From: Streptomyces griseochromogenes
Lineage (GTDB): Bacteria > Actinomycetota > Actinomycetes > Streptomycetales > Streptomycetaceae
NCBI RefSeq assembly: GCF_001542625.1
Contig: NZ_CP016279.1
Coordinates: forward strand, 9,300,001-9,364,000
DNA: 64,000 nucleotides
Direction of reading: 5' to 3'
The notes under the pieces were generated by a model, which saw only the letters and a program-made list of their open reading frames with translations, was not told the origin of the DNA and searched no databases. Both the position numbers and the translations under genes were made by a program. This document shows positions 1 through 64,000 of this stretch, piece after piece (the stretch's first letter is position 1; every line of letters begins with the position of its first letter).

Positions 1-60
1 TGCACGCCGGAGTGGCGCCGACTTGAGGGTCTGCAACTCCCACTCCCTGTGGAGGTCTGG

Positions 61-288
61 GTGAAAGTTGTCGTTGATCTTTCCCGATGTGCGGGGTATG
101 CGCAGTGTGCGTTCCTGGCTCCGGAGGCGTTCCGGATGCACGGTGAGGAAGCGCTCATGTACGACCCGAACCCCGACGACGCCCGGCGCGACCAGGTGCT
201 GCGCGCCGCGGCGGCCTGCCCGGTCCAGGCGATCCTGGTCGACCAGCTGGAGGTGCGGCACGCACCGGCGGAGGCGTCGCCGTCATGA
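61..288 (+). CDS. P450-associated 3Fe-4S ferredoxin
   Basis: Small 75-residue ferredoxin that should carry electrons from the adjacent reductase to the P450 in the cytoplasm. Cluster ligands are visible as C10-AGYAQ-C16 and C53-P54. The fourth Cys position of a 4Fe-4S site is replaced (Tyr13), the pattern typical of 3Fe-4S ferredoxins that serve bacterial P450s. The GTG at 61 is chosen because GGAGG at 51-55 lies 5 nt upstream; an in-frame GTG at 49 overlaps that ribosome site. Its stop overlaps the ATG of the next gene (ATGA, 285-288), indicating translational coupling in one operon. Confidence 0.9.
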   Translation: MKVVVDLSRCAGYAQCAFLAPEAFRMHGEEALMYDPNPDDARRDQVLRAAAACPVQAILVDQLEVRHAPAEASPS

Positions 289-2909
289 CCAGTGCCGACG
301 ATTGGCAGGCGTTCAAGCGCGATGGCCGCATCGTGGTCGTCGGGGCGTCACTGGCGGGACTGCGGGCCGCGGAGGCGCTGCGCGACGAGGGCTTCACGGG
401 ATCGCTGACCATGATCGGCGACGAGTTGGGCGAGCCCTACGACCGGCCTCCCCTGTCCAAGCAAGTACTGACCGAGTGGGTGCCGGCCGGGGGCACAGCT
501 TTGCCCCGCCGTCGTGGCATCGATGCGGAGTGGCTGCTGGGCGTACCCGCCACCGGGCTGGACCTCGCGACGAACCACGTGCGACTCGCCGACGGACGCG
601 AGGTTCCCTTCGACCGAGTGCTGATCTCCACCGGGGTGCGGGCCCGGCCGTGGTTCGTCGAGTCCGAGGCGGCTCTGGACGGAGTGTTCGTCGTACGTAC
701 GCGCGAGCATGCCGAGAGCCTGCAACGAGCCCTAGCCGCCGGCCCCTCCCGCGTACTGGTCATCGGTGCCGGATTCACCGGCTCCGAGATCGCCTCCATC
801 TGCCGCGAGCGGGACATCCCGGTGACCGTCGCCGAACTCGCGCCGGCCCCGCTGGTCGGGGCGCTGGGTGCCGTGATCGGTGAGGTTGCGGCCGACATGC
901 AGCGCGCTCACGGCGTCGACCTGCGTTGCGGTGTCAATGTCACCCGGCTTGAGGGCGACGCGCAGGGACGATTTCGCCGCGCTCACTTCGACGACGGCAG
1001 CACGATCGACGCCGACGTGGCGGTCGTGGCACTCGGGAGCATCCGCAACACCGAGTGGCTGCGGAACTCGGGACTGGCGGCGGGCGTGTGGGGAATCACC
1101 TGCGACACGGGCTGCCGCGCCCTCGACCTCAACGGCCGCGTCACCGACGACGTATTCGCCGCGGGAGACGTGGCCCGTTGTCCGAACCCCATCTACGAAT
1201 ACCGGCTCATCTCACTGGAGCACTGGGCCAACGCCGTGGAGCAGGCCGAGGTCGCGGCACACAACATGGTCAGCGCCCAGGCGGACCACTGGCACCACCT
1301 GTCCATCCCGCTGTTCTGGTCGATCCAGTTCGGCGTCAACATCAAGTCCGTCGGCGTGCCGACCTTCGCCGACGAGGTGGCCGTCACCCAGGGATCGCTG
1401 GACGACCGCCGTTTCGTCACCGCATACGGCTATCGGGGCCGCGTCACGGCTGCCGTGAGCTTCAACAACGCCAAGTGGCTGTACCACTACCGACGGTTGA
1501 TCGAGACGGCCGCACCCTTCCCGCCCCCCTGCCCCACGCCGGACCAGCCGGCCGACATGAAACCGGTGCCCGTCGACCTCCCCGGCCCCACCCTGCTCGC
1601 TCAGGGCGCCACCGTGGTCGTCACAGGCCATGACCCGGGTGAGCGCCGCGTCACGGCCGTACACCAGCATCGGCAGGAGGAAGGCCGGGTGACCACGACC
1701 GAGACGCCCGGCACGCTGCAACGGATCTTCGACTACTCCGCCCGGGCCGACCCGTACCCGCTGTATGCCGAGTTGCGCGAGACGCCGGTGGCTCGGCAGG
1801 AGGACGGCAGCTACGTCATCAGTACCTATCACGAGATCACGGACATACTGAATGACCCGCATCTGAGCTCCGACGTGCGCAATCTGTCGCGTCCGATGCC
1901 CTCAGTCGAGGGAGGGGCCACGTCGTCGTTCATCCACATGGACCCGCCCGAGCACGATCGCCTGCGGCGGATGGCGACGCGTCACTTCGGCCCCCCGCAC
2001 ACCCCGGGGCTGGTGACCGGCATGGAAGACGACCTGACCGCCACCGTCGGCAGCCTGATCGACGGTTTCGCGGGCAAGGAGCAGATCGACGTCGTCGACG
2101 ATTTCGCCTTCCCGCTCCCCGTCACCGTGATCTGTCACTTGCTCGGCGTGCCACGCGAGGACGAGCCGAGGTTCCACCTCTGGGTCAACGACATCATGAA
2201 CTCGATCGACTACAACCCCAAGACCGACCCGAAGGAGAAACTGGACAAGGGCGTACAGGCCCGCAAGGACTTGCGCCAGTGCCTCGGCCGCTTGGTGGAA
2301 CAGCGCCACGGCCGGCCGGGCGACGGTCTGTTGGGCCGGCTGGCCAACGATGACGGGCCCGACGGTCGGATGGCCGACGACGACATCGTCGCCACCGCCA
2401 AACTGCTGCTCATCGCCGGCCATGAGACCATCGTCAACCTCGTCACCAACGGGATGCTGACGCTGCTGCGCCACCCACAGGTGCTGCAGCGACTGCGTGA
2501 CGAACCGGACCTCGTCGTGCCGCTGGTCGAGGAACTGCTGCGCTACGAGCCCCCCGTGCAGATCATTCCCTGGCGAGCGGCGTACAGCGATATCACCGTC
2601 GGCGACACCGTCATCCCCAAGGGTTCGCAGATCATGCTCATGTTGGCCTCGGGCAGCCGCGATCCGAAGCGCTTCCACGATCCCGACCGCTTCGACCCGG
2701 ATCGGCGTGACAACCAGCACCTGGGGTTCGGCAGCGGCATCCACCTGTGCTTCGGCGGCCCGCTGGCCCGGCTGGAAACCCAGATCGCGCTGACCGAGCT
2801 GGTACGCCGGCTCGACCGCCCCAGGCTGGTCGCCGACCCGCCGCCGTACCGGCCCAGCCCCGTTCTTCGGGGTCCGATCCATCTGGACATCGAGCAGGGT
2901 GACGGTTGA
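285..2909 (+). CDS. Ferredoxin reductase-cytochrome P450, continuous fused reading frame
   Basis: An 874-residue open frame. Residues 1 to about 415 are an FAD-dependent NAD(P)H-ferredoxin reductase, with FAD-binding GASLAG (20-25), NAD-binding GAGFTG (161-166) and the FAD-contacting AAGDVA motif. Residues 469-874 are a complete P450: AGHET of helix I, ExxR as EELLR, and the heme loop FGSGIHLCFG with Cys ligand at P450 residue 354. The linker (about 415-468) is proline-rich. A GTG at 1689 with AGGAGG 8 nt upstream would produce the P450 alone at 406 residues, the normal family length. A TGA in the +1 frame overlaps this GTG (GTGA, 1689-1692), the usual form of coupling between separate genes. 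So this may be a true fusion, or two genes joined by loss of a stop. The order ferredoxin-reductase-P450 resembles CYP147-type cassettes; the substrate is unknown. Confidence 0.85.
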   Translation: MTSADDWQAFKRDGRIVVVGASLAGLRAAEALRDEGFTGSLTMIGDELGEPYDRPPLSKQVLTEWVPAGGTALPRRRGIDAEWLLGVPATGLDLATNHVRLADGREVPFDRVLISTGVRARPWFVESEAALDGVFVVRTREHAESLQRALAAGPSRVLVIGAGFTGSEIASICRERDIPVTVAELAPAPLVGALGAVIGEVAADMQRAHGVDLRCGVNVTRLEGDAQGRFRRAHFDDGSTIDADVAVVALGSIRNTEWLRNSGLAAGVWGITCDTGCRALDLNGRVTDDVFAAGDVARCPNPIYEYRLISLEHWANAVEQAEVAAHNMVSAQADHWHHLSIPLFWSIQFGVNIKSVGVPTFADEVAVTQGSLDDRRFVTAYGYRGRVTAAVSFNNAKWLYHYRRLIETAAPFPPPCPTPDQPADMKPVPVDLPGPTLLAQGATVVVTGHDPGERRVTAVHQHRQEEGRVTTTETPGTLQRIFDYSARADPYPLYAELRETPVARQEDGSYVISTYHEITDILNDPHLSSDVRNLSRPMPSVEGGATSSFIHMDPPEHDRLRRMATRHFGPPHTPGLVTGMEDDLTATVGSLIDGFAGKEQIDVVDDFAFPLPVTVICHLLGVPREDEPRFHLWVNDIMNSIDYNPKTDPKEKLDKGVQARKDLRQCLGRLVEQRHGRPGDGLLGRLANDDGPDGRMADDDIVATAKLLLIAGHETIVNLVTNGMLTLLRHPQVLQRLRDEPDLVVPLVEELLRYEPPVQIIPWRAAYSDITVGDTVIPKGSQIMLMLASGSRDPKRFHDPDRFDPDRRDNQHLGFGSGIHLCFGGPLARLETQIALTELVRRLDRPRLVADPPPYRPSPVLRGPIHLDIEQGDG
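1675..1691 (+). promoter_or_regulatory. Internal Shine-Dalgarno and GTG start for the P450 part
   Basis: AGGAGG at 1675-1680 followed after 8 nt by GTG at 1689. The GTG is in frame with the reductase, yet it sits exactly where a stand-alone 406-residue P450 would begin. It probably yields a free P450 in addition to, or instead of, the fusion. Confidence 0.6.
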
Positions 2910-3049
2910 CGCGGTAGCCGAGGGCAGTTGCAAGGTCGCGCCGGGGACGGCCCGGCCGGCTCTGCAGTCGTAGAGAAGGTTGTAACTCAGCCGCGGTTGA
3001 AGGACGTCACCTCAGCCGAATCACGGGCTCACATGCCACCAGACACCAA

Positions 3050-3080
3050 CGAGCCCCCTCCCAACCAGGGAAGGGGCTCG
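3050..3080. terminator. Hairpin between P450 and the minus-strand core operon
   Basis: CGAGCCCC (3050-3057) pairs perfectly with GGGGCTCG (3073-3080), and part of the interior can extend the stem. There is no long T-run, as is common in Streptomyces. It lies between convergent transcription units and probably serves both. Confidence 0.65.
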
Positions 3081-3115
3081 ACAGGTCACACCGGGGTGCA
3101 CACACCGGAACGGCC

Positions 3116-3301
3116 TCAGACCCACTCCACCTCGGAGACGATGTGCGGAGTACTTCCCGGGCCCGGCAACGGCGCCCGAGAGGACGCCAGCGGTGCCGAC
3201 GGGCGAGGGGGCGAAGCGACGACCGCAGCCGGCGCCGCAGCCACCTCGTCCTCACTCACCCCCGCCAACGCCTCAACCACCCGATCGAGTGCCTCGCCCA
3301 C
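3116..3301 (-). CDS. Small coupled ORF after the radical SAM gene
   Basis: A 61-residue ORF starting at GTG 3301, 1 nt beyond the TGA of the upstream radical SAM gene, so translation would be by reinitiation; no separate strong ribosome site is seen. The protein has an acidic helical N-terminus (EALDRVVEALAGVSEDE), an Ala/Pro/Ser-rich middle and a C-terminus ending SEVEWV. I recognise no family. Its placement and the hairpin just downstream (3050-3080) suggest it is the last gene of this operon, but a protein product is unproven. Confidence 0.5.
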   Translation of the reverse strand: MGEALDRVVEALAGVSEDEVAAAPAAVVASPPRPSAPLASSRAPLPGPGSTPHIVSEVEWV

Positions 3302-3302
3302 C

Positions 3303-5279
3303 TCAGTGCGCGTGACCCCTCGCAGCCGGCGTCGGACCAGCGTTCTTGACCGTCAACGGCAGCAGCTTCTTGCCGGTCGGGCCGATCTGGATGCTGGTGT
3401 CCATCTGCGGGCAGACACCGCAGTCGAAGCACGGCGTCCAGCGGCAGTCGTCGACCTCGGTCTCGTCGAGGGCGTCCTGCCAGTCCTCCCAGAGCCAGTC
3501 CTTGTCGAGGCCGGAGTCCAGGTGGTCCCAGGGGAGGACTTCCTCGTACGTGCGCTCGCGGGTGGTGTACCAGTCGACGTCCACGCCGAAGGCGGTCAGC
3601 GCCTTGTCGGCGCAGGCCATCCAGCGGTCGTAGGAGAAGTGCTCGCGCCAGCCGTCGAAGCGGCCGCCGTCCTCGTAGACCGCGCGGATGACCGCGCCGA
3701 TGCGGCGGTCGCCGCGGGACAGGAGGCCCTCGACGATGCCGGGCTTGCCGTCGTGGTAGCGGAAGCCGATCGAGCGGCCGTACTTCTTGTCGCCGCGGAT
3801 CTTGTCGCGGAGCTTTTCGAGGCGGGCGTCCGTCTCCTCCGCGGAAAGCTGGGGCGCCCACTGGAAGGGGGTGTGGGGCTTGGGGACGAAGCCGCCGATC
3901 GAGACCGTGCAGCGGATGTCGTTCGACCTCGACACCTCGCGGCCCTTCTGGATCACGTGCGTCGCCATGTCGGCGATCTGGAGGACGTCGTCGTCGGTCT
4001 CGGTGGGCAGGCCGCACATGAAGTACAGCTTCACCTGGCGCCAGCCGTTGCCGTAGGCCGTCGAGACCGTCCTGATCAGGTCCTCTTCCGAGACCATCTT
4101 GTTGATGACCTTGCGGATGCGTTCCGAGCCACCTTCAGGGGCGAAGGTCAGGCCCGAGCGGCGGCCGTTGCGCGTCAGTTCGTTGGCGAGGTCGATGTTG
4201 AAGGCGTCCACGCGGGTGGAGGGGAGCGAGAGGCCGATCTTGTCGTCCTCGTAGCGGTCCGCCAGGCCCTTGGCGATGTCGCCGATCTCCGTGTGGTCCG
4301 CGGAGGACAGGGAGAGCAGGCCGACCTCCTCGAAGCCGGTCGCCTTGAGGCCCTTCTCGACCATCTCGCCGATGCCCGTGATCGAGCGCTCGCGCACCGG
4401 GCGGGTGATCATGCCCGCCTGGCAGAAGCGGCAGCCTCGCGTGCAGCCCCGGAAGATCTCGACCGACATGCGCTCGTGGACCGTCTCGGCGAGGGGGACG
4501 AGCGGCTGCTTGGGGTACGGCCACTCGTCCAGGTCCATCACCGTGTGCTTGGAGACGCGCCACGGGACGCCCGACTTGTTGGGGACGACGCGGCCGATAC
4601 GGCCGTCGGGCAGGTACTCGACGTCGTAGAACGCAGGGATGTACACCCCGCCCGTCTTCGCCAGGCGGAAGAGGACCTCCTCGCGGCCGCCGGGGCGGCC
4701 CTCCGCCTTCCACTCGCGGATGATCCGCGTCATGTCGAGCACGGCCTGCTCGCCGTCACCGATCACGGCCGCGTCGATGAAGTCCGCGATCGGCTCCGGG
4801 TTGAAGGCCGCGTGGCCGCCGGCCAGGACGATCGGGTCGTCGATGGTGCGGTCCTTGGACTCCAGGGGGATGCCCGCGAGGTCCAGGGCCGTCAGCATGT
4901 TCGTGTAGCCCAGCTCCGTGGAGAAGGACAGGCCGAACACGTCGAAGGCCTTCACCGGGCGGTGGCTGTCCACCGTGAACTGGGGGACGCCGTGCTCCCG
5001 CATCAGCGCCTCCAGGTCCGGCCACACGCTGTAGGTGCGCTCGGCGAGGACGCCCTCCCGCTCGTTGAGGACCTCGTAGAGGATCATGACGCCCTGGTTG
5101 GGCAGACCGACCTCGTACGCGTCCGGGTACATGAGTGCCCAGCGGACGTCGCACTCGTCCCAGTTCTTGACGGTGGAGTTGAGCTCTCCGCCGACGTACT
5201 GGATCGGCTTCTGCACGTGGGGGAGCAGAGCTTCGAGCTGCGGGAAAACCGACTCGACAGGCATCTCGCGAACCTTCAT
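3303..5279 (-). CDS. Radical SAM protein with N-terminal B12-binding-like domain (TIGR03960 type)
   Basis: 658 residues. The N-terminal 260 or so residues resemble the cobalamin-binding-like region of the YgiQ/TIGR03960 group. The radical SAM 4Fe-4S motif follows as C279-TRG-C283-RF-C286. A second Cys cluster (CFDCGVC) near the C-terminus could bind another iron-sulfur centre. In most actinobacteria this gene is followed by a TIGR03936-type partner and a ribonuclease E/G gene, but here only a small ORF and then the P450 cassette follow. The substrate is unknown. The ATG at 5279 gives the conserved MKVREMPVES start. Confidence 0.9.
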   Translation of the reverse strand: MKVREMPVESVFPQLEALLPHVQKPIQYVGGELNSTVKNWDECDVRWALMYPDAYEVGLPNQGVMILYEVLNEREGVLAERTYSVWPDLEALMREHGVPQFTVDSHRPVKAFDVFGLSFSTELGYTNMLTALDLAGIPLESKDRTIDDPIVLAGGHAAFNPEPIADFIDAAVIGDGEQAVLDMTRIIREWKAEGRPGGREEVLFRLAKTGGVYIPAFYDVEYLPDGRIGRVVPNKSGVPWRVSKHTVMDLDEWPYPKQPLVPLAETVHERMSVEIFRGCTRGCRFCQAGMITRPVRERSITGIGEMVEKGLKATGFEEVGLLSLSSADHTEIGDIAKGLADRYEDDKIGLSLPSTRVDAFNIDLANELTRNGRRSGLTFAPEGGSERIRKVINKMVSEEDLIRTVSTAYGNGWRQVKLYFMCGLPTETDDDVLQIADMATHVIQKGREVSRSNDIRCTVSIGGFVPKPHTPFQWAPQLSAEETDARLEKLRDKIRGDKKYGRSIGFRYHDGKPGIVEGLLSRGDRRIGAVIRAVYEDGGRFDGWREHFSYDRWMACADKALTAFGVDVDWYTTRERTYEEVLPWDHLDSGLDKDWLWEDWQDALDETEVDDCRWTPCFDCGVCPQMDTSIQIGPTGKKLLPLTVKNAGPTPAARGHAH

Positions 5280-5334
5280 GAGCTGACAGGGGTGACCATC
5301 AAGCGTAACCCGGCCGAAGACCTCGCCCGTACGC

Positions 5335-6834
5335 TCAGACGGACACCCCGGACGTGATCTCCTCCCACAGCCCGGGCAGCTCCGCCTCCACCGCCGCCGC
5401 CCGCCGCTCCTCGTGCCCGTACAGCAGGCCGTAGGTGAAGGCGCTCTCCCCCGCCTCGTGGGCCGTCTCGGACAGCTCGCACAGGGTCCGCCGGGCCATG
5501 ACGCTGTCCTGGTGGTCGCCGAGCAGGCTGGTGAGGGACTTCATGGACTTGGCCAGCGAGCGGGCGCTGCCGCCGAGGGCGGGGATGGCCGCCTCGGCCG
5601 CGTACCGGGTGCGCTTGGCCTTCTTGCGGGCCTCGTGCACGGCGACGTCGCGCTCCTGGCCGGGCGGCAGGTCGAGTGCCTCGGTGACCAGGCGGGAGAC
5701 CTTCGCGAGGTCCTTGTGCACGGCCTTGGCGAGCACCTTCTGCGGCTTCCCGGCGGCCTTCTTCAGCAGCGGCGGGTCGGCGAGGACGGCGTCCAGGGTG
5801 TCGAGCAGGGCCAGATGACGGTCGGAGTCCAGGGTCGCGATGATGTGGTCGCGGGCGCTGCCGTGCCGGGTGTTCGACCAGGTGGTGAGGCGTTCGTGCA
5901 CGGGTCCGAGGATCAGGGCGGGCGGCAGGTCCTCGAGGGCGGCGGTCAGCCGCTCGGCGAGGACCTCCTGGTCGCGGTCGAGACCCAGCTCGCCCGCCAG
6001 CCACTTCAGCTCGGCGGCGATCGAGCCGGTGACGCCGAGGTCGAGGACGGTGCCGAAGGTACGGAAGGTGCTGCGCATGCGGCGGGTCGCCACCCGCATC
6101 TGGTGGACGGAGTCCGGCACGTCCCGGCGGACGCCCGGGTCGTACGCGAGGATCGCGTCGCGGTGCTCGCGGAGGTAGGCGAGGACGTGGTCGCCGGCGG
6201 TCACGGGCTTGGCGCGCCGCCCTGGGCCGGCTCTGCGGCCGCCGGTCTGTTCCAGGGCCCGGGCCAGCTTGGACGGCGACTTCGAGGGCCGTACGCCCGC
6301 CTTGCGCAGACGCTTGTCGACCTGGTCGAGGAAGGCCGGGTCGCCGTCGTCCGCCAGTTCCACCTCGATCTCGGTCCACTGGGTGCTTCCGCCCTTGCCG
6401 ATGAGGCGCTCGGCGGTGACGGTGTCCACGCTCGCCTCGGCCAGCAGCGCGCCGTCGATGTCCACGAGGTGGCGTACGTCGCGGGCGGAGCGCAGCCGGA
6501 CGACCGGGACCAGCTCGGCGCAGCGGACCCGGGAGCGGACCAGTGCGGCGATCTCGTCGGGGACGGTGTCGGACAGCGGTGCCCTGATCTCGTCGCGGAC
6601 CCCGGGGGCGACCGGGAGCTTCAGGTGCCAGCCGGCGTCCGAGCCTCCGGTGCGGCGCCGCAGGGTGAGGGCAGCGGCGGCCAGGCGCTGGTCGGCGGTG
6701 TCGTAGTAGGTGGCGTCCAGGTCGACCATGCCCTTGTCGAGGACGTCCGCCACCCCGCCGGTGCCGGTCAGGTCGGGCAGCCCACTGTCGTCGGATTCGT
6801 ACTTGCGCTCGATCTCACGCTTCGCATCCGCCAT
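5335..6834 (-). CDS. CYTH and CHAD domain protein
   Basis: 499 residues. The N-terminal CYTH domain (about 1-200) carries the signature ExExK as E7-I-E-R-K11, which in this superfamily binds triphosphate with divalent metal. The C-terminal CHAD domain (about 215-490) is helical with conserved His and basic residues (VHQMRVATRRMRS) and is associated with polyphosphate binding. The likely role is in polyphosphate or triphosphate metabolism in the cytoplasm. It lies between the radical SAM gene (55 nt away) and rodA. Assignment rests on the motifs; the biochemical substrate is inferred from the family. Confidence 0.9.
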   Translation of the reverse strand: MADAKREIERKYESDDSGLPDLTGTGGVADVLDKGMVDLDATYYDTADQRLAAAALTLRRRTGGSDAGWHLKLPVAPGVRDEIRAPLSDTVPDEIAALVRSRVRCAELVPVVRLRSARDVRHLVDIDGALLAEASVDTVTAERLIGKGGSTQWTEIEVELADDGDPAFLDQVDKRLRKAGVRPSKSPSKLARALEQTGGRRAGPGRRAKPVTAGDHVLAYLREHRDAILAYDPGVRRDVPDSVHQMRVATRRMRSTFRTFGTVLDLGVTGSIAAELKWLAGELGLDRDQEVLAERLTAALEDLPPALILGPVHERLTTWSNTRHGSARDHIIATLDSDRHLALLDTLDAVLADPPLLKKAAGKPQKVLAKAVHKDLAKVSRLVTEALDLPPGQERDVAVHEARKKAKRTRYAAEAAIPALGGSARSLAKSMKSLTSLLGDHQDSVMARRTLCELSETAHEAGESAFTYGLLYGHEERRAAAVEAELPGLWEEITSGVSV

Positions 6835-6947
6835 GAACCGAATCTAGTAGCAGACCGGCCCGGAGGGCAGAGGGCGCCTCAGGTGAATGGCAGGAAAACT
6901 TCCATCGATCACCCGGTGAACACCCTCACAACCGCTCGTGAACATCC

Positions 6948-8144
6948 TCACGCGGACATCGGCCGCTGAACCTTGATCGACTGCAGCAGCCCCACCGCCA
7001 CCCACACCGCGAACATCGAGGATCCGCCGTACGACACGAACGGCAGGGGCAGGCCGGTGACCGGCATGATGCCGAGGGTCATCCCGACGTTCTCGAACGC
7101 CTGGAAGGCGAACCAGGCGACGATGCCGGCGGCGACGATCGTGCCGTACAGCTCGGTCGAGTCGCGGGCGATGCGGCAGGCCCGCCACAGGACCACGCCG
7201 AGCAGGAAGATGATCAGGCCCGCGCCGAGGAAGCCCAGCTCCTCCCCCGCGACCGTGAAGACGAAGTCCGTCTGCTGCTCGGGGACGAACTGGCCGGTTG
7301 TCTGCGAGCCGTGGAACAGGCCCGCGCCGGTCAGACCGCCGGAGCCGATGGCGATGCGGGCCTGGTTGGTGTTGTAGCCGACGCCCGCGGGGTCCAGGTC
7401 CGGGTTGGCGAAGGCCGCGAAGCGGTTGATCTGGTAGGCGTCCAGGATGTGCAGCTGCCAGACGGCGATCGCGCCGATGGCGCCCGTGGCGATCAGGCCG
7501 AAGATCCAGCGGTTGGAGGCCCCGGAGGCCAGCAGCACGCCCAGGATGATGACCACCATGACCATGACCGACCCGAGGTCGGGCATGAGCAGCACGATCA
7601 GGATCGGCACGGCGGCCAGTCCCAGGGACTGCATCACCGTGCGGTGGTCGGGGTACTTCTTGTCGCCGGCGTCGACCCGGGTCGCGAGCAGCATCGCCAT
7701 GCCCAGGATGATCGTGATCTTCACGAATTCGGAGGGCTGCAGCGAGAAGCCGCCGCCGAGCACGATCCAGGAGTGGGCGCCGTTGACGGTGGAGCCGAGC
7801 GGGGTGAGCACGGCGAGGATGCCGAAGACCGACAGGCCGTAGAGGATCGGCACGGCGTTGCGCAGGGCGCGGTGGCCGAGCCAGATGGTGCCGATCATCA
7901 GGGCGAGCCCGATGCCGGTGTTCATGATGTGCCGGATCAGGAAGTAGTACGGGTCGCCCTGGTTGATCTCCGTGCGGTTGCGGGTCGCCGAGTACACCAG
8001 CAGGGAGCCGATCAACGACAGCCCGATCGCCGCGAGCAGCATCGGCCAGTCGAGCCGTCGGGCCACGGAGTCGCGGGCGAAGATCCTGGTCCAGCGGGCC
8101 CGCTCGGGGCCGTACCCGGAGACGGAGAAGCTGTTGCCGGTCAT
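6948..8144 (-). CDS. rodA: RodA-type SEDS peptidoglycan glycosyltransferase
   Basis: 398-residue polytopic membrane protein of the FtsW/RodA/SpoVE family with about ten hydrophobic segments. Conserved patches include the loop WIVLGGGFSLQPSEFVKI and the C-terminal LPFVSYGGSS stretch. It polymerises lipid II into glycan strands together with the class B PBP encoded immediately upstream. The start ATG at 8144 overlaps the PBP2 stop by 4 nt, so the two are translationally coupled. The position next to mreBCD points to lateral wall or spore wall synthesis. It corresponds to the sfr gene of S. coelicolor by gene order. Confidence 0.93.
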   Translation of the reverse strand: MTGNSFSVSGYGPERARWTRIFARDSVARRLDWPMLLAAIGLSLIGSLLVYSATRNRTEINQGDPYYFLIRHIMNTGIGLALMIGTIWLGHRALRNAVPILYGLSVFGILAVLTPLGSTVNGAHSWIVLGGGFSLQPSEFVKITIILGMAMLLATRVDAGDKKYPDHRTVMQSLGLAAVPILIVLLMPDLGSVMVMVVIILGVLLASGASNRWIFGLIATGAIGAIAVWQLHILDAYQINRFAAFANPDLDPAGVGYNTNQARIAIGSGGLTGAGLFHGSQTTGQFVPEQQTDFVFTVAGEELGFLGAGLIIFLLGVVLWRACRIARDSTELYGTIVAAGIVAWFAFQAFENVGMTLGIMPVTGLPLPFVSYGGSSMFAVWVAVGLLQSIKVQRPMSA

Positions 8145-10390
8145 GCGGGCGTCCTCCGGCTTCCCCTTCGGCGCGGCCGCCTGCGGGTGTTGCTGTTGCC
8201 CGTGGTGGGCGAGGGTGAGGTGGCGGGCTGCTGGTCGTCCCCGTTGGTGGGGTTGTCCTTCTGGGAGGCCTCGGCGTCCTTGCCCGGGTCGCCGGAGATC
8301 TTCGGGGCGGCGATCGTGCCGTCCGTACGGACCTTCGGCAGGCTCTTCTGCGGCTCGGGCAGCAGCGCCTTCTTCTTGTCGATGGAGCCGTCGCCCTGGA
8401 CGCCGTAGAGCGCGCTGTAGATGTTGCGCACGGCCTCACCGGAGGCTCCGGAACCCGTACCGGCCTGGGCGATCGTCATGATCACCGTGTAGTCCTTGGA
8501 GTACGTGGCCAGCCAGGAGGTGGTCTGCTTGCCGTAGACCTCGGCGGTACCGGTCTTGGCGTGCAGCGTGATCTTGTCCTGGGGCCAGCCGCCGAACTTC
8601 CAGGCGGCGGTACCGCGGGTGATGACGCCCGCGAAGGCGTCGTTCATGCCCTTGAGGGTGGCCTGGCTGACCGGCAGCCTGCCCTGCTTCCTCGGCTTGA
8701 TCTCCTGCACGGTCTTGCCGTCCGCGCTGATGACCGCCTTGCCGATGGTCGGCTGGTACATGGTGCCGCCGTTGGCGACGGCGCCGTACATCACGGCCTC
8801 CTGGATCGGGGTGACGAGGGTGTCGCCCTGGCCGATGGAGTAGTTGATCTCGTCACCCTCGCGCATCTTGTTGCCCTCGAGGCAGTTCTCGTACGCGATC
8901 TTCTCGACGTAGGAGCCGTCCTTCTTGCCGGACTTGCACCAGGCGTCCTTGTTGGCCTTCCAGTAGTCCAGCTTCCACTGGCGGTCGGGGACGCGGCCGG
9001 TGACCTCGTTGGGCAGGTCGATGCCGGTCTCCTTGCCGAGGCCGAACTGGTGGGCGGTCTTGAAGAAGTGGTCCTTGGGCCGGCCCTTCTTCGGGTTGAT
9101 GCCGCCGTCCTTCTTCCACTCCCGGTCCGCGAGGCCGTAGAACACGGTGTCGCAGGAGACCTCCAGGGCCTTGCCCAGCGAGATCGGGCCGAAGCTCTCC
9201 CCCTCGAAGTTCTTGAAGACCTGGCCGCCCACCGAGTAGGAGCTGGTGCACGGGTAGCCGCCGTCCCAGTCGTAGCCGGCCTGGACCGCGGCGGCCGTGG
9301 AGACCACCTTGAACGTCGAACCGGGCGCCGCCTGACCCTGTATGGCCCTGTTGAGCAGCGGGTAGTCGGACTTCTTACCGGTGAGGGCCTTGTAGTCCTT
9401 GGCGGAGATGCCGCCGACCCACACATTCGGGTCGTAGGTCGGCGCCGAGGCCATGGCGACGATCCGGCCGGTCTTGGCCTCCATCACGACGACGGCGCCG
9501 GAGTCGGCCTTGTAGTTCTCGCCGGTGATCTTGTCGAACTGCTCGCGGGCCTTCTTCATGGCGTTGTCCAGCTCGTACTCGGCGACGCGCTGCACCCGGG
9601 AGTCGATGCTGGTGACCAGGTTGGAACCGGATTCGGCGGCGTCCGACCGGGCCTTGCCGATGACCCGGCCGAGATTGTCCACCTCGTAGCGGGTCACGCC
9701 CGCCTTGCCGCGCAGCACCTTGTCGTACTGACGCTCCAGGCCGGAGCGGCCGACCATGTCGGAGCGCAGATAGGGCGAGTCGGTGTCCTTGGCCTTCTGG
9801 ATCTCGTCGTCGGTGACCGGTGAGAGGTAGCCGAGGACCTGGGCGCTGTTGGACTTGCCCGGGCCCGCGTAGCGGCGCACGGCCTCCGGCTCGGCGGTGA
9901 CGCCGGGGAAGTCCTCGGCGCGCTCACGGATCTGCAGGGCCTGCTTGGGGGTGGCCTCGTCGGTGATCGGGATCGGCTGGTACGGCGAGCCGTTCCAGCA
10001 GGGCTGCGGGGTCTTGGCGTCGCACAGCCGGACCTTCTGCCTGACCTCGTCGGGCTTCATGCCGAGGACGCCGGCCAGCTTGGTGAGGACGGCCTTGCCG
10101 TCGTCCTTCTGCTTGAGCAGGTCGGTGCGGGAGGCGGAGACGACCAGCCGGGTCTCGTTGTCGGCGAGGGGCACGCCCCGGGCGTCCAGGATGTCGCCGC
10201 GCACGGCGGGGTCGACGACCTGCTGGACGTGGTTGCCGGAGGCCTCCTTCTGGTACTCGGCGCCCTGCCGGATCTGGAGATACCACAGGCGGCCGCCGAG
10301 CGTGCCGAGGAGGGACAGGACGAGGATCTGGATCACGACGAGCCGGGTCTGGACCCGTGGGGTCCGTCCGGTCTCGGGAATGTTGGTCAC
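8141..10390 (-). CDS. mrdA: Class B penicillin-binding protein 2
   Basis: 749-residue transpeptidase that cross-links peptidoglycan as partner of RodA. There is one N-terminal membrane segment (about 15-38), a dimerisation domain, then the transpeptidase motifs S358-TF-K361 (SxxK), S412-C-D414 (SxD, as usual in PBP2 proteins) and K612-T-G614. The C-terminus is a low-complexity Ser/Pro/Arg tail, an extension common in Streptomyces. The start is GTG at 10390 preceded by a purine-rich GAGGGGG. Upstream lies mreD (154-nt gap); downstream rodA overlaps by 4 nt. Confidence 0.93.
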   Translation of the reverse strand: MTNIPETGRTPRVQTRLVVIQILVLSLLGTLGGRLWYLQIRQGAEYQKEASGNHVQQVVDPAVRGDILDARGVPLADNETRLVVSASRTDLLKQKDDGKAVLTKLAGVLGMKPDEVRQKVRLCDAKTPQPCWNGSPYQPIPITDEATPKQALQIRERAEDFPGVTAEPEAVRRYAGPGKSNSAQVLGYLSPVTDDEIQKAKDTDSPYLRSDMVGRSGLERQYDKVLRGKAGVTRYEVDNLGRVIGKARSDAAESGSNLVTSIDSRVQRVAEYELDNAMKKAREQFDKITGENYKADSGAVVVMEAKTGRIVAMASAPTYDPNVWVGGISAKDYKALTGKKSDYPLLNRAIQGQAAPGSTFKVVSTAAAVQAGYDWDGGYPCTSSYSVGGQVFKNFEGESFGPISLGKALEVSCDTVFYGLADREWKKDGGINPKKGRPKDHFFKTAHQFGLGKETGIDLPNEVTGRVPDRQWKLDYWKANKDAWCKSGKKDGSYVEKIAYENCLEGNKMREGDEINYSIGQGDTLVTPIQEAVMYGAVANGGTMYQPTIGKAVISADGKTVQEIKPRKQGRLPVSQATLKGMNDAFAGVITRGTAAWKFGGWPQDKITLHAKTGTAEVYGKQTTSWLATYSKDYTVIMTIAQAGTGSGASGEAVRNIYSALYGVQGDGSIDKKKALLPEPQKSLPKVRTDGTIAAPKISGDPGKDAEASQKDNPTNGDDQQPATSPSPTTGNSNTRRRPRRRGSRRTPA

Positions 10391-10544
10391 TGCGGCTGTT
10401 CCCCCTCTCAGTGCGCGGACGTGTGTGCGCGTACGAATGATGAACGACCGGCCTGTGAGGCCTCGTTCCGCCGGAACTTCCCCGATCGGGTGAACCTTCG
10501 GGTGCCGTGCCCCATGACCGCGCTTCGCGCGCGGGCGCCCCCGC

Positions 10545-11222
10545 TCACAGCCGCTTGACCCCCTTGATGCGGCCGACCCGGGCCGAGCGGGTGCGGGCCT
10601 TGGCCTTCAGGGCGCCGAGGCCGCCGCGCTGGCTGCCGATGCGCAGGCCGGTGCCCGAGGAGAGCCACCCGGAGGAGATGTCGCCCGCCTTGGCGGCGGA
10701 ACCGGCCTCCGTGAGCGGGTCGTTGTCGGAGCGGCGGGCCAGCCACATGATCCCGGGGACCACGAACGGCGCGAGCAGCAGGTCGTACAGGGCGGCCGAG
10801 AACAGCAGGCCCGTCAGGCCGACATGGCGCGCGGCGGTGTCGCCGACCAGGGCGCCGACGCCCGCGTACAGCAGAGTTGAGCCGATGGCGGCGGCGACCA
10901 CGACGGCCATCGGGCCGGTCGCCGACTTCAGCCGGCCGTTCTCCGGCTTGATGAGGCCGGCGAAGTAGCCGATGACGCACAGCACGAGCGCGTAGCGGCC
11001 GGCCGCGTGGTCGGCGGGCGGGGCCAGGTCGGCGAGCAGGCCCGCGCCGAAGCCGACGAGGGCGCCGCCCACATGGCCGTACACCATGGCGAGGCCGAGG
11101 ACGGTGAGCAGCAGCAGGTCGGGGACGGCGCCCGGCAGGTGCAGCCGGGCGAGGGCGCTCACCTGGATGACCAGGGCGACGACGACCAGGGCGCTGGAGA
11201 GCAGGATCCGGTTGACACGCAT
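10545..11222 (-). CDS. mreD: Rod shape-determining membrane protein MreD
   Basis: 225 residues with about five hydrophobic segments in the first 160 residues, then a basic cytoplasmic C-terminal tail rich in Arg, Lys and Gly, which is longer than in rod-shaped bacteria. It acts with MreC and MreB as part of the wall elongation and spore wall machinery. It begins 13 nt after mreC, so the two are co-transcribed. Identification is from topology and position, since MreD sequence is poorly conserved. Confidence 0.85.
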   Translation of the reverse strand: MRVNRILLSSALVVVALVIQVSALARLHLPGAVPDLLLLTVLGLAMVYGHVGGALVGFGAGLLADLAPPADHAAGRYALVLCVIGYFAGLIKPENGRLKSATGPMAVVVAAAIGSTLLYAGVGALVGDTAARHVGLTGLLFSAALYDLLLAPFVVPGIMWLARRSDNDPLTEAGSAAKAGDISSGWLSSGTGLRIGSQRGGLGALKAKARTRSARVGRIKGVKRL

Positions 11223-11235
11223 GGGGATTCAGCTC

Positions 11236-12177
11236 CTACTGCTGCTGCTCGTCGGTGGCGGTCGCGTCGGCGGACGGGGTGACCGTGACGGTCACCGTCG
11301 GCGTCGGGACCGGCTTGGGTTTGACCGGCAGGACCTCGTCGCGCGGGTCCTTCTTCGGGGCCTCGACGACCACGCCGACGATGTCGAGCTTGGTGAAGCC
11401 GACGTACGGCGTGACGTACAGGGTGCGGGTGAGGCCGCCGCCGGAGGGGTCGACGCGCGAGACCACGCCGACCGGCACCCCGGGCACGAACGGCTTGTCC
11501 GCCTGGGAGCCGAAGGTGACGAGCCGGTCGCCCTTCTTCACCTCGGCCTTGCCGTTGAGGAGTTCCACGCGCAGCGGGCGGTCGCCCTGCCCGGAGGCGA
11601 AACCGAGTTCGTCGCCTCCCTCCATGCGGGTGCCGACGGTGAAGTCGGGGTCGTTGGCGAGGAGCACGGTGGAGGTGTCCGGGCCGACCGTGGTGACCCG
11701 GCCGACCAGCCCGTCGCCGTTCAGCACGGTCATGTCGCGCTTGATGCCGTCGTTCGCGCCGACGTCGATGGTGATGGTCCAGGAGAAGCCCTGTGCCGCT
11801 CCTATGGCGATGACCTGGGCGCCCTTGATGCCGTACTGGCCCGCGCCGGCGATCTTCAGCATCTTGTCGAGCTGCTTGAGACGGCTGCGGTTGCGGTCGT
11901 CGCTGCCGAGCTTCGCCTTCAGGGCCGCGTTCTCCCTCTCCAGCGTCGCGAGCCGGTCGTGGCGGCTGCCGGAGTCACGGATGGCGGAGACGGCGTCGCC
12001 GACCGGGTCGACCGCCGAGGACAGCCCGTTCTCGATCGGGCCGAACACCGCGGCCGCGGCCTGCCGGGCGCCGTCGACAGGGGAGTTCCGGCCCCCGCGG
12101 ATGTCCACCGTGATCAGTGCGAACGCGATGGCGATCAGCAGGACCAGGAGCAGCCGGCTCTCTTTCGTGTCCCTCAC
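11236..12177 (-). CDS. mreC: Rod shape-determining protein MreC
   Basis: 313 residues: a single N-terminal membrane anchor (about 8-26), a coiled-coil (around 70-100, LERENAALKAKL), then the extracytoplasmic beta-rich MreC domain, ending in a Thr/Val/Pro-rich tail that finishes in EQQQ. It bridges MreB and the PBPs at the membrane. It is separated from mreB by 164 nt containing a perfect 13-bp hairpin (12293-12326), and from mreD by only 13 nt. Confidence 0.92.
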   Translation of the reverse strand: MRDTKESRLLLVLLIAIAFALITVDIRGGRNSPVDGARQAAAAVFGPIENGLSSAVDPVGDAVSAIRDSGSRHDRLATLERENAALKAKLGSDDRNRSRLKQLDKMLKIAGAGQYGIKGAQVIAIGAAQGFSWTITIDVGANDGIKRDMTVLNGDGLVGRVTTVGPDTSTVLLANDPDFTVGTRMEGGDELGFASGQGDRPLRVELLNGKAEVKKGDRLVTFGSQADKPFVPGVPVGVVSRVDPSGGGLTRTLYVTPYVGFTKLDIVGVVVEAPKKDPRDEVLPVKPKPVPTPTVTVTVTPSADATATDEQQQ

Positions 12178-12292
12178 GTGCGGCGGCCGTGCCCTTCCTC
12201 AGTAGGAATTCCTCGGGCCCCTCAAGGCGCCACTCGCGAGGCGCAAGCCCAAGGGGCCCATTTGTGGGAGCTTATGCCTCTATATCAACGAT

Positions 12293-12326
12293 CCGCCGTA
12301 CGAGAGGAGATCATCTCGTACGGCGG
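12293..12326 (-). terminator. Hairpin between mreB and mreC
   Basis: CCGCCGTACGAGA (12293-12305) and TCTCGTACGGCGG (12314-12326) form a perfect 13-bp stem with an 8-nt loop immediately after the mreB stop. It could partly terminate mreB transcripts, so mreB would be made in excess over mreC and mreD. Confidence 0.7.
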
Positions 12327-12341
12327 AACCGAAGAGTTGGG

Positions 12342-13373
12342 TCATCTGCGCGGCTGGGCGTCCAGCACCTGCTGCAGTGCCTCGAACTCCTCGACACACT
12401 TGCCGGAGCCGAGCGCCACGCTGTCCAGCGGGTCCTCCGCGATGTGGATCGGCATGCCGGTCTCCCGGCGCAGCCGCTCGTCCAGGCCGCGCAGCAGGGC
12501 TCCGCCGCCGGTCAGAACGATTCCCCTGTCCATGATGTCGCCGGACAGCTCCGGCGGGCACTTGTCGAGGGTCGTCTTGACCGCGTCGACGATCGCGTTG
12601 ACCGGCTCCTCGATCGCCTTGCGGACCTCGGCGGCCGAGATGACGACGGTCTTCGGCAGTCCGGAGACCAGGTCCCGGCCGCGGACTTCGGTGTGCTCGT
12701 CGGAGTCGAGGTCGTACGCCGAACCGATCGTGATCTTGATCTGCTCGGCCGTGCGCTCACCCAGCAGAAGGCTGTACTCCTTCTTGATGTACTGGATGAT
12801 CGCGTTGTCCAGTTCGTCGCCCGCGACACGGATGGACTGCGCGGTGACGATGCCGCCGAGCGAGATGACCGCGACCTCCGTGGTGCCGCCGCCGATGTCC
12901 ACCACCATGTTGCCCGTGGCCTCGTGGACCGGCAGGCCGGAGCCGATGGCCGCGGCCATGGGCTCCTCGATGATGTGCACCTGGCGGGCACCGGCCTGGG
13001 AGGACGCCTCGATGACGGCACGGCGCTCGACGCCCGTGATGCCCGAGGGCACACAGACGACGACCCGAGGCCGGGCGAGGTACCGCCGCTTGTGGATCTT
13101 CAGGATGAAGTAGCGGAGCATCCGCTCGGTGATCTCGAAGTCGGCGATCACGCCGTCCTTCAGGGGACGCACGGCGACGATGTTGCCCGGCGTCCTGCCG
13201 ATCATCTTCTTGGCTTCGGCACCGACCGCGAGGATGCCGCCGGTGTTGGTGTTGATCGCGACCACGGACGGCTCGTTGAGTACGATCCCGCGACCCCTGA
13301 CGTACACCAGCGTGTTGGCGGTCCCGAGGTCGACAGCCATGTCACGGCCGATGAACGACATTGAGTTCCCCAT
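12342..13373 (-). CDS. mreB: Actin-like cell shape protein MreB
   Basis: 343-residue actin-fold ATPase that polymerises under the membrane. In Streptomyces it works mainly in spore wall assembly. Phosphate-binding motifs of the actin fold are clear: DLGTANT near the N-terminus and DIGGGTTE in the middle, with the adenosine loop TGGGALLRG near the C-terminus. The length is normal. It is the first gene of the mre/PBP/rodA group, preceded by a 302-nt intergenic region shared with the ndk 3' end. Confidence 0.96.
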
Positions 13374-13675
13374 CCGGATTCATCTGGCCTTCCCGAACGT
13401 TTGAGGGCATGTCAGGACGGCGAGGCGGGTGCTGTGACGTGAAGGCTTCCATCGTAAACGCGCCTGCACGAACACTGCGCGAGGGTCTTCGCCATTGTCA
13501 TCAGATGGCGAGCCGCCTCGCTTGTGGAGACGGTCCATCGGAGGCACACGTTCCCCCGATCGACAACGCATATGCCAAAGGACGGCCGAAAACGCACGGC
13601 CGTCCCTGGTCAGGACTCCGAGGCGAGCTGACGCTCCCTCAGAAAAATTAGCGAAAAATCTGCCGGGCGGCCTTC
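13374..13675. other. Intergenic region upstream of mreB
   Basis: 302 nt between ndk and mreB. It contains the ndk terminator hairpin (13580-13605) and must contain the mreB promoter or promoters. I see no further gene and no confident promoter hexamers. Confidence 0.6.
13580..13605 (-). terminator. ndk terminator
   Basis: GGACGGCCG (13580-13588) pairs with CGGCCGTCC (13597-13605) around an 8-nt A-rich loop. It is located 70 nt beyond the ndk stop on the minus strand. Confidence 0.7.
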
Positions 13676-14089
13676 TCAGACGCGGCCCGGGAAGAAGATC
13701 TTCACCTCGCGCTCGGCGGACTCCTCCGAGTCGGAGGCGTGGATCAGGTTCTCGCGGACGATCACGCCGAAGTCACCGCGGATGGAGCCGGGAGCGGCCG
13801 CGATCGGGTCGGTCGGACCGGCCAGGGCGCGCACGCCCTCGATGACCCGCTCACCCTCGACGATCAGGACGACCACCGGGCCGGAGGCCATGAACTCCAC
13901 CAGCGGCTCGTAGAACGGCTTGCCGACGTGCTCGGCGTAGTGCTGCTCCAGCGTGCCCCGGTCCAGGGTGCGCAGCTCCAGCGCGGTGATCTGCCAGCCG
14001 GCCTTGCGCTCGATACGGCCGATGATCTCGCCGGTCAGGCCTCGACGGACGGCGTCGGGCTTGAGGAGGACGAGGGTGCGCTGGGTCAC
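13676..14089 (-). CDS. ndk: Nucleoside diphosphate kinase
   Basis: 137 residues, the normal family length. It transfers the gamma phosphate between nucleoside triphosphates and diphosphates through a phospho-His intermediate; the catalytic H117 sits in NLIHASDS. The N-terminal TLVLLKPDAV signature is intact. It lies between mreB and the DUF4233 gene, the standard Streptomyces order. Confidence 0.97.
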   Translation of the reverse strand: MTQRTLVLLKPDAVRRGLTGEIIGRIERKAGWQITALELRTLDRGTLEQHYAEHVGKPFYEPLVEFMASGPVVVLIVEGERVIEGVRALAGPTDPIAAAPGSIRGDFGVIVRENLIHASDSEESAEREVKIFFPGRV

Positions 14090-14151
14090 GGGGGCTCCTT
14101 ATGACTGACTTGTGCGGTGGGACGAGGTTACAGGGCGTGTCCGTACGGCTG

Positions 14152-14514
14152 TCACACAGCGTCAGGTGTAGTGGAGGAGGACTCCGCTTGTGCGGCGAAC
14201 CTGGCCTTCGCCTCGTCCACCTTTTTTCCGAAGTGCACCGACGCCCACCACAGGGCCGCGAAGACCGCGCCCATGAAGTACATCGTCGGGACGAAGACGC
14301 CGGAGGCGATCAGGGCGAGCTGCAGGGCCCAGCCGAGGGCGACACCGCCCGGCCGGGTCACCATGCCGCACAGCAGCACGCACAGGGCCATGGCGACACC
14401 GCTGACCAGCCACACCGTCGACGTGGACAGATCCGGGTCCTTCATGGCGACGAGCCCCGCGAACCCGATGATGCAGAACTCACCGATCAGCGTCGATGAA
14501 CACAGCGTACGCAC
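14152..14514 (-). CDS. DUF4233 membrane protein
   Basis: 120 residues with about four hydrophobic helices and a short charged C-terminal tail. It matches the DUF4233 actinobacterial family by length and position, directly after folC (10-nt gap). Function is unknown; its constant association with folC suggests a membrane role linked to that operon but nothing more specific. Start GTG at 14514 with AGGA upstream. Confidence 0.8.
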   Translation of the reverse strand: MRTLCSSTLIGEFCIIGFAGLVAMKDPDLSTSTVWLVSGVAMALCVLLCGMVTRPGGVALGWALQLALIASGVFVPTMYFMGAVFAALWWASVHFGKKVDEAKARFAAQAESSSTTPDAV

Positions 14515-14524
14515 GAGGGAATCC

Positions 14525-16039
14525 TCAGCCCTTCCTCAGCAGCAGGCGGGCCTCGCCCACCGTGATGACCGAGCCGGTGACGAGCACCCCGCCGCCCGCG
14601 AACTCGCCCTCCTCCTCGGCCAGCGTGATCGCGGCCTCCAGGGCCTCGGGCAGCCGCGGCTCGACCTGGACCCGGTCCTCGCCGAACACCTCGACGGCGA
14701 TCGCGGCCAGCTCGTCCGCGTCCATCGCACGCGGCGTGGAGTTCTGCGTGACGACGATCTCGGCGAAGATCGGCTCGAATGCCTCCAGCAGCCCCCGCAC
14801 GTTCTTGTCGGCGCTCGCCCCGACCACACCGATCAGCCGGCTGAAGTCGAACGCCTCCCGCACCGCCTCGGCGGTGGCCTCCGCTCCCGCCGGGTTGTGG
14901 GCCGCGTCCAGGACGATCGTGGGCGACCGCCGGACGACCTCCAGCCGCCCCGGCGAGGAGACGGCCGCGAAGGCCTTGCGCACGGTGTCGATGTCCAGCG
15001 GCTCCGCGCGCTGCGCGCCGACGCCGAAGAACGCCTCCACGGCGGCGAGCGCCACGGCCGCGTTGTGCGCCTGGTGGGCGCCGTACAGCGGCAGATACAC
15101 CTCGGTGTACTCGCCGCCCAGGCCGCGCAGGGTGAGCAGCTGCCCGCCGACGGCGACCTGCCGGTCCACGACCCCGAACTCCAGCCCTTCCCGGGCCACG
15201 GTCGCGTCGACCTCGACGGCCTTCTTCAGCAGCACCTGCGCCGCGTCCACCGGCTGCTGGGCCAGGATCACGGTCGCGTCCTGCTTGATGATGCCGCCCT
15301 TCTCACCGGCGATCTCCCCCGGCGTCTCCCCCAGCCGGTCGGTGTGATCGAGGGCGATGGGGGTGATCACGGCGACATCGCCGTCGATCACGTTCGTCGC
15401 GTCCCAGCTGCCGCCCATGCCGACCTCGACCACGGCGACGTCCACCGGCGCGTCCGCGAAGGCCGCGTACGCCATGCCGGTGAGCACCTCGAAGAAGGAC
15501 AGCCGGTGCTCCTGCCGCGCGTCGACCATCTCGACGTACGGCTTGATGTCCTGGTACGTCTCGATGAACCGCTCGGCGGAGATCGGGGCGCCGTCCAGAC
15601 TGATCCGCTCGGTGATCGACTGCACGTGGGGGCTGGTGTACCGGCCGGTGCGCAGCTCGAAGGCGCCGAGCAGGGCCTCGATCATGCGGGCGGTGGAGGT
15701 CTTGCCGTTCGTCCCCGTGATGTGGAGGGAGGGGTACGAGCGCTGGGGCTCGCCCAGTACGTCCATCAGGGCGGCGATGCGGCTGACGGAGGGCTCCAGC
15801 TTGGTCTCGCCCCAGCGGGTGGCCAGCTCCGTCTCGACCTCGCGCAGGGCCTTGTCGACCTCCGGGTCCTCCGGACGCGTGGGTACGTCGGCCTGCGGCG
15901 AGCCGCCCTGGGTGCGCAGGGTGCGGCTGCCGGCCTCGATCACCGCGAGGTCGGGGTCGCGGTCGGTCTCTTCGGCGATGAGGTCTTCGAAGGCGTCGAG
16001 GGGGTCGGGGGTGTCGCTGGTGCCGGGGTGGTCGCTCAC
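14525..16039 (-). CDS. folC: Folylpolyglutamate synthase/dihydrofolate synthase
   Basis: 504-residue Mur-ligase-fold enzyme that adds glutamate to dihydropteroate and to folates. The ATP-binding loop is GTNGKT (109-114) and the family signature HITGTNGKTSTARM is present. The N-terminal 60 or so residues are an acidic extension seen in other Streptomyces homologues. Start GTG at 16039. It is followed at 10 nt by the DUF4233 gene. Confidence 0.94.
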   Translation of the reverse strand: MSDHPGTSDTPDPLDAFEDLIAEETDRDPDLAVIEAGSRTLRTQGGSPQADVPTRPEDPEVDKALREVETELATRWGETKLEPSVSRIAALMDVLGEPQRSYPSLHITGTNGKTSTARMIEALLGAFELRTGRYTSPHVQSITERISLDGAPISAERFIETYQDIKPYVEMVDARQEHRLSFFEVLTGMAYAAFADAPVDVAVVEVGMGGSWDATNVIDGDVAVITPIALDHTDRLGETPGEIAGEKGGIIKQDATVILAQQPVDAAQVLLKKAVEVDATVAREGLEFGVVDRQVAVGGQLLTLRGLGGEYTEVYLPLYGAHQAHNAAVALAAVEAFFGVGAQRAEPLDIDTVRKAFAAVSSPGRLEVVRRSPTIVLDAAHNPAGAEATAEAVREAFDFSRLIGVVGASADKNVRGLLEAFEPIFAEIVVTQNSTPRAMDADELAAIAVEVFGEDRVQVEPRLPEALEAAITLAEEEGEFAGGGVLVTGSVITVGEARLLLRKG

Positions 16040-16219
16040 GGGGCCAGTCTACGGAGCCGCGGTGACAATGGGTGCGGTGGCTCTTCTGGCGGGTTCGGGG
16101 GGCTCGGCATGCCGTCCGGGTGCGGGCCGTCGGTGGTTGCTCGCGCAGTTCCCCGCGGCCCTGGGGCGTCGCGGCTCCGTCGGCCGTGAAGCAACCGTGG
16201 CCGCGCCCCCCGGGGCACG

Positions 16220-16257
16220 CGAAGGCCCCCGGAACCTCTCGGCTCCGGGGGCCTTCG
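16220..16257 (-). terminator. valS terminator
   Basis: A perfect 14-bp stem: CGAAGGCCCCCGGA (16220-16233) with TCCGGGGGCCTTCG (16244-16257) and a 10-nt loop. It begins 15 nt past the valS stop. Confidence 0.85.
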
Positions 16258-16272
16258 TCGCCATGCGGACAG

Positions 16273-18897
16273 CTACGCCTGCGGCAGCCTGTCCAGCTGG
16301 GCCTGGATGCGGGTGATGTCCTCGTCCGCCTTGGCCAGGCGGGTGCGGATCTTGTCCACCACGTTCTCCGGGGCCTTCGCCAGGAACGCCTCGTTGCCGA
16401 GCTTGGCCGTGGCCTGGGCCTTCTCCTTCTCGGCGGCGGCCAGGTCCTTCGCGAGGCGCTTGCGCTCGGCGGCCACGTCGATCGTGCCGGAGAGGTCGAG
16501 GGCGACCTCGGCACCGGCGACCGGGAGGGTGGCCGTGGCCGTGAAGGACTCGCCCTCTGGCTGCAGGCGCAGCAGCTGGCGGATGGCGGCCTCGTGCGGG
16601 GCGAGCGCCGTGCCGTCGAGGGTCAGGCGGGCCGGGACGCGCTGGCCCGGCTGCAGGCCCTGGTCGGCGCGGAAGCGGCGGACCTCGGTGATGACGGACT
16701 GGAGGGTCTCGATCTCCCGCTCGGCGCCGGCGTCACGGAAGCCACTGTCCTTGGGCCACTCGGCGACGACGACCGACTCGCCGCCGGTCAGGGTGGTCCA
16801 GAGGGTCTCCGTGACGAACGGGACCACCGGGTGCAGCAGCTTGAGGGTGACGTCGAGGACCTCGCCCAGGACTCGCTTGGAGACCTCGGCCGGCTCGCCG
16901 CCCGCCTGGAACGTCGTCTTGGACAGCTCGACGTACCAGTCGAAGACCTCGTCCCAGGCGAAGTGGAAGAGGGCGTCGGACAGCTTGGCGAACTGGAAGT
17001 CGTCGTAGAACGCGTCGACTTCGGCGACGACCGAGCCCAGCCGGGACAGGATCCAGCGGTCGGTGGACGACATCTTCGCCGGGTCCGGCAGCGGACCGTC
17101 CACCGTCGCGCCGTTCATCAGCGCGAAGCGGGTCGCGTTCCAGATCTTGTTGGCGAAGTTGCGGGAGCCCTGGACCCAGTCCTCGCCGATCGGGACGTCG
17201 ACGCCGGGGTTGGCGCCGCGCGCGAGGGTGAACCGGAGCGCGTCGGAGCCGTACTTGTCCATCCAGTCCAGCGGGTTGACCGCGTTGCCGAAGGACTTCG
17301 ACATCTTCTTGCCGAACTGGTCTCGGACCATGCCGTGCAGGGCGATGGTGTGGAACGGCGGGGTGCCGTCCATCGCGTACAGGCCGAACATCATCATCCG
17401 GGCGACCCAGAAGAAGAGGATGTCGTAGCCGGTGACCAGGACGGAGTTCGGGTAGAACTTCGCGAGCGACTCGGTCTGCTCGGGCCAGCCCAGGGTGGAG
17501 AAGGGCCACAGACCGGAGGAGAACCAGGTGTCGAGGACGTCCGTGTCCTGACGCCAGCCCTCACCGCTCGGCGGCTCCTCGTCGGGCCCGACGCAGACGA
17601 CTTCACCCTCCGGGCCGTACCAGACGGGAATCCGGTGGCCCCACCACAACTGCCGCGAGATGCACCAGTCGTGAAGGTTGTCGACCCAGTCGAAGTACCG
17701 CTTCTCCATCTCCTGCGGATGGATCTTGACCTTGCCCTCGCGGACGGCGTCGCCGGCGGCCTTCGCCAGCGGGCCGACCTTGACCCACCACTGCATGGAC
17801 AGGCGGGGCTCGATGGTGGTCTTGCAGCGCGAGCAGTGGCCGACGCTGTGGACGTACGGCCGCTTCTCGGCGACGATCCGGCCCTCGGCGCGCAGGGCGG
17901 CGACGATGGCGGAGCGGGCCTCCAGGCGGTCCAGGCCCTGGAAGGGGCCGTGCGCGGTGATGACCGCGTGCTCGTCCATGACGGTGATGGACGGCAGCTC
18001 GTGGCGCTGGCCGATCTCGAAGTCGTTCGGGTCGTGGGCCGGGGTGACCTTGACGGCGCCGGTGCCGAACTCGGGGTCGACGTGCTCGTCGGCGACGACC
18101 GGGATGGAGCGGTCGGTCAGCGGCAGCTTGATGAGCTTGCCGACGAGGTGCTTGTAGCGCTCGTCCTCGGGGTGAACGGCGACGGCGGTGTCACCGAGCA
18201 TGGTCTCGGCACGGGTGGTGGCGACGACGATGGTGTCGTCCCCGTCGCCGTACTTCATGGAGACGAGCTCGCCGTCGTCGTCCTGGTACTCGACCTCGAT
18301 GTCGGAGATCGCCGTCAGACAGCGCGGGCACCAGTTGATGATGCGCTCGGCGCGGTAGATCAGCTCGTCGTCGTAGAGGCGCTTGAAGATGGTCTGGACG
18401 GCCTGGGAGAGGCCCTCGTCCATGGTGAACCGCTCACGCGACCAGGCGACACCGTCACCGAGGCGGCGCATCTGCCCGGAGATCTGCCCGCCGGACTCGG
18501 CCTTCCACTGCCAGACGCGCTCGACGAAGGCCTCGCGGCCGAGGTCGTGGCGGGACTTGCCCTCCTTGCCGAGCTCGCGCTCGACGACGTTCTGGGTGGC
18601 GATACCGGCGTGGTCCATGCCCGGCTGCCACAGCGTCTCGAAGCCCTGCATGCGCTTACGGCGGGTCAGGGCGTCGATGAGGGTGTGCTCGAAGGCGTGG
18701 CCCAGGTGCAGGCTGCCGGTGACGTTCGGCGGCGGAATGACGACGGTGAACGGCGGCTTGTCGCTCTTCGCGTCCGCCTCGAAGTAACCACGCTCCACCC
18801 AGCGCTCGTACAGCGGCCCCTCTACATCGGCCGGCGCGTACTGGGTCGGCAGTTCGGTGTCGGGCGCGGGTGGCTGCTGATGAGCGTTCTCGGTCAC
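16273..18897 (-). CDS. valS: Valyl-tRNA synthetase
   Basis: 874 residues when started at GTG 18897, which gives the usual Streptomyces N-terminus. Class I motifs are present: HLGH (64-67) in [13 protein letters not shown], and KMSKS in [10 protein letters not shown]. The middle insertion is the CP1 editing domain, and the C-terminal 80 or so residues form the valyl-specific coiled coil. An upstream in-frame extension to 19224 exists but is low complexity and overlaps the divergent gene's coding region, so it was not used. No T-box was seen in the 137-nt upstream region. Confidence 0.96.
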
Positions 18898-19034
18898 GGG
18901 GGTCAGTTTAGAGGTGTCACGGGGTGGTCCCGAAACGCGTTTGTTCTGTAACGGTGCGGCCCCCGGTGCCGTGTGGTTTCCGGGCCTGGTCCAGGATGTC
19001 AGGAACACATAAGCATCTGGAGGGGAACCCAGAG

Positions 19035-20024
19035 ATGAGCAACAACCAGCCGGGCCCGTACGGCCAGCAGCCGCCCTACGGCCAGCCGGGGCAGCCTGGT
19101 CCCTACGGCCAGCCGGGTCCCTACGGCCAGCAGCCGCAGGCGCCCCAGCCCGGCTATGGCTACCCCCAGCAGGCTCCTCCGGCCCCGCCACAGCCCGGCT
19201 ACGGCTACCCGCAGCAGGGCGCACCCCAGCAGCCGGGCCCGTACGGCCAGCAGCCGCCCTACGGCCAGCCGGGGCAGCCCGCCCCCTACGGCCAGCAGCC
19301 CTACGGGGTGCCGCAGCCGCCGGCGCCGGGCGGCGGCAAGAAGAAGACGGGGCTGATCATCGGGGCGGTGGCGGTCGTCGCGGCGATCGCGGTCGGCGCG
19401 GCCTTCATGCTCAAGGGCAACGGCAGCGACGTCGCGGACGACGGCCCGCACAAGCTGATCACCCCGTCCGCCGTGATCAACGGTGAGTACAAGAAGAAGA
19501 ACGGCTCCGGCGACGACGCCATGACGGACAGCGATGTGTCGGCTGCCCGGAAGGCCGGCGTCAAGAACGCCAAGTCGGTGGGCGCGGAGTACCAGTCCGG
19601 CGACGAGAACAACCCGCTCGCCATGAAGATGCTGAAGTTCGGCGGCGTCTACGGCCAGATCGACAACCCCGAGGCCGTCGTCGACGCGATGTTCGCCCAC
19701 ATGAAGGAGGAGTCCCAGAAGGACCAGAGCGGCGACGACACCAAGGGCACGCTGGTCGGCAGCCCCGAGAGCGAGAAGCCGGCGGACCTCGACGGCGCCG
19801 TCATGAAGTGCCAGTCCGTGAAGCTGGACATGAGCGGATCGGACGCCAGCGCCTCGGGCCCGAAGCAGATGATCATGCCGGTGTGCATCTGGGGCGACCA
19901 CAGCACCATCGGCGTGACCATCAACGCCGACCTGGCCAGCGCGATGGCGGGCAAGGGCATGCCCCTCGGCGACGCCGCGGAGACCACCGCCAAGCTCCGC
20001 AAGGACGTTCGCGTCAAGGCGTAG
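19035..20024 (+). CDS. Pro/Gln/Gly-rich N-terminal, single-pass membrane protein
   Basis: 329 residues. Residues 1 to about 95 are a cytoplasmic low-complexity tract built from PYGQ, GYGYPQQ and PPYGQPGQP repeats. One membrane helix follows (about 102-124, after GGGKKK), then a 200-residue outside domain containing two Cys that could form a disulfide. This architecture is common among Streptomyces envelope proteins of unknown function. ATG 19035 is preceded by GGAGGGGAA. It is monocistronic, divergent from valS and closed by a hairpin at 20045-20071. Confidence 0.85.
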
Positions 20025-20044
20025 TGCCTCCCGCGCTCGGACGA

Positions 20045-20071
20045 AGCCCCGGTCGATCGACGACCGGGGCT
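20045..20071 (+). terminator. Terminator after the Pro/Gln-rich membrane protein
   Basis: A perfect 11-bp stem, AGCCCCGGTCG (20045...) with CGACCGGGGCT, and a 5-nt ATCGA loop, 20 nt past the stop codon. Confidence 0.8.
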
Positions 20072-20103
20072 CTCCTGTTGCCGCACCGGGCGGGTGACAG
20101 CCG

Positions 20104-20136
20104 AAAGGGGCGCCCGGGCTCAAGGGGCGCCCCTTT
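20104..20136 (-). terminator. clpX terminator
   Basis: AAAGGGGCGCCC (20104-20115) pairs with GGGCGCCCCTTT (20125-20136), flanked by A and T tracts on both sides so it can act in either direction. It lies 20 nt past the clpX stop. Confidence 0.85.
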
Positions 20137-20156
20137 TCCTCGTCGCGTCGGACCGC

Positions 20157-21443
20157 CTACGCCGTCTTCTGCTCGCCGGAACCCCGGCCCCGGGCGTCGC
20201 GCGGGATCAGTGTCGGATTGACGTTGGAGTGGACCACGTCCGCCGTGATGACGACCCGGGCCACGTCCTTGCGGGACGGGACCTCGTACATCACGGACAT
20301 GAGGACTTCCTCCATGATGGCCCGCAGGCCGCGGGCGCCGGTCTGGCGGAGGATGGCCTGGTCGGCGATGGCCTCCAGGGCCTCGCGCTCGAAGTCCAGC
20401 TCCACGCCGTCGAGTTCGAAGAGGCGCTGGTACTGCTTGACGAGCGCGTTGCGGGGCTCGACCAGGATCTGGAGGAGCGCCTCGCGGTCCAGGTTGTGGA
20501 CCGAGGTGATCACGGGCAGACGGCCGATGAACTCGGGGATCATGCCGAACTTGACCAGGTCCTCCGGCATGACGTCCTCGAAGACGTCCTTGGACTCCAG
20601 CTCGCGCTTGGAGCGGATCGTGGCGCCGAAGCCGATGCCCTTCGCACCCGCCCGGGCCTCGATGATCTTCTCCAGGCCGGCGAAGGCACCGCCCACGATG
20701 AACAGGACGTTCGTCGTGTCGATCTGGATGAACTCCTGGTGGGGGTGCTTGCGGCCGCCCTGCGGCGGGACGGAGGCCGTGGTGCCCTCCAGGATCTTCA
20801 GCAGGGCCTGCTGGACGCCCTCGCCCGAGACGTCCCGGGTGATGGAAGGGTTTTCACTCTTCCTCGCGACCTTGTCGATCTCGTCGATGTAGATGATCCC
20901 GGTCTCGGCCTTCTTGACGTCGTAGTCGGCCGCCTGGATCAGCTTCAGGAGGATGTTCTCGACGTCCTCGCCCACATAGCCCGCCTCCGTCAGCGCCGTC
21001 GCGTCGGCGATGGCGAACGGGACGTTCAGCATGCGGGCCAGGGTCTGGGCCAGCAGGGTCTTGCCGGAGCCCGTGGGGCCGAGGAGGAGGATGTTGGACT
21101 TGGCCAACTCGATCGCGTCGTCACGGCCGTTGGCGCCGCCGTTCTCGCCCGCCTGGACCCGCTTGTAGTGGTTGTACACCGCGACGGAGAGGGCTTTCTT
21201 GGCCGCTTCCTGGCCGACCACGTAGCCCTCGAGGAACTCGTAGATCTCCCGGGGCTTGGGCAGTTCCTCCCAGCGCACCTCGCTCGTCTCCGCGAGCTCC
21301 TCCTCGATGATCTCGTTACAGAGATCGATGCATTCGTCGCAGATGTACACACCGGGCCCTGCGATGAGCTTCTTGACCTGCTTCTGGCTCTTGCCGCAGA
21401 ACGAGCACTTGAGCAGATCGCCGCCGTCACCGATGCGTGCCAC
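20157..21443 (-). CDS. clpX: ClpX, ATP-dependent unfoldase of ClpXP
   Basis: 428 residues. The N-terminal zinc-binding domain has Cys13, 16, 35 and 38 (CSFCGK...CDEC). The AAA+ module has Walker A GPTGSGKT (122-129), Walker [10 protein letters not shown] and a sensor region. It recognises tagged substrates and feeds them into the ClpP barrel encoded just upstream (170-nt gap). The length is normal. The gap from clpP2 holds a 10-bp inverted repeat (21550-21591), suggesting partly separate transcription. Confidence 0.97.
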
Positions 21444-21549
21444 GGTGTGCTTCCCCTTCGCCTGGGAGACGCCCGGACGCTTTCGAGTCCAGCGGCTCCT
21501 GGTGCTGCCTTATGTCCGACGGTACCTTGCCGGGCCCTGTGTTCGGGTC

Positions 21550-21591
21550 CCCCTTGGCAGGGTTCACTTTGACGTGGACCTTGCCAAGGGG
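21550..21591 (-). terminator. Inverted repeat between clpP2 and clpX
   Basis: CCCCTTGGCA (21550-21559) and TGCCAAGGGG (21582-21591) pair perfectly around a 22-nt loop. It starts about 22 nt after the clpP2 stop and could be an attenuator or terminator before clpX. Confidence 0.55.
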
Positions 21592-21613
21592 TCCCGGAAG
21601 TTGCCGCTCAGGG

Positions 21614-22291
21614 TCAGCGGACGGATTCGTTGTTCATCTTCCGGGTGGAGATGATCTGGTCGACGATGCCGTACTCGAGCGCTTCCTCCGCCGTGAGGAT
21701 CTTGTCGCGCTCGATGTCCTCGCGGACCTTCTCGATCGGCCGGTTGGAGTGCTTGGCCAGCATGGTCTCCAGCTGCTCACGCATCCGGGTGAACTCGTTG
21801 GCGATGATCTCCAGGTCGGAGAGCTGACCGCGGCCGGTGGAGCCGGCGGGCTGGTGGATCAGCACGCGCGAGTTCGGCAGCGCCATGCGCTTGCCCGGCG
21901 TACCGGCGGCGAGCAGGATCGCCGCGGCGGAGGCCGCCTGGCCCATGCACACCGTCTGGATGTCGGGCTTCACGAACTGCATCGTGTCGTAGATCGCCGT
22001 GAGGGCGGTCATGTCGCCGCCGGGGCTGTTGATGTAGATCGAGATGTCCCGGTCCGGGTCCATCGACTCCAGGCACAGCAGCTGCGCCATGACGTCGTTG
22101 GCGGAGGCGTCGTCGATCTGGACGCCCAGGAAGATCACGCGCTCCTCGAAGAGCTTCGCGTACGGGTCGTACTCGCGGATGCCCTGGGAGGTGCGCTCGA
22201 CGAAACGCGGAATGACGTAGCGGCTGTCGGGCCGGGGCCCTTCGTACATGCCGCTGGCGGCGCCGTGGAAGTTGTTCATGAGGGTGTTCAC
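21614..22291 (-). CDS. clpP2: ClpP2 protease subunit
   Basis: 225 residues from GTG 22291, which has AGGA 4 nt upstream; an ATG at 22279 is an alternative. Serine protease subunit forming the mixed ClpP1P2 barrel, with nucleophile S121 in MGQAASAA and H146 in VLIHQP. Its N-terminal propeptide is processed in the family. It follows clpP1 by 58 nt and is co-transcribed with it. Confidence 0.94.
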
Positions 22292-22349
22292 CGTCCTGGT
22301 GGCGTTCTGGGGGCTGGGGTCGTGGCGGTGCGTGGCGCGGCCGGGCCGG

Positions 22350-23009
<660 letters not shown>

Positions 23010-23334
23010 GTAGTCCTGCCGGGGCTTAGCGGGAACTCCAGCTTGCCCTCGTATTCATGGACCCTAACGCTCAGGCCCCTTCGGGGAATCCCGGAGATGG
23101 GAGTGTTCGCCGGGGGCGTAGCGGAGGGCCCCGGCGGGGCACCGGTGCGGTTCGTGGGGGGTGGTGCGGAAATCGTCGGGCCGCGGGCGGGCGGGGCCGG
23201 TCGCGCCCCGCGGCGGAGCCGCTTGTCGATACGGCCCCGCGCCCCTTCAGGTTCGCCTGTCCGGGCCGGTACGACAAACGGGCCCCGGGGAACACCCCAG
23301 GGCCCGTCGTATGTCGTCGGGGACGCCGTGGGGC
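23010..23334. other. Intergenic region clpP1-tig
   Basis: 325 nt holding the tig terminator (23278-23307) and the clpP1 promoter region. No gene or confident operator was identified. Confidence 0.6.
23278..23307 (-). terminator. tig terminator
   Basis: ACGGGCCC (23278-23285) pairs with GGGCCCGT (23300-23307), and inner CGGG/CCC(C) extends the stem. It starts 28 nt past the tig stop on the minus strand. Confidence 0.75.
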
Positions 23335-24729
23335 TCAGCCCTCGGCGTTCTCCTCGTCCGCGGCCTCGGCGGAGCCCTCGGCGGCCTCGACCGTCTCGAT
23401 GGCGGCCTCGGTCTCTTCCTCGTCGTCCAGGTCGACGACCTCGCCGTTGGTGTCCTTCACCGTGGCGGCCTCGACCACGACGGCCAGGGCCTTGCCGCGG
23501 GCGACCTCGCCGACCAGGAGCGGAACCTGGCCGCCCTCGACGACGGCCTGGGCGAACTGGTCGGGGGACATGCCGGAGGAGGCCGCACGCCGCATGAGGT
23601 GCTCGGTGAGCTCCTCCTGGTTGACGTTGAGGTTCTCCTTCTTGACCAGCTCGTCGAGGACGAACTGGGTCTTGATGCCCTTGACCGCGGCCTCGCGGGT
23701 CTCGGTGTCGAACTCCTCGGCGGTCTTGCCCTGGATCTCCAGGTACTTGTCGAGGGTCAGGCCCATCTGGCCGAGCTGGTGGTGCTCCAGGTTGTGCTTG
23801 CGGGTGTTGATCTCGTCTTCGAGCAGCTTCTCGGGGACCGGGACCTCGACCAGCTCGAGGAGCTTCTCCAGCACGCGCTCCTGGGCCTGGGTGGCCTGGT
23901 CGTACTGCTTCATGTTGGCCAGGCGCTTGCGGCTGTCGGCCTTGAGCTCGTCCAGGGTGTCGAACTCGGAGGCGAGCTGCGCGAACTCGTCGTCCAGCGC
24001 GGGCAGTTCACGGGCGGCGACCTGGGTGACCTTGACGGTGACCTCGGCCTCCTTGCCCGCGGCGGAGCCGCCCTTGAGCTCGGAGGTGAAGGTGGCCTCC
24101 TCGCCCGCGGACTTGCCCTTGACGGCGTCGTCGATGCCGTCGAGCAGCTCGCCGGAGCCGATGGTGTAGGAGACGCCGTCGGCGACGCCGTCCTCGAGGA
24201 CCTCGCCGTCGACCTTGGCCTCCAGGTCGATGGTGACCACGTCGCCGTCCTCGGCGGCGCGCTCGACCGGGGCGGTGGAGGCGAAGCGCTCACGGAGCTG
24301 CTCGACCGACTTCTCGAGGTCCTCGTCGGAGACCTCGACGGCGTCGACCTCGACCTCGATGCCGGAGTAGTCCGGGATCTCCAGGGCCGGGCGGACGTCG
24401 ACCTCGGCGGTGAAGTTCAGCGTCTCGCCGTCCTTCAGCTCGGTGATGTCGACGTCGGGCTGGCCCAGCGGGCTCAGCTCGGCCTCGTTGACCGCCTCGG
24501 TGTAGAACTTCGGCAGCGCGTCGTTGACGGCCTCCTCCAGCACCGCACCGCGGCCGAACCGCTGGTCGATGACGCGGGCCGGGATCTTGCCCTTGCGGAA
24601 GCCCTTCACCGTGACCTGCTGGTTGATCTTCTTGTACGCCGCGTCGAGGCTGTCCTTGAGCTCCTCGAAGGGCACCTCGACAGTGAGCCGAACCCGGGTC
24701 GGGTTCAGGGTCTCCACGGCGCTCTTCAC
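23335..24729 (-). CDS. tig: Trigger factor, ribosome-associated chaperone
   Basis: 464 residues from GTG 24729, preceded by AAGGAGA. Three domains in order: the ribosome-binding N-domain with signature GFRKGKIP, an FKBP-like PPIase domain in the middle, and the helical C-terminal chaperone arms, followed by a very acidic tail rich in Glu and Ala. It binds nascent chains at the ribosome exit. The gene lies upstream of clpP1P2-clpX in the usual order, with its own terminator. Confidence 0.95.
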
Positions 24730-24911
24730 GGTTCGGTCTCCTTGTGGCTGACTTCTTGGGTTCTGCCGGAGCCAGACTGGTCCGGCGGATTTCGCCGCCC
24801 GGAGGAGTTCGTAGGCCGAGTGGGCCGGGACACACGGGCGCGCAGCTTGCATAGTAACCGCAGCCGGTCAGCGCCCCAAAAGGCGATCATCACGGCGCCA
24901 TGAGCCGGTGG

Positions 24912-24985
24912 TCGGGGTGGCGGGATTTGAACCCACGGCCTTCCGCTCCCAAAGCGGACGCGCTACCAAGCTGCGCCACACCCCG
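24912..24985 (-). tRNA. tRNA-Pro (anticodon TGG)
   Basis: 74 nt. Acceptor arm CGGGGTG/CACCCCG, anticodon loop with TGG (TTTGGGA), T-loop GGTTCAAATCC and discriminator A. CCA is not encoded. Confidence 0.96.
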
Positions 24986-25077
24986 TCTGGTGCGAGACGT
25001 AGGGTACATGCCCCGGCCGGTTCCGTCGGCCGCTTTGTCCACCGGCCGCGTGTGCGGCATCCCCGCAGTCCAACACG

Positions 25078-25108
25078 TTGGCCTGAGTGGCGGGCGACCC
25101 GCTACGAT
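25078..25108 (+). promoter_or_regulatory. Likely promoter of tRNA-Gly
   Basis: TTGGCC (25078-25083) and TACGAT (25103-25108) separated by 19 nt, about 40 nt upstream of the tRNA. The spacing is slightly long. Confidence 0.4.
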
Positions 25109-25148
25109 GCTCTCCAGTGCCGCGGTCACCGACCTGCGGCGCGCTGCT

Positions 25149-25219
25149 GCGGGCGTAGCTCAATGGTAGAGCCCTAGTCTTCCAAACTAGCTACGCGGGT
25201 TCGATTCCCGTCGCCCGCT
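25149..25219 (+). tRNA. tRNA-Gly (anticodon TCC)
   Basis: 71 nt. Acceptor GCGGGCG/CGCCCGC, anticodon TCC in CTTCCAA, T-arm GGTTCGATTCC and discriminator T. CCA is not encoded. It is followed by a 10-bp hairpin at 25230-25267. Confidence 0.96.
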
Positions 25220-25229
25220 CTGTACGGCT

Positions 25230-25267
25230 CAGGGGCCCGGTTCCGCTTCGGCGGGGACGGGCCCCTG
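25230..25267. terminator. Terminator between tRNA-Gly and the PQQ-type kinase
   Basis: CAGGGGCCCG (25230-25239) pairs with CGGGCCCCTG (25258-25267). It is positioned between convergent genes and may serve both. Confidence 0.75.
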
Positions 25268-25273
25268 GCGTGT

Positions 25274-27481
25274 TCAGAGGTCCTTGACGTTCACGGTGTA
25301 GACCGAGCGGATGCCGTAGGGGACGTAGAGGGCGTCGCCGACCAGGACGAGGGGGGCGTGGACGGCGTCGGCGGAGTCGGAGGTGCCGCCGTCGTCGCGG
25401 CCGGGGGCGGTGCCCATGACCTTTCCGGTGCGGGTGTCCAGGGCGGCCAGGCGGCCGGTGGGCGAGGCGACGTGGACGCGGTCGGTGGTGGCCAGGGGTG
25501 GTCCGGGCTGTTCGACCGTGGAGTCGCTCTCCCAGCGCAGGCGGCCGGTGAACGGGTCGACGCAGTGCAGGCTGCCGCTGTAGTGCGTGAAGTACACGGT
25601 GTCGCGTGCGACGTAGCCGGTCGCGTCCCTCTCGGACCGTGCCAGGCGTACGGACGTCACGATGTGCGAGGAGAGGTCGACCAGGGTCAGCGTGCGCTTG
25701 GTGTTCTCGGTTTCGTCGTCGGTCAGGACAAGGTGGCCGCGGGCCTGGCCGAGCAGGTTCTGGCTGCCCCTGACCGTCGCCGTCCAGCGGATCTCTCCGC
25801 TGGACGGGTCGAGCGCGCTGATGCGGGTGTGGGTCGCGGCGCCGTCCTTGGCGTAGGCCGCGCACCGCAGGTACGGCCGTCCGCCGGCCTCGCGCAGCGT
25901 GCAGTCGTCGTCGTGGCCACGCGGCACGGCCCGCTTCCACAGGACCTCGCCATGGGCGGCGCCGAGCAGGGCGTACCACTGGTCCTGGTCGCCGAATACC
26001 GAGATCACGCCCCGGCGGACGGGGACCGCGTAGCCGTCGCCGTCGGTGGCGCCCATGCCGGAGTCCAGGCCGGACGAGTCGGTGAAGACGCCGCCGTTCG
26101 TCCCGCTGGCGGTCATGGCGGACGACCCGGTGGTCCGCGCCCACAGCAGTGCGCCCGTGTTCGCCCGCACGGCCCGCACGGAGAAGTGGGTCACTGTCGT
26201 GTCGTTCCTGTTCGGCACGTCCTCGTCGTCGGCGCCGTAGACGTACACGACACCTCCGGGGCCGGTGCCGAAGACCCTGCCGCCGCCGGTGGCGGCCGAC
26301 GCGGTGGGCTTGGGGTCGATGGGCTTGCGCCAGGTCTGGCTGCCGTCGGAGAGCGCGAAGCGGGCGGCCATGACGCCGTCACCGGCGCACACCAGGGACG
26401 TGCCGGTGGCGGCGCAGCGGGTGAAGGAGTCGCTGGGGCTCGGGGCGGCCTCGTCGCCGCGGTACGGGTCCTTCGCCTGCCGGTGCCACGGGTGCCATCC
26501 GGCGGGGAGGGCGTACCGCGGGCCGTGGTCGTCGCGGGTCACGGCGACGGCCGTGGCGGCCACCGCGGCCAGGGCGGTGAGGGCGGCGCAGGCCACCAGC
26601 CACCAGCGGCGCCGGCGCGGCCGTGCCGGGGCGGGTGCGGCGGGCTCCGGCTCCGGGGCCGGTTCGGGCAGGCGGCCCTCGCGGAGCAGGTGGAGGAGTT
26701 CGTCGGGGGTGGGGCGGGACTTGGGGTGCTTCTCCAGACAGAGGCGGACGAAGGGGAGCAGTTCGTCGGGGACGGCGTCGAGGTCGGGGGTGCCCTCGAC
26801 GACCTGGGTCGCCGTCTCCCAGGGACTCGCGCTGTCGAAGGGGCCGCGCCGGGTGGCGGCGTAGACGACGATCGCGCCGAGGGAGAAGACGTCGGTGGCG
26901 GGGCCGACCTCGTGCGGGGAGGTGAACTGCTCGGGGGACATGAAGGGCGGGGTGCCCATCACACGCCCGGTCTGGGTGAGGGCGTCCGCAGGGGCGAAGC
27001 CGACGGCGCGGGAGATGCCGAAGTCGATGACCCGGGGGCCGTCCCCGGCGAGCATCACATTGGCCGGTTTCAGGTCCCGGTGGACCACGCCGGCCCGGTG
27101 GATGTCCCGCAGGGCCTCGGCGAGGCCGGCGGCGAGTTCGCGCAGGCGGTCGGCCGGCAGCGGGCCGTGGCGGCGCACATGGGTGCCGAGGTCCTCGCCG
27201 GGGATGTAGAGCGTGGCCATCCAGGGGCGCGGCGCATCGGCGTCCGCGTCCACCACGGGCGCGGTGAAGGCGCCGCTGACCTGGCGGGCGGCGTCCACCT
27301 CACGGCTGAAACGGGTGCGGAACTCGTCGTCGTCGGCATACTGGCCGTGGACGACCTTCAGGGCGAGCCGGCGGCCGGAGGCCGAGCGGGCGAGGTAGAC
27401 CACGCCCATGCCGCCGCTGCCGAGGCGGTCCTCGATCCGGTAACCGCCCACTTCCGCCGGGTCCGAGTCCCGCAGCGCCAT
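25274..27481 (-). CDS. Membrane Ser/Thr kinase with PQQ-like beta-propeller sensor
   Basis: 735 residues. The Hanks-type kinase domain (about 13-265) has the glycine loop GSGGMG (21-26), Lys42, HRD (134-136, HRDLKPAN) and DFG (153-155), so it should be active. A Pro/Ala/Arg linker and one membrane helix (about 293-315) follow. The outside region of about 400 residues has repeated Trp/Gly strands of the PQQ-binding-like (quinoprotein) propeller type, often a sensor or scaffold, and paired Cys. Start ATG 27481. Ligand and targets are unknown. The small membrane gene upstream is 57 nt away on the same strand. Confidence 0.92.
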   Translation of the reverse strand: MALRDSDPAEVGGYRIEDRLGSGGMGVVYLARSASGRRLALKVVHGQYADDDEFRTRFSREVDAARQVSGAFTAPVVDADADAPRPWMATLYIPGEDLGTHVRRHGPLPADRLRELAAGLAEALRDIHRAGVVHRDLKPANVMLAGDGPRVIDFGISRAVGFAPADALTQTGRVMGTPPFMSPEQFTSPHEVGPATDVFSLGAIVVYAATRRGPFDSASPWETATQVVEGTPDLDAVPDELLPFVRLCLEKHPKSRPTPDELLHLLREGRLPEPAPEPEPAAPAPARPRRRRWWLVACAALTALAAVAATAVAVTRDDHGPRYALPAGWHPWHRQAKDPYRGDEAAPSPSDSFTRCAATGTSLVCAGDGVMAARFALSDGSQTWRKPIDPKPTASAATGGGRVFGTGPGGVVYVYGADDEDVPNRNDTTVTHFSVRAVRANTGALLWARTTGSSAMTASGTNGGVFTDSSGLDSGMGATDGDGYAVPVRRGVISVFGDQDQWYALLGAAHGEVLWKRAVPRGHDDDCTLREAGGRPYLRCAAYAKDGAATHTRISALDPSSGEIRWTATVRGSQNLLGQARGHLVLTDDETENTKRTLTLVDLSSHIVTSVRLARSERDATGYVARDTVYFTHYSGSLHCVDPFTGRLRWESDSTVEQPGPPLATTDRVHVASPTGRLAALDTRTGKVMGTAPGRDDGGTSDSADAVHAPLVLVGDALYVPYGIRSVYTVNVKDL

Positions 27482-27538
27482 CCCCGTACATCCCCCCGAT
27501 GTCTCGGTCGTCCCATTCCGCCGGGCCGCTCCACCGGG

Positions 27539-27733
27539 TCAGAAGTTGATCTGGTTGATGGTCTGCGCCAGTGAGTCCATGAACCGGTTGATGGACGGCG
27601 CCATGCCGGTGGAGGCGAGGAAGAAACCGAAGAGCGCGGCGACTATGGCCGGGCCGGTCTTGAGGCTCCCCCCTCGGATGAGTACCACAACTATGATCGC
27701 CAACATCAGCACCACGGATACTGAGATCGCCAC
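27539..27733 (-). CDS. Small two-helix membrane protein
   Basis: 64 residues from GTG 27733. Hydrophobic segments at about 2-20 and 29-48 flank a short basic loop (RGGSLKTG); the tail is SINRFMDSLAQTINQINF. It belongs to a small conserved Streptomyces type of unknown function. Proteins of similar layout occur near plasmid transfer regions, but nothing else here suggests a mobile element. It lies upstream of the kinase on the same strand. Confidence 0.75.
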   Translation of the reverse strand: MAISVSVVLMLAIIVVVLIRGGSLKTGPAIVAALFGFFLASTGMAPSINRFMDSLAQTINQINF

Positions 27734-28120
27734 AGCTGATCACACCCTAGGTCGGTCCACACTCCCGGCCCGGAGGTACCCCGCGCACCCCCGCCGGAAC
27801 CATCGTGCCACCAACCCGGCCGCCCCATGCGTCTCGTGACACAACGTCGGACAAGCGCCCGAAGCGGACGAAGGGCCGCACAGTAATTCGACAGGGCGCC
27901 CGTACGCGGCGACACGGGTAATTGCGCGACTTCGTTTCTGTGCCCACACATCATGTGCGCAGGTAATTCGAATTGATGGCACAGAGATGCCGTATGCCCC
28001 AATTAGTCGGGATGAATTGGGACATCAAGGGTGAACGCCGGGCTACGATGTGCCCACCATCACGTGGACAGTGGTGGCAAGTTATGTAAATCAGCGGGTA
28101 CTCGAAGGCGATAACCAGGA
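27734..28120. promoter_or_regulatory. AT-richer divergent regulatory region before the acyltransferase
   Basis: 387 nt without a convincing gene and noticeably richer in A/T than its surroundings. It has repeated AATT-centred boxes: GTAATTCG near 27892, GGTAATTGCG near 27917, GGTAATTCGAATT at 27962-27974 (containing the palindrome AATTCGAATT), and a 7-bp inverted repeat CCCAATT (27998-28004) / AATTGGG (28015-28021). These look like binding sites for a regulator controlling one or both flanking genes. Confidence 0.5.
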
Positions 28121-29359
28121 ATGACCACGGGGGTTTTACGAAATCCCACAGTCGACGCTAGGGTGCCTGAGATGTTTGAAGCCGCCTCGTCCCCCGGCCA
28201 GAACCGCAGCCCTCTTCCTCCGGCACAGTCGCCGGTGGACGGAGTGCCCGGTCCGCGTACCCCGGTGAGTGCGCAGAAGGGGCGGCCCACACCGGACAGA
28301 CCGGGCAAACAGCGCGACTCGTTCTTCGACAACGCCAAGTACCTGGCGATCGTGCTGGTCGCGATAGGGCACGCCTGGGAGCCGCTGAAGGGTGACAGCC
28401 GGATCCTGGAGGGTGTGTACACCGTCGTGTACTCCTTCCACATGCCGGCGTTCATCGTCATCTCCGGCTTCTTCTCGCGCAGTTTCGACATGCGCCCGGA
28501 CCGGCTGAAGCGGCTGATCACCGGTGTCGCGGTGCCGTACATTCTGTTCGAGGCCGCGTACCCGCTCTTCAAGAACGCCGTCGTGGGTTCGCACGAGGAG
28601 ATCAGTCTCCTCGACCCCTGGTACCTGACCTGGTTCCTGGTGGCCCTGTTCGTCTGGCGGCTGACCACGCCGATCTGGAAGCTGGTCCGCTGGCCGCTCC
28701 CGCTCGCCATCGGCATCGCCATGCTGGCCACCGTCACCCCGAGCATCGGTGACGACCTCGACCTCCAGCGGGTCCTGCAGTTCCTGCCGTACTTCGTGCT
28801 CGGCCTGTGCATGAAGCCCGAGCACTTCCAGCTGGTGCGCCGCCGCTGGGTGCGGATCGCCTCGGTGCCGGTGTTCGCCGCCGCCCTCGCGGTCGGCTGG
28901 TGGGCGGTGCCGCGCATGAACACCGCGTGGTTCTACCACCGCGACTCCGCGCAGGAGCTGGGCGCCCCGTGGTGGTGCGGTCCGGTGATGGTGCTCGCGA
29001 TGCTGGGCTGCTCGCTGCTGCTGACGGCCTGCTTCTTCGCCTGGGTGCCGCGCCGCCGGATGTGGTTCACGGCGCTGGGCGCGGGCACCCTGTACGGCTA
29101 TCTGCTGCACGGCTTCCTGGTGAAGTTCGCCGACTACCGGGGCTGGTTCGACCACGCGTCGCTGCACCGTCCGCTCGGCGAGATCGCGGTGACCGTCGTC
29201 GCGGCCGCCGCCGTCACCCTGCTGTGCACCCGGCCGGTGCAGCGGGTGTTCCGCTTCGCGATGGAGCCGAGGATGGACTGGGCCTTCCGCCAGGACGCGG
29301 CCGAACTGGCCCGCGAGCGTCAGCAGAAGGAGCGCGGCCGCGAGAAGGTCAGCGCCTAG
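28121..29359 (+). CDS. Membrane acyltransferase, family 3 (fucose 4-O-acetylase-like)
   Basis: 412 residues. A disordered N-terminal tail (about 1-65) is followed by about ten membrane helices of the acyltransferase-3 fold. A conserved His appears in VAIGHAWEP after the first helix (KYLAIVLVAIGH), a feature of O-acyltransferases that modify surface polysaccharides or sugars. The acceptor is unknown. ATG 28121 is kept, but ATG 28172 has a better-spaced AGGG and would shorten only the disordered tail. The charged C-terminus is cytoplasmic. Confidence 0.85.
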   Translation: MTTGVLRNPTVDARVPEMFEAASSPGQNRSPLPPAQSPVDGVPGPRTPVSAQKGRPTPDRPGKQRDSFFDNAKYLAIVLVAIGHAWEPLKGDSRILEGVYTVVYSFHMPAFIVISGFFSRSFDMRPDRLKRLITGVAVPYILFEAAYPLFKNAVVGSHEEISLLDPWYLTWFLVALFVWRLTTPIWKLVRWPLPLAIGIAMLATVTPSIGDDLDLQRVLQFLPYFVLGLCMKPEHFQLVRRRWVRIASVPVFAAALAVGWWAVPRMNTAWFYHRDSAQELGAPWWCGPVMVLAMLGCSLLLTACFFAWVPRRRMWFTALGAGTLYGYLLHGFLVKFADYRGWFDHASLHRPLGEIAVTVVAAAAVTLLCTRPVQRVFRFAMEPRMDWAFRQDAAELARERQQKERGREKVSA

Positions 29360-29816
29360 TACCCGACTCCCCCAGACCGAGAAGTGCGCGCATCCTCGTG
29401 TACTTCTCGGTCAGCCGTTTCCGGGTCGGCTCGTCGAGGACGGCGAGGCGGCCCGGGTCGGCGTTGTGCGCCAGGTCGGCCTCCTTCACCAGCAGCGCGC
29501 CCGGGGTGGCGAGGATCCGGCGCGCGTACGCCTCCGGCTCCTCCCCCGGCCTCTTGGTGAGGGCGAGCACGACGGCCTTGGTGCGCGCGGGCAGGGCGGC
29601 CGCCGCCAGCCACTCCTCGGACAGCGCGTCGTCCTCGACGGCGTCGTGCAGCCAGGCCGCGGCGATCTGCCCGTCGTCGCCGCCGCGGGCCCGTACGCCC
29701 TCGGCGACGGCCGCGAGATGTTCGGCGTACGGCCGTCCCGCCTTGTCGGTCTGCCCTTCGTGGGCACGACGGGCGAGGTCCTCTACTTCTGCCAGGGTGA
29801 GGTGGGTCTCGGTCAC
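29349..29816 (-). CDS. HD-domain hydrolase, SpoT/MESH1-like
   Basis: 155 residues. The metal-binding HD pattern is visible: ARRAHEGQ near the N-terminus, WLHDAVED in the middle and KEADLAHNADP later. This matches the (p)ppGpp hydrolase domain of RelA/SpoT and the stand-alone MESH1 type, although other phosphohydrolase substrates are possible. Its GTG start overlaps the stop of the ABC permease gene (GTGA, 29813-29816), so it is translated with the transporter. The tail overlaps the acyltransferase 3' end by 11 nt from the opposite strand. Confidence 0.82.
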   Translation of the reverse strand: MTETHLTLAEVEDLARRAHEGQTDKAGRPYAEHLAAVAEGVRARGGDDGQIAAAWLHDAVEDDALSEEWLAAAALPARTKAVVLALTKRPGEEPEAYARRILATPGALLVKEADLAHNADPGRLAVLDEPTRKRLTEKYTRMRALLGLGESGTRR

Positions 29817-32284
29817 CGCTCCAGTGTCTTACGGCGCAGCGCCGCCCGGGCCGGGAGGGTCACCGCGGCCAGGCCGAGGACCAGGATTCCGCCCGCGAAG
29901 GCGCCGTAGACGTGCGGAGGGATGTACGGCCCCCGGCCGGTCAGGCCCTTCATCATCGGCACCAGGGTGGCCAGCGCGATCGCGGTGCCGAGCACGATGC
30001 CGACGACGGTGACCAGCAGGGCCTCCCAGTGGAGCATGCGCAGGATCTGCCGCCGGGTGGAGCCGATCAGCCGCAGGGTGCCGAGCTCGCGGCGCCGGTC
30101 CAGGACGGTCATGACCAGGGTGTTGCCGGCGGCGACGGCCGCGAAGCCGCCGAGGACGGCCGCCATCACGGAGTTGGCCCAGGCGTTGAGTTCCCGGTCC
30201 AGGGACTGGGCTGCGGAGTAGCCGGAGCGGTCCAGGACGGTCCCGAGGGGCGCGAGCGCGCCTGCCGTACCGCCCTTGGTCCACAGCTCGGTGTCGAAGG
30301 CGGAGGTGACGTGGGCCGCGAGGGCGCCGCGGTCCATCGTGAGCTGGGAGAGGCCGAGGCCACGCCCGTACGTCGCCACGACCACCGGCGCGGCCCGGGT
30401 CCCGTCGGGCAGATACAGGTGCAGCCGGCGGCCGACGCGCACATGGGCGTCGCGGGCGAGGGAGGCGTCCACGGCGATCTCGCCGGGCCGAAGGGTGAGC
30501 CGCCCCGCCCGGACGTCCAGGTCCTGCACGGCGGCCAGGTCGCGCGTGGAGCCGGTGACGCCCTGGGCGGAGGCCGACTCCAGCGAACCGGCGACCGGGA
30601 CGAGGACCGAGGTCCGCAACAGGCCGACGGCGGCGGTGACTCCGGGCGCCCGGCGGGCCCGCGGTACGGCGTCGGGGGCGAGTCCCGGCTCGGCGGTGAC
30701 GATGTGGTCGGCGGTGACTCCGGCGCGCTGCTGGTCGGCGGTGACCTTGTCCTCGCTGGTCTGCAGGAACACCAGCACCGAGGCGAAGGCCATGGCGAGC
30801 ACGATCGGAGTGATCGCGGAGGCCAGCCGGCGGGCATGGGTGCGGGAGTTGGCGGCGGCGAGCGCGGCCGGGGCGCCGGCGCCGCGCAGGGGCAGCCCGA
30901 ACAGGGCGGCGCAGACACGGGCGACGAGCGGGCCGAGCAGGGCGACGGCGAGCATGAACAGGAACACGATGCCGAGGGCGGCGTTGGCCGCGTCCTCCCC
31001 CTTGAGGGTGGAGGCGAGGCCGGCGCAGACGCACCCGCCGGCGACGGCGGCGAGCCCCAGGGGCGTCCGGATCCAGCCGACGCGCAGCGGTTCGACGGAG
31101 GCCTCGCCGAGCGCCTGCCCCGGCTTGATGCGGGAGCTGCGGTGGGCGGCCAGGTATCCGGCGCCCAGGGCGGTGAGGAGGACGGCGCCGACGGCGGTGA
31201 CCGGCGGGATCCACGAGACGGAGAGGTGCACGGCGTCCGGGACCGCTCCCTTGTCCTGGAGCTGCCCGAACCACCAGTGGGCCAGCGCGAGGCCGGGCAG
31301 GCAGCCGGCCGCGCCCGCCAGCGGGGCGACCAGCAGCGCCTCGGTGGCGATGGTCCGGCGGATCTGCCGCGGGGTGGTGCCGATGGCCCGCAGCAGGGCG
31401 AACTCGCGGGCGCGCTGGCCGACACCGAGGGCGACGGTGCCGGCGGCGGTGAACACGGCGACAAGGGCGGCGATGCCACCGAAAGAGCCCCCGAGTCCGG
31501 TGAGCAGCTCGCGGGCCAGGGCGAGCGAGGGGTCCTCGACGGCGCCGCGGTCGTCGCCGGTGTGGATCAGGGCGCGGTGGCCGAGGGCGTGGGCCACCTG
31601 GGACCTGAGGGTGTCGGGGGTGACGCCCGCCCTGGGAAGTACGGCGATGGCGTCGACGCGGCCGGGGTGCCCCGAGTGCCGCAGGGCGTCGGAGTCGGCG
31701 AACCAGGCGGTGGCGCCGGGAGTTCGGGCGATGCCGGAGACGCGGTAGGCGGTGCGGGTGCCGTCGGGGGTGGTGAGGGTGACACGGCCGCCGACGGTGC
31801 CGGCGGAGAGGACGACCTCGCCGGGGGCGGGGGCGCGGCCGGTGGTGAGGCGCTCGCCGGTGAAGGCGGTGGAGGACCAGTTGTGGGCGGTCCAGGAGGT
31901 GGGGGTGGAGGTGGAGGTGGAGGTGAGGGTAGTGCGGGCGATGTCGTGGGGGCCTCGTATCGGGAAGGTGATGTCGGCGACGGCGGTCCGGGCGCCGGGG
32001 ACGGAGGCGGCCTCGGTGACGAGGGAGCCGGAGAGGCGGGCTCGGTCCGGGACGGGCTCGTCGTCGCCGTCGTCGTTGTGGCCGAGGCGGGCGCGCTGGT
32101 CGGCGGCGGCCACGACCGGGGCGTGGGCGTAACGGTGGGGTGGGACCTCGGCGCGGACGCCGGTCTCCAGGAGGATTCCGCAGGCCGTGACGATCAGTGC
32201 GGCGAGGGCGAGGGCGATGAAGGTGCCGGTGAAGGTGGAGGGTTTGAAGCGGAGGGCTGCGCGGGCCAGGCCGTTGGGGTACAT
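29813..32284 (-). CDS. ABC transporter permease, duplicated FtsX/MacB type
   Basis: 823 residues with an N-terminal anchor helix, an outside domain (about 45-280), three helices with the FtsX core (around 280-400), a central pair of helices, a second outside domain (about 520-690) and a final three-helix FtsX core. This is the usual ten-helix layout of Streptomyces permeases that export lipids, peptides or antibiotics. A Thr/Ser repeat (TLTSTSTSTPTS) is encoded by a hexanucleotide repeat near 31900. The partner ATPase is upstream (174-nt gap with an 11-bp hairpin). Confidence 0.9.
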   Translation of the reverse strand: MYPNGLARAALRFKPSTFTGTFIALALAALIVTACGILLETGVRAEVPPHRYAHAPVVAAADQRARLGHNDDGDDEPVPDRARLSGSLVTEAASVPGARTAVADITFPIRGPHDIARTTLTSTSTSTPTSWTAHNWSSTAFTGERLTTGRAPAPGEVVLSAGTVGGRVTLTTPDGTRTAYRVSGIARTPGATAWFADSDALRHSGHPGRVDAIAVLPRAGVTPDTLRSQVAHALGHRALIHTGDDRGAVEDPSLALARELLTGLGGSFGGIAALVAVFTAAGTVALGVGQRAREFALLRAIGTTPRQIRRTIATEALLVAPLAGAAGCLPGLALAHWWFGQLQDKGAVPDAVHLSVSWIPPVTAVGAVLLTALGAGYLAAHRSSRIKPGQALGEASVEPLRVGWIRTPLGLAAVAGGCVCAGLASTLKGEDAANAALGIVFLFMLAVALLGPLVARVCAALFGLPLRGAGAPAALAAANSRTHARRLASAITPIVLAMAFASVLVFLQTSEDKVTADQQRAGVTADHIVTAEPGLAPDAVPRARRAPGVTAAVGLLRTSVLVPVAGSLESASAQGVTGSTRDLAAVQDLDVRAGRLTLRPGEIAVDASLARDAHVRVGRRLHLYLPDGTRAAPVVVATYGRGLGLSQLTMDRGALAAHVTSAFDTELWTKGGTAGALAPLGTVLDRSGYSAAQSLDRELNAWANSVMAAVLGGFAAVAAGNTLVMTVLDRRRELGTLRLIGSTRRQILRMLHWEALLVTVVGIVLGTAIALATLVPMMKGLTGRGPYIPPHVYGAFAGGILVLGLAAVTLPARAALRRKTLER
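31895..31926. repeat. GGAGGT hexanucleotide repeat within the permease gene
   Basis: Tandem GGTGGA/GGAGGT units encode the Ser-Thr run in the first outside domain of the permease. Such a tract could vary in length between strains without shifting frame. Confidence 0.55.
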
Positions 32285-32350
32285 CGGGGTGCCGTTCGGG
32301 AGTCGTGGGCTTGTCCGCCTCGGCTTCGCTTTCGGCGGGTGATTCGTTTC

Positions 32351-32394
32351 CCACCCGCACCGCCTGCGCGGCTTTCGTCGTCGGGTGCGGGTGG
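32351..32394 (-). promoter_or_regulatory. Hairpin inside the ABC operon
   Basis: CCACCCGCACC (32351-32361) pairs with GGTGCGGGTGG (32384-32394), between the ATPase stop and the permease start. It may reduce permease expression relative to the ATPase or stabilise the upstream mRNA. Confidence 0.5.
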
Positions 32395-32458
32395 CCTCCG
32401 CGGGGCGGCTCCGCCGTCGGCGGCTCGCGGCCGCCCCGGGGGGAGGCGGGCGGGTGGG

Positions 32459-33217
32459 TCACGCGGCGGTCCGGGTGTAGGTGGGGTGGGTCGTGAGGTC
32501 ACTCAGGCGGGTGGCGATGTGGGTGGCCGGGGCCCGGTCCAGGTGGTCGATGATCGTGCCGTCCGAGAGGAACAGGACGCGGTCCGCCCAGGCGGCGGCC
32601 GACGGGTCGTGGGTGACCATGACGACCGTGGCGTGCTGGGTGTCGACGGCGCCGCGCAGCAGCGCGAGGATCTCGGCCGCGGTCGTGGTGTCCAGCGCGC
32701 CCGTGGGCTCGTCCGCGAAGACGACGTCGGGGTGGGTGACCAGCGCCCGGGCGATGGCGACACGCTGCTGCTGGCCGCCGGAGAGCTGGCCCGGGCGGCG
32801 ACGGCTCTTGTCCGCGAGGCCGACCTGCCCGAGCACCTCCGCGGCGCGGCGACGGTCGGGGCGGTGGCCGGCCAGCCGCATCGGCAGCAGGACGTTCTGC
32901 TCGACCGTGAGGGAGGGCAGCAGGTTGAAGGCCTGGAAGACGAAGCCGAGGCGGGTGCGGCGCAGCGCGGTGAGCTTGTTCTCGCTCAAACCGGTGATGT
33001 CCGTGCCGCCCAGCACGACCCGGCCGGCACTGGGGCGGTCCAGGCCCGCCGCGCACTGCAGGAACGTGGACTTGCCGGAGCCGGAGGGCCCCATCACGGC
33101 CGTGAAGGAGCCGGGCGCGAGGGTGAGGTCGATGCCGCGCAGGGCGTGCACGGCGGAGCCGCCGCGGCCGTAGCGGCGCGTGACTCCGTGCAGTTCTACG
33201 GCCCAGTCGCTTGGCAT
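32459..33217 (-). CDS. ABC transporter ATP-binding protein, LolD/MacB type
   Basis: 252 residues from ATG 33217, preceded by GGAAGGA; an in-frame extension to 33289 lacks support. Walker A GPSGSGKS (43-50), signature LSGGQQQR, Walker B VVFADEPTG and the H-loop VTHD are all intact. Energises the FtsX-type permease encoded next. Such pairs act as exporters or mechanotransmitters, and no regulator is adjacent to suggest the substrate. First gene of the three-gene operon ATPase-permease-HD hydrolase. Confidence 0.93.
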   Translation of the reverse strand: MPSDWAVELHGVTRRYGRGGSAVHALRGIDLTLAPGSFTAVMGPSGSGKSTFLQCAAGLDRPSAGRVVLGGTDITGLSENKLTALRRTRLGFVFQAFNLLPSLTVEQNVLLPMRLAGHRPDRRRAAEVLGQVGLADKSRRRPGQLSGGQQQRVAIARALVTHPDVVFADEPTGALDTTTAAEILALLRGAVDTQHATVVMVTHDPSAAAWADRVLFLSDGTIIDHLDRAPATHIATRLSDLTTHPTYTRTAA

Positions 33218-33361
33218 GGGGGTCCTTCCGGTCCGGGAGCGTTCGGTGACGTGTGTCGAACGTACGGATACGGAGGGTGGCCGGGCCATGCGGGCGGCTG
33301 GCGGATCCAGGAGGGGGAAAACCCCACCCCCGGCGTCGTACGCCCGGCCCGCAGGGGGGGC

Positions 33362-34534
33362 TCAGCGCGCGGGTGCCGAGGCCTCGCGGCAGATCAGGAG
33401 CAGTGCCCGGTCGTCGTTGACGTCCTTCGCGACCGCCTCGATGAGGTGCCAGGCGGCGCCGTGGAAGCCGCCGGCGACATAGCGGTCGGCCTCCCCGGTG
33501 AGCCGGTCGATGCCCTCGACGATGTCCCGGTCGGAGGTCTCCACCAGACCGTCCGTGAACAGCATCAGCACGTCCCCGGGCCGCAGCGAGCCCTTCATGG
33601 AGTCGAACTGCGCGCCGTCGTACACGCCCAGCAGCGGGCCTTCGGCGGCCCTCTCCTCCCAGCGGCCGCTGCCCGCGCTCAGCTGCAGGCCCGGTGGATG
33701 GCCCGCGGAGTACAGCTCGTAGTCCCCGGAGTCGAGGTCCAGGACCAGATGGATGGAGGTGGCGAAGCCCTCGTCCCAGTCCTGGCGGAGCAGATAGCCG
33801 TTCGCGGCCGGGAGGAAGGCGTGCGGGGGAAGGGAGCCCAGCAGGCCGCCGAACGCCCCCGACAGCAGCAGGGCGCGCGAGCCCGCGTCCATCCCCTTGC
33901 CGGACACGTCCGTGAGGACGACCTCCAGGGTGCGGCCGCCGTTGGTCCGGGCGGCGACGACGAAGTCGCCGGAGAAGGACTGGCCGCCCGCCGGGCGCAG
34001 CGCCATCTCGTGGTGCCAGCCCTGCGGCAGCTTCGGCAGCTTGCTCTGCACCCGGATGCGCTCGCGCAGGTCGAAGAGCATGGTGCCGCCGCGCCGCCAG
34101 GGCACGCCGACCCGGCTGCGGAACTGGGCCGTGAGCAGCCCGAAGAAGCCGCAGGCCGCGACCACCAGGACCACCCCGGGGGTCACCCGCGAGGGCCCCT
34201 CGGTGTACGGGCCGAGCCGCACCGACTCCACGATCAGCGCGGTGGCCCCCGCCGCGTACAGGCCGAGCAGGCTCGCCGGGCGCAGCAGCAGGCCGCCCGC
34301 GACGATCGGCAGCACCAGGGTGGCCGGGGAGCACCACACCGAGTCGGCGAGGGTCATGGTCGCGAGGACGGGGATGGTGAGCAGCAGACCGGCGAGCGCG
34401 ATCCAGTCCGAGCCGTCGCCGCGGAAGTAGTCCACGGCGCTTCTGCGCAGGCCGACCCGGGCCCGGTGCCACTGCATCTTCCACCGTGCCGTGAACGTCT
34501 CGGCCTTCGCGCGCCGCCCTCGTCCTGCTGCCAT
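33362..34534 (-). CDS. Membrane-anchored PP2C (SpoIIE-type) phosphatase
   Basis: 390 residues. A basic N-terminus, then about four membrane helices (45-140), then a SpoIIE/RsbU-type PP2C domain (about 170-385) with SGDF, DVSGKGMDAG, SAGHPPG and FTDGLVE, the metal-binding and core motifs of the family. It likely dephosphorylates an anti-sigma-factor antagonist, but none is encoded nearby. Monocistronic and divergent from the Eis-like gene. Confidence 0.9.
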   Translation of the reverse strand: MAAGRGRRAKAETFTARWKMQWHRARVGLRRSAVDYFRGDGSDWIALAGLLLTIPVLATMTLADSVWCSPATLVLPIVAGGLLLRPASLLGLYAAGATALIVESVRLGPYTEGPSRVTPGVVLVVAACGFFGLLTAQFRSRVGVPWRRGGTMLFDLRERIRVQSKLPKLPQGWHHEMALRPAGGQSFSGDFVVAARTNGGRTLEVVLTDVSGKGMDAGSRALLLSGAFGGLLGSLPPHAFLPAANGYLLRQDWDEGFATSIHLVLDLDSGDYELYSAGHPPGLQLSAGSGRWEERAAEGPLLGVYDGAQFDSMKGSLRPGDVLMLFTDGLVETSDRDIVEGIDRLTGEADRYVAGGFHGAAWHLIEAVAKDVNDDRALLLICREASAPAR

Positions 34535-34707
34535 TAGTTCGGGACCCTATCCATCGGACCAGCCACTTGGCACGGGAGGTCCCACTTGTCCCCCGTGAGA
34601 GGCGCAACTTCGCGGTTCGACTTCAGTGAACGGCACGCGGGGCCGGCGCACCGGCGCCCGGGGGAAATTCGCTGGCTCGTCCCGCAATGCGCTGATAGGC
34701 ATGGCTC

Positions 34708-35949
34708 ATGGGGACCGATCGTGCGATGGAGACGGGCGTGCTGCGCCCGGAGGAATGGGACGAGTGGTGGGACCAGCTGGTCCGCGCCTTCGGTGACGGT
34801 CCGACGTCGGCCGAAGAGCGCGAACTGGATAAATCGCTCACCGAGTTCGAACGTTCGCTGGCCGTCCGGGACGGGGACGCCATCGTCGGCACGGCGGGGG
34901 CGTTCAGTTTCCGGATGACCGTGCCCGGTGGGGACCTGGTGCCCGCCGCCGGCGTCACCATGGTGAGCGTGGCCGCCACGCACCGGCGGCGCGGGGTGCT
35001 GACCTCGATGATGCGGCGCCAGTTGGACGACGTGCGCGCCCTGGGCGAACCGCTGGCGGTGCTGACCGCCTCCGAGCCCGCGATCTACGGCCGGTTCGGG
35101 TACGGAGCGGCGACCTTCCAGCTGGACGCCGAGATCGACACGAGCCGGGTGAAGCCGTCGGTGCCGGCCGGCACCGACGACGTACGGCTGCGGTACGCGA
35201 AGCCGGCCGACGTCCTCGCCGAGTGCGAGGCGGTGTACGCGGCGCTGGTGCCGCTGCGGCCCGGGATGCTGGCCCGGCAGCCCGGCTGGGAGCGGGCGGG
35301 GCTGCTCGATCCGGAGAGCGAGCGGGAGGGAGCGTCGGCGCTGCAGTGCGTGGTCGCCGAGCGGGACGGCGAGGTCACCGGGTACGCGCGCTTTCGCACC
35401 AAGCTCGGCTGGGGGCCGGGCGGGCACGACGGCACGGTGACGCTGGACGAGCTCGGCGCGCTGGATCCGGTGACCGACGCGGCGCTGTGGCGCTTCCTGT
35501 TCGGCATCGACCTGATGACGACCCTGACCGTGCGGGGACGGCCGCTCGACGACGCCTGGCAGTACCTGGTCTCCGACATCCGGCGCTGCCGGCCGCGGCT
35601 GCGGGACTCCTGTTACGTCCGCCTCGTCGATGTCGGTACGGCACTGGCGGCGCGCACCTACCAGGCGCCGGTGGATGTCGTGTTCGAGGTCGAGGACGCC
35701 TTCTGCCCCTGGAACGCGGGGCGTTGGCGGCTGACCGGCGACACGAAGGGCGCGTCCTGCGGGCGCACGACCGATCCGGCGGATCTCTCCCTGTCCGTAC
35801 GGGAGTTGGGGGCTGCCTACCTCGGTGGTGTGAGCCTGCTGTCGCTGGCGGCGGCCGGGCGGGTACGGGAGCTCCGGCGCGGCGCGCTGACGGAGGCGTC
35901 GGTCGCGTTCGGCTCACCGATGGCGCCGTGGCTTCCGCACGGCTTCTAG
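34708..35949 (+). CDS. Eis-like GNAT N-acetyltransferase
   Basis: 413 residues, the length of the Eis family: two GNAT-like domains and a C-terminal SCP-like domain. The acetyl-CoA binding region is VSVAATHRRRGVLTSMM (about 90-106). The chain ends in Phe, as in Eis, whose C-terminal carboxylate acts in catalysis. Eis enzymes acetylate aminoglycosides and lysine side chains; the native substrate here is unknown. No good ribosome site precedes ATG 34708, and TAGGCA at 34696-34701 could be a -10 for a nearly leaderless mRNA. It ends 7 nt from the convergent glycosylase gene. Confidence 0.88.
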   Translation: MGTDRAMETGVLRPEEWDEWWDQLVRAFGDGPTSAEERELDKSLTEFERSLAVRDGDAIVGTAGAFSFRMTVPGGDLVPAAGVTMVSVAATHRRRGVLTSMMRRQLDDVRALGEPLAVLTASEPAIYGRFGYGAATFQLDAEIDTSRVKPSVPAGTDDVRLRYAKPADVLAECEAVYAALVPLRPGMLARQPGWERAGLLDPESEREGASALQCVVAERDGEVTGYARFRTKLGWGPGGHDGTVTLDELGALDPVTDAALWRFLFGIDLMTTLTVRGRPLDDAWQYLVSDIRRCRPRLRDSCYVRLVDVGTALAARTYQAPVDVVFEVEDAFCPWNAGRWRLTGDTKGASCGRTTDPADLSLSVRELGAAYLGGVSLLSLAAAGRVRELRRGALTEASVAFGSPMAPWLPHGF

Positions 35950-35956
35950 TGTCCGA

Positions 35957-36766
35957 TCAGGGTTTCTGACAGGCCGGACACCAGAAGAGGTTGCGGGCGG
36001 CGAGGTCGGCGGTGCGGATCTCGGTGTCGCAGATGTGGCAGGGCAGGGTGGCCCGGCGATAGACGTACACCTCGCCGCCGTGGTCGTCCACGCGGGGTGG
36101 GCGGCCCATGGCCTCGGGGGTGTGCTCGGGCCGGACGGTGTCGATGCGGTTGTTGCGGACGCCTTCGCGCATGAGCGCGACGAGGTCCGCCCAGACGGCG
36201 TCCCACTCGGCGGGGGTGATGTCCTTGCCGGCGCGGTACGGGTCGATGCGGTGCCGGAAGAGGACCTCGGCGCGGTAGACGTTGCCGACGCCCGCGATGA
36301 CCTTCTGGTCCATCAGCAGGGCGGCGACGGTGGTACGGCTGCGGCGGACGCGGGCGTACGCCGCCCCCGGGTCGGCGTCCTCGCGCAGGGGGTCGGGGCC
36401 GAGGCGGTCGTGTATCGCGCGCTTCTCGTCGTCCGTGATGAGTGCGCAGGTCGTCGGGCCGCGCAGGTCGACGTACGAGGTGTCGTTCGCGAGGCGGAGA
36501 CGGACGGTGTCGGTCGGCGGGGGCGCGGGGGCCGAACCGAAGCCGACCTTGCCGAAGAGGCCGAGGTGGATGTGGATCCAGTCGGTGTCGCGGAACCGGA
36601 GGAAGAGGTGTTTGCCGTGGGCCTCGGTGCCGGTGAGGAGGGCGCCGTCCAGCAGGTCGGCGGCGTCCGAGAACTTGCCCTGGGGGCTGGTCACCCGTGG
36701 GGCGGTGTCCTGGAAGCACGCGGCGTAGTCCTGGGCCAGCCGGTGAATGGTGTGCCCTTCTGGCAA
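35957..36766 (-). CDS. nei: Endonuclease VIII-like DNA glycosylase (Fpg/Nei family)
   Basis: 269 residues. The mature N-terminus PEGHTIHR has the catalytic Pro and Glu of the Fpg/Nei fold. The helix-two-turn-helix part contains MDQKVIAGVGNVYRAE, and the C-terminal zinc finger is CHIC...CPAC. It excises oxidised bases and cleaves the abasic strand. The N-terminus PEGHTIHRLA is typical of the actinobacterial Nei2 group. The upstream region contains a long-range inverted repeat (36795-36972). Confidence 0.92.
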   Translation of the reverse strand: MPEGHTIHRLAQDYAACFQDTAPRVTSPQGKFSDAADLLDGALLTGTEAHGKHLFLRFRDTDWIHIHLGLFGKVGFGSAPAPPPTDTVRLRLANDTSYVDLRGPTTCALITDDEKRAIHDRLGPDPLREDADPGAAYARVRRSRTTVAALLMDQKVIAGVGNVYRAEVLFRHRIDPYRAGKDITPAEWDAVWADLVALMREGVRNNRIDTVRPEHTPEAMGRPPRVDDHGGEVYVYRRATLPCHICDTEIRTADLAARNLFWCPACQKP

Positions 36767-36794
36767 GGCTGAACTGTCCTTTCCTGCCGTCCCG

Positions 36795-36972
36795 CGCCCA
36801 CCCGCCCACCCGTCTCGGCAGGCAGAGGTCCCTTCGGCCTGAAGCCCTCCGGGTACCGCGTCGGAGTCGGGCCGGTGCGGGCCGCTCGGGACGGCGCCCT
36901 CTGTGTGCGCCGCGCCGGGTTTCCGTCCCGCCCGCCCTTCTCGGGCGACCGAGTCGGGTGGGCGGGTGGGCG
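36795..36972. repeat. Long-range inverted repeat between rpiB and nei
   Basis: Two 24-nt arms, 36795-36818 and 36949-36972, are complementary with one mismatch and enclose about 130 nt of GC-rich sequence. The arms are built from CCCACCCG repeats. The whole 219-nt gap between rpiB and nei consists largely of this element. It could be a dispersed non-coding element, or fold as a terminator or leader RNA; other copies would decide. Confidence 0.5.
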
Positions 36973-36985
36973 GGGCACGGTGTTG

Positions 36986-37471
36986 TTACTGCTGCGGGTG
37001 GTGGGCCGGGACGGGGGGAAGCTCGCCCGTGGTCTCGTACGCCGACAGCATGTCGATGCGGCGGATGTGACGCTCGTCACCGGAGAACGGGGTGTTGAGG
37101 AACACCTCGACGAACTTGGTCGCCTCTTCCTCGCTGTGCATCCGCGCGCCCACGGCCACCACGTTGGCGTTGTTGTGCTGCCGGCCCAGCCCCGCCGTCT
37201 CCTCGCTCCAGGCCAGCGCCGCCCGCACCCCCTTCACCTTGTTCGCGGCGATCTGCTCCCCATTGCCGGACCCGCCGATCACGATGCCGAGCGCCTCGGG
37301 GTCCGCCGCCGTCTTCTCCGCGGCACGCAGGCAGAAGGGCGGGTAGTCGTCCTGGCCGTCGTAGATGTGGGGCCCGCAGTCGACGGGCTCGTGCCCCGCC
37401 GTCTTGAGCCATTCGACGAGGTGGTTCTTGAGTTCGTAGCCCGCATGGTCGGAGCCGAGATACACGCGCAT
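36986..37471 (-). CDS. rpiB: Ribose-5-phosphate isomerase B
   Basis: 161 residues. Interconverts ribose 5-phosphate and ribulose 5-phosphate in the pentose phosphate pathway. The N-terminal substrate loop GSDHAGYELK is intact. The active site region reads GGSGNGEQIAANK, the mycobacterial type in which Glu72 rather than a Cys acts as base. The length is normal for actinobacteria. ATG at 37471. Confidence 0.95.
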   Translation of the reverse strand: MRVYLGSDHAGYELKNHLVEWLKTAGHEPVDCGPHIYDGQDDYPPFCLRAAEKTAADPEALGIVIGGSGNGEQIAANKVKGVRAALAWSEETAGLGRQHNNANVVAVGARMHSEEEATKFVEVFLNTPFSGDERHIRRIDMLSAYETTGELPPVPAHHPQQ

Positions 37472-37543
37472 GGGACGAGTGTGACACGCCCCTTTCAGGG
37501 CGGCAGCCCCGGGTGCCGGCGCCGAAAAATGTGAGCCAGACCA

Positions 37544-37572
37544 TTGAAGCTCAAGGAAACCTCAAGTAACAA
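37544..37572 (+). promoter_or_regulatory. Candidate promoter of the amino-acid permease
   Basis: TTGAAG (37544-37549) and TAACAA (37567-37572) with a 17-nt spacer, in a locally A/T-richer stretch. This would leave a 5' leader of about 140 nt. Confidence 0.45.
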
Positions 37573-37575
37573 TCC

Positions 37576-37597
37576 GGATTCGGAGGTTCCCGAATCC
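37576..37597 (+). promoter_or_regulatory. Operator-like inverted repeat upstream of the permease
   Basis: GGATTCGG (37576-37583) and CCGAATCC (37590-37597) pair perfectly over 6 nt, just after the candidate -10. The position fits an operator at the transcription start, or a stabilising 5' hairpin. Confidence 0.5.
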
Positions 37598-37718
37598 ATT
37601 CACCTCCGATTCACTGGACCGGCTCGTACACCGCTCGTGCGAGGCCCCGTACTCCGCCCCACAACGGCACCCCCGCTCGTACGGGAATCGCTCCACCGGC
37701 GCAAAGGAATTCCGCCCC

Positions 37719-39146
37719 ATGACCCCTGGTTCCGGACTTCAAGCAGGCCTCAAGAACCGTCACCTCTCGATGATCGCCATCGGTGGTGTGATCGGTGCCG
37801 GACTCTTCGTCGGCTCCAGCTCGGGCATCGCCACCGCGGGCCCCGGCATCCTGCTGTCCTATGCCCTCGTCGGCACCCTCGTCGTCCTCGTGATGCGGAT
37901 GCTCGGCGAGATGTCCGCCGCCAACCCGACCTCCGGCTCCTTCTCCGCGCACGCCGACCGTGCCCTCGGCCGCTGGGCCGGGTTCTCCATCGGCTGGCTG
38001 TACTGGTTCTTCTGGGTCGTCGTGCTCGCCGTCGAGGCGACCGCAGGCGCCAAGATCCTGGCAGGCTGGATACCCGACGTCCCGCAGTGGGGCTGGGCCC
38101 TGATCGTGATGGCCGTCCTGACCGCGACCAACCTGGTCTCGGTCGGCTCCTACGGCGAGTTCGAGTTCTGGTTCGCCGGCATCAAGGTCGTGGCGATCGG
38201 CGCGTTCATCGTCGTCGGCCTGCTGGCCATCTTCGGCGTCCTGCCGGGCGTGCACGCCGACAAGGCGACCTTCTCCAACCTGACCTCCCACGGCGGCTTC
38301 CTGCCCAACGGCCCCGGCGCGATCCTCACCGGTGTGCTGCTGGTCGTCTTCTCCTTCATGGGCAGCGAGATCGCGACCCTCGCGGCCGGCGAGTCGGAGG
38401 ACCCGCAGCGCGCGGTCACCAAGTCGACCAACAGCATCATCTGGCGTATCGGCGTCTTCTACCTGGGCTCGATCCTGGTCGTCGTCGCCCTGCTGCCGTG
38501 GAACGACCCCGCGATCAAGGACAAGGGCTCCTACGTCGCCGCCCTGGACTCCCTCGGCATCGCGCACGCCGGTGAGATCATGAACTTCATCGTGCTCACC
38601 TCGGTGCTGTCCTGCCTCAACTCGGGTCTGTACACGGCCTCCCGCATGGCCTTCTCGCTGGGCCAGCGCGGCGACGCCCCGAAGGCGTTCGCCCGCACCA
38701 CCTCCCGGGGCGTGCCGATGACGGCCATCCTCGCGTCCGTCGTCTTCGGCTTCGTGGCGGTCTTCTTCAACTACGAGTACCCGAAGACGATCTTCCTCTT
38801 CCTCGTCAACTCCTCCGGCGCGGTCGCCCTGTTCGTGTGGCTGGCCATCTGCTTCTCGCAGCTGCGCATGCGGAAGATCATCCAGCGTGAGGCGCCGGAG
38901 AAGCTCGTCGTGAAGATGTGGCTGTACCCGTACCTGACCTGGGCGACGGCCGGTCTGATCGTGTTCGTCCTCGGCTACATGCTGACCGACACCGAGGGCG
39001 AGAGCAGCGGTCGTACGACCGTGCTGCTGTCCTTGCTGGTCGCGGCGGTCGTGCTGGTGATCGCCTTCGTGAAGGAGAAGGTGACGGCGGGCCGCGCGAG
39101 CGAGGCGCCCGCGGTCGAGGTGAACGACAAGGTCCCCACGGCCTGA
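37719..39146 (+). CDS. Amino acid permease (APC family)
   Basis: 475 residues with 12 membrane helices. The first helix carries the family signature HLSMIAIGGVIGAGLFVGSS, with the unwound glycine motif used for amino acid binding. It probably imports GABA, proline or an aromatic/basic amino acid with protons; the substrate cannot be decided from sequence alone. It is closely related to the second permease in this window (49524-50903). ATG 37719 has AAAGGAA upstream. Transcription probably stops at the hairpin embedded in the end of the convergent kinase gene (39186-39218). Confidence 0.92.
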   Translation: MTPGSGLQAGLKNRHLSMIAIGGVIGAGLFVGSSSGIATAGPGILLSYALVGTLVVLVMRMLGEMSAANPTSGSFSAHADRALGRWAGFSIGWLYWFFWVVVLAVEATAGAKILAGWIPDVPQWGWALIVMAVLTATNLVSVGSYGEFEFWFAGIKVVAIGAFIVVGLLAIFGVLPGVHADKATFSNLTSHGGFLPNGPGAILTGVLLVVFSFMGSEIATLAAGESEDPQRAVTKSTNSIIWRIGVFYLGSILVVVALLPWNDPAIKDKGSYVAALDSLGIAHAGEIMNFIVLTSVLSCLNSGLYTASRMAFSLGQRGDAPKAFARTTSRGVPMTAILASVVFGFVAVFFNYEYPKTIFLFLVNSSGAVALFVWLAICFSQLRMRKIIQREAPEKLVVKMWLYPYLTWATAGLIVFVLGYMLTDTEGESSGRTTVLLSLLVAAVVLVIAFVKEKVTAGRASEAPAVEVNDKVPTA

Positions 39147-39183
39147 CCCGACCGCCTCTTCCCTCTTCTTCGACTCGCACGAC

Positions 39184-41082
39184 TCACAGCACGGTGAAGG
39201 TCTCCTTCACCGTGCTGTACGTCTTCAGGGCCCGCGGTTCGATGTCCGGCTGGTACCAGGTGTTGATCTGGTACGACGTCCCGTCCGCGTCGAAGCCGAG
39301 CAGGCGGGCGTGCCAAGGGGTGCCCTTGAGGCCGAAGGTGTATTCCCAGACGACCGCGGGGTGCCCCTGGAAGGTGGTCCGCGCCAGCCGGATCTTGACG
39401 TAGTCCCGGCCCCGGCGGGCGTCCTGTTCCGAGTGCCGCCAGGTCTCCATGAGGTCGCCCCGGGCCAGCGAGGACTTGCCCACGAGTTCCTGGCGGCCGT
39501 CGGGTGAGGTGTAGTGGACCTCGGCGGCGGTCTTCACGTCCCGCCGCCACCCCTGCGGCGGCGTCCACGCGAACCCGCCCGCCTCCGTCCGCGCGCCCGC
39601 CGGCGGGGTGTGCGGCCGGGCGGTGCCGTCCACGGTCGGGGAGGCGGCCGCGGGAGAGGAAGCGGTGACGCTGCCGGTTCCGGTGCGGGCACCCTCCCGC
39701 CCGCCGCCTCCGCCCGAGGTGGTGACGAGTACGGCGGCCACGACGGCGACGGCGACGACTCCGAGCGCGGCCGGCAGCACGGTGCGGCGGGGGCCGCCGG
39801 AGGACACGGGACGGACCGTGCCGGTCGAGGTGACCGCATGCCGCCGGGTCACCGCTCCGGCACGCGCGAGGGAGACCCCGGTCGGATGCGACGCGTCTCC
39901 CCCGGCCGCCCCGGCTGCGGCACCGTCCCCCGTCGAGCCCCCGAAGCACACGCCGTCCCCGGCGCTCAGGGCGAGGGCGGGCCGGTCACCGCCGGGGAAG
40001 GGGCCGCCCTCGCCACGGACAGGACCGTCACCGCCGGAAGCAGGGCGTCCACCGGCAAGGGCAGGCCCGGCGCGACCGGCCGACCCGGACCCCACCGGCC
40101 CGGCCTCCGTCGAAGCGGCGCGCGCCTGTTCGGCTTCCGGCGTCCCGGGGCCCGCCGCACCGCCACCACTCGGCTCCGCGCTCGTCGCCTCCCCGCTCAG
40201 GACCGTCGGTGTGGGCGGCGGATGCGCCACCTGCCGCAGGGCCCGTTCCACCTCCGTCAGGGCGGGGCGGGACGACGGGTCCTTCGTCAGCAGGGCGGTG
40301 AGGACGGCATGCAACGGGCCGGACGTCGGCGGGAGTTCGGGGTTCTCGTAGAGGACGGCGTGCAGGGTCGCCAGGGTGGTGTCGCGGGTGAAAGGGGAGC
40401 GGCCGGCCAGCGCCGCGCAGAGGGTGGCGCCGAGTGACCACAGGTCGGACGGCGGACCCTGGCGGCGGCCGGAGACGCGCTCGGGCGCCATGTAGTCGGG
40501 GGAGCCGACGAGCATGCCGACCATGGTGAGGGCCGTGGCGTCCTGGATCGCGGCGATGCCGAAGTCCGTGAGGACCACCCGGCCCGTGCCGCCCGCCCCA
40601 TCCTCGACCAGGACGTTGCCCGGTTTGATGTCCCGGTGCAGCACACCCACGGCGTGCACCTGGCCGAGGGCCGCCGCCAGGCCCAGTCCGATGCGCGCGG
40701 TCTCCCGCGGGCTCAGCGGCCCCTCCTCCGTCATCATCCGCTCCAGGGAGCGCCCGGGCACCAGCTCCATGACGATCCAGAGGCGTTCGCCCTCGTCCAC
40801 CACGTCGTAGACGCGCACGACGTTGGGGTGGTCGATCCTCGCGGTCGCCCGGCCCTCGCGCAGGGTGCGTTCCCGGCGGGTGCGGATGTCCTCCGCGTCC
40901 GATCCGTCTATGCGGATTTCCTTCACCGCGACCAGCCGGTCGAGTATTTCGTCGACGGCCCGCCACACCCGTCCCATTCCTCCCTGCCCGATGCTTTCGA
41001 CCAGCCGATAGCGCGCGTTCACCAGCAGCCCCGGAATCCCGCCGGTCCCCGCTTCTCCCGCTTCCCCCATATTTCCCGGCAA
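39184..41082 (-). CDS. Transmembrane Ser/Thr protein kinase
   Basis: 632 residues. Kinase domain (about 24-290) with GQGGMG (32-37), Lys54, HRD (149-151, HRDIKPGN) and DFG (173-175), an intact active enzyme of the PknB type. A long Gly/Ala/Pro/Ser-rich linker (about 290-420), one membrane helix (around 440-460), and an outside domain of about 150 residues ending STVKETFTVL follow. The last codons encode a perfect 15-bp inverted repeat. No PASTA or propeller repeats are seen, so the ligand is unknown. Divergent from the LPXTG protein. Confidence 0.92.
   Translation of the reverse strand: MPGNMGEAGEAGTGGIPGLLVNARYRLVESIGQGGMGRVWRAVDEILDRLVAVKEIRIDGSDAEDIRTRRERTLREGRATARIDHPNVVRVYDVVDEGERLWIVMELVPGRSLERMMTEEGPLSPRETARIGLGLAAALGQVHAVGVLHRDIKPGNVLVEDGAGGTGRVVLTDFGIAAIQDATALTMVGMLVGSPDYMAPERVSGRRQGPPSDLWSLGATLCAALAGRSPFTRDTTLATLHAVLYENPELPPTSGPLHAVLTALLTKDPSSRPALTEVERALRQVAHPPPTPTVLSGEATSAEPSGGGAAGPGTPEAEQARAASTEAGPVGSGSAGRAGPALAGGRPASGGDGPVRGEGGPFPGGDRPALALSAGDGVCFGGSTGDGAAAGAAGGDASHPTGVSLARAGAVTRRHAVTSTGTVRPVSSGGPRRTVLPAALGVVAVAVVAAVLVTTSGGGGGREGARTGTGSVTASSPAAASPTVDGTARPHTPPAGARTEAGGFAWTPPQGWRRDVKTAAEVHYTSPDGRQELVGKSSLARGDLMETWRHSEQDARRGRDYVKIRLARTTFQGHPAVVWEYTFGLKGTPWHARLLGFDADGTSYQINTWYQPDIEPRALKTYSTVKETFTVL
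39186..39218. terminator. 15-bp hairpin overlapping the kinase stop codon
   Basis: ACAGCACGGTGAAGG (39186-39200) pairs perfectly with CCTTCACCGTGCTGT (39204-39218) around a 3-nt TCT loop. Position 39186 is the first base of the kinase stop codon when read on the minus strand, and the rest is coding. On the + strand it starts 40 nt after the permease stop, so it can terminate that transcript. Confidence 0.75.
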
Positions 41083-41229
41083 TGCGTGGCACCCCCCTCA
41101 ACGACCGCCTCTGCTGAAACACAACGGTCACACTTCAGGCCGTACCAGCATAGTGCGGGGAAATCTTGTGGTACCTCTTCAAGTACTGCGGATTCAGGCG
41201 CAGTCCAGGGGGTTGCAAGGGGGGCGAAC

Positions 41230-41943
41230 ATGAGTTCTCGTCATAGGGTGGGCATCGCTGGATCGCTGGTCACGGCATCTTTCTCGGCCGTGTTGATCCT
41301 TTCCTGCCCGGCCGTGGCCGATGACCAGGGACCGGGAAGCGACAAGGGGGGAAAGGCGGTCGACCAGGCACCGGCGGGTGTACAGCTGCGCACTCTGCTG
41401 CCGGAGAAGATCTCGGTCGACAACAGTTCGAAGAAAACGGCGCTCACCGCCACCGTGAAGAACGAGGGAACCAAGGACAGCGGCGACATACGGCTTTTGG
41501 TGGTCGGATTCGACGCGTTGCGGATCACGAGCGTTCAGGGCTGCTCGGCGATCACCGAAAAGGACCTGCCGAAAGGTTCGAACAGCGGCTTCGGCTGCCC
41601 GGTCGGTTCGCTCGGGGCCGGGCAGTCCAAGTCGTACGCGGTGCAGGCCACGTACGACCTGAGCAAGGCCGGGAAGATCTGTCTGCCGGTGCAGACCGCG
41701 GACGGGAAGAAGACCTACTGGCAGCAGGGCCCGGTGCCCTTCGGCACGGTCAACCCGTCCCCGAACGCTCCGGCCACCCCGCTGCTGCTCGGCACCGACA
41801 ACAAGCCGGTCGCGCCGGGCGGCGACGAGCTGCCGAAGACCGGCGTGGGGCGTGACGTACTGCCCCTGGGGGCCGCGGGCGCCGCCCTGATCGCGGTGGG
41901 CGCGGCCGGAGTGTGGTGGTCGCAGCGGCGCCGGGAGGTGTGA
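41230..41943 (+). CDS. Secreted LPXTG-anchored surface protein
   Basis: 237 residues. A signal peptide (about 1-30, ending CPAVADDQ) is followed by a beta-rich domain with two Cys (GCSAI and GFGCPVG) resembling an immunoglobulin-like or alternate-frame adhesin fold. The C-terminus is a full sorting signal: LPKTG, a hydrophobic helix (VLPLGAAGAALIAVGAAGVWW) and a basic tail RRREV. A sortase should anchor it to peptidoglycan. Most Streptomyces class E substrates have LAxTG, so LPKTG may use another sortase; none is in the window. ATG 41230 follows a G-rich ribosome site. Confidence 0.87.
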   Translation: MSSRHRVGIAGSLVTASFSAVLILSCPAVADDQGPGSDKGGKAVDQAPAGVQLRTLLPEKISVDNSSKKTALTATVKNEGTKDSGDIRLLVVGFDALRITSVQGCSAITEKDLPKGSNSGFGCPVGSLGAGQSKSYAVQATYDLSKAGKICLPVQTADGKKTYWQQGPVPFGTVNPSPNAPATPLLLGTDNKPVAPGGDELPKTGVGRDVLPLGAAGAALIAVGAAGVWWSQRRREV

Positions 41944-41948
41944 CAGGA

Positions 41949-41999
41949 CGCGACAGAGGCCCGCCGGGCCCAAGGAGCGCCCGGCGGGCCTCTGTCGCG
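41949..41999. terminator. Strong bidirectional terminator (21-bp stem)
   Basis: Arms 41949-41969 and 41979-41999 are perfectly complementary over 21 bp with a 9-nt loop. It lies between the convergent LPXTG protein gene (stop 41943) and bioY (stop 42013). Confidence 0.92.
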
Positions 42000-42012
42000 A
42001 GAACGTACGTCG

Positions 42013-42594
42013 TCAGCGCTTGTTGACGAACTTCCAGGCGGTGGGCAGCAGGCCCATCGCCAGGGCGGCCTTCAGGGCGTCGCCGATGAGGAACGGGGTG
42101 AGGCCGTTCGCGATCGCCTGGGACGCGGACATGTGGGCGGCCAGGGCCAGGTAGGGCACGCCGACGGCGTAGATGACGGCCTCGCCGAGGATCATCGTGC
42201 CCGCCATGCGCGGCACGGAGCGGTCGGCACCGCGGCGGGCCAGCGCGCCGACGGCCGCGGAGGCGAGCAGCATGCCGAGGATGTAGCCGAAGGAGACGGC
42301 ACCGGCGCCGGAGGTGCCGTCCGCGAACCAGGGCAGGCCGGCCACGCCGGCGAGCGCGTACAGGGCGAGGGAGAGGAAGCCGCGGCGGGCGCCGAGCGCG
42401 GTGCCGACGAGCAGCGCGGCGAAGGTCTGGCCGGTCACCGGCACCGGGGAGCCGGGCACCGGGACCGCCAGCTGGGCCGCGAGACCGGTGAGCGCGGCAC
42501 CGCCGAGCACGAGGGCGGCGTCGCGCACGCGGGACGCGGGAAGCAGGTCGGCGAGGACTGCGCCGGGGCGAGCGGCGACGGTGGCGGTGCTCAT
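42013..42594 (-). CDS. bioY: Biotin transporter substrate-binding component BioY
   Basis: 193 residues with about six membrane helices; the N-terminal region through VPGSPVPVTGQTFAALLVG and the GAxxG helices are typical of BioY. It captures biotin as the S component of an ECF transporter. No bioM or bioN is adjacent, so it works alone or with shared energising subunits. The gene is monocistronic, divergent from the sulfur locus, and no clear biotin operator was recognised. Confidence 0.9.
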   Translation of the reverse strand: MSTATVAARPGAVLADLLPASRVRDAALVLGGAALTGLAAQLAVPVPGSPVPVTGQTFAALLVGTALGARRGFLSLALYALAGVAGLPWFADGTSGAGAVSFGYILGMLLASAAVGALARRGADRSVPRMAGTMILGEAVIYAVGVPYLALAAHMSASQAIANGLTPFLIGDALKAALAMGLLPTAWKFVNKR

Positions 42595-42871
42595 GAGGAC
42601 TCCGCGGTTGATGGGGCACGAGGGGACACCGTGACGCTATCCCGGGGCCCGCGTGGCGATCACCGTCAGCGCTCGACAAAGGCGGGAACGGGCCCTTGGT
42701 GGACTCCGTACAAAGGATGCTGGTTACACCCGGTACGGCGTGACACCGGTCACTGAGGTGGGGTGGTCCGCGGTACGCGGGGCGGGACCGGCTCGTCTGT
42801 AGGGTTCGGCCAAAGGCCGGGGGGCCGTCTCGCCCGTCGGTCGCCGTCTGGGCACCGCGGGGGTGTTTTGC

Positions 42872-42877
42872 TAGCTT
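42872..42877 (+). promoter_or_regulatory. -10 element of a leaderless leader ORF
   Basis: TAGCTT with TG two bases upstream (extended -10), ending 7 nt before the ATG at 42885. The mRNA would start at or next to that ATG. The -35 region (around 42848) is weak. Confidence 0.5.
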
Positions 42878-42884
42878 CGAACGC

Positions 42885-42971
42885 ATGGTTGCCCAGGCCC
42901 GGTACTTCACGTCGCGTCGCTATGTCGACCTGCGACGCCAGGGCACGGCCACCTGTCGCCGTCCGAGGTAG
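42885..42971 (+). CDS. Sulfur-type leader peptide (RRYVDL motif)
   Basis: 28 codons, translating to MVAQARYFTSRRYVDLRRQG plus TATCRRPR. The SRR[H/Y]VDLxR core and a Cys near the end match the short putative leader peptides often found before sulfur-metabolism genes in Streptomyces. No ribosome site is present, but a -10 hexamer lies 7 nt upstream, implying leaderless translation. A 7-bp GC hairpin (42973-42990) begins 2 nt after the stop, so ribosome position could control read-through into the ROK gene. The motif is seen directly; the attenuation role is inferred. Confidence 0.75.
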   Translation: MVAQARYFTSRRYVDLRRQGTATCRRPR

Positions 42972-42972
42972 G

Positions 42973-42990
42973 GGCGCGCTCCGGCGCGCC
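42973..42990 (+). promoter_or_regulatory. Attenuator-like hairpin after the RRYVDL leader
   Basis: GGCGCGC (42973-42979), loop TCCG, GCGCGCC (42984-42990), directly after the leader stop. It has no T-run. It probably affects transcription or translation of the downstream ROK gene. Confidence 0.5.
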
Positions 42991-43037
42991 TCGGCCTTCC
43001 GCGACGTGTCGGCCCCGTTTTCCGAGGACGGTCCTCC

Positions 43038-44237
43038 ATGCCCCGTACCGCGGCATCCACCCTCGTCTCCCCCGTCCCCCGCGCCGCCGAGCGCGACCGG
43101 CGGCGTACCAGCGCCAGTGTCGTGCTGCGGTCCGTGCTGGAGCACGGGCCGGTGGCGCGCAGCACCATCGCCCGGCTGACCGGCCTTTCGCCCGCGTCGG
43201 TGACGGAGCACTGTGCCCGGCTGGCCGGGCTCGGACTGATCCGTGAGGAGGCGTCACCCCGCCGTTCGAACGGGGTCGGTCGGCCGCATGTGCCGCTCGA
43301 CCTCGACGGCGAGCGTTTCGTGGTCGGCGGGGTACACGTGGCCGTGCCGTACACCACGGTCGCACTGCTCGATCTGCGCGGCCGGGTGGTGGCCGAGCGG
43401 CGGTTGGCGCACGAGCGGACCGATCCGGGCCGGGTGCTCGCCCGGGCTGCCGAGGGCCTCGCGGCACTGCTCGCGCGGGATCCGGGCCGCCGGCCGCTCG
43501 GGGTCGGGGTCGCGGTGGGCGGCTGGGTGGACCGGGAGGCGGGCACCGTCGTCGAGCACGAGCTGCTGGGCTGGCGCGAGGTGCCGGTGCGGGAGCCGCT
43601 CGGCGCCCTCACCGGGCTGCCGGTCCACGTGGACGGGCACGCGCGGGCGTTGGTCAACGGCGAGCGGCTGTTCGGGCGGGCCCGGGGCAGTCGCAGCGTG
43701 CTGCACCTGTTCGTCGGCAACGTGGTCGACGCGGCTTTCGCCACCAACGACGAGGTGCACCACGGGCCCCGCTCGCAGGCCGGGACGATCGCCCATCTTC
43801 CGGTGCCGGGCGGCACCGGGCCGTGCGACTGCGGGCGCACCGGCTGCCTCCAGGTGGAGCTGAGCGAGCGGACGCTGTGCCGACGGGCCCGGGCGGCCGG
43901 AGTGATCGACGGGGTGAACCCGATGCACGTGGTGGCCGCGGCCGCGGCCGGTGACGCGGTGGCGCGGCGGCTGCTGGTGGAGCGGGCCCGGATGACCGGA
44001 CGGGCGGCCGGACTGCTGCTGGACGTGCTCAATCCGGAGACGATCGTCGTGACCGAGGTGGGGGTCATCCACTTCGAGGACTGCCTGCACGCGCTCAGGG
44101 AAGCGGCCGGAAATCGTCGTACGGCTGCCGTACTGCCGACGAGTTTCCCGGATTCCGTACTGGCGGTGGCGGGCGGGTCGGTGGCCCTTGACGTGCTGTA
44201 CCGGGACCCACTGTGCGCGTCACCTGAGGCTATTTAA
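43038..44237 (+). CDS. ROK-family transcriptional regulator
   Basis: 399 residues. The N-terminal winged helix-turn-helix (about 25-80, VARSTIARLTGLSPASVTEHC) binds DNA. The ROK domain follows with the zinc-binding cluster CDCGRTGCLQ. The kinase-type DxGxT phosphate loop is not conserved (GGVHVAVPYTTV), so it is a regulator rather than a sugar kinase. It stands between the two leader ORFs and upstream of the organosulfur genes, so it probably controls them, although sugars are the usual ROK ligands. The ribosome region GAGGAC-G-GTCCTC (43024-43036) is itself palindromic. Confidence 0.9.
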   Translation: MPRTAASTLVSPVPRAAERDRRRTSASVVLRSVLEHGPVARSTIARLTGLSPASVTEHCARLAGLGLIREEASPRRSNGVGRPHVPLDLDGERFVVGGVHVAVPYTTVALLDLRGRVVAERRLAHERTDPGRVLARAAEGLAALLARDPGRRPLGVGVAVGGWVDREAGTVVEHELLGWREVPVREPLGALTGLPVHVDGHARALVNGERLFGRARGSRSVLHLFVGNVVDAAFATNDEVHHGPRSQAGTIAHLPVPGGTGPCDCGRTGCLQVELSERTLCRRARAAGVIDGVNPMHVVAAAAAGDAVARRLLVERARMTGRAAGLLLDVLNPETIVVTEVGVIHFEDCLHALREAAGNRRTAAVLPTSFPDSVLAVAGGSVALDVLYRDPLCASPEAI

Positions 44238-44254
44238 TTCAGAAACTCGGAATG

Positions 44255-44284
44255 TTGACAGGGGTCGCTCGTGGCCGGGAACAT
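44255..44284 (+). promoter_or_regulatory. Promoter of the Cys-rich leader and organosulfur operon
   Basis: A consensus -35 TTGACA (44255-44260), 18-nt spacer and GAACAT as -10 (44279-44284). The predicted transcription start about 7 nt later coincides with the ATG at 44292. Confidence 0.55.
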
Positions 44285-44291
44285 GCTGGTC

Positions 44292-44330
44292 ATGGACCCG
44301 CTCACGAGCTGTCGCACCTTCTGTTGCTGA
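44292..44330 (+). CDS. Leaderless cysteine-rich leader peptide
   Basis: 12 codons: MDPLTSCRTFCC then TGA (an in-frame ATG at 44283 would add MLV but falls in the predicted -10). Three of the last six codons are Cys. The position, just after a TTGACA promoter and 111 nt before the ssuA-like gene, matches the polycysteine leaderless ORFs shown in mycobacteria to act as cysteine-responsive attenuators. Hairpin CGCGC-ATGAA-GCGCG (44339-44353) follows. An alternative pairing CTCACG (44301-44306) with CGTGAG (44366-44371) overlaps the ribosome footprint at the Cys codons. Function is inferred. Confidence 0.7.
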   Translation: MDPLTSCRTFCC

Positions 44331-44338
44331 CACATTGC

Positions 44339-44353
44339 CGCGCATGAAGCGCG
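44339..44353 (+). promoter_or_regulatory. Attenuator hairpin after the Cys leader
   Basis: CGCGC, ATGAA loop, GCGCG, then TGTTT. It starts 8 nt after the leader stop. A competing upstream-downstream pairing (44301-44306 with 44366-44371) encloses it. Confidence 0.45.
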
Positions 44354-44441
44354 TGTTTCCCACTGCGTGAGTTTCTCTTCGTCCGGCCTGCCTTCCCGGA
44401 TTTCGTGCTGCCTTTTCCGTCCTTTTCCTGGGAGTTCTCCC

Positions 44442-45482
44442 ATGCACCGTCGTGCCTTTCTCACCACCATGCTCGGCGCGTCCGCCGCCGTGAGTCTCAG
44501 CGGTTGCGCCAAGGGCGATGCCTCCGCCGACACCAAGGGCGCCTCCACCAGGCCGCTCGCCGACAAGGTTCCGGCCGGCACCAGCCTGAAGATCGCCTCG
44601 TACCAGAACGTGCAGCAGCTCCAGTTCAGGCTGGCGAAGCTGCCCGCGCTCCCCTTCACCGTGTCGAGCTGGGTGAACATCGGGGCCGGACCCGATGTCA
44701 TCAACGCCTTCCGCGCCAAGTCCCTGGACCTCGCCAACAACGCGGGCATCCCGCCGATCCAGGCGCACTACCAGGGCTTCGCCGCGAAGATCGTGGCGAT
44801 CGACATCACCCGCAAACCCAACTACCTCTTCGCGACCAAGCCCGGCAGCGACATCCGTACGGTCCGGGACTTCAAGGGCAAGAAGCTCGCCTTCTCCCAG
44901 GGCCAGGCGCAGGGAGTCGTACTCCTGCGGGCGCTGAAGCAGGCGGGACTGAAGTACGACGACGTGACGCTGGTCCCGCTGACCAGCAACCAGTTCCTGA
45001 CCGCCCTGCAGTCCGGGCAGGTGGACATCGCCCCGCTCGCCAACAGCCAGGCACCGGCCTACCTCAAGCAGTACACGGGCAAGGGCGCCCGCACCATCGC
45101 CACCGACGTCGTCGACCTGCTCAATCTGCTGTGGGCGCCGCAGTCCGTGCTGAACGACCCGGCGAAGGCCGCGGCGATCGCCGCGTACATCTCGCAGTGG
45201 GCCAGGGGCCAGGTGTGGCAGTACGAGCACTCGGACGTGTGGAACGAGCAGTTCTACGTCAAGACGCAGAACCTGACCCCGGAGCAGGCCCAGGGCATCT
45301 CCAGGCTCGCCAACAAGCCGCTGTTCCCGACCGGCTGGGACGAGGCGGTCAAGTGGGAGCAGGAGACCGCCGATCTGCTCGCCGAGGGCGGCTTCGTGAA
45401 GAAGTTCGATGTCTCCTCGCTCTTCGACCACCGCTTCGAGCCGATCGCCGCGAAGGCCGTACCGGCGGAGTACCGGAGGTGA
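44442..45482 (+). CDS. ssuA: Sulfonate-type ABC transporter substrate-binding lipoprotein
   Basis: 346 residues from ATG 44442 (GGGAG 8 nt upstream). The signal sequence RRAFLTTMLGASAAVSLSGC combines a twin-arginine motif with a lipobox (LSGC), so it is probably a Tat-exported lipoprotein. The remainder is the periplasmic-binding fold of the SsuA/NrtA/TauA group. It captures an organosulfur compound for the permease and ATPase encoded next. Its stop overlaps a possible GTG of the permease gene. Confidence 0.88.
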   Translation: MHRRAFLTTMLGASAAVSLSGCAKGDASADTKGASTRPLADKVPAGTSLKIASYQNVQQLQFRLAKLPALPFTVSSWVNIGAGPDVINAFRAKSLDLANNAGIPPIQAHYQGFAAKIVAIDITRKPNYLFATKPGSDIRTVRDFKGKKLAFSQGQAQGVVLLRALKQAGLKYDDVTLVPLTSNQFLTALQSGQVDIAPLANSQAPAYLKQYTGKGARTIATDVVDLLNLLWAPQSVLNDPAKAAAIAAYISQWARGQVWQYEHSDVWNEQFYVKTQNLTPEQAQGISRLANKPLFPTGWDEAVKWEQETADLLAEGGFVKKFDVSSLFDHRFEPIAAKAVPAEYRR

Positions 45483-45487
45483 GCTCC

Positions 45488-46327
45488 GTGACCACGACCA
45501 CGACCGCCGTGGCGGTGGCGGATGCCGGGGAACTCCCCCGGGTCCGCCGGCGCCGCCGTCTGTCCCCCGGCCGCCGCCTGCCCGCGGCCCGGCTGGCCGG
45601 CCCGCTGGTGCTCCCCGCCCTGTGGGCCGCCGCCTCGGCGGCCGGACAGCTCGACCCGGGTGCGATTCCGGCGCCCTGGACCGTGGTGCGCACGGGCGTC
45701 CGCCTGTGGACCGACGGCACGCTGCCGACCGACATCCTGACCTCGCTGGAGCGGGCCGCCTACGGCTTCGCGATCGGCCTGACCGCGGGTGTCGTACTCG
45801 CACTCGCCTCCGGGCTCAGCCGGGCCGGGGAGGCGCTGATCGACGGGACTGTGCAGCTCAACCGGGCGATCCCGACCCTCGGTCTGATCCCGCTGTTCAT
45901 CCTGTGGCTGGGCATCGGCGAGACCTTCAAGATCGCCATCATCGCGATCGTCGTCTACATCCCGATCTACCTGAACACGCATGCCGCACTGTCCGGCATC
46001 GACAGCCGGTACGTCGAACTCGCCGAGGTGCAGGGCCTGTCGAGGTTCGCCTTCATCCGGCAGATCGTGATCCCCGGGGCGCTGCCCGGATTCTTCGTGG
46101 GTCTCCGGCTCGGCGTCACCGGCTCCTGGCTGGGCCTGGTGGTCCTGGAGCAGATCAACGCCACCAGCGGTCTCGGCTATCTGATGTTCCAGGCGCAGAA
46201 CTACGGCCAGTCGGACGTCATCCTGGTCGGCCTGCTGATCTACGGCGTCTTCGGCCTGGTCTCCGACAGCGCGGTCCGTCTGATCGAACGGAGGGTGCTG
46301 TCGTGGCGCCGCACACTGAACAGCTGA
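45488..46327 (+). CDS. ssuC: Sulfonate-type ABC transporter permease
   Basis: 279 residues with about six membrane helices after a basic N-terminal tail. The EAA loop region reads ELAEVQGLSRFAFIRQIVIPGALPG, the coupling site for the ATPase. GTG 45488 is chosen because GGAGG (45475-45479) lies 8 nt upstream; GTG 45479, overlapping the ssuA stop, would add three residues. The 3' end overlaps the start of the ATPase gene by 25 nt. Confidence 0.9.
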   Translation: MTTTTTAVAVADAGELPRVRRRRRLSPGRRLPAARLAGPLVLPALWAAASAAGQLDPGAIPAPWTVVRTGVRLWTDGTLPTDILTSLERAAYGFAIGLTAGVVLALASGLSRAGEALIDGTVQLNRAIPTLGLIPLFILWLGIGETFKIAIIAIVVYIPIYLNTHAALSGIDSRYVELAEVQGLSRFAFIRQIVIPGALPGFFVGLRLGVTGSWLGLVVLEQINATSGLGYLMFQAQNYGQSDVILVGLLIYGVFGLVSDSAVRLIERRVLSWRRTLNS

Positions 46328-47073
46328 CCCGGCCCCCGGTACGGCTGCGGGGCCTGACCCGGTCGTTCGAGAGCCGTACCGTCCTCGACGGCATCGACCT
46401 GGACCTGCCCGCCGGGCAGTTCACGGCCCTGCTCGGGCACAGCGGCTCCGGCAAGAGCACGCTGCTCAGAGCCGTCGCGGGCCTGGACCACGGGGTCGCG
46501 GGCGGCGGGCAGCTCACCGCGCCCGAGCGGGTGTCGGTGGTGTTCCAGGACTCCCGGCTGCTGCCCTGGCGCCGGGTGCTGGACAACGTCCTGCTGGGCC
46601 TCACCGGCAAGGACGCCGAGGAACGCGGCCGGGCCGCGCTCGCGGAGGTCGGCCTGAAGGGCCGCGAGCGGGCCTGGCCGGGCCAGCTGTCCGGCGGCGA
46701 GGCACAGCGCGCCGCGCTCGCCCGCTCCCTGGTCCGCGAGCCGGAACTGCTCCTGGCCGACGAGCCGTTCGGGGCACTGGACGCGCTCACCCGGATCAGG
46801 ATGCACAGCCTGCTGCGCGAGCTGTGGGAGCGCCACCGGCCCTCCGTGCTGCTCGTCACCCACGACGTGGACGAGGCGATCGTGCTCGCCGACCGGGTCC
46901 TCGTCCTGGACCGGGGCCGTATCGGCCTGGACCTGACCGTCGACCGTCCCCATCCGCGCTCCTACCGCGAGCGTGGGGGTCCCCCCGGGTTCGAGCGAAG
47001 CCGAGAACTTGGGGGAGCTGGGCGAGACCGCGAGCGGCTGCTCGCCGCGCTGGGCGTGACCGAAGACCTGTGA
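46303..47073 (+). CDS. ssuB: Sulfonate-type ABC transporter ATPase
   Basis: 256 residues from GTG 46303 (GGAGG 8 nt upstream, inside ssuC). Walker A GHSGSGKS (45-52), signature LSGGEAQR, Walker B LLLADEPFG and H-loop VTHD are complete. Near the C-terminus about 18 residues (ERGGPPGFERSRELGGAG) are encoded by an inserted Streptomyces short repeat flanked by 10-bp direct repeats; the ATPase core is untouched. The following monooxygenase gene starts 91 nt downstream. Confidence 0.92.
   Translation: MAPHTEQLTRPPVRLRGLTRSFESRTVLDGIDLDLPAGQFTALLGHSGSGKSTLLRAVAGLDHGVAGGGQLTAPERVSVVFQDSRLLPWRRVLDNVLLGLTGKDAEERGRAALAEVGLKGRERAWPGQLSGGEAQRAALARSLVREPELLLADEPFGALDALTRIRMHSLLRELWERHRPSVLLVTHDVDEAIVLADRVLVLDRGRIGLDLTVDRPHPRSYRERGGPPGFERSRELGGAGRDRERLLAALGVTEDL
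46974..47026. repeat. REP/MITE-like repeat inserted in frame in ssuB
   Basis: A 53-bp G/C-rich element starting TGGGGGTCCCCCC and ending in GGGGGAGCTG..., of a kind scattered in Streptomyces genomes. It is bounded on both sides by the 10-bp direct repeat ACCGCGAGCG (46964-46973 and 47027-47036), resembling a target-site duplication. One repeat copy plus the element totals 63 bp, so the frame is kept. Confidence 0.6.
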
Positions 47074-47164
47074 TGACCGTCGGCTCGCGGTGACCGCCTG
47101 CCGGGGTCTGCCGCCCCGGCGCCCGTAAACCCTCCCCCGCACCTGTCCGCAGCAAAGGACACCC

Positions 47165-48496
47165 ATGACCCGGCAACTCCATCTCAACGCGTTCCTGATG
47201 AACACCGGACACCACGAGGCCTCGTGGCGTCTTCCGGAGAGCGACCCGTACGCGCACGTCGACCTCGCCCACTACGTCGGCCTGGCGCGGATCGCCGAAC
47301 GCGGCACCTTCGACTCCCTCTTCCTCGCCGACGGCCCCCAGCTGTGGAACAACCTGGCCCAGCGCCCGGCCGGCGCCCTGGAACCGCTCACGCTGCTCAC
47401 CGCGCTGGCGACCGCCACCGAGCACATCGGCCTGATCGCCACCGCCTCCACCTCGTACAACTCCCCCTACAACCTGGCCCGCAAGTTCGCCTCGCTGGAC
47501 ATCATCAGCGGCGGCCGGGCGGGCTGGAACATCGTGACCACCGCCGGTGCCGAGGCCGCCCGCAACTTCGGTCTGGCCACCGAACCCGCGCACGCCGAGC
47601 GGTACGCCCGCGCCGCCGAGTTCCTCGACGTGGCCCTCAAGCTCTGGGACAGCTGGGAGGACGACGCGATCGTCGCCGACAAGGCGGCCGGGATCTGGGG
47701 CGACGACACCAAGATCCATCCGCCCCGGCACCAGGGGACGTACTTCAGCGTCGAAGGCGCGCTCAACCTGCCGCGCTCCCCGCAAGGCTACCCGCTGCTG
47801 GTACAGGCGGGCTCCTCGGACGACGGCAAGGCCTTCGCGGCCCGGTACGCGGAGGCGGTGTTCACCGCCCAGCAGACCCTCGCCGACGCGCAGGCCTTCT
47901 ACACCGACCTCAAGTCCCGTACGCGGCGGGCCGGACGCGATCCCGAGCACCTCAAGGTGCTGCCCGGGATCGTCCCCGTGCTCGGCTCGACCGAGGCCGA
48001 GGCGCGGGCCCACGAGCAGGTGCTGGAGGACCACATCGTGCCCGAGCACGCCCGGGCCCGGCTGGAGAACCTGCTGCGCCTTCCGCCCGGCGCCCTCGAC
48101 CTGGACCAGCGGCTCCCCGACGACCTGCCGCCCGAGTCGGCCGTCGAGGGCGCCAAGAGCCGCTACACGCTCGTCGTGGAGCTGGCCCGGCGCGAGCGGC
48201 TGACCGTGCGCCAGCTGATCGGACGGCTCGGCGGCGGACGCGGGCACCTCACCTTCGCCGGGACACCCGAGCAGGTCGCCGACCAGATCGCGACCTGGTT
48301 CACCCAGGGCGCCGCCGACGGCTTCAACATCATGCCCGCCGTGCTGCCCTCCGGCCTCGCGGCCTTCGTCGAGAACGTCGTACCGCTCCTGCGCGCCCGC
48401 GGTCTGCTCCGCACCGAGTACGGCCCCCGCCGGACCCTCAGGGAGCGCTACGGCCTTCCCCGCCCCGCCAACCAGCACACCGCAGCCCTCGTCTGA
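47165..48496 (+). CDS. LLM-class flavin monooxygenase, NtaA/SnaA/DszA family
   Basis: 443 residues, a luciferase-like TIM barrel using reduced FMN supplied by a separate reductase (none nearby). The N-terminus HLNAFLMNTGHHEASWRLP and the segment ISGGRAGWNIVTT are typical of the NtaA/DmoA/DszA branch rather than of alkanesulfonate monooxygenase SsuD. The branch acts on sulfones, dimethyl sulfide and nitrilotriacetate. Given the transporter and TauD neighbour it probably cleaves a C-S bond to release sulfite, though the compound is unknown. ATG 47165 is preceded by AAAGGA. Confidence 0.9.
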   Translation: MTRQLHLNAFLMNTGHHEASWRLPESDPYAHVDLAHYVGLARIAERGTFDSLFLADGPQLWNNLAQRPAGALEPLTLLTALATATEHIGLIATASTSYNSPYNLARKFASLDIISGGRAGWNIVTTAGAEAARNFGLATEPAHAERYARAAEFLDVALKLWDSWEDDAIVADKAAGIWGDDTKIHPPRHQGTYFSVEGALNLPRSPQGYPLLVQAGSSDDGKAFAARYAEAVFTAQQTLADAQAFYTDLKSRTRRAGRDPEHLKVLPGIVPVLGSTEAEARAHEQVLEDHIVPEHARARLENLLRLPPGALDLDQRLPDDLPPESAVEGAKSRYTLVVELARRERLTVRQLIGRLGGGRGHLTFAGTPEQVADQIATWFTQGAADGFNIMPAVLPSGLAAFVENVVPLLRARGLLRTEYGPRRTLRERYGLPRPANQHTAALV

Positions 48497-48511
48497 AAGG
48501 ACCAGCGACCC

Positions 48512-49402
48512 ATGTCCCTCGACATCACCAAGGTCACCGCGCGCATCGGCGCCCGGGTCTCCGGCGTCGACATCACCCGGCCGCTCGCCCCGGAGGAGGT
48601 CGCCGGGATCCGTGAGGCCCTGAACGTCCACAAGGCGCTCGTCTTCGACGCCCAGGGCCTGGACGACGCGGGCCAGCAGGCCTTCGCCCGTCACTTCGGC
48701 GACCTCACCACCGCCCACCCGACGGTCGGCGCCGTCGAGGACGCCCCGAACGTGCTGCCCGTGGACAGCGAACGCGGCCGCGCCAACCACTGGCACACCG
48801 ACGTCACCTTCGTCCTCAACCCGCCGCAGGCCAGCACCCTGCGCAGCATCACGATTCCGCCGTACGGCGGCGAGACCCTGATCGCCGACGCGGCGGGCGC
48901 CTACCGCGACCTGCCCGAGCCGCTGCGCCGCCTGGCGGACACGCTGTGGGCGGAACACACCAACGACTACGACTACGCGGTGCCGGACGAGGAGATCGAC
49001 GAGGAGAAGGCCGCCCAGCGCGCCCAGTTCACCTCGATCACGTACCGCACCGCCCACCCGGTGGTCCGCGTGCACCCGCTGACCGGGGAGCGCGGGCTGT
49101 TCATCGGTGGGTTCGCGCAGCGGATCGTCGGGCTGTCGGCGGGCGAGTCCCGCCGGATCCTCGACCTGCTCCAGGCATACGTCACCCGGCCCGAGAACGT
49201 CCTGCGCTGGCGCTGGTCGGAGAACCAGCTGGTCCTCTTCGACAACCGCATCACCCAGCACTACGCCATCGACAACTACGACGGGCGGCCCCGTCGCCTG
49301 CACCGGGTGACCGTGGCGGGTGACGTGCCGGTCGGCATCGAGGGCAAGGAGAGCTACTCGATCGAGGGCGACGCCTCGCACTACACGCCCGTGGCGGCGT
49401 AA
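48512..49402 (+). CDS. TauD/TfdA 2-oxoglutarate-dependent dioxygenase
   Basis: 296 residues with the iron triad H95-x-D97 (NHWHTD) and H250 (RITQHYAI), plus Arg265 for the 2-oxoglutarate carboxylate. Family members hydroxylate the carbon beside a sulfonate or sulfate ester, so taurine, alkanesulfonates or alkyl sulfates are possible substrates. It follows the flavin monooxygenase by 15 nt with a ribosome site in AAAGGA and is clearly in the same operon. Confidence 0.92.
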   Translation: MSLDITKVTARIGARVSGVDITRPLAPEEVAGIREALNVHKALVFDAQGLDDAGQQAFARHFGDLTTAHPTVGAVEDAPNVLPVDSERGRANHWHTDVTFVLNPPQASTLRSITIPPYGGETLIADAAGAYRDLPEPLRRLADTLWAEHTNDYDYAVPDEEIDEEKAAQRAQFTSITYRTAHPVVRVHPLTGERGLFIGGFAQRIVGLSAGESRRILDLLQAYVTRPENVLRWRWSENQLVLFDNRITQHYAIDNYDGRPRRLHRVTVAGDVPVGIEGKESYSIEGDASHYTPVAA

Positions 49403-49523
49403 CCACGGTTTCACCCTGCGTACGGCGGGTGTCCGGATACTGGGCGGCCTCTCCGTGCGAGCGGACGGGCCGCCCAGACTGTGGGCGTTTTTGCCCTCCT
49501 ATTGCACTGGACGAGCCGCGCCC

Positions 49524-50903
49524 ATGCCCAGCACCACAGTCGAGACGCCTCCGCAGCAGGAGGACGCCTCCCTCTCCCACGGTCTCAAGCAGCGCCATCT
49601 GTCGATGATCGCCCTCGGCGGTGTGATCGGCGCCGGTCTGTTCGTCGGCTCCGGCGCGGGTATCGCGGCGGCGGGTCCGTCCATCGTGATCGCCTACACC
49701 GTCTCCGGCCTCCTGGTGATGCTGGTGATGCGGATGCTCGGCGAGATGTCGGCCGCCTACCCCTCCTCGGGTTCCTTCTCCGCGCACGCCGAGCGGGCGA
49801 TGGGCCCCTGGGCGGGCTTCACGGCGGGCTGGTCCTTCTGGGTCCTGCTGTGCACGGCGGTCGGCCTGGAGGGCATCGGCGCCGCGAAGATCGTCACGGG
49901 CTGGCTGCCCGGGACGCCGGAGTGGGGCTGGGTGGCCCTGTTCATGGTGGTCTTCCTCGCCACCAACCTCGCCGCGGTGAAGAACTTCGGCGAGTTCGAG
50001 TTCTGGTTCGCCGCGCTGAAGGTGGGCGCGATCTCCCTGTTCCTGATCCTCGGCGTCCTCGCGATCGCCGGGGTCCTGCCGGGCACGCACTCCCCCGGCA
50101 CCTCCCACCTCACCGACTTCCTCCCGCACGGAAGCAACGGCCTGATCATCGGCCTGCTCGCCTCCGTCTTCGCCTACGGCGGCCTGGAGACGGTCACCAT
50201 CGCGGCGGCCGAGTCGGAGAACCCGGTCAAGGGCGTGGCGAGCGCCGTGCGCACGGCGATGTGGCGCATCGCGCTGTTCTACATCGGCTCGATGGCGGTC
50301 ATCGTGACCCTGGTCCCGTGGAACTCGAAGTCCGTGGTGGAGAAGGGCCCGTACGTCGCCGCCCTGGACCACATCGGTATCCCGGGCGCCGGCCAGCTCA
50401 TGAACGTCGTGGTCCTGGTGGCCCTGCTGTCGGCGATGAACGCCAACATCTACGGCTCCTCGCGCATCGCCTACTCCCTGGTGCAGCGCGGACAGGGACC
50501 GAAGGCGCTGGCCAAGGTGTCCGGCGGGGTCCCGCGCGTCGCCGTGCTCACCTCCTGCGTGCTGGGCTTCGTCTGCGTGCTGCTCAACTACTGGCGGCCG
50601 GACGACGTCTTCAAGTGGCTGCTGAACATGATCGGCGCGGTGATCCTGGTCGTCTGGATCTTCATCGCGGTCTCCCAGCTGCTGCTGCGCCGCCGCATGG
50701 AGCGGGAGGAGCCGGAGAAGCTGGTCGTGCGGATGTGGGCGTTCCCGTTCCTGACCTGGGTCGCCCTGGCCGGCATGGCGGCGATCTTCGTCCTCATGGC
50801 CAGGGAACCTGACACCCGGGTCCAGCTCTACTCGACCGGAGGGATGACGCTGCTCCTCGCGGCCGTGGGCTACGCCTGGCAGCGGGTGCGCGCCAGGTCC
50901 TGA
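49524..50903 (+). CDS. Amino acid permease (APC family), second copy
   Basis: 459 residues with 12 helices, first-helix motif HLSMIALGGVIGAGLFVGSGAG. It is close to the permease at 37719-39146 along most of its length and thus probably a paralogue with related substrate. The ribosome site before ATG 49524 is weak. A 121-nt gap separates it from the dioxygenase, and the strong terminator (50933-50967) follows, so it may share the organosulfur transcript or have its own promoter. Confidence 0.92.
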   Translation: MPSTTVETPPQQEDASLSHGLKQRHLSMIALGGVIGAGLFVGSGAGIAAAGPSIVIAYTVSGLLVMLVMRMLGEMSAAYPSSGSFSAHAERAMGPWAGFTAGWSFWVLLCTAVGLEGIGAAKIVTGWLPGTPEWGWVALFMVVFLATNLAAVKNFGEFEFWFAALKVGAISLFLILGVLAIAGVLPGTHSPGTSHLTDFLPHGSNGLIIGLLASVFAYGGLETVTIAAAESENPVKGVASAVRTAMWRIALFYIGSMAVIVTLVPWNSKSVVEKGPYVAALDHIGIPGAGQLMNVVVLVALLSAMNANIYGSSRIAYSLVQRGQGPKALAKVSGGVPRVAVLTSCVLGFVCVLLNYWRPDDVFKWLLNMIGAVILVVWIFIAVSQLLLRRRMEREEPEKLVVRMWAFPFLTWVALAGMAAIFVLMAREPDTRVQLYSTGGMTLLLAAVGYAWQRVRARS

Positions 50904-50932
50904 CCTCGCCCTTCCTCTTCGGGCCGCTCCCG

Positions 50933-50967
50933 AAAGACCCCCGCGGTGCACCCGCGGGGGTCTTTTT
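50933..50967 (+). terminator. Intrinsic terminator after the permease
   Basis: AAAGACCCCCGCGG (50933-50946) pairs perfectly with CCGCGGGGGTCTTT (50952-50965), followed by further T residues. It is one of the few classic T-tailed terminators here. Confidence 0.9.
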
Positions 50968-50982
50968 GTTGCTAGCGTGTAG

Positions 50983-50999
50983 TTGCAAGCTCTTTGCAA
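50983..50999 (+). promoter_or_regulatory. Nur (nickel) box of sodF
   Basis: TTGCAA-GCTCT-TTGCAA, matching the Nur consensus tGCaa-N5-ttGCaa known from the S. coelicolor sodF promoter. It lies 24 nt before the sodF ATG, so nickel-bound Nur would block transcription when nickel SOD is available. Confidence 0.75.
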
Positions 51000-51023
51000 T
51001 AAGAGGTTCGGAAGGGACCCCCC

Positions 51024-51671
51024 ATGCCCGTCTACACGCTGCCCGACCTGCCCTACGACTACTCCGCGCTCGCCCCCGTGATCAGCCCCGAGATCATCGA
51101 GCTGCACCACGACAAGCACCACGCGGCCTATGTGAAGGGCGCCAACGACACCCTGGAGCAGCTCGCCGAGGCGCGGGACAAGGAGTCGTGGGGCTCGATC
51201 AACGGGCTGGAGAAGAACCTGGCCTTCCATCTGTCCGGGCACATCCTGCACAGCATCTACTGGCAGAACATGACCGGCCCGAAGGACGGCGGCGGCGAGC
51301 CGCTGGCGCAGGACGGTGTGGGCGAGCTGGCGGAGGCGATCAGGGAGTCCTTCGGTTCCTTCGCCGCCTTCAAGACCCAGCTGTCCAAGGCGGCGGCCAC
51401 CACCCAGGGTTCGGGCTGGGGCGTGCTGGCGTACGAGCCGCTGAGCGGGCGGCTGATCGTGGAGCAGGTCTACGACCACCAGGGCAACGTCGGCCAGGGC
51501 GCGACGCCCGTCCTGGTCTTCGACGCCTGGGAGCACGCCTTCTACCTCCAGTACCGCAACCAGAAGGTGGACTTCATCGAGGCGATGTGGCAGGTCGTCG
51601 ACTGGCAGGACGTGGCCAGGCGCTTCGCGGCGGCGAAGTCCCGCGCGGACGTGCTCCTGCTCGCCCCCTGA
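51024..51671 (+). CDS. sodF: Iron superoxide dismutase
   Basis: 215 residues. It converts superoxide to oxygen and peroxide. Metal ligands H28 ([10 protein letters not shown]), H76 (GHILHSIYW), D167 and H171 (DAWEHAFY) are intact. It is the Fe/Mn-type enzyme that Streptomyces uses when nickel is scarce, and the upstream TTGCAA repeat (50983-50999) supports nickel repression by Nur. GGAAGGGA is the ribosome site. A 15-bp terminator follows. Confidence 0.94.
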
Positions 51672-51735
51672 GGCACCCCGAGTCGTCCTGCCTCGTGATC
51701 GTCTTCTCACCCTTCACGCAGGCAGGCGGATGAGA

Positions 51736-51772
51736 GAAGACCCCCGCAAGGACGTGACTTGCGGGGGTCTTC
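51736..51772. terminator. sodF terminator
   Basis: GAAGACCCCCGCAAG (51736-51750) pairs perfectly with CTTGCGGGGGTCTTC (51758-51772) around a 7-nt loop. Confidence 0.88.
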
Positions 51773-51860
51773 CCCCCCCGGGGGTCCACCGAACGGCTGA
51801 CCTGAAGTTCCACCGGGCACCCGTGTCCGCCAAATGCCCTGCTCGGCAAGGCTTTTGGGT

Positions 51861-54080
51861 ATGAACTCACTGACTGTGCGCATGGCACGCTGGAGCGCCG
51901 GGCACCCCTGGCGGGCGCTCGTCGGCTGGCTGCTTTTCGTGGCGCTGTGCCTGGGCGTCGGCAGCGCCGTCGGCACCCACAACGCGAAGACCGCCGACTA
52001 CCGGGTGGGCGAGGCCGGCCGGGCCGAGGCCATGGCCGCCGAAGGCCACCTGGACCGCCTGTCCACCGAACAGATCCTGATCTCCGCCCGCTCCCACTCC
52101 CGGCCTCGTACGAGCGGGGGGACCCCCGTCGGCGCCCCGGACGAGGGGCCCGCCGCCTCCGCCGCACACGAGCTGACCGCACGCATGCGCCGGCTGCCCG
52201 AGGTCGCCGAGGTGGCCGACCCGGTGCGGTCCTCCGACGGACACGTCCTCATGGTCGAGGTGGCCCTCAAGGGCGAGGAACTGGACGCCGACCACAAGGT
52301 CGGCGCGCTCCTCGCGCAGACCCGGGCCGTACAGCGAGCGCACCCCGAGCTGCTCGTGCAGGAGACCGGATCCCCCTCCGTCAGCAAGGGGGCCGACCAG
52401 CAGCGCGACGACGACCTGGCCCTCTCCGAGAAGATCAGCCTGCCCCTCACCCTCGTCACTCTGCTGATCGTGTTCGGCTCGCTCACCATGGCCGCCGTAC
52501 CGCTGCTGCTCGCGCTGTCGTCGATCGCGGGGGCCATCGGGCTGGCGATGGTCGCCTCGCACCTCACCCCCGACGCCGGGGTCGGCAAGAACGTCATCCT
52601 CATGATCGGCCTCGCGGTCGGCGTCGACTACACGCTCTTCTACCTCAAGCGGGAGCGCGAGGAGCGGGCCCGCTCCGGTGGCCGGCTCGGCACCGAGGCG
52701 CTGGTGGAACTGGCCGCCGCCACGTCCGGACGGGCCGTCGTGGTCTCCGGGCTGGCGGTCGTCGCCTCCACGGCCACGCTGTACCTGGCCTCGGACGTGA
52801 TCTTCTCCTCGCTCGCCACCGGCACCGTCGTGGTCGTCCTGGTCGCGGTGGCCAGCTCCCTGACCGCGCTGCCCGCGCTCCTGACCGTGCTGGGCCGGCG
52901 GGCCGAGCGCAGGGCGCGGAGGCGCGCGGAGCACGGCAAGCCCTCCCGGCGCCTCGGCGGCCGGGACGACGGCCGGTTCTGGTCCGCGCTGCTGCGCCCC
53001 GCCGCCCGGCATCCGCTCGCCACCCTGTGCTGCTCGCTCCTCGCCCTGCTCGCCCTCGTCCTCCCGCTGTCCGGACTGAAGATCACCGAGATGGGCCGGG
53101 ACACCCACTCCCGCGCGATCCCCGCCATGCGGGTGTACGACCGGCTCAACGCGGAGTTCCCCGAGCGGCGGGTCACCCACCAGGTCGTCGTACAGGCCCC
53201 CGCCTCGCGCTCCGCCGAGGTCACCGGGGAGCTGCGCGCGCTGGCCCGCCGGGCGTCCGCCGACCCGCTGTTCACGGACTACGCCCGCATCCGCACCGCC
53301 GCCGACCACCGGACCAGCACCCTGGAACTGCGGGTGCCCTACCTGGGCGACTCCCCGCAGGCGCAGGACTCGCTGGAACATCTGCGCCACGACTACCTGC
53401 CCGCCACCGTCGGCAAGGTCACCGGCGCGCGGTACGGCGTGAGCGGCGACGTGGCCCGCTACACCGACTATCCGGCCCATCAGGACGGCAAACTGCCCCT
53501 GGTCATCGGCGCGTTGCTGCTGGTGACGTTCCTGATGACGCTGTACGCGTTCCGCTCGGTCGTGCTCGGCCTGCTCGGTGTCGTACTGAACCTGCTGTCG
53601 GCGGCTGCCGCGCTCGGCCTGCTCGTGCTGGTCTTCCAGCACACCTGGGCCGAGGGACTGCTGGACTTCCACTCCACGGGGACGATCGGCTCCCGGGTGC
53701 CGCTCTTCCTCTTCGTGATCCTCTTCGGTCTGTCGATGGACTACCAGGTCTTCGTGGTCAGCCGGATCCGGGAGGCGGTGCTCGCCGGCACGCCCACCCG
53801 GCAGGCCGTCGTCGAGGGCATCCGGCGGTCGGCGAGCGTGGTGACCAGCGCTGCCGTGATCATGACGACCGTCTTCGTGAGCTTCGTCTTCCTGCACCTC
53901 ATCGAGATGAAGCAGATCGGCTTCGTGCTCGCCGCGGCCGTCCTGCTGGACGCCTTCGTGGTGCGCGTGCTGATCCTGCCGGCGGCCCTGCTGCTGCTCG
54001 GCGAGCGTGCCTGGTGGCCCGTCAGGCCGCCGAAGACCTCCGTCCCCGGCCCGGACACCGCGCTGCTGGACGTAGGTTGA
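51861..54080 (+). CDS. MMPL/RND-type membrane transporter
   Basis: 739 residues in the actinobacterial MMPL layout: one helix, an outside domain (about 35-190), five helices, a cytoplasmic basic loop (RRAERRARRRAEHGK), another helix, a second outside domain and a final five-helix bundle with GLSMDYQVFVVSRIREA. It exports lipids or hydrophobic compounds by proton flux. A degenerate copy of the short repeat seen in ssuB is embedded in frame near residue 80 (52089-52130). Start ATG 51861. It is followed 5 nt later by a two-component system, probably its regulator. Confidence 0.9.
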   Translation: MNSLTVRMARWSAGHPWRALVGWLLFVALCLGVGSAVGTHNAKTADYRVGEAGRAEAMAAEGHLDRLSTEQILISARSHSRPRTSGGTPVGAPDEGPAASAAHELTARMRRLPEVAEVADPVRSSDGHVLMVEVALKGEELDADHKVGALLAQTRAVQRAHPELLVQETGSPSVSKGADQQRDDDLALSEKISLPLTLVTLLIVFGSLTMAAVPLLLALSSIAGAIGLAMVASHLTPDAGVGKNVILMIGLAVGVDYTLFYLKREREERARSGGRLGTEALVELAAATSGRAVVVSGLAVVASTATLYLASDVIFSSLATGTVVVVLVAVASSLTALPALLTVLGRRAERRARRRAEHGKPSRRLGGRDDGRFWSALLRPAARHPLATLCCSLLALLALVLPLSGLKITEMGRDTHSRAIPAMRVYDRLNAEFPERRVTHQVVVQAPASRSAEVTGELRALARRASADPLFTDYARIRTAADHRTSTLELRVPYLGDSPQAQDSLEHLRHDYLPATVGKVTGARYGVSGDVARYTDYPAHQDGKLPLVIGALLLVTFLMTLYAFRSVVLGLLGVVLNLLSAAAALGLLVLVFQHTWAEGLLDFHSTGTIGSRVPLFLFVILFGLSMDYQVFVVSRIREAVLAGTPTRQAVVEGIRRSASVVTSAAVIMTTVFVSFVFLHLIEMKQIGFVLAAAVLLDAFVVRVLILPAALLLLGERAWWPVRPPKTSVPGPDTALLDVG
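52089..52130. repeat. Degenerate second copy of the short repeat, inside the MMPL gene
   Basis: The reverse complement of the ssuB element aligns here: CTCCC...CTCG..CGAGC then GGGGGGACCCCC. It encodes SHSRPRTSGGTPVG in the first outside domain. No flanking duplication is evident, so it appears older. Confidence 0.5.
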
Positions 54081-54085
54081 CCGGT

Positions 54086-55258
54086 ATGACCACGACCGCC
54101 GACGCCCTGTGGGCGACCTCGCTGCGCCGCTGGAACGCGGTGTGCTGGGTCCTGTTCGCCGCGATGGCGGTCGGGATCACGGCCCTGAGCCACGGCGCCG
54201 ACCGGTACGCGGCCCTCGCGCTGCTGGGCAGCGTGGCCCTGTGCTTCGCCGTGCTGGACCGCCGCCCCGCCAATCCCGTCGTACGGCCGCACGGGTACCT
54301 CGCGGTGCTGGTGATCGCCCTCGCCGGTCTCGCCTATCTGAACACCAGTTACGCGGCCCTGTTCATGGTCACGCTGCCGCACTACTGGATGTTCGGCCGC
54401 ACCCCGAGGATCTCCCTCGTCTTCCTGGGGCTGGCCACCGCCGGCACGCTGCTGGGGGGCTTGGTGCGGCAGGGCTGGTCCGGCAAGTTCTTCGGCGAGA
54501 CGGTCGTGGGCACACTGATCGTGGTCGCGGTCGGCGTCCTGATCGGGCTGTGGGCCCGCGCGGTGGTCGAGCAGAGCAGTGAACGCGCGCGGCTGATCGG
54601 GGAGTTGGAGCGCACCCAGGCGGAGCTGGCCGAGGCGCATCTGCGGCAGGGCGCGGCGGAGGAGCGGGAGCGGATGGCACGGGAGATCCACGACACGCTC
54701 GCGCAGGGCTTCGCGTCGATCGTCGTTCTGGCCGAGGCGGCCCGCGCCGGGCTCGCCACCGACGCCGCGCGCACCGCCCGGCAGCTGGTGTCGATCGAGT
54801 CGACCGCCCGGGAGAACCTGGCGGAGGCCAGGGAACTGGTCGGCTCGGGCCGGCTGCCGGGCGGCACGCACTCCGGCTCGGTGACGCAGACCCTGCGGCG
54901 GGTCGTGGACCGGTTCGCCGAGGACACCGGGCTGAGCGTGGCCGCCGAGCTGGCCGATCTGGACTGCGACCAGCAGACCCGGGTCGCGCTGCTGCGCTGC
55001 ACCCAGGAGTCCCTGGCCAACGTGCGCAAGCATGCCCGTGCCTCGACGGTCGGGGTGGTGCTGGCCCGGCGGCCGCACGGCGTGGAGCTGGAGGTCACGG
55101 ACGACGGCACCGGATTCGTGGTCGAGGCGTCCACCGGCTTCGGTCTCGACGGGATGCGCAAACGGCTCGCCGAACTGGGCGGGCGGCTGACGGTGACCAG
55201 TTCGGTCGGGGACGGGACCAGGATCCTCGCGGTGATCCCGGTGGAGGGAGCGGCATGA
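54086..55258 (+). CDS. Sensor histidine kinase, NarL/DesK class
   Basis: 390 residues. About six N-terminal membrane helices (18-160) without a large sensor loop, a coiled coil (about 162-195), then the HisKA_3 motif with phospho-acceptor H202 in MAREIHDTLAQGF, and an ATPase domain with DDGTGF and the glycine-rich lid GFGLDGMRKRL. It overlaps the response regulator by 4 nt (ATGA) and follows the MMPL gene, so it may sense envelope stress or the exported compound. Confidence 0.93.
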   Translation: MTTTADALWATSLRRWNAVCWVLFAAMAVGITALSHGADRYAALALLGSVALCFAVLDRRPANPVVRPHGYLAVLVIALAGLAYLNTSYAALFMVTLPHYWMFGRTPRISLVFLGLATAGTLLGGLVRQGWSGKFFGETVVGTLIVVAVGVLIGLWARAVVEQSSERARLIGELERTQAELAEAHLRQGAAEERERMAREIHDTLAQGFASIVVLAEAARAGLATDAARTARQLVSIESTARENLAEARELVGSGRLPGGTHSGSVTQTLRRVVDRFAEDTGLSVAAELADLDCDQQTRVALLRCTQESLANVRKHARASTVGVVLARRPHGVELEVTDDGTGFVVEASTGFGLDGMRKRLAELGGRLTVTSSVGDGTRILAVIPVEGAA

Positions 55259-55893
55259 CCGGGCACAGGCTCCGGATCGTCGTGGTGGACGATCACACGG
55301 TGATGCGGGCCGGGGTGATCGCCCTGCTGGACGGGGAGGCGGACATCGAGGTCGTCGGCGAGGCGAGCGACGGCCGCGCCGCGCTCGGCCTGGTCGCCCG
55401 CCACGATCCGGACGTGGCCCTGGTCGATCTGCGCATGCCGGTGCTGGACGGGGTCGCGACGACCACCGAGATCGTCGCCCGTCATCCGCGCACCCGGGTG
55501 CTGATCCTCACCACCTACGACACCGACGCCGACATCGAGCGCGGGGTCGAGGCCGGCGCCATCGGCTATCTGCTCAAGGACACCACCCGGGAACAGCTGG
55601 TCGACGCGATCCGCTCGGCCGCGCGCGGCGAGACGGTGCTCGCGCCACGGGTGGCGGAGAAGCTGGTCGCCCGGATGCGGCGCCCCGTCCACGATCCGCT
55701 CACCGCCCGCGAGACCGATGTGCTGACCGCGGTGGCCGACGGGCTCACCAACGCCGAGATCGGCCGCCGGCTCGTCATCTCCGAGGCCACCGTCAAGACG
55801 CATCTGCTGCGCCTGTTCGCCAAGCTGGACGTCAACGACCGCACGCGGGCGGTGGTCGTCGCGATGGAGCGGGGGCTGCTGCCACACCCGTGA
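55255..55893 (+). CDS. Response regulator, NarL/LuxR type
   Basis: 212 residues. The receiver domain has acidic pair D12-D13, phosphorylated D58 (VALVDLRMP) and Lys in the LLKD motif. A LuxR-type helix-turn-helix (about 145-205, LTARETDVLTAVADGLTNAEIG) binds DNA. Partner of the overlapping kinase; the MMPL gene upstream is the obvious target. It ends 4 nt from the convergent phosphatase gene. Confidence 0.95.
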   Translation: MTGHRLRIVVVDDHTVMRAGVIALLDGEADIEVVGEASDGRAALGLVARHDPDVALVDLRMPVLDGVATTTEIVARHPRTRVLILTTYDTDADIERGVEAGAIGYLLKDTTREQLVDAIRSAARGETVLAPRVAEKLVARMRRPVHDPLTARETDVLTAVADGLTNAEIGRRLVISEATVKTHLLRLFAKLDVNDRTRAVVVAMERGLLPHP

Positions 55894-55897
55894 GCGG

Positions 55898-56542
55898 TCA
55901 CTCGCAGGGGAGGTTGAGCGACAGCAGCGCGGCGCCGTGCTCCGTGACGCGGACCTCGCTCACGGCCGCGTTGCGCAGCCGGGGCAGCACACGGCGGTAG
56001 TCGGCGGGCGGGATGTGCAGGAGGGAGCACAGCACAAGGCGGAGCAGGGTGTTGTGCGCGACGACGAGCACCCGTTCACCGGAGTGGGCGGCGGCGATCC
56101 GGCACAGGGCGGCCGTGCCCCGGGCGGCGGCGGCGAGCGGATCCTCGGCGCCCGGCAAGGGATGGGCCACCGGGTCGGCGCGGAAGGCTTCGGCCGCCTT
56201 CGGGTTCTCCGCCTCGAACTCGGCGAGCGTACGGCCCTCCACCACCCCGAAGTCGCATTCGCGCAGGTCGTCTTCGCGGTGCGGGGTGAGGCCGAGGGCG
56301 CGGCAGGCGGGGTCGGCGGTGGCGACGGCCCGGGACAGGGGCGAGGTCCAGATCGCGTCCACCGGGTGTGCGGCGGCCCAGCGGCCCAGCGCCTCGGCCT
56401 GGGCGCGTCCGGTGTCGGTGAGGGCGACGTCGCTCACCCCGGCGTAACGGTTCTCGGCGTGCCAGACGGTCTGTCCGTGCCGGGCGAGGAGGAGGGTGGC
56501 GGCGGCGGGCGAGGTCATGGGTGGCAGTATGGCGGGCTCCAT
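55898..56542 (-). CDS. Histidine phosphatase (phosphoglycerate mutase-like)
   Basis: 214 residues from ATG 56542; the strong GGAAGGAGG lies only 2 nt away, so ATG 56518 (206 residues) is also possible. The catalytic motif is RHGQT (21-25), with the second His in VVAHNTLLR. It is of the cobalamin/sugar-phosphatase type rather than glycolytic mutase. It is 17 nt downstream of an FGGY kinase on the same strand, so it may dephosphorylate a sugar phosphate in that pathway. A longer open frame to 56611 overlaps the kinase and was not used. Confidence 0.85.
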   Translation of the reverse strand: MEPAILPPMTSPAAATLLLARHGQTVWHAENRYAGVSDVALTDTGRAQAEALGRWAAAHPVDAIWTSPLSRAVATADPACRALGLTPHREDDLRECDFGVVEGRTLAEFEAENPKAAEAFRADPVAHPLPGAEDPLAAAARGTAALCRIAAAHSGERVLVVAHNTLLRLVLCSLLHIPPADYRRVLPRLRNAAVSEVRVTEHGAALLSLNLPCE

Positions 56543-56559
56543 GGCCTCCTTCCGGCGCC

Positions 56560-57987
56560 TCACGTTCCCGCCCGTGACCGTGCCCGCTGCGCCACCGCAC
56601 CCGGCAGCCACCCCCTGCCCTCCAGCTCGTCGACGAGACGGACGTACGGCTCGGCGAAACGGGCGGTGCGGCCGGGACGGGGGTCCACCGTCGTGCCCGT
56701 GCGCACCATGCCCTCCGCCGCGTCCGCGAGGCCGGCCGTCGCCCCCGTGCCGTACGCGGCCAGTGCCGCCATGCCCAGCGCGGGTTCCGTCTCCCGGGGG
56801 ACCCTGGCCCGGCGGCCGAGGATGTCCGCGCGCAGCTGGTTCCAGTAAGCGCTGCGGGCCGCGCCCCCGGTGAAGGTCAGGGGGCCGTCCAGGGGTGCGC
56901 CGAGGTGGTGCAGGTAGTCCAGGCAGAGGCGCTCCGCGAAGGCCACGCCCTGGAGGAGGGCCGCCCAGAGGTCGGCGTCCGACTCCGGGTCGCCGAGGAG
57001 GAGGGCGGTGGCGCCCGGGGCCTGGAAAGGGAAGCGTTCGCCCGGTGAGACCAAGGGGTAGGCGACGGCTCTCGACGGCTCGAAGGACGCGGCCCGCGCG
57101 TCCAGGAGGGCCGGATCGGCGCCCGGGAAGCGCGCGGTGAGCACTCCGGCGCCGACGCTGGAGGCCCCGCCCGGCAGCCAGGTCCCCTGCGGCGCACGGT
57201 GGTTGTAGACCACACCCGCCGGATCACGGACCGGCTCGGCGGCGGCGCCCTTCAGCACGAGCGTGGTCCCCAGCACGGAGTTCCACGCGCCCTCGCGCAG
57301 CGCTCCCGAGGCGATCTGCGCCGCGCAGCCGTCGGTCATGCCCGCGATGACCGGGGTGCCGGCCGGGACGCCGGTGGCCCCGGCGGCCGCCGGGCAGACC
57401 TCGCCGAGCCGGGTGCCGGGACGTACGACCTCCGGGAGGGTGCCCTCGGGCAGCCCGGTGAGGTCCGGCCAGCGCTCGCGCTCCACGTCGTACGCCGTCT
57501 TCAGGGCGTGACTGGAGTCGGTGGGTACGGGCCCGCCGACGAGGTGCGCGTTGATCAGGTCGGGCTGGTGCGCCACCCGGCCGGACCCGTGGCGGTCGAC
57601 GAGCCAGCGCACCTTCGGCAGCGCCCAGGTGTCCTGCACCGCGAGCCCCGCCGACCGCAGCCGACCCGCCTCGGCCGCCGCCCGCCCGTCGTCGTACATG
57701 AGCGCGGGGCCCACCGGGCGCCCGGCGTCGTCCGTGAGCAGCACGGTCCCGGAGGTCCCGCACACCGCGAGCCCGCCCACGTCGGCCCGGGTTCCCGCGA
57801 GGGCGGCCCGGCAGGCGGAACACACCGCTTCCCACCACTCCCCCGGATCCTGCTCGTGCCGCACCCCCTCCCGCCGACCGCGCCCGAGCCGCGCCGAGCC
57901 GCCGCCGAGCACACGGCCGTCCGGCGTCACGAGCAGCGCACGCACCCCTTGCGTGCCGAGATCGATCCCGAGCCACGCCGACTCCAT
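56560..57987 (-). CDS. FGGY-family carbohydrate kinase (xylulokinase-like), first copy
   Basis: 475 residues from ATG 57987, with GGAGG 6 nt upstream; the open frame extends to 58083 without a better start. The actin-like ATPase fold has DLGTQGVRALL at the N-terminus and FTGGAARSAYW near residue 390, as in xylulose, gluconate and related kinases. The substrate is not determinable. It is divergent from the DeoR regulator gene and shares its operon with the histidine phosphatase. Confidence 0.9.
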   Translation of the reverse strand: MESAWLGIDLGTQGVRALLVTPDGRVLGGGSARLGRGRREGVRHEQDPGEWWEAVCSACRAALAGTRADVGGLAVCGTSGTVLLTDDAGRPVGPALMYDDGRAAAEAGRLRSAGLAVQDTWALPKVRWLVDRHGSGRVAHQPDLINAHLVGGPVPTDSSHALKTAYDVERERWPDLTGLPEGTLPEVVRPGTRLGEVCPAAAGATGVPAGTPVIAGMTDGCAAQIASGALREGAWNSVLGTTLVLKGAAAEPVRDPAGVVYNHRAPQGTWLPGGASSVGAGVLTARFPGADPALLDARAASFEPSRAVAYPLVSPGERFPFQAPGATALLLGDPESDADLWAALLQGVAFAERLCLDYLHHLGAPLDGPLTFTGGAARSAYWNQLRADILGRRARVPRETEPALGMAALAAYGTGATAGLADAAEGMVRTGTTVDPRPGRTARFAEPYVRLVDELEGRGWLPGAVAQRARSRAGT

Positions 57988-58109
57988 CCGGACCTCCCGC
58001 ACATCGCGACCGACGCTGTGAAGTTCCCACGCCCTTCTGAGATTTCCCCCTGATTTCCCCGTGCACAAGGGATTGACGAGCATCCACCGCCGTTACACCC
58101 TGTGTTGTC

Positions 58110-58119
58110 GAGTCGACTC
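58110..58119. promoter_or_regulatory. Candidate operator in the kinase/DeoR divergent region
   Basis: The perfect palindrome GAGTCGACTC, flanked by GTGTTGTC upstream and GTGTTGAC downstream, midway between the divergent FGGY kinase and DeoR genes. It is a reasonable binding site for the DeoR protein. Confidence 0.4.
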
Positions 58120-58262
58120 ACCGTGTTGACCTCCGAACCCCACCACAGCGCCGACGGGGCCGCGAGGTTCCGCCGGCAATGGCCAGGGCCGCCGGGGCGG
58201 ACCAGCGCAGCGCCCACACAGCCTGCCCGACCCGGGCGCCCAGGACGACGGATCGGGGCTCC

Positions 58263-59096
58263 ATGAGCAACAGCAGCGCGCACGCCCAGCAGGGGCCCGC
58301 GGCCCGGCAGGCCGCCATGGCCGAGCGCGTCCTGGCCGAGGGCTCGGCCACGGCGGCCGAGCTGGCCGAGCGGTTCGGGGTGAGCCTGATGACCATCCAC
58401 CGGGACCTGGACGAGCTCGAACGGCAGGGCATCGTGCGCAAGTTCCGGGGCGGGGTGACCGCGCAGCCGTCCGGGGTGTTCGAGTCGAACGTGCAGTACC
58501 GGCTGAAGACCATGCGGCCGCAGAAGGCCGCGCTCGCCGCACGGGCGATGAGGTCCATCGAGCCCGGCATGGCGATACTCCTCGACGACTCCACCTCGGC
58601 CCTGGAGATAGCGCGCCGGCTCCGCCTCGGTGACATCACCCCGCTCACGGTGGTCACCAACTTCCTGGAGGCGATCAACCTCCTCGCCGACCGGCGGGGC
58701 ATCCGTCTGATGGCACTCGGCGGCGACTACGACCGGCTGCACTCCTCCTTCCTCGGGGTGTCCTGCGTGGAGGCGGTCGAGCAGCTGCGGGTGGACGTGT
58801 GCTTCGCCTCCACCTCGGGCGTGCACGGCGGCTACGCCTACCACCAGGAGCAGCACATCGTCTCGGTGAAGCGGGCGATGCTGGACGCCGCCGCCCGCAC
58901 CGTGCTGCTGGTCGACCACACCAAGCTGGGCCGGGTCGCCCTGCACCGGGTGGCTCCGCTGGCCCGCTTCGACCTGCTGCTCGTGGACGACGGGGCGTCC
59001 CCCGAGGCCCTCGGCGACCTGGACGAGCACCAGGTGCGCTACGAGGTGTGCGCCACGGATCCGGGGGAGGGCGATGGCCGCGCCGGAGTTATGTGA
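58263..59096 (+). CDS. DeoR-family transcriptional regulator
   Basis: 277 residues from ATG 58263. The N-terminal HTH (about 20-70, ATAAELAERFGVSLMTIHRDLDELERQG) is the DeoR signature, and the C-terminal sugar-phosphate-sensing domain contains DDSTSALEIARRL and HTKLG. It probably represses both the divergent kinase and its own operon, with a phosphorylated sugar or acid as effector. Its stop overlaps the GTG of the truncated ABC ATPase frame (GTGA, 59093-59096). Confidence 0.9.
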   Translation: MSNSSAHAQQGPAARQAAMAERVLAEGSATAAELAERFGVSLMTIHRDLDELERQGIVRKFRGGVTAQPSGVFESNVQYRLKTMRPQKAALAARAMRSIEPGMAILLDDSTSALEIARRLRLGDITPLTVVTNFLEAINLLADRRGIRLMALGGDYDRLHSSFLGVSCVEAVEQLRVDVCFASTSGVHGGYAYHQEQHIVSVKRAMLDAAARTVLLVDHTKLGRVALHRVAPLARFDLLLVDDGASPEALGDLDEHQVRYEVCATDPGEGDGRAGVM

Positions 59097-59284
59097 GTCC
59101 CGCCACCGGCTTCGTCGCCGACTTCGTCGGGGAGCCCGCGATCAACCTGCTGCCCGGGATCGCGACCGCCGACGGCCACGCCCTCCTGTCGGACGGGTTG
59201 CGCCTCGCACACGACGAGCACGTCCGGGCGGCGCCCGGGCTCACCCATGTCTTCGACGCCGAGACGGGAGACTCCCCGCGATGA
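59093..59284 (+). pseudogene. Remnant of a sugar ABC transporter ATPase (C-terminal tail only)
   Basis: A 63-codon frame whose first part, TGFVADFVGEPAINLLPG, matches the region following the ATPase domain in MalK/UgpC/MsiK-type proteins, and whose end, THVFDAETGD, resembles their C-terminus. The Walker motifs and all ATPase parts are absent. GTG 59093 has GGAG 4 nt upstream and overlaps the DeoR stop, while its TGA overlaps the next ATG (ATGA, 59281-59284). The junctions look like a once-complete operon gene that was internally deleted. It might still be translated as a coupling device. Confidence 0.6.
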
Positions 59285-60309
59285 CCTCCATGAACCGGCC
59301 GCTGGTCGTGGCCGCCGGCGACCACTTCGTCCTGCCGTCGCTGATCGCGTCGGCCGTCGAGAGCCAATGCCTCTGTGAAGTAAGGGAGTTGACGCTCGGC
59401 TGGCCGCTGGAACCCTTCGGGAGCGTCGCCGAGGTGAGCGAGGCCAGCGACGCCGAGGACGAGCTGATCGGCGCGCTCGCGGGCGCTCGGGTCCTGGTCA
59501 CCCAGATGGGCCCGGTCACCGAACGCGTCCTGGCCGCCTGCCCGGAGCTGCGGCTGGTCGTGGTCTGCCGGGGCGGACCGGTCAACGTCAACCTGGCGGC
59601 GGCGAAGCGGCACGACGTCCGGGTGTGTTTCGCGCCGGGCCGCAACGCCGCCGCCACCGCCGAGTTCACCGTCGGCCTGCTGCTCGCGGCCCTGCGTCGC
59701 ATCCCCCAGGCCCACGAGCTGCTGGCCCGGCGGGGGAGCTGGGCCGGGTCGGCGTACTACACGTACGAGCACAGCGGCCTGGAGCTGGAGGACCTGCCAG
59801 TCGGGCTGGTCGGGTACGGGGCGGTGGGCAGCAGGGTGGCACGGGTGCTGTGCGCCTTCGGGGCGCGGGTGATGGTGTACGACCCCTATGTGCGCGGGGA
59901 GGTGCACGGGCTGCGTCTGTCCTCGCTGGACGAGCTGCTGGGCCGCTCCCGGGTGATCACCCTGCACGCCCGGCTGACCGCCGAGACGCGCGGTCTCATC
60001 GGCGCCCGCGAGCTGGGCCTGCTGCCGCCCGGTGCGGTGGTGGTCAACGCGGCCCGGGGCCCGCTGCTGGACGAGGACGCGCTGTGCGACGCGCTGGAGG
60101 GCGGGCGGCTCGCGGCGGCGGCGCTGGACACCTATGTGCGGGAGCCGCTGCCCGCGGACTCACGTCTGCACGCCCTCGCCGACCGGCTCGTACTGACCCC
60201 GCACCTGGGCGGGGCGTCCCGCGCGGTGGCGGAGAAGGCCGCGCGGATCGCCGCCGCCGAGGTGGGGCGCTGGGTGCGCGGCGAGCCGCTCGCGCACTGT
60301 CTGACCTGA
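59281..60309 (+). CDS. D-isomer 2-hydroxyacid dehydrogenase
   Basis: 342 residues from ATG 59281. NAD-binding fold GLVGYGAVGSRVA (about 175-187), substrate Arg in NAARGPLLDE and the catalytic His in LTPHLGG, as in phosphoglycerate dehydrogenases. The N-terminal 110 residues are less conserved. It likely oxidises or reduces a sugar-acid or 2-hydroxy acid made in the FGGY kinase pathway. It overlaps the ABC remnant by 4 nt and lies 11 nt before the second kinase gene. Confidence 0.9.
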   Translation: MTSMNRPLVVAAGDHFVLPSLIASAVESQCLCEVRELTLGWPLEPFGSVAEVSEASDAEDELIGALAGARVLVTQMGPVTERVLAACPELRLVVVCRGGPVNVNLAAAKRHDVRVCFAPGRNAAATAEFTVGLLLAALRRIPQAHELLARRGSWAGSAYYTYEHSGLELEDLPVGLVGYGAVGSRVARVLCAFGARVMVYDPYVRGEVHGLRLSSLDELLGRSRVITLHARLTAETRGLIGARELGLLPPGAVVVNAARGPLLDEDALCDALEGGRLAAAALDTYVREPLPADSRLHALADRLVLTPHLGGASRAVAEKAARIAAAEVGRWVRGEPLAHCLT

Positions 60310-60320
60310 AGGGGAGCCAC

Positions 60321-61748
60321 GTGTTCGTCGGGATCGATGTGGGCACGTCCATGGTGAAGGCCGCCGCCTTCGACGCCGGTGGCCGCGAACTGGCCGTCCA
60401 GGCAAGGCCGGTGGGCCTCGATCTGCGCGCCGGGGCCGTGGAGCAGGACATGGAGGAGGTGTACGCGGCCGTCGTCGGCGTCCTCGAGGCGGTGACCGCG
60501 CGCGTGCCGGAGCCGGTGGAGCTGGCCGGACTGACCGGGCAGGGCGACGGGGTGTGGCTGGTGGACGCGGCGGGCCGCCCGGTACGGCCCGCCCTGTCGT
60601 GGATGGACGGCCGGGCCCATGACCTGGTGGACCAGTGGCTGGCGGACGGCACCTTCGAGACCGTCTTCCGGCGCACCGGCAGCGCCATGTTCCCCGGCTG
60701 CCCGGGCCCGTTGCTGGCCTGGCTGGACCGGCACGAGCCGAAGGCGCTGGACGCGGCCGCGGCGGCCGTCTACTGCAAGGACATGGTCTTCCAGCGGCTG
60801 ACCGGCGGGGCACGCGCGGTGACGGACGTGTCGGACGCGTCGATGCCGTTCCTGGATCCGCGTACCCGGCGTTACGACAACGGGGTGGTCGAGCTGCTGG
60901 GGCTGTCCCACCGCCGGGGGCTGCTGGCCCCGGTGGCCGACCCGGTGGCGACGGCCGAGGCGTGCGGTGCGGGCCTGCCGTCCGGCACCCGGCTGGCGAA
61001 CGGCCCGTACGACCTGCCGGCCTGTGCGCTCGGCGCGGGCGTCACGGCCCCCGGGGACGGCCTCTTGATCGTCGGCACCTGTCTGGCCGCTCTGGTCGCC
61101 ACCACCGAGCCGGACCTCGGCGGTGAACCGGCCGGTCTGTACATCTCCACCGACCGGCCCGGCCACTGGCTGCGCGCGATGCCCGCGATGGTCGGTACGG
61201 CGGCCCTGGACTGGGTGCTGAAGACCACGGGCGTGCGGCACCCGGAGGTCGACGCCCTGCTGGCCGCCACCCCGCCCGGCGCCCACGGGGTGCGCGTCCT
61301 GCCGTACTTCGCGCCCTCCGGCGAGCGGGCCCCGTTCGTGGAGCCCCGGCTGCGTGCCGAGCTCAGCGGTGTCTGTCTGGAGTCGACGCCGGCCGATCTG
61401 ATCCGCGCGACCTGCGAGGGCATCGGGTACGCGGCCCGGCACTGCCTGGCCGCGGCGGGCCTGACGGGTTCGCTCGCGGTGTGCGGGGGCGGCACCCGCA
61501 GCCCCGCCTGGATGCGGCTGCTGGCCGACGTGCTGGGCCGCCCGCTCAGGGTGGTCGAGGGCGAGGTGGGTGCGCGGGGCGCGGTGCTGGCGGCGGCCGA
61601 GCGGTACGGCCTCGCCCTGGACGCGGCGGCCTGGACCGAGCCGACCCTCGTCGTCGAGCCGGACGCGGCACGGGCGGCGTACTACACGAAGGGGTACGAG
61701 GAGCACCTGGAGCGGCTGGCCGGGGCACGGCAGCGGGCCCGGCGCTGA
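60321..61748 (+). CDS. FGGY-family carbohydrate kinase, second copy
   Basis: 475 residues from GTG 60321 with AAGGGGAG upstream. N-terminal DVGTSMVKAAAF, substrate-region Gln in GLTGQGDGVW, and the C-terminal ATP site VCGGGTRSPAWM. Its length equals that of the kinase at 56560-57987, but the two sequences diverge widely, so they probably have different substrates. It ends the DeoR-dehydrogenase operon. Confidence 0.9.
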   Translation: MFVGIDVGTSMVKAAAFDAGGRELAVQARPVGLDLRAGAVEQDMEEVYAAVVGVLEAVTARVPEPVELAGLTGQGDGVWLVDAAGRPVRPALSWMDGRAHDLVDQWLADGTFETVFRRTGSAMFPGCPGPLLAWLDRHEPKALDAAAAAVYCKDMVFQRLTGGARAVTDVSDASMPFLDPRTRRYDNGVVELLGLSHRRGLLAPVADPVATAEACGAGLPSGTRLANGPYDLPACALGAGVTAPGDGLLIVGTCLAALVATTEPDLGGEPAGLYISTDRPGHWLRAMPAMVGTAALDWVLKTTGVRHPEVDALLAATPPGAHGVRVLPYFAPSGERAPFVEPRLRAELSGVCLESTPADLIRATCEGIGYAARHCLAAAGLTGSLAVCGGGTRSPAWMRLLADVLGRPLRVVEGEVGARGAVLAAAERYGLALDAAAWTEPTLVVEPDAARAAYYTKGYEEHLERLAGARQRARR

Positions 61749-61774
61749 ACGGCACCGGGCCCGTTCACCAGGAC

Positions 61775-62440
61775 CTACAGGTTGCTGAAGTCCGGGCCCT
61801 TGGTCCGGGTCCGCTTGATCTCGTAGAAGCCCGGGACGGAGGCGACCGCGAGGGTGCCGTCCCACAGGCGGGCGGCCTCCTCGCCCTTCGGGGCGGGGGT
61901 GACGACCGGGCCGAAGAAGGCGATCTGCTCGCCGTCGGCGCCCGGCACCGCGATGACCGGGGTGCCCACGTCCTGGCCGACCTTGTCGATGCCCTCCTTG
62001 TGGGAGGCGCGCAGCTCGGCGTCGTAGGTGTCCTTCTCGCCGTACTCGATCAGGTCGGCGGGCAGGTCCGCGTCGGCGAGGGCGGCGGCGATGCTGTCGC
62101 GGTTCACCCCGAGGCCCTCGTTGTGGAAGCGGGTGCCGAGCGCGGTGTAGAGCCTGCCGACCACGTCGTCGCCGTGCAGCTGCCGGGCCGCGATCACCAC
62201 CCGGACCGGCCACCAGGTCCTGCCGCCGGGCCGCATGTTCTCGGCGTACTCCTCCGGCAGCTCGTCCAGCCGGTTCTCGTTGAGCACCGACAGGCTCATC
62301 ACACGCCAGCGGACCTCGATGTCACGGACCTTCTCCACTTCCAGGACCCAGCGGGAGGTCATCCAGGCCCAGGGGCACACCGGGTCGAACCAGAAGTCCA
62401 CGGGGGTCTTGCCGGACGGGGTGGTCGCGGTCTCGGACAT
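61775..62440 (-). CDS. DsbA-like thioredoxin-fold protein (mycothiol-linked nitroreductase/FrnE type)
   Basis: 221 residues from ATG 62440 with GAGGAGA upstream. Thioredoxin fold with a helical insertion, as in mycobacterial Rv2466c. The active-site segment is FDPVCPWAWMTSRW: the N-terminal Cys is present but the second position of the usual CPWC is Ala, so only monothiol chemistry is possible. It likely works with mycothiol in redox defence. It is convergent with the second FGGY kinase and divergent from pepN. Confidence 0.87.
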   Translation of the reverse strand: MSETATTPSGKTPVDFWFDPVCPWAWMTSRWVLEVEKVRDIEVRWRVMSLSVLNENRLDELPEEYAENMRPGGRTWWPVRVVIAARQLHGDDVVGRLYTALGTRFHNEGLGVNRDSIAAALADADLPADLIEYGEKDTYDAELRASHKEGIDKVGQDVGTPVIAVPGADGEQIAFFGPVVTPAPKGEEAARLWDGTLAVASVPGFYEIKRTRTKGPDFSNL

Positions 62441-62579
62441 GCTTCTCCTCAACATGACGTTCTTTTGAAGGCTGAACATCGCCTCTCGCATCCCCATTCC
62501 CGGCTGCCCCGTGTCAGGGGCGCGTGGCAGGATCGGTCCTGTTCGACCGCTTCCAAGCGACCACGAAGGAGTGCCGCCC

Positions 62580-64000
62580 GTGCCCGGTGAGAATCTGACC
62601 CGCGACGAGGCCCGGGAGCGGGCCGCCCTGTTGTCCGTGGACGGGTACGAGGTGGCGCTGGACCTGCGCTCCGCCGTCGGCGACGGGGACGGGGACGGGG
62701 AGCCACGCACGTTCCGCTCGGTGACCACGATCAGGTTCCGCTGCAACGAGCCGGGCGCCGCGAGCTTCGCCGATCTGATCGCGCCGAGCGTGACCTCCGT
62801 CTCGCTCAACGGGAAGGACCTGGACCCCGGCGAGGTCTTCGACGGCTCCCGGATCCTCCTGGAGGACCTGGCCGCGGAGAACGAGCTGACGGTCGACGCC
62901 CGGTGCGCCTACTCCCGCACCGGCGAGGGCATGCACCGCTTCGTGGACCCCGAGGACGGCGAGGTCTACCTCTACACGCAGTACGAGCCGGCCGACGCCC
63001 GCCGTGTCTTCGCCAACTTCGAACAGCCGGACCTCAAGGCTCCCTACCGCTTCGAGGTGCAGGCGCCCGAGGGCTGGACGGTGTGGGGCAACGGCGCGGG
63101 CGAGGCCGTCGACGGGGTGTGGCGGTTCGCGGAGACCAAGCCGATCTCGACGTACATCACGTGCGTGGTGGCGGGGCCGTACCACTACGTCACCGATTCC
63201 TACGAGCGGACGTTCGAGGACGGGACGAAGCTGGAGATCCCGCTCGGCGCCCTGTGCCGCAAGGGTCTCGCGCCCTACTTCGACGCCGACGACGTCTTCC
63301 TGGTCACCAAGCAGGGCCTGGACTTCTTCCACGACCACTTCGACTACCCGTACCCGTTCGGGAAGTACGACCAGGCGTTCGTGCCCGAGTACAACCTGGG
63401 CGCGATGGAGAACCCCGGTCTGGTGACCTTCCGCGAGGAGTACATCTTCCGCGGCAAGGTGACCCGGGCGTCCTACGAGGCGCGGGCCAACGTCGTCCTG
63501 CACGAGATGGCACACATGTGGTTCGGCGACCTGGTCACCATGGAGTGGTGGGACGACCTGTGGCTGAAGGAGTCCTTCGCGGACTTCATGGGCACGTTCG
63601 CGAACGTCGGCGCGACCCGCTTCACCGACGCCTGGATCACCTTCGCCAACCGCCGCAAGGCCTGGGCCTACCGCGCGGACCAGTTGCCCTCCACACACCC
63701 GATCACGGCGGACATCCGTGACCTTCAGGACGCGAAGCTGAACTTCGACGGCATCACCTACGCCAAGGGCGCCTCCGTGCTGAAGCAGTTGGTGGCGTAC
63801 GCCGGCGAGGACGCGTTCCTGGAGGGTGCCCGCCGCTACTTCAAGCGGAACGCGTACGGCAACACGCGCCTGGGCGACCTGCTGTCGGTGCTGGCGGAGA
63901 CCAGCGGCCGGGACATGACCGCGTGGTCGCGTTCCTGGCTGCAGACGGCCGGGGTGAACTCCCTGACCCCGCAGGTACTGCTGGACGCCGAGGGCCGGGT
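62580..64000 (+). CDS. pepN: Aminopeptidase N, 5' part (continues past the window)
   Basis: The first 473 codons of an M1 metallopeptidase; the full family length is about 850. GTG 62580 has AAGGAG 8 nt upstream. The exopeptidase motif GAMEN (274-278), zinc site HEMAH (308-312) and third ligand Glu331 (LWLKESFADF) are visible. Cytoplasmic; removes N-terminal residues from peptides, including those released by Clp proteases. The window ends inside the catalytic-to-C-terminal region. Confidence 0.94.
   Translation, partial: MPGENLTRDEARERAALLSVDGYEVALDLRSAVGDGDGDGEPRTFRSVTTIRFRCNEPGAASFADLIAPSVTSVSLNGKDLDPGEVFDGSRILLEDLAAENELTVDARCAYSRTGEGMHRFVDPEDGEVYLYTQYEPADARRVFANFEQPDLKAPYRFEVQAPEGWTVWGNGAGEAVDGVWRFAETKPISTYITCVVAGPYHYVTDSYERTFEDGTKLEIPLGALCRKGLAPYFDADDVFLVTKQGLDFFHDHFDYPYPFGKYDQAFVPEYNLGAMENPGLVTFREEYIFRGKVTRASYEARANVVLHEMAHMWFGDLVTMEWWDDLWLKESFADFMGTFANVGATRFTDAWITFANRRKAWAYRADQLPSTHPITADIRDLQDAKLNFDGITYAKGASVLKQLVAYAGEDAFLEGARRYFKRNAYGNTRLGDLLSVLAETSGRDMTAWSRSWLQTAGVNSLTPQVLLDAEGR

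Follow-up and report, generated by a model that had tools for sequence, protein, structure and literature searches.

Leaderless ORFs that carry contiguous Cys codons regulate the genes after them by attenuation in M. smegmatis (Canestrari 2020, as reported in PMC9094748 and PMC9031893). Mycobacterial cysteine leaders are described in these two articles and in PMC13236596, and the accessible text of PMC9031893 and PMC13236596 presents the systems as translational. Cysteine leader ORFs have also been put forward before cys operons in Mycobacterium and P. acnes and before B. longum cbs, with no terminators in the published description (Seliverstov et al. 2005, PMC1262725). For Streptomyces, the tabulated set in S. 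lividans TK24 comprises eight leader peptides (Ala, Ile, Thr, Trp, Leu, and Met types), none labelled Cys (PMC8079986 Table 4). The S. lividans metL leader before metNIQ (MSTTSDRTPATEATTTPGARCMCRRMCAF) has three Cys near its end in that source (RCMCRRMC); despite its Met label it may respond to Cys, or be of a mixed type (PMC8079986). Sulfur genes can also be governed by ROK regulators; C. glutamicum has two such proteins, SsuR and CysR (PMC2580772).

The locus described here lies in a 64,000-nucleotide stretch of Streptomyces griseochromogenes DNA (the window; source genome 10.76 Mb, genus Streptomyces). Its 12-codon leaderless ORF, MDPLTSCRTFCC-stop (44292..44330, + strand; ATG 44292, TGA 44328-44330), is most likely a cysteine-sensing leader peptide of an organosulfur operon, of the mycobacterial kind. 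The sensor half of this reading is well supported by comparative sequence evidence; a response to cysteine and attenuation at the leader are what we infer. The Cys codons are TGT 44310, TGT 44322, and TGC 44325, which places two adjacent Cys at the end and one four codons earlier (CRTFCC). The putative promoter (44255..44284, + strand) consists of a perfect TTGACA (44255-44260), an 18-nt spacer, and GAACAT (44279-44284); 7 nt separate GAACAT from ATG 44292, which comes 31 nt after TTGACA. GAACAT matches TATAAT at 3 of 6 bases, a poor -10 by consensus, so a simple promoter scan lists nothing at this position. The initial annotation had read the stretch 44255-44371 as a TTGACA promoter whose -10 ends 7 nt before the ATG of a Cys-rich ORF, and the sequence agrees on both points.

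The ORF precedes genes of an organosulfur-type operon, as had been claimed, all on the + strand: an SsuA-like substrate-binding lipoprotein (44442..45482), an SsuC/TauC-like ABC permease (45488..46327; PF00528, SsuC model 186 bits against a cut-off of 347), an ABC ATPase (46300..47073; GHSGSGKST read in frame, no family model applied), an NtaA/DmoA-family FMN-dependent monooxygenase (47165..48496; TIGR03860 544 bits, cut-off 279.7), and a TauD/TfdA-family dioxygenase (48512..49402; PF02668 206 bits). The call of the first gene as ssuA-like is upheld at the level of the Pfam NMT1 model, which is over its cut-off, and TIGR01728 gives 103 bits, under its cut-off of 163.5.

Compared with the mycobacterial polycysteine sORFs (Ms4527A and Ms5788A families, NCBIfam), the leader here likewise has a leaderless-type start, Cys near the stop, and first place in a sulfur operon. 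It differs in having no contiguous run of three Cys, in being mostly short (SCRTxCC type, 8-16 codons), and in its setting, a Streptomyces sulfonate operon with a ROK regulator, known from sequence alone. It resembles the candidate leaders of PMC1262725 in having Cys near the ORF stop and no clear terminator; the accessible part of that article gives none for Streptomyces cys genes, unlike here. With the S. lividans TK24 leaders it shares the genus and the leaderless arrangement, and it differs from that set in its cysteine type, as far as the labels in PMC8079986 go. The principle of cysteine-sensing leaderless leaders is thus known, and the short form here is a new variant. Also new are the ROK-linked site before the promoter, a further leaderless leader ahead of the ROK gene, and UGU at set Cys positions. 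The literature searched holds no description of this leader by title or abstract start; subscription papers lay mostly outside that search, which is not proof that the leader is unpublished.

The comparative evidence comes from 392 genomes of the genus searched with the downstream binding protein (SBP, E up to 1e-100), 125 of which carry a relative: 98 at 76% identity or more (the window's own included) and 27 more distant at 51-59%. Upstream DNA was compared for the 98 close loci (97 plus the window) and for 23 of the 27 in the distant clade. Of the 98 close loci, 94 carry a conserved site that leads directly into TTGACA (in two of the 94 by a relaxed pattern only). An ATG follows TTGACA in every one of these 94 operator-bearing loci, at 31 nt in 91 and at 30 nt in three, so the proposal that the start is positioned as for a leaderless mRNA holds throughout. 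By an anchored scan, all 94 ORFs have at least two Cys among their last six codons. Their lengths are 8, 11, 12, 13, 15, 16, 27, 51, and 54 codons, and the distance from leader stop to gene, modulo three, is spread 34/33/27 across the 94 loci. As all nine lengths end Cys-rich, indels occur yet the frame is preserved. An alignment across Streptomyces, named beforehand as the check on conserved Cys codons with drifting flanks, was run and came out positive: N-terminal codons drift or gain indels and the Cys codons stay.

A loose scan of 450 nt, which asked for two or more Cys among the final six codons of a short ORF, gave matches in 94/98 orthologous upstream regions, against 1-9% in the controls (antisense 1/98; ROK coding sequence 2/95; mononucleotide shuffles 44/490). 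On inspection of the 94 matches, one (L099) is spurious, three (L133, L142, L162) are pieces of a long form, and one (L131) lies in another frame next to a genuine leader. At the four loci without a match (L126, L136, L147, L156) the leader is of the long form, and long forms were read by eye and with the anchored scan. The strict form CR[TA]xC[CR]-stop occurs in 88/98 orthologous regions and in none of the sequences of all three controls; ortholog counts of this kind are not independent, because the genomes are related. No Cys-rich short ORF is present in the 450 nt scanned at the 23 distant-clade loci examined (of 27).

The leader seems attached to the operon rather than to one gene. Selecting by the upstream site alone, a scan of named genomes returned at least 119 stretches, a set that overlaps the 98 loci; two of the stretches end before the ORF does. 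Among the listed stretches, 116 of 117 readable ones have an ATG ORF at 30-31 nt, and 115 of these 116 are Cys-rich at the end. The exceptions among the listed matches are an ATG ORF that ends RTLCH and an ORF that starts with GTG and ends HCC. The first gene after the leader, among 116 listed site-selected loci, is the SBP in 109 and tauD in one, and is not callable in six where the DNA ends. In genome G364 (L191, G364:C70:83000-89500), ROK gene, site, leader, and tauD stand in a row, and no transporter or monooxygenase gene was found in that 6.5 kb stretch; it is this leader before tauD that points to a tie with the operon.

In the proposed mechanism, transcription would start at or beside ATG 44292, as the spacing suggests, and a 70S ribosome would initiate on the bare AUG. 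Scarce Cys-tRNA would stall it at the first or later Cys codons within the conserved SCRTxCC-stop block, and plentiful cysteine would let it reach the leader stop. The position of the ribosome would then decide expression of the transporter-monooxygenase operon, with more scavenging at low cysteine. Since the terminal Cys codons are kept in frame across relatives, the leader probably lets the operon switch on at low cysteine. Several observations count against this explanation: the poor -10, two ROK-less loci (L095, L108) that keep the leader without its usual TTGAC, and a conservation of Arg, Thr, and wobble positions within the block that exceeds what a bare run of Cys would need. If the explanation is correct, the Streptomyces organosulfur operon has a cysteine sensor that lends itself to testing, and the 8-codon minimal form MSCRTLCC could simplify work on amino-acid sensing by leaderless leaders.

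With the sensor held the same, two outputs have been considered. The first is early termination, Rho-dependent or hairpin-assisted: a ribosome that finishes the leader would open the C/U-rich leader to Rho, and a stalled one would keep it closed or paired. This is a serious candidate that we stop short of calling probable. C exceeds G between leader stop and gene in every strict-form ortholog (88/88; overall composition C 39.5, G 23.3, T 27.7, A 9.5%), and Rho is proposed for mycobacterial cys leaders in the accessible part of PMC1262725. However, C also exceeds G upstream in the leader-less distant clade (42.6 vs 25.4%), and 13% of 100-nt windows in the 64-kb window are as C-skewed as the leader-to-gene stretch. 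A small GC hairpin follows the stop in most orthologs, but these hairpins are just slightly better than shuffles: the best-stem score of post-stop windows has a mean z of 1.0 (83 distinct), against 0.38 in the next 48 nt and -0.45 in the distant clade. Their folding energy has a mean z of -0.56 (91 windows), against -0.81 in the next 48 nt; windows that follow the ROK leader average -0.97, and those of the distant clade 0.11.

The hairpin of the window itself, CGCGC-ATGAA-GCGCG (44339..44353, + strand), is there as the initial annotation described it; as a conserved terminator it did not stand up, its statistics being weak. Relatives mostly carry differing GC hairpins, and the alignment consensus retains just four of its pairs, so stem z, folding z, and consensus pairs together give insufficient support for a conserved element. 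The search for an intrinsic terminator returned one weak terminator-like match (44350-44369) where 0.5 were expected, and no common U tract was seen after the ortholog best stems, which varied. The other pairing proposed, CTCACG (44302-44307) with CGTGAG (44366-44371), also exists in the window; it occurs in 10/94 loci only and is rejected as the general mechanism. Leader-to-gene complementarity in the orthologs barely exceeds that of shuffled sequence (5.49 vs 5.27 bp), the whole 5' region folds with an ordinary z of -0.68, and no Rfam family reaches its gathering score at the leader locus. The orthologs yielded neither a conserved terminator or antiterminator nor a conserved switch at the ribosome-binding site, with competing pairings beyond CTCACG/CGTGAG searched less than exhaustively.

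The second output is translation attenuation, to which we give the same tentative weight: leader RNA, or the self-complementary region GGGAGTTCTCCC, would mask the Shine-Dalgarno until a ribosome stalls upstream. In the window, GGGAG and a self-complementary spacer TTCTCCC occupy 44430..44441 (+ strand) before ATG 44442. The self-complementary region is common in the orthologs and folds alone at -6.3 kcal/mol, with GGAGTCCTCCCATG the commonest form (27/98); the GG[AG]G-to-start match is absent in 23/23 distant-clade loci. The mycobacterial systems being described as translational (PMC9031893, PMC13236596, in their accessible text) also speaks for this output. Against it, modelled Shine-Dalgarno accessibility, averaged over 88 loci, is 0.146 with a stalled and 0.141 with a terminated ribosome, and the free state gives the same, so the accessibility model was set aside as an output switch for want of a mean effect. 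The distance from leader to gene also differs widely between loci, 111 nt from leader stop to ATG 44442 in the window and 111 to 317 nt among orthologs.

Codon choice within the block bears on the nature of the sensor. In the 88 strict forms, TGT fills the first Cys position in 85 (TGC in the other 3) and the second in 88/88, and the third position is TGC in 81, TGT in 3, and Arg in 4 (the four that end CR). The Arg between the Cys codons is CGC in 88/88, Thr is retained in 82/88, as ACC or ACT, and Leu is CTC in 38, CTT in 30, and CTG in one (L165). TGT makes up 182/281 Cys codons in the 94 leaders and 90/90 in the leaders before the ROK gene, against 39/588 in the ROK genes. Leaders matching NF042934, a cis_reg_atten family of putative actinobacterial leader peptides, behave similarly: in 33 parsed of 37 (L033-L040 and L327-L355, from this genome and a class-wide draw), the Cys eight residues past the L of the VDL core (L+8) is UGU in 32/32, with one non-Cys, and a Cys directly after VDL is UGC in 15/16. 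Because UGU is fixed at set Cys positions, selection seems to act on the bases, beyond Cys identity alone.

One reading of this constraint is that the peptide itself acts, by sequence-specific arrest or as a small Cys peptide, or that the block is an RNA element, and not a simple hungry-codon sensor. The invariant CGC, the retained Thr, the near-fixed TGT codons, and the constant UGU at a single position of related leaders all favour it, but the peptides range in length between 8 and 54 residues and a candidate stem in the block is no more stable than synonymous recodings, and we consider it rather unlikely. This stem begins at the first Cys codon and ends shortly after the stop (44310..44332, + strand; UGUCGCAC with GU.GC.GACA, two bulged U). 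Its cells are 96.8% paired across 50 distinct windows, against 12.5-67.0% in slid controls, and the nucleotide directly 3' of the leader stop is C in 50/50 distinct windows (92/94 with long forms included). No double-sided changes occur across the 50 windows, and the pairing is weak evidence because the pairs hardly vary. As a cause of UGU the stem was rejected: natural sequences rank at a median of 0.50 (n=48) among synonymous recodings.

A variant of the cysteine-sensing reading, which we regard as possible but doubtful, is that sensing goes through one fixed UGU in conserved nucleotide context, not through a run of Cys codons. The sensor would then lie in how Cys-tRNA reads UGU by wobble, or in an RNA element that surrounds this codon, and two such leaders in series would tune the ROK regulator and the operon. 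The fixed UGU codons raise a question that synonymous-codon change can answer.

Upstream of the leader lies a gene for a ROK-family protein with a MarR-like N-terminus (43038..44237, + strand; Pfam PF00480 110.9 bits; MarR_2 25.3 bits against a gathering score of 27), a candidate local regulator. A conserved site, TTAATTCAGAAACTCGGAATG (44234..44254, + strand), abuts the -35 and is a candidate ROK operator. It has one exact match in this genome, the next best having two mismatches. The site occurs at 94/94 loci where a ROK gene is present, complete or in part (92 by a stricter pattern and two more by a relaxed one; at L163 the ROK gene is partly on the contig), and at 0/4 loci without. In the distant clade a ROK gene at 48-54% identity lies upstream, farther away, in 22/23 loci (one partial), and the site is absent from the 23 loci examined. 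Because site and ROK gene co-occur, the local ROK regulator probably sets initiation through 44234-44254. The likeness to SsuR and CysR is one of context, a ROK protein beside sulfur genes. The reverse strand of 44232-44241, TGAATTAAAT, fits the CysR box TGAAtnnAAt (the SsuR box is similar in the accessible part of PMC2580772), which is a lead only, with just the TGAATTAA part common to most orthologs here.

That this regulator alone controls the operon, and that the ORF is a conserved start region which senses nothing, is very improbable: the site going with the ROK gene and the C. glutamicum precedent (PMC2580772, as far as accessible) speak for it, but it leaves the in-frame terminal Cys codons across nine ORF lengths unexplained, and a SCRTLC-type leader persists in 3/4 loci that lack both ROK gene and site (L095, L108, L165). 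At L095 and L108 the leader is retained without TTGAC at the usual position. Three of the four ROK-less loci (G304, G013, G110) carry SBPs close in score, so the independent events behind these four loci may be fewer than four. In G013 (L099, L193), no ROK gene was found, its NF042934-type leader is still there, and the site is degenerate; by reading of the sequence, the SCRT leader of L099 is lost.

The second, separate leaderless leader ORF precedes the ROK gene (42885..42971, + strand; MVAQARYFTSRRYVDLRRQGTATCRRPR, one Cys, TGT), with a -10-like TAGCTT (42872-42877) ending 7 nt before ATG 42885. Sulfur regulator gene and target operon would thus each bear a leader. MVAQARYFTSRRYVDLRRQGTATCRRPR scores 22.1 and 20.2 bits against NF042934 in two scans (cut-off 27), and its counterpart in G013 reaches 29.2 bits, over the cut-off. 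A leader of [VI]DL...C type stands before the ROK gene in 89/89 orthologous loci with enough upstream sequence, 9/98 being not assessable. By its title, a 2014 article by Lyubetsky et al. deals with PF00480/PF14340 proteins and sulfur metabolism; cysteine leaders next to ROK genes may have been reported there already.

The initial annotation had called a Streptomyces version of such leaders little described, and this needs qualifying. NF042934 already covers a "putative leader peptide", and at least eight leaders exceed its cut-off in this genome (150/372 candidates scored). They stand beside genes read from sequence as sulfur-related: flavin monooxygenase, cysteine-dioxygenase-like, sulfur carrier with cysteine synthase, nitrite/sulfite reductase, SsuD-like monooxygenase, rhodanese with SseC-like, SsuC-like permease, and glutathione-transferase-like genes. 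A class-wide draw gave matches over the cut-off in 45/60 genomes. NF042934 leaders and the leader here share genomes, sulfur-gene neighbourhoods (by reading), and a UGU at the LC/CR position, and one such leader stands before the ROK gene just upstream of MDPLTSCRTFCC; the 12-codon leader lacks their RxVDLxRV core. MDPLTSCRTFCC was unmatched by every leader family model tried. It is not among the 15 NF042934 matches (cut-off 27, E up to 10) found with 150/372 candidates scored, its 12 residues being too short for hmmscan, and was not assigned to that family. Nor is it among the seven matches in the genome to NF042933 (Ms5788A, cut-off 45), for which 137/137 candidates were scored.

Long ortholog forms come nearer to the latter family. 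MSSSRVQVPLTKCRVVDLMRVARTLCC scores 20.9 bits against NF042933 (E 2e-4, under the cut-off of 45), others score 20.4, 14.6, and 11.9 bits, and a fifth, that of L142, has no match either in part or at full length. Removing VVDLMRVAR from the long form PLTKCRVVDLMRVARTLCC leaves PLTKCR-TLCC, near the short PLTSCRTLCC, and for this reason the short form would have derived from the long form, or the reverse. Gene finders readily overlook ORFs this short, so the number of such leaders is probably underestimated.

At five loci (L114, L117, L128, L131, L138), a TGTTGCTGAC block with Cys-Cys-stop codons is repeated directly past the leader stop, as if by local duplication. Elsewhere in the window, two tRNA genes face apart at 24912-24985 (- strand) and 25149-25219 (+ strand), and a sodF sRNA (RF02790, 92.7 bits) lies at 51683-51773, right after a gene read as iron superoxide dismutase.
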